A stretch of 5,158 nucleotides of DNA from a bacterium (GTDB taxonomy: Bacteria > Patescibacteria > JAEDAM01 > Absconditabacterales > Absconditicoccaceae), in the NCBI GenBank assembly GCA_030528665.1, contig JAUMYK010000004.1, positions 42,566-47,723 on the forward strand, given 5' to 3'. The notes below the pieces were generated by a model. That model was not told where the DNA came from. It saw nothing but the letters and a program-made list of their open reading frames with translations, and ran no database searches. Below, one piece after another: positions 1 to 5,158 of the stretch. The first letter of the stretch is position 1, and every line of letters begins with the position of its first letter. A program made the translations under genes and the position numbers.

Positions 1-144
1 TGGATTGATTCCAATATTGAGATTTTTGATATCAGAGCGTATCCATTGCTGATACGAAGGATGCGATAGTAGCAAAATACAAAAGCAAACTGCAAGGATA
101 GAGAGGACTTTTCGGATAAGATGTAGTATTTTTTGAACTACCAT
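1..144 (-). CDS. N-terminal part of an unidentified membrane-anchored or exported protein (runs off the window)
   Basis: Reading leftwards from the ATG at 144-142, the frame is open for 48 codons to the window edge. It begins MVVQKILHLIRKVLSIL, followed by a hydrophobic stretch (AVCFCILLL, residues 18-26) and then a polar region (SHPSYQQWIRSDIKN). The basic residues (K5, R11, K12) before the hydrophobic core give the layout of a signal peptide or N-terminal membrane anchor. The cysteines at residues 20 and 22 lie inside the core and do not form a clear lipobox. The single glycine is GGA and there is no in-frame TGA. The frame stays open further upstream if TGA is sense, but ATG 144 is the first normal start. 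A GAGGAG lies about 25 bases upstream, too far to serve this ATG. It follows the nucleotidyltransferase gene on the same strand after 104 bases. I do not recognise the family, because most of the protein is outside the window. Confidence 0.5.
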   Translation of the reverse strand, partial: MVVQKILHLIRKVLSILAVCFCILLLSHPSYQQWIRSDIKNLNIGINP

Positions 145-221
145 CAGGATAGTAGAGATGATAAAATAAAGCTCCTCTAGGGGCGATTTGCAAGTACAGA
201 CTGCTCAGTATTTTCAATGCT

Positions 222-237
222 TTCTTAGCGATAAGAA
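222..237. other. Small hairpin just downstream of the nucleotidyltransferase gene
   Basis: A perfect 6-bp inverted repeat, TTCTTA and TAAGAA, encloses a 4-base loop (GCGA on the plus strand). It lies 11 bases past the TAA at 249-251 of the minus-strand nucleotidyltransferase gene. The position suits a transcript-end hairpin, but no T-run follows it on the minus strand, so it is not a canonical intrinsic terminator. It could be an mRNA 3' stabilising hairpin or chance. Confidence 0.25.
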
Positions 238-248
238 GGTCGAAGGTT

Positions 249-665
249 TTATCTCCTCTTTGTTTCCTTTCGTTGCTCAAGGAGGGTGATATCTTGGAAA
301 TGTTTGGGTCTCGCAAGAAAGGTTTTGAAAACGATGAGATCATCATAGCTCATACAAGGATAAGCTGCAATCATTTCTGCACGCTTGAGCACTCAGCTTT
401 CCTCACCACGAAATCCTGGAAGATCTTTAAAAATTTCTAGCTTGTGGTCTGGAAATACAAGAACAGGATCAGCATTATTGGTCTTTTGTAATGCAGAGGG
501 AAAACGCTGTGTCAGATGCTGAAAAAGCTGTTCAGAGACTAGCACATCCGTATCCTCACTTGGTCTAATTCTTCTCAATGCTAGACATTGTCCTCCGATC
601 AGACACCGCTCCCCTCTAGGCAACTCAAGCGTTTTGACAAAAAGATCACAATTCTGACTTACCAT
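249..665 (-). CDS. Small nucleotidyltransferase-fold protein, AbiEii/MNT-like, with one UGA=Gly codon
   Basis: The protein is 138 residues when TGA is read as glycine. Residues 22-43 hold the fold's signature: LIGGQCLAL (G24, G25) followed by RPSEDTDVLV, with D38 and D40 as the DxD metal-binding pair. A third acidic residue (E77 in HKLEIF) sits where these families keep one. The in-frame TGA at 395-393 is residue 91. Reading through it gives a C-terminal part ending DDLIVFKTFLARPK..QDI (about residues 108-125), the usual '(D)LI.FK..A.R.KD..DI' ending of these proteins, then a TAA. Under the standard code the gene would stop at residue 90 and lose that ending. Its ATG lies 9 bases after the stop of the S66 peptidase, so the two are probably one transcript. 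Family members include AbiEii-type toxins and stand-alone nucleotidyltransferases of unknown target. No AbiEi-type antitoxin partner is visible, so a toxin role is not supported here. Confidence 0.8.
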
Positions 666-674
666 AATTCATCT

Positions 675-1757
675 TTATAACTGAAATAAAGGCTCCTCAA
701 AATAAATTTTTTGTTGAGGATGCTGATAGCGTATCAGAGCTCCATAGGGAAGAATACAGCGAGGATAGGAATGTCCAAAATTCAGATTATAGAGGATCGG
801 CAATTTTGAGTCAGCTACTACCTTGCACAAGCATTGTTTATACTCTTGATAATAACACTGATTTTGTGGCTTTCCAACAATAATCGCATTGATTTGATCA
901 AATATCCCTCTGGATTTAAATAGCTGAAGCATCTTTTGATACTGAGCAGGTGGCGTCAATTCTTCTGAGGTTTCAATAAAGAGCACCTTCCCTTTTCGCT
1001 CCTCAAGACTTGGGAAAATTGTGTATTTTTCAAAAATCTGTTTTTGCTCAAGAAACCTCCCTCCTATCAGCATTTCATAGAGCGACTCTATACATCCTCC
1101 AAGTAACCTCCCCGAAAACTCCTCTGCTCCCTGTATAAGCTCAAATCCATACTGCTCAGGATGCTTGATTCTAGGGATATTGAGTTGACTCTCAGAAAAA
1201 TCAGTTCTTTCCTCATATCGGATAGGACTTGAGGAAATGTAGGTCTCTCCATGACCAAAGAGGAGATCAATTGCAGCTCTTGTATAGGGGAGCATTTCCT
1301 TATCCAACTCTGCAAAATCAGTCAAAAATGCTGGTCCATAGAAGGTTTGCAGTCCCAATTTGTAGAGCATAAGATGATGATTGGTAGTATCAGAAAAGCC
1401 TATGAATATCTTAGGATGCTGTTTGACCAAATGTTTAAATTCCTCATCCTCCATCAGATAAGGCAGGAGTCTAAATCCATCAATTCCACCAATAGCACAG
1501 ATGATTCCTCTTATTTCAGGATCTTTAAATGCTTGCTTGAGATCTGCTGCTCTTTTTTCAGGATGCTGCTCTAAATCTTGTATTCCATTGAGTGCATTTG
1601 ACATCGGAATCAATTCTAGACCAAACTCTTTGGCTCTTTGGATTCCAAGTTTGAGTTGATGTGAGCAAAAGGATTCTCCCAAAATTCCTTTGGAAAGCGA
1701 TACGAGAGCAACTTTGTCCCCCTGTTTGAGTGGTGGTGGTTTGAGCAGATGAGACAT
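675..1757 (-). CDS. S66-family LD-carboxypeptidase (MccF/LdcA-like serine peptidase)
   Basis: This 360-residue protein has the full S66 architecture. The N-terminal domain opens with GDKVALVSLS and contains AIGGIDGFRLLPYL (residues 88-101). The nucleophile elbow GFSDTTNHH places the catalytic serine at S122. The C-terminal domain supplies E262 in FIETSEE and H329 in NFGHSYPR, completing a Ser-Glu-His triad. Family members either cleave the L-Lys/DAP-D-Ala bond of murein tetrapeptides during peptidoglycan recycling or, in the MccF branch, hydrolyse microcin C-type peptide-nucleotide antibiotics to give self-immunity. The sequence does not settle which applies, though the FSDTTNHH and IETSEE context fits the MccF-like branch. 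No signal peptide is visible, so a cytoplasmic site is likely. All 27 glycines are GGN codons. An AGGAGA directly abuts the ATG, closer than normal for a ribosome-binding site, so the true start could lie a few codons downstream. The nucleotidyltransferase gene follows 9 bases after its TAA. Confidence 0.9.
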   Translation of the reverse strand: MSHLLKPPPLKQGDKVALVSLSKGILGESFCSHQLKLGIQRAKEFGLELIPMSNALNGIQDLEQHPEKRAADLKQAFKDPEIRGIICAIGGIDGFRLLPYLMEDEEFKHLVKQHPKIFIGFSDTTNHHLMLYKLGLQTFYGPAFLTDFAELDKEMLPYTRAAIDLLFGHGETYISSSPIRYEERTDFSESQLNIPRIKHPEQYGFELIQGAEEFSGRLLGGCIESLYEMLIGGRFLEQKQIFEKYTIFPSLEERKGKVLFIETSEELTPPAQYQKMLQLFKSRGIFDQINAIIVGKPQNQCYYQEYKQCLCKVVADSKLPILYNLNFGHSYPRCILPYGALIRYQHPQQKIYFEEPLFQL

Positions 1758-1818
1758 TCTCCTAAAGCATAAGGGATAAATAGTTAAAAGATGTTGATTT
1801 TAAAGAGGAAATCAAGAG

Positions 1819-1833
1819 AATCTGAATCAGATT
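1819..1833. promoter_or_regulatory. 15-base palindrome in the divergent spacer (possible operator or plus-strand terminator)
   Basis: AATCTGA and TCAGATT form a perfect inverted repeat around a single central base. On the plus strand it is followed at once by a T-run (ATTTTTTATTTTTT), so as RNA it could form a 6-bp stem with a 3-base loop resembling a weak intrinsic terminator. It lies upstream of the likely promoter of the methyltransferase, so it might insulate that unit, or it might be a protein-binding site between the divergent genes. Neither role can be decided from sequence alone. Confidence 0.3.
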
Positions 1834-1840
1834 TTTTATT

Positions 1841-1936
1841 TTTTATAAAACTAAGATTGTTTTTCTTGACTATTTGTATATTTTTCTTATTCTCTTTTAT
1901 AAAGAACAGTGCCTTTGCTTTACTTGTTTTATAAAA
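1841..1936. promoter_or_regulatory. Three repeated TTTTATAAA palindromic boxes upstream of the restriction-modification genes
   Basis: The 9-mer TTTTATAAA occurs at 1841-1849, 1895-1903 and 1927-1935. The first and third extend to the perfect palindrome TTTTATAAAA, and the third ends on the base before the methyltransferase ATG at 1937. The centre-to-centre spacings are 54 and 32 bases. Repeated palindromes at a restriction-modification promoter are often control-protein or methyltransferase autoregulation sites, but no controller gene is visible here. The DNA is very AT-rich, so chance is a serious alternative. Confidence 0.3.
1866..1893 (+). promoter_or_regulatory. Candidate sigma-70-type promoter for the methyltransferase-nuclease operon
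   Basis: TTGACT (1866-1871, five of six to the -35 consensus) is followed after 16 bases by TATTCT (1888-1893, four of six to the -10 consensus). The predicted start near 1900 would leave a leader of about 35 bases before ATG 1937. One TTTTATAAA box (1895-1903) would then overlap the start site and another the translation start. This is the best promoter match in the spacer on the plus strand. No equally good match was found for the minus-strand peptidase gene. Confidence 0.4.
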
Positions 1937-3091
1937 ATGCCTATTTTAATAACAACTTACACTCCGGTCAAACAACAGATACACACGCCTATTTCTAATG
2001 TTAATTTCAACACAGAGGGTATCAAATACATGTGATCCAAAAAGGAAATATTGCCATATATACGAAACATGATCAAAGATCTCAAAATTTGTACTGTCTT
2101 GGATTGATGTGCTTGAACTACAAGAGTATGACAATTTTTTAATAATAACAAGTACACAGTTTGTTCTAATGATTTGAACATTTGGTCTGAAAGTTTTTGA
2201 AAAACTTTTTTATTAAATAAAACAGAAAATAAAAAAACATATCAAGACAAAATAGATTATCTCAATTCATTAAAGGGCTATAATGGATATTATACGGAAA
2301 CTTATTGAGGAATAGATAATAATGGTCTATCAATTCAAAATGACTGAAAAAAAAGATTATGGCAAATTCATAATACAAAAAAATTAGATGCTATTAGAGA
2401 TGAAATAGAAAAAATTGCAGAATCTGATTTAGAAAAGCAAACTCTTCTGACAAGTTTAATATTGGCTTTAGATAAAGTAGATAATTCCTTATGACATTTT
2501 TCTTCATATTTAAAAAAATGGTCTCCAAGAAGTTATAATGAAATACAATTGAAGCTCCCTAATTTTTGTGAGATGATGCCAGAAAATAAAGTTTTAACAT
2601 GAGATGTTTTTAGCATTATAAAAACTCCTTTTGATCTTGCTTATTTCGATCCTCCGTATTGATCAAATAATGATAAGATGCCATCATCAAGAGTGAGATA
2701 TTGACAATATTATCATATACGAGAAACAATTATCAAACACGATAAACCTCAAACAATATGAGCTATTAATAAAAGATCTGATGCTACTGTTGATAAAACA
2801 TATTCAATATTTGAAGACTATACAAAAAGAGGTGATTTTTTTATACCAGAGTTGGCAATTTTTAATTTAATTGAACAAACAAATTCAAAATATATCATTT
2901 TATCTTATAATACTAATTGACGCGCAGAAATAAAAAAAATTATCGATTTTTTACAACAAAATCGTTTTCGTTATACATTAAAAACAATAGGATATAAAAA
3001 GAATGTTATGGCTAATATGACTTGGACATGAGATTGGGATAATTTAAGAGCAAGAGAAAATTATGAGATTCTTTTACTTATTTATAAATAA
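1937..3091 (+). CDS. Class-alpha (D12/FokI-like) adenine-specific DNA methyltransferase, readable only with UGA=Gly
   Basis: The 384-residue protein has the alpha-class motif order: motif X KYMGSKKEILPYI (residues 30-42), motif I VLDGCAGTTRVG (54-65, S-adenosylmethionine binding), a long central region of about 170 residues expected to hold target recognition, then motif IV FDPPYGS (DPPY at 238-241, catalytic). RYGQYYHIRETI follows soon after, resembling the YYHxWETI block of FokI-like adenine methylases. The inferred role is N6-adenine methylation that protects host DNA from the adjacent nuclease. Fourteen in-frame TGAs occur, including motif glycines 33, 57, 60, 65 and 242; only seven glycines use GGN. 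Tryptophan is normal TGG, so TGA is not Trp here. The gene ends TAA. ATG 1937 was chosen as the first ATG before motif X, giving a 29-residue lead; no Shine-Dalgarno is visible. A later ATG (residue 32) would break motif X. The recognition sequence cannot be read from the sequence. Confidence 0.93.
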
Positions 3092-3093
3092 TA

Positions 3094-3957
3094 ATGAATA
3101 GCAAACATATTCAAAGGATTCTTTATCTTTATTTGCAACAAACATTTAAACAAATAGAAGATAATCATAAAGTTAAAATTTCTGATATTATTTGATATAT
3201 TACGACTCGCCCTTTTAATATGAAAGGACAAGAATTTCAGGAACTACTTGCATATCCTCTTCAAAAAGAAATAGATTGAAATGCCTCTAACATCTGAGAT
3301 TTATGTATAAAAATAGAATCACCAGCAGATAAGAAAAAAACAGATTTGTTTTTGAATATTGATGATGAAAGGTATAATTTTAGTATTAAAAATTATACAA
3401 CAACTAGATTTCAAATATCAACAATGGCTAATCAATTAGCAAAATATGAATCTCGATTTTCTGATTATTCGATAAATTCTGTTGTTTCTTTAACAGAAGA
3501 ACAACAAGGAGAAATTATTTCTGATATTCAAGAGGATATAGCAAATGATATTACGATATTTGCACTTACTCACAAAAAATCAAGTCAAATAGATATTTAT
3601 TTATTGTCTCTAAAAGAAGATTTCTTAAATAATGTTAACGAAATGAAAGCAGAATATTCTAATAGAGAAAAAACACCACACCGAAGAATTAGATTTTTTT
3701 ATGAAGGTATGGAAAAATATCTCTTTAGCTTGGATTTATGAAAAAATGCTTTAAATAGATGAATTTGGGGGGAAAATTGGAAAGATTTGATAAATCAAGA
3801 TAGTATCAGACAAAAGTTTTTTCACTCACTGCTTGTTGTTCCATTAAAAGATTTAACTCCTTTTTTAAATATAGATCAAAATGCAAAAAATGAGGCGATC
3901 ATGAAACTAATTGAGGAGAGTTTATATGGTCCAAATACCCTAAACTCAGAACTTTAA
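3094..3957 (+). CDS. Probable type II restriction endonuclease partner, candidate PD-(D/E)XK fold, with UGA=Gly codons
   Basis: The 287-residue protein begins 2 bases after the methyltransferase stop, on the same strand. I do not recognise its exact family. A candidate PD-(D/E)XK core is visible: helix acidic residues E47/E50 (GQEFQELLAYP), then SPADKKKTDLFLN with D84, then a strand and FSIKNY with S97-I98-K99. This D...(S)xK layout is common in type II enzymes that have lost the canonical acidic residue. The rest is mixed helix and strand, with a charged middle (about residues 128-200) and no membrane segment. Five in-frame TGAs (residues 34, 62, 68, 216, 223) are read as Gly, alongside five GGN glycines, and the gene ends TAA. 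The tight spacing suggests translational coupling, with the methylase made first, and no Shine-Dalgarno is visible. Standard-code calling would yield only a 131-residue middle fragment (3346-3741). The nuclease role is inferred from position and the D...SIK motif; another restriction-linked DNA-binding protein is possible. Confidence 0.72.
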
Positions 3958-4136
3958 TAGTCCTTATTGCAACTTCTTTTTTATCCTTAGAGAATCTTTT
4001 GATCCCAAGACTTAGTAATTCAAAATTAGATACTGACCTTGAACCAACATATATTCTACCTGTTTAAAATAAAAAACAAAAATTAGTTTTCCACTGAGTC
4101 TTGAACATCAATATTTTTTAAATTTTTTTGCTTTTT
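3958..4136. other. Spacer between the restriction cassette and yaaA, with a long-range inverted repeat
   Basis: This is a 179-base AT-rich spacer. CAAGACTTAGT (4006-4016) and ACTGAGTCTTG (4093-4103) form an 11-base inverted repeat with one mismatch (a possible G-U pair in RNA), separated by 76 bases. It could be a loose transcript-end structure or a scar of the event that placed the cassette here. No convincing intrinsic terminator (GC stem plus T-run) was found. Both strands contain short open frames here (plus strand to the TAA at 4065-4067, and its antisense), but neither has a convincing start. Confidence 0.3.
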
Positions 4137-4832
4137 ATGTCACAACTTCTCTTTCTCATCCCTCCCTCCGAGGGAAAAGCTCGTGGAGGGCTAGCTGGAA
4201 ATCAGCATATAAGCTTTGCTCTTGAGCGTCCAAGTGAGATCGCCTGCAATGCCAGCGAAAAAGACCTTAAATGTAGTGGAAAAAGATATGCAGAAGCCAT
4301 TGCTCTCAATCGCTCTCTTGATCATACTCCTGTCCTCCCTGCCATTGAGAGATATAGTGGTGTGATGTACCAAGCAATTGGCTATGCTCGTCTCCAGGAG
4401 GAAGAAAAGCGTTTTTTTGATGAGCATTTTTTGATTATGTCTGGAATGTATGGGCTTCTCCGCCCTCAGGATCAGATTGCCAATTACAAGTTGCCGATTG
4501 CGAGCAAAGGACTCTATGCCTTTTGGGGAGAGAAAATTATCAAGCAATTGACTGCGTTCCAAGCATACACGATTGTTTCCCTCCTCCCTGATGAGTATCT
4601 CAAGCTCATCACTGGCAGATCACTACAAAAGGCTCGAGCAGGATTTGAAGGTCAACTCATACAGCTCAAGTTTTTGGATGAGCAAGGGAAAAGGCTCACA
4701 CACCATTCCAAACCTATCAAAGGGCAATGGATCAGGGCAATCACTCAGCTTACACTAAGCAGTCAGAAGGATATTCAGCGTTTGCTCCAGTTGCCTGGTT
4801 ATCATATCGAAGCGATTCCGCTTTTGCCCTAG
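4137..4832 (+). CDS. yaaA: YaaA/UPF0246 (DUF328) peroxide-stress family protein
   Basis: The 231-residue protein matches the YaaA family along its length. It opens MSQLLFLIPPSEGKA, the family's PPSEGK block (P10-K14). It then has RYSGVMYQAIGY (72-83), IMSGMYGLLRPQDQIANYKLPI (two blocks within 100-121), a KPIKGQWIR segment near 192-200 where the family has its basic block, and a closing GYHIEAI (221-227). E. coli YaaA limits free iron and DNA damage during hydrogen peroxide stress and binds DNA; the family's biochemical activity is less clear. ATG 4137 is preferred over the in-frame TTG at 4128 because it starts right at the conserved N-terminus. There is no Shine-Dalgarno, only a T-rich leader. 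All 17 glycines are GGN, with no in-frame TGA, and the stop is TAG. Codon and base use match the left-hand genes rather than the restriction cassette. A SemiSWEET gene follows after 23 bases. Confidence 0.92.
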   Translation: MSQLLFLIPPSEGKARGGLAGNQHISFALERPSEIACNASEKDLKCSGKRYAEAIALNRSLDHTPVLPAIERYSGVMYQAIGYARLQEEEKRFFDEHFLIMSGMYGLLRPQDQIANYKLPIASKGLYAFWGEKIIKQLTAFQAYTIVSLLPDEYLKLITGRSLQKARAGFEGQLIQLKFLDEQGKRLTHHSKPIKGQWIRAITQLTLSSQKDIQRLLQLPGYHIEAIPLLP

Positions 4833-4855
4833 CTTTATTTTGATAGAAAAAAAGA

Positions 4856-5140
4856 ATGAAAAGTCTGATTTTTGAGACGATAGGATTGATTGCCGGGATG
4901 TGTATTGCGATTCCTGCGATCCCGCAAATCCGAAATACCCGAAAAACACACAAAGTCGATGGACTCTCTCCGATGATGTTTTGGCTTTTAGGGATTGGGA
5001 ATGCTTGCTATTTTTTGTATGGGTTTTATCTTGGATCGCTCTCAATGATGGTGTTTAATAGCATCAGTGTAGTATGTTCAGTAACGATGCTGATTTTGAT
5101 CGCTAAATATCGTAAAAAAGAGGTAAGAGTTGAGAATTAA
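4856..5140 (+). CDS. SemiSWEET / PQ-loop family small sugar transporter
   Basis: The 94-residue protein has three predicted membrane helices, at about residues 5-25, 38-58 and 62-84. This is the three-helix unit of bacterial SemiSWEETs, which work as homodimers to pass sugars across the membrane by facilitated diffusion. The PQ-loop signature lies at the end of helix 1 (AIPAIPQIRNTRKTHK, P23-Q24), followed by the usual polar loop KVDGLSPMMFW and an asparagine-containing helix 2 (GIGNACYFLYG). The C-terminus is short and basic. A purine-rich AAAAAAAGA directly precedes the ATG and may serve as a weak ribosome-binding site. The 23-base gap from yaaA suggests co-transcription. Seven glycines are all GGN and the stop is TAA. 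The substrate cannot be assigned. In a reduced-genome CPR bacterium a sugar-uptake role is plausible but inferred. Confidence 0.9.
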   Translation: MKSLIFETIGLIAGMCIAIPAIPQIRNTRKTHKVDGLSPMMFWLLGIGNACYFLYGFYLGSLSMMVFNSISVVCSVTMLILIAKYRKKEVRVEN

Positions 5141-5158
5141 GAGTTAAGAGTTGAGAGT
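5124..5158. repeat. Imperfect heptamer tandem repeat (TAAGAGT-type) at the right edge
   Basis: Five 7-base units run in register: TAAGAGT, TGAGAAT, TAAGAGT, TAAGAGT and TGAGAGT. They begin inside the last codons of the SemiSWEET gene (encoding its RVEN tail), supply its TAA stop, and continue to the window edge, so the array may be longer. TAAGAGTTGAGA occurs twice, 21 bases apart. Such arrays usually arise by slipped replication. Confidence 0.65.

What the first reader, a model, noticed from the sequence alone, without database searches (positions are those of the whole stretch)
1937..3957. A restriction-modification pair written in the UGA=glycine code
Seen directly: 1937-3091 and 3094-3957 become two complete genes when TGA is sense. 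TGA falls on glycines of three methyltransferase motifs (Y-M-TGA-S-K, L-D-TGA-C-A-TGA, D-P-P-Y-TGA-S). TGG still encodes Trp, and every complete gene in the window stops at TAA or TAG. Known: table 25 is used by Absconditabacteria (SR1) and Gracilibacteria. Inference: the cassette is a complete defence system that can function only in UGA=Gly hosts, so the recoding also limits where it can spread. Standard-code pipelines would miss the methylase entirely and truncate the nuclease.
Basis: partly seen in the sequence, partly recalled or inferred. Interest (0 to 1): 0.85.

Follow-up and report, generated by a model that had tools for sequence, protein, structure and literature searches.

The report
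Restriction-modification pair in doubly recoded bacterium
This looks like a two-gene system that cuts foreign DNA and protects its own, written so that it reads correctly only in bacteria where UGA means glycine and CGA means tryptophan.

Summary
1937-3091 and 3094-3957 are complete genes when TGA is Gly. The first is a D12-class adenine methyltransferase (PADLOC MTase_II 5e-105). The second matches no Pfam, NCBIfam, PHROGs or PADLOC family, but its family lies beside this methylase in 3 of 3 genome loci found, keeps D84 and K99 of a PD-(D/E)xK-like site, and a homologue's model (pLDDT 85) aligns best with restriction nucleases. I read it as a Type II R-M pair.

M codon 262 aligns with Trp in 112 of 113 relatives; both CGA codons of the neighbouring carboxypeptidase align with Trp in 119 and 116 of 120. 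That is the code reported for Absconditabacteria (PMC8629427), not table 25.

The pair looks imported: TGA is 19 of 31 Gly codons against 1 of 57 in flanking genes; GC 26-27% against 39-46%. Recoded methylases form one clade.

R-M systems in this phylum were known. New points: double recoding, an unannotated nuclease family, a possibly recoded-only lineage. Activity, site and host tRNAs are untested.

The parts
1937..3091 (+). M: D12-class DNA adenine methyltransferase, 384 aa, 14 TGA (Gly), 2 CGA (codons 43 and 262)
2720..2722 (+). CGA codon 262 of M, at a column that is Trp in 112 of 113 relatives
3094..3957 (+). R: putative restriction nuclease, 287 aa, 5 TGA, 2 CGA; E47, E50, D84, S97-x-K99
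   Evidence: fold of a homologue
675..1757 (-). flanking LD-carboxypeptidase (S66); CGA at two Trp columns (codons 180 and 254), no TGG, no TGA; evidence for the host's code
249..665 (-). flanking small gene of unknown family with one in-frame TGA (codon 91), one CGG, one CGA
4137..4832 (+). flanking YaaA (ORF listing starts it at TTG 4128); no TGA inside; one CGA, uninformative
4856..5140 (+). flanking SemiSWEET/PQ-loop protein; two CGA, no TGA

Best explanation
A Type II restriction-modification pair in the chromosome of an Absconditabacteria (SR1) bacterium, written in that phylum's doubly altered code (UGA=Gly; CGA and CGG=Trp). M would methylate adenine in a short DNA site; R, from an unannotated family with a PD-(D/E)xK nuclease fold of the EcoRV kind, would cut the same site when unmethylated and so destroy phage or imported DNA. 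The genes are 2 nt apart and probably co-transcribed. The pair was acquired from a more AT-rich, TGA-rich recoded relative or its mobile DNA rather than from a standard-code bacterium. In a standard-code cell the two frames stop at codons 33 and 34. Shown by sequence: frames, codon meanings, M family, conserved neighbourhood, composition step. Inferred: cutting, shared site, defence, direction of transfer, host phylum.
Confidence: 0.78

Rival explanations
1. The pair is native to this genome; the flanking genes are the odd ones, kept or acquired with high GC and GGN glycines, so there was no import of the cassette.
For: The flanking carboxypeptidase resembles those of Leptotrichia (63%) and could be an older transfer; three of the four flanking genes have no TGA; the recoded relatives of M have Trp (so probably TGA) at 6 to 11 of 13 conserved Gly columns, so TGA-rich genes are normal for this gene family.
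Against: All four flanking genes, which differ in function, share GC 39-46% and 1 TGA in 57 Gly codons; the carboxypeptidase writes its Trp as CGA, so it is adapted to a recoded host.
Confidence: 0.25
2. M is real but R is not a nuclease: it is a methylase accessory or another DNA-binding protein with a nuclease-like fold.
For: No family match; Ser in place of the second acidic residue; L003 carries a separate known REase_II beside M in addition to the R-family gene.
Against: Conserved E50, D84, K99 with Asp or Glu at the middle position in 5 of 6 standard-code copies; fold matches; in L001 and L002 no other REase-like ORF was found next to M by the searches run.
Confidence: 0.12
3. The code is plain table 25 and the CGA codons are true Arg substitutions.
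For: Only three CGA codons sit at strongly Trp-conserved columns (one in M, two in the carboxypeptidase); CGA in R and YaaA is uninformative.
Against: All three are Trp in 97-99% of relatives, while 6 AGA codons of M sit at columns with Arg in 113 of 113; recoded relatives show Arg in 25 of 54 cells at six Trp columns, other rows 0 of 678; published inference for the phylum (PMC8629427).
Confidence: 0.04
4. The cassette is a decaying or inactive copy that only persists, for example as a methylase with a dead nuclease.
For: Ser97 in place of Asp or Glu.
Against: Both frames are complete with no TAA or TAG; Ser97 is shared by all six recoded relatives and P0129, so it is a feature of the group, not a local loss.
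Confidence: 0.1

Closest known systems
Type II restriction-modification systems with D12-class adenine methylases
   Same: adjacent M and R genes; D12 methylase (Pfam PF02086, PADLOC MTase_II PDLC03342)
   Different: R matches no family in Pfam, NCBIfam, PADLOC or PHROGs; written with UGA=Gly and CGA=Trp
PADLOC REase_II PDLC03568, present in L003 beside the same M family
   Same: partner of the same M family; shared K-x-Y ... Q-x-S-T and N-A-L-x-R-G-x-W blocks; hhalign E 3.6e-4, probability 37%
   Different: 16% identity to P0002; P0002 gives no match to that profile at E<=1; L003 carries both kinds
EcoRV, HincII, NaeI, SwaI and 3ndh (ThaI, name recalled) nucleases
   Different: no sequence similarity found to a solved chain; Ser replaces the second acidic residue in the window's R
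R-M systems of Vampirococcus lugosii (Absconditabacteria), PMC8080830, passages seen
   Same: same UGA=Gly group; [quoted passage not shown]
   Different: sequences not compared; CGA=Trp not mentioned in the passages seen

Membership tests
D12-class DNA adenine methyltransferase | profile match over the curated cut-off and the DPPY motif | tested here: met
   PF02086 60.6 bits against cut-off 22; D238, P239, P240, Y241 invariant in 22 rows
Type II R-M system | separate adjacent M and R genes | tested here: met
   same strand, 2 nt apart; R-family gene beside M also in L001, L002 and L003
Type II R-M system | R cuts, at the site that M modifies, when the site is unmethylated | not testable with these tools
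   needs biochemistry
PD-(D/E)xK nuclease | catalytic D ... (D/E)-x-K | tested here: inconclusive
   D84 and K99 kept; middle residue Asp in P0130, P0131, L001, L002, Glu in L003 4498-4932, but Ser in P0002 and P0123-P0129
PD-(D/E)xK nuclease | fold | tested here: inconclusive
NCBI table 25 (UGA=Gly only) | CGA and CGG remain Arg | tested here: not met
   CGA at columns with Trp in 112/113 (M) and 119/120, 116/120 (carboxypeptidase); best meaning Trp
Absconditabacteria code (UGA=Gly; CGA and CGG=Trp) | both reassignments visible at conserved columns | tested here: met
   TGA best as Gly, CGA best as Trp in M and carboxypeptidase; the single CGG of the window (249-665, codon 20) was not testable
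Absconditabacteria code (UGA=Gly; CGA and CGG=Trp) | tRNA-Gly(UCA), Trp-identity tRNA for CGA/CGG, no RF2 | not testable with these tools
   no genome held for the window; no tRNA in the window

The most novel reading that the evidence does not exclude
A code-locked mobile defence lineage: this R-M type entered UGA-recoded bacteria once and has since spread only among them, taking on CGA=Trp codons as well, so that its frames are unreadable in standard-code cells and miscoded at a near-invariant Trp even in UGA=Gly relatives that keep CGA as Arg.
Probability: 0.4. Interest if true: 0.65.

Novelty: new member of a known kind. Interest (0 to 1): 0.5.

Why it matters
Whether a changed genetic code walls off gene exchange is an open question that PMC8080830 discusses (passages). 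A defence cassette that is TGA-rich, uses CGA for Trp, and whose closest methylase relatives are all recoded gives a concrete and testable case. It also shows that public proteins from these bacteria carry false Trp (for Gly) and false Arg (for Trp) at conserved positions, and it points to a nuclease family that no library used here describes.

Tried and rejected
Genome checks: no genome is held for the window, so tRNA-Gly(UCA), RF2 and genome-wide codon use are unseen. RF2 was sought only in G001, the genome of L003, and found; that says nothing about the host.

TGA as Trp, Cys/Sec or any other residue: rejected by scores. Chance open frames: rejected.

R-family scans: viral contigs with A1, 0 confirmed of 16 stretches, with P0253, 0 of 3; genome contigs with A1, 3 confirmed of 111, none recoded. 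The patterns spell Gly as GGN and Trp as TGG, so TGA-written copies could be missed. Phage and plasmid records: no match for R. In 395 genomes of the phylum of G003, 1 match, G003 itself: the family is rare there. M in plasmids: 85 records, all under 60% identity.

M in viral contigs with A3: 11 loci of 20 stretches; none of the 11 with an R-family gene, and 2 with a relative of the L003 REase upstream (L015 6.3e-83; L016 only 4.3e-5). Single-protein scans: M, 1 locus, the same contig as L015; carboxypeptidase, none; L003 REase, none.

Repeats around the cassette: short AT-rich matches, none bracketing it as a direct repeat at both edges. No tRNA, no Rfam family. Sequence search of solved structures: nothing for M; for R one row at E 0.82 and none with A1.

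Limits of my counts: the 113 reference rows of M were defined by having no Trp at the query's Gly columns; 10 of 123 rows (P0003-P0012) were set aside as recoded (P0003 is the window's own protein). So absence of Trp at TGA columns holds by construction; the Gly percentages and carry the argument. The codes of most reference rows are unknown and assumed standard. For the carboxypeptidase profile 117 of 120 relatives were used (P0132, P0133, P0142 left out). The tree used 51 rows: the window, 7 of 9 recoded rows, 37 of 110 other database rows (every third), 3 genome and 3 of 11 viral loci; Trp was masked in the window row and Trp and Arg in recoded rows, and the program warns that several recoded rows have deviant letter make-up. 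Homologue lists were capped at 120 of 6413 and 120 of 6511.

Full report
WHAT IS THERE. Two adjacent + strand genes are complete only if TGA is sense: 1937-3091 (384 aa, 14 TGA) and 3094-3957 (287 aa, 5 TGA). Neither frame has TAA or TAG before its end, against means of 21.3 and 15.9 in Markov sequences (0 of 2000 open for each). All six genes that I accept in the window end in TAA or TAG.

WHAT TGA MEANS. I aligned M with the 120 listed homologues and three genome loci. Ten rows (P0003-P0012) have Trp at 8 to 19 of the query's Gly columns; I take them as UGA-coded genes that their source translated with TGA=Trp and set them aside. In the other 113 rows, 10 of 14 TGA columns are 88-100% Gly, five of them 113 of 113; the other four are variable, mostly Ser, Lys, Ala and Asn. 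In R, TGA codons 216 and 223 match Gly in the 5 standard-code relatives with a letter there; codons 34, 62 and 68 do not match. Of 21 meanings tried, Gly scores best for TGA in both proteins; in M it leads by 31 bits and Trp is last.

A SECOND RECODING. Codon 262 of M is CGA at a column with Trp in 112 of 113 relatives, while six AGA codons of M sit at columns with Arg in 113 of 113. M's other CGA (codon 43) is at a variable column, mostly Leu. The neighbouring LD-carboxypeptidase has two CGA codons, at columns with Trp in 119 and 116 of 120 relatives, and no TGG. CGA scores best as Trp in both genes. In the SemiSWEET gene the PQ-loop score rises from 41.9 to 46.5 bits with CGA as Trp, but MtN3 falls from 33.4 to 32.3; the D12 score of M falls from 60.6 to 60.0 (codon 262 lies outside the matched stretch). 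CGA in R and in YaaA is uninformative. At six conserved Trp columns the nine recoded database relatives show Arg in 25 of 54 cells, the 113 other rows in 0 of 678; at eight conserved Arg columns the recoded rows show Arg in 54 of 72. This is what CGA or CGG read as Arg by mistake would give. The eLife paper PMC8629427 (passages and section 11 read) infers UGA=Gly with CGA and CGG=Trp for Absconditabacteria (SR1); I recall that NCBI calls it table 37. The nearest named relative of the carboxypeptidase is from SR1 bacterium HOT-345 (67%), followed by Leptotrichia (63%). So table 25 is incomplete.

THE METHYLASE. Pfam MethyltransfD12 2.5e-16, PADLOC MTase_II 5.1e-105; 6413 homologues among 7997 scored. 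The site cannot be told from these tools.

NEIGHBOURHOOD. An R-family gene lies beside the same M family in all 3 genome loci found: before M in L001 and L002, after M in L003. L003 also has a known REase_II before M (PDLC03568, 2.5e-113) that shares short blocks with the R family (hhalign E 3.6e-4, probability 37%). In L003 the R-family frame ends at residue 145, and a match to the remaining C-terminal part lies on another contig. Three recoded M/R protein pairs (P0007/P0126, P0008/P0125, P0011/P0127) share sources and contig length in the listings, which suggests adjacency (inference). Against generality: 11 viral loci with M carry no R-family gene.

WHERE IT CAME FROM. Gly is TGA in 19 of 31 codons of the pair and 1 of 57 in four flanking genes (Fisher p 2.6e-10). 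GC is 26-27% against 39-46%, and the step lies at the intergenic edges. Recoded methylases form one clade (8 rows, 99/94, 98% of 200 bootstrap trees), with none of 43 other rows inside; sampling and masking limits are given under Tried and rejected. The simplest reading is one entry into recoded bacteria, then exchange among them, the window's copy having come from a more AT-rich, TGA-rich relative or phage. PMC10746230 (passages) reports dense in-frame TGA in prophages of these bacteria, so a phage vehicle is possible; I saw no phage gene in the window.

HOW IT WOULD WORK (inference). M methylates adenine at its site and R cuts the unmethylated site; with a 2-nt gap the two are probably on one transcript. 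In a standard-code cell the frames stop at codons 33 and 34, so neither protection nor cutting follows. In a UGA=Gly cell with CGA=Arg, M would carry Arg at near-invariant Trp 262.

WHAT IS KNOWN. R-M systems in Absconditabacteria are reported for Vampirococcus, and recoding as a barrier to transfer is discussed there in both directions (PMC8080830, passages). A type I R-M genomic island is reported in another patescibacterium (PMC12455944, passages). Searches of the open library listed no paper that I recognised as being about this pair or about R-M genes using CGA=Trp; subscription papers are not covered, and Campbell et al. 2013 was not held.

VERDICT. A real, complete-looking R-M pair and a new member of a known kind. 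The added points are the double recoding, an unannotated nuclease family and signs of a lineage confined to recoded bacteria.

Noticed in passing
window 675-1757 (-) and the other flanking genes: The carboxypeptidase writes both of its Trp as CGA and has no TGG; over the four flanking genes CGA plus CGG is 7 and TGG 3, which would be an advanced takeover of Trp by CGA if all seven are Trp.
   Followed up: partly
P0133 (SR1 HOT-345 carboxypeptidase): The public protein has Arg at a column that is Trp in 116 of 120 relatives; public SR1 proteins may be mistranslated at CGA/CGG.
   Followed up: no
window 675-1757 (-): After SR1 the nearest named relatives are Leptotrichia (63%); possibly an older transfer from oral fusobacteria.
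   Followed up: no
window 249-665 (-): Small gene with in-frame TGA at codon 91 and CGG at codon 20; resembles a nucleotidyltransferase by eye, but no Pfam model matches at E<=1.
   Followed up: partly
window 1-144 (-): Start of a frame with a hydrophobic, signal-peptide-like N-terminus that runs off the window.
   Followed up: no
L003 2205-4932: Array of REase_II, M and R-family gene: one methylase with two different putative nucleases.
   Followed up: partly
L010-L020: Eleven viral loci carry this methylase family; L015 (and weakly L016) has a relative of the L003 REase upstream.
   Followed up: partly
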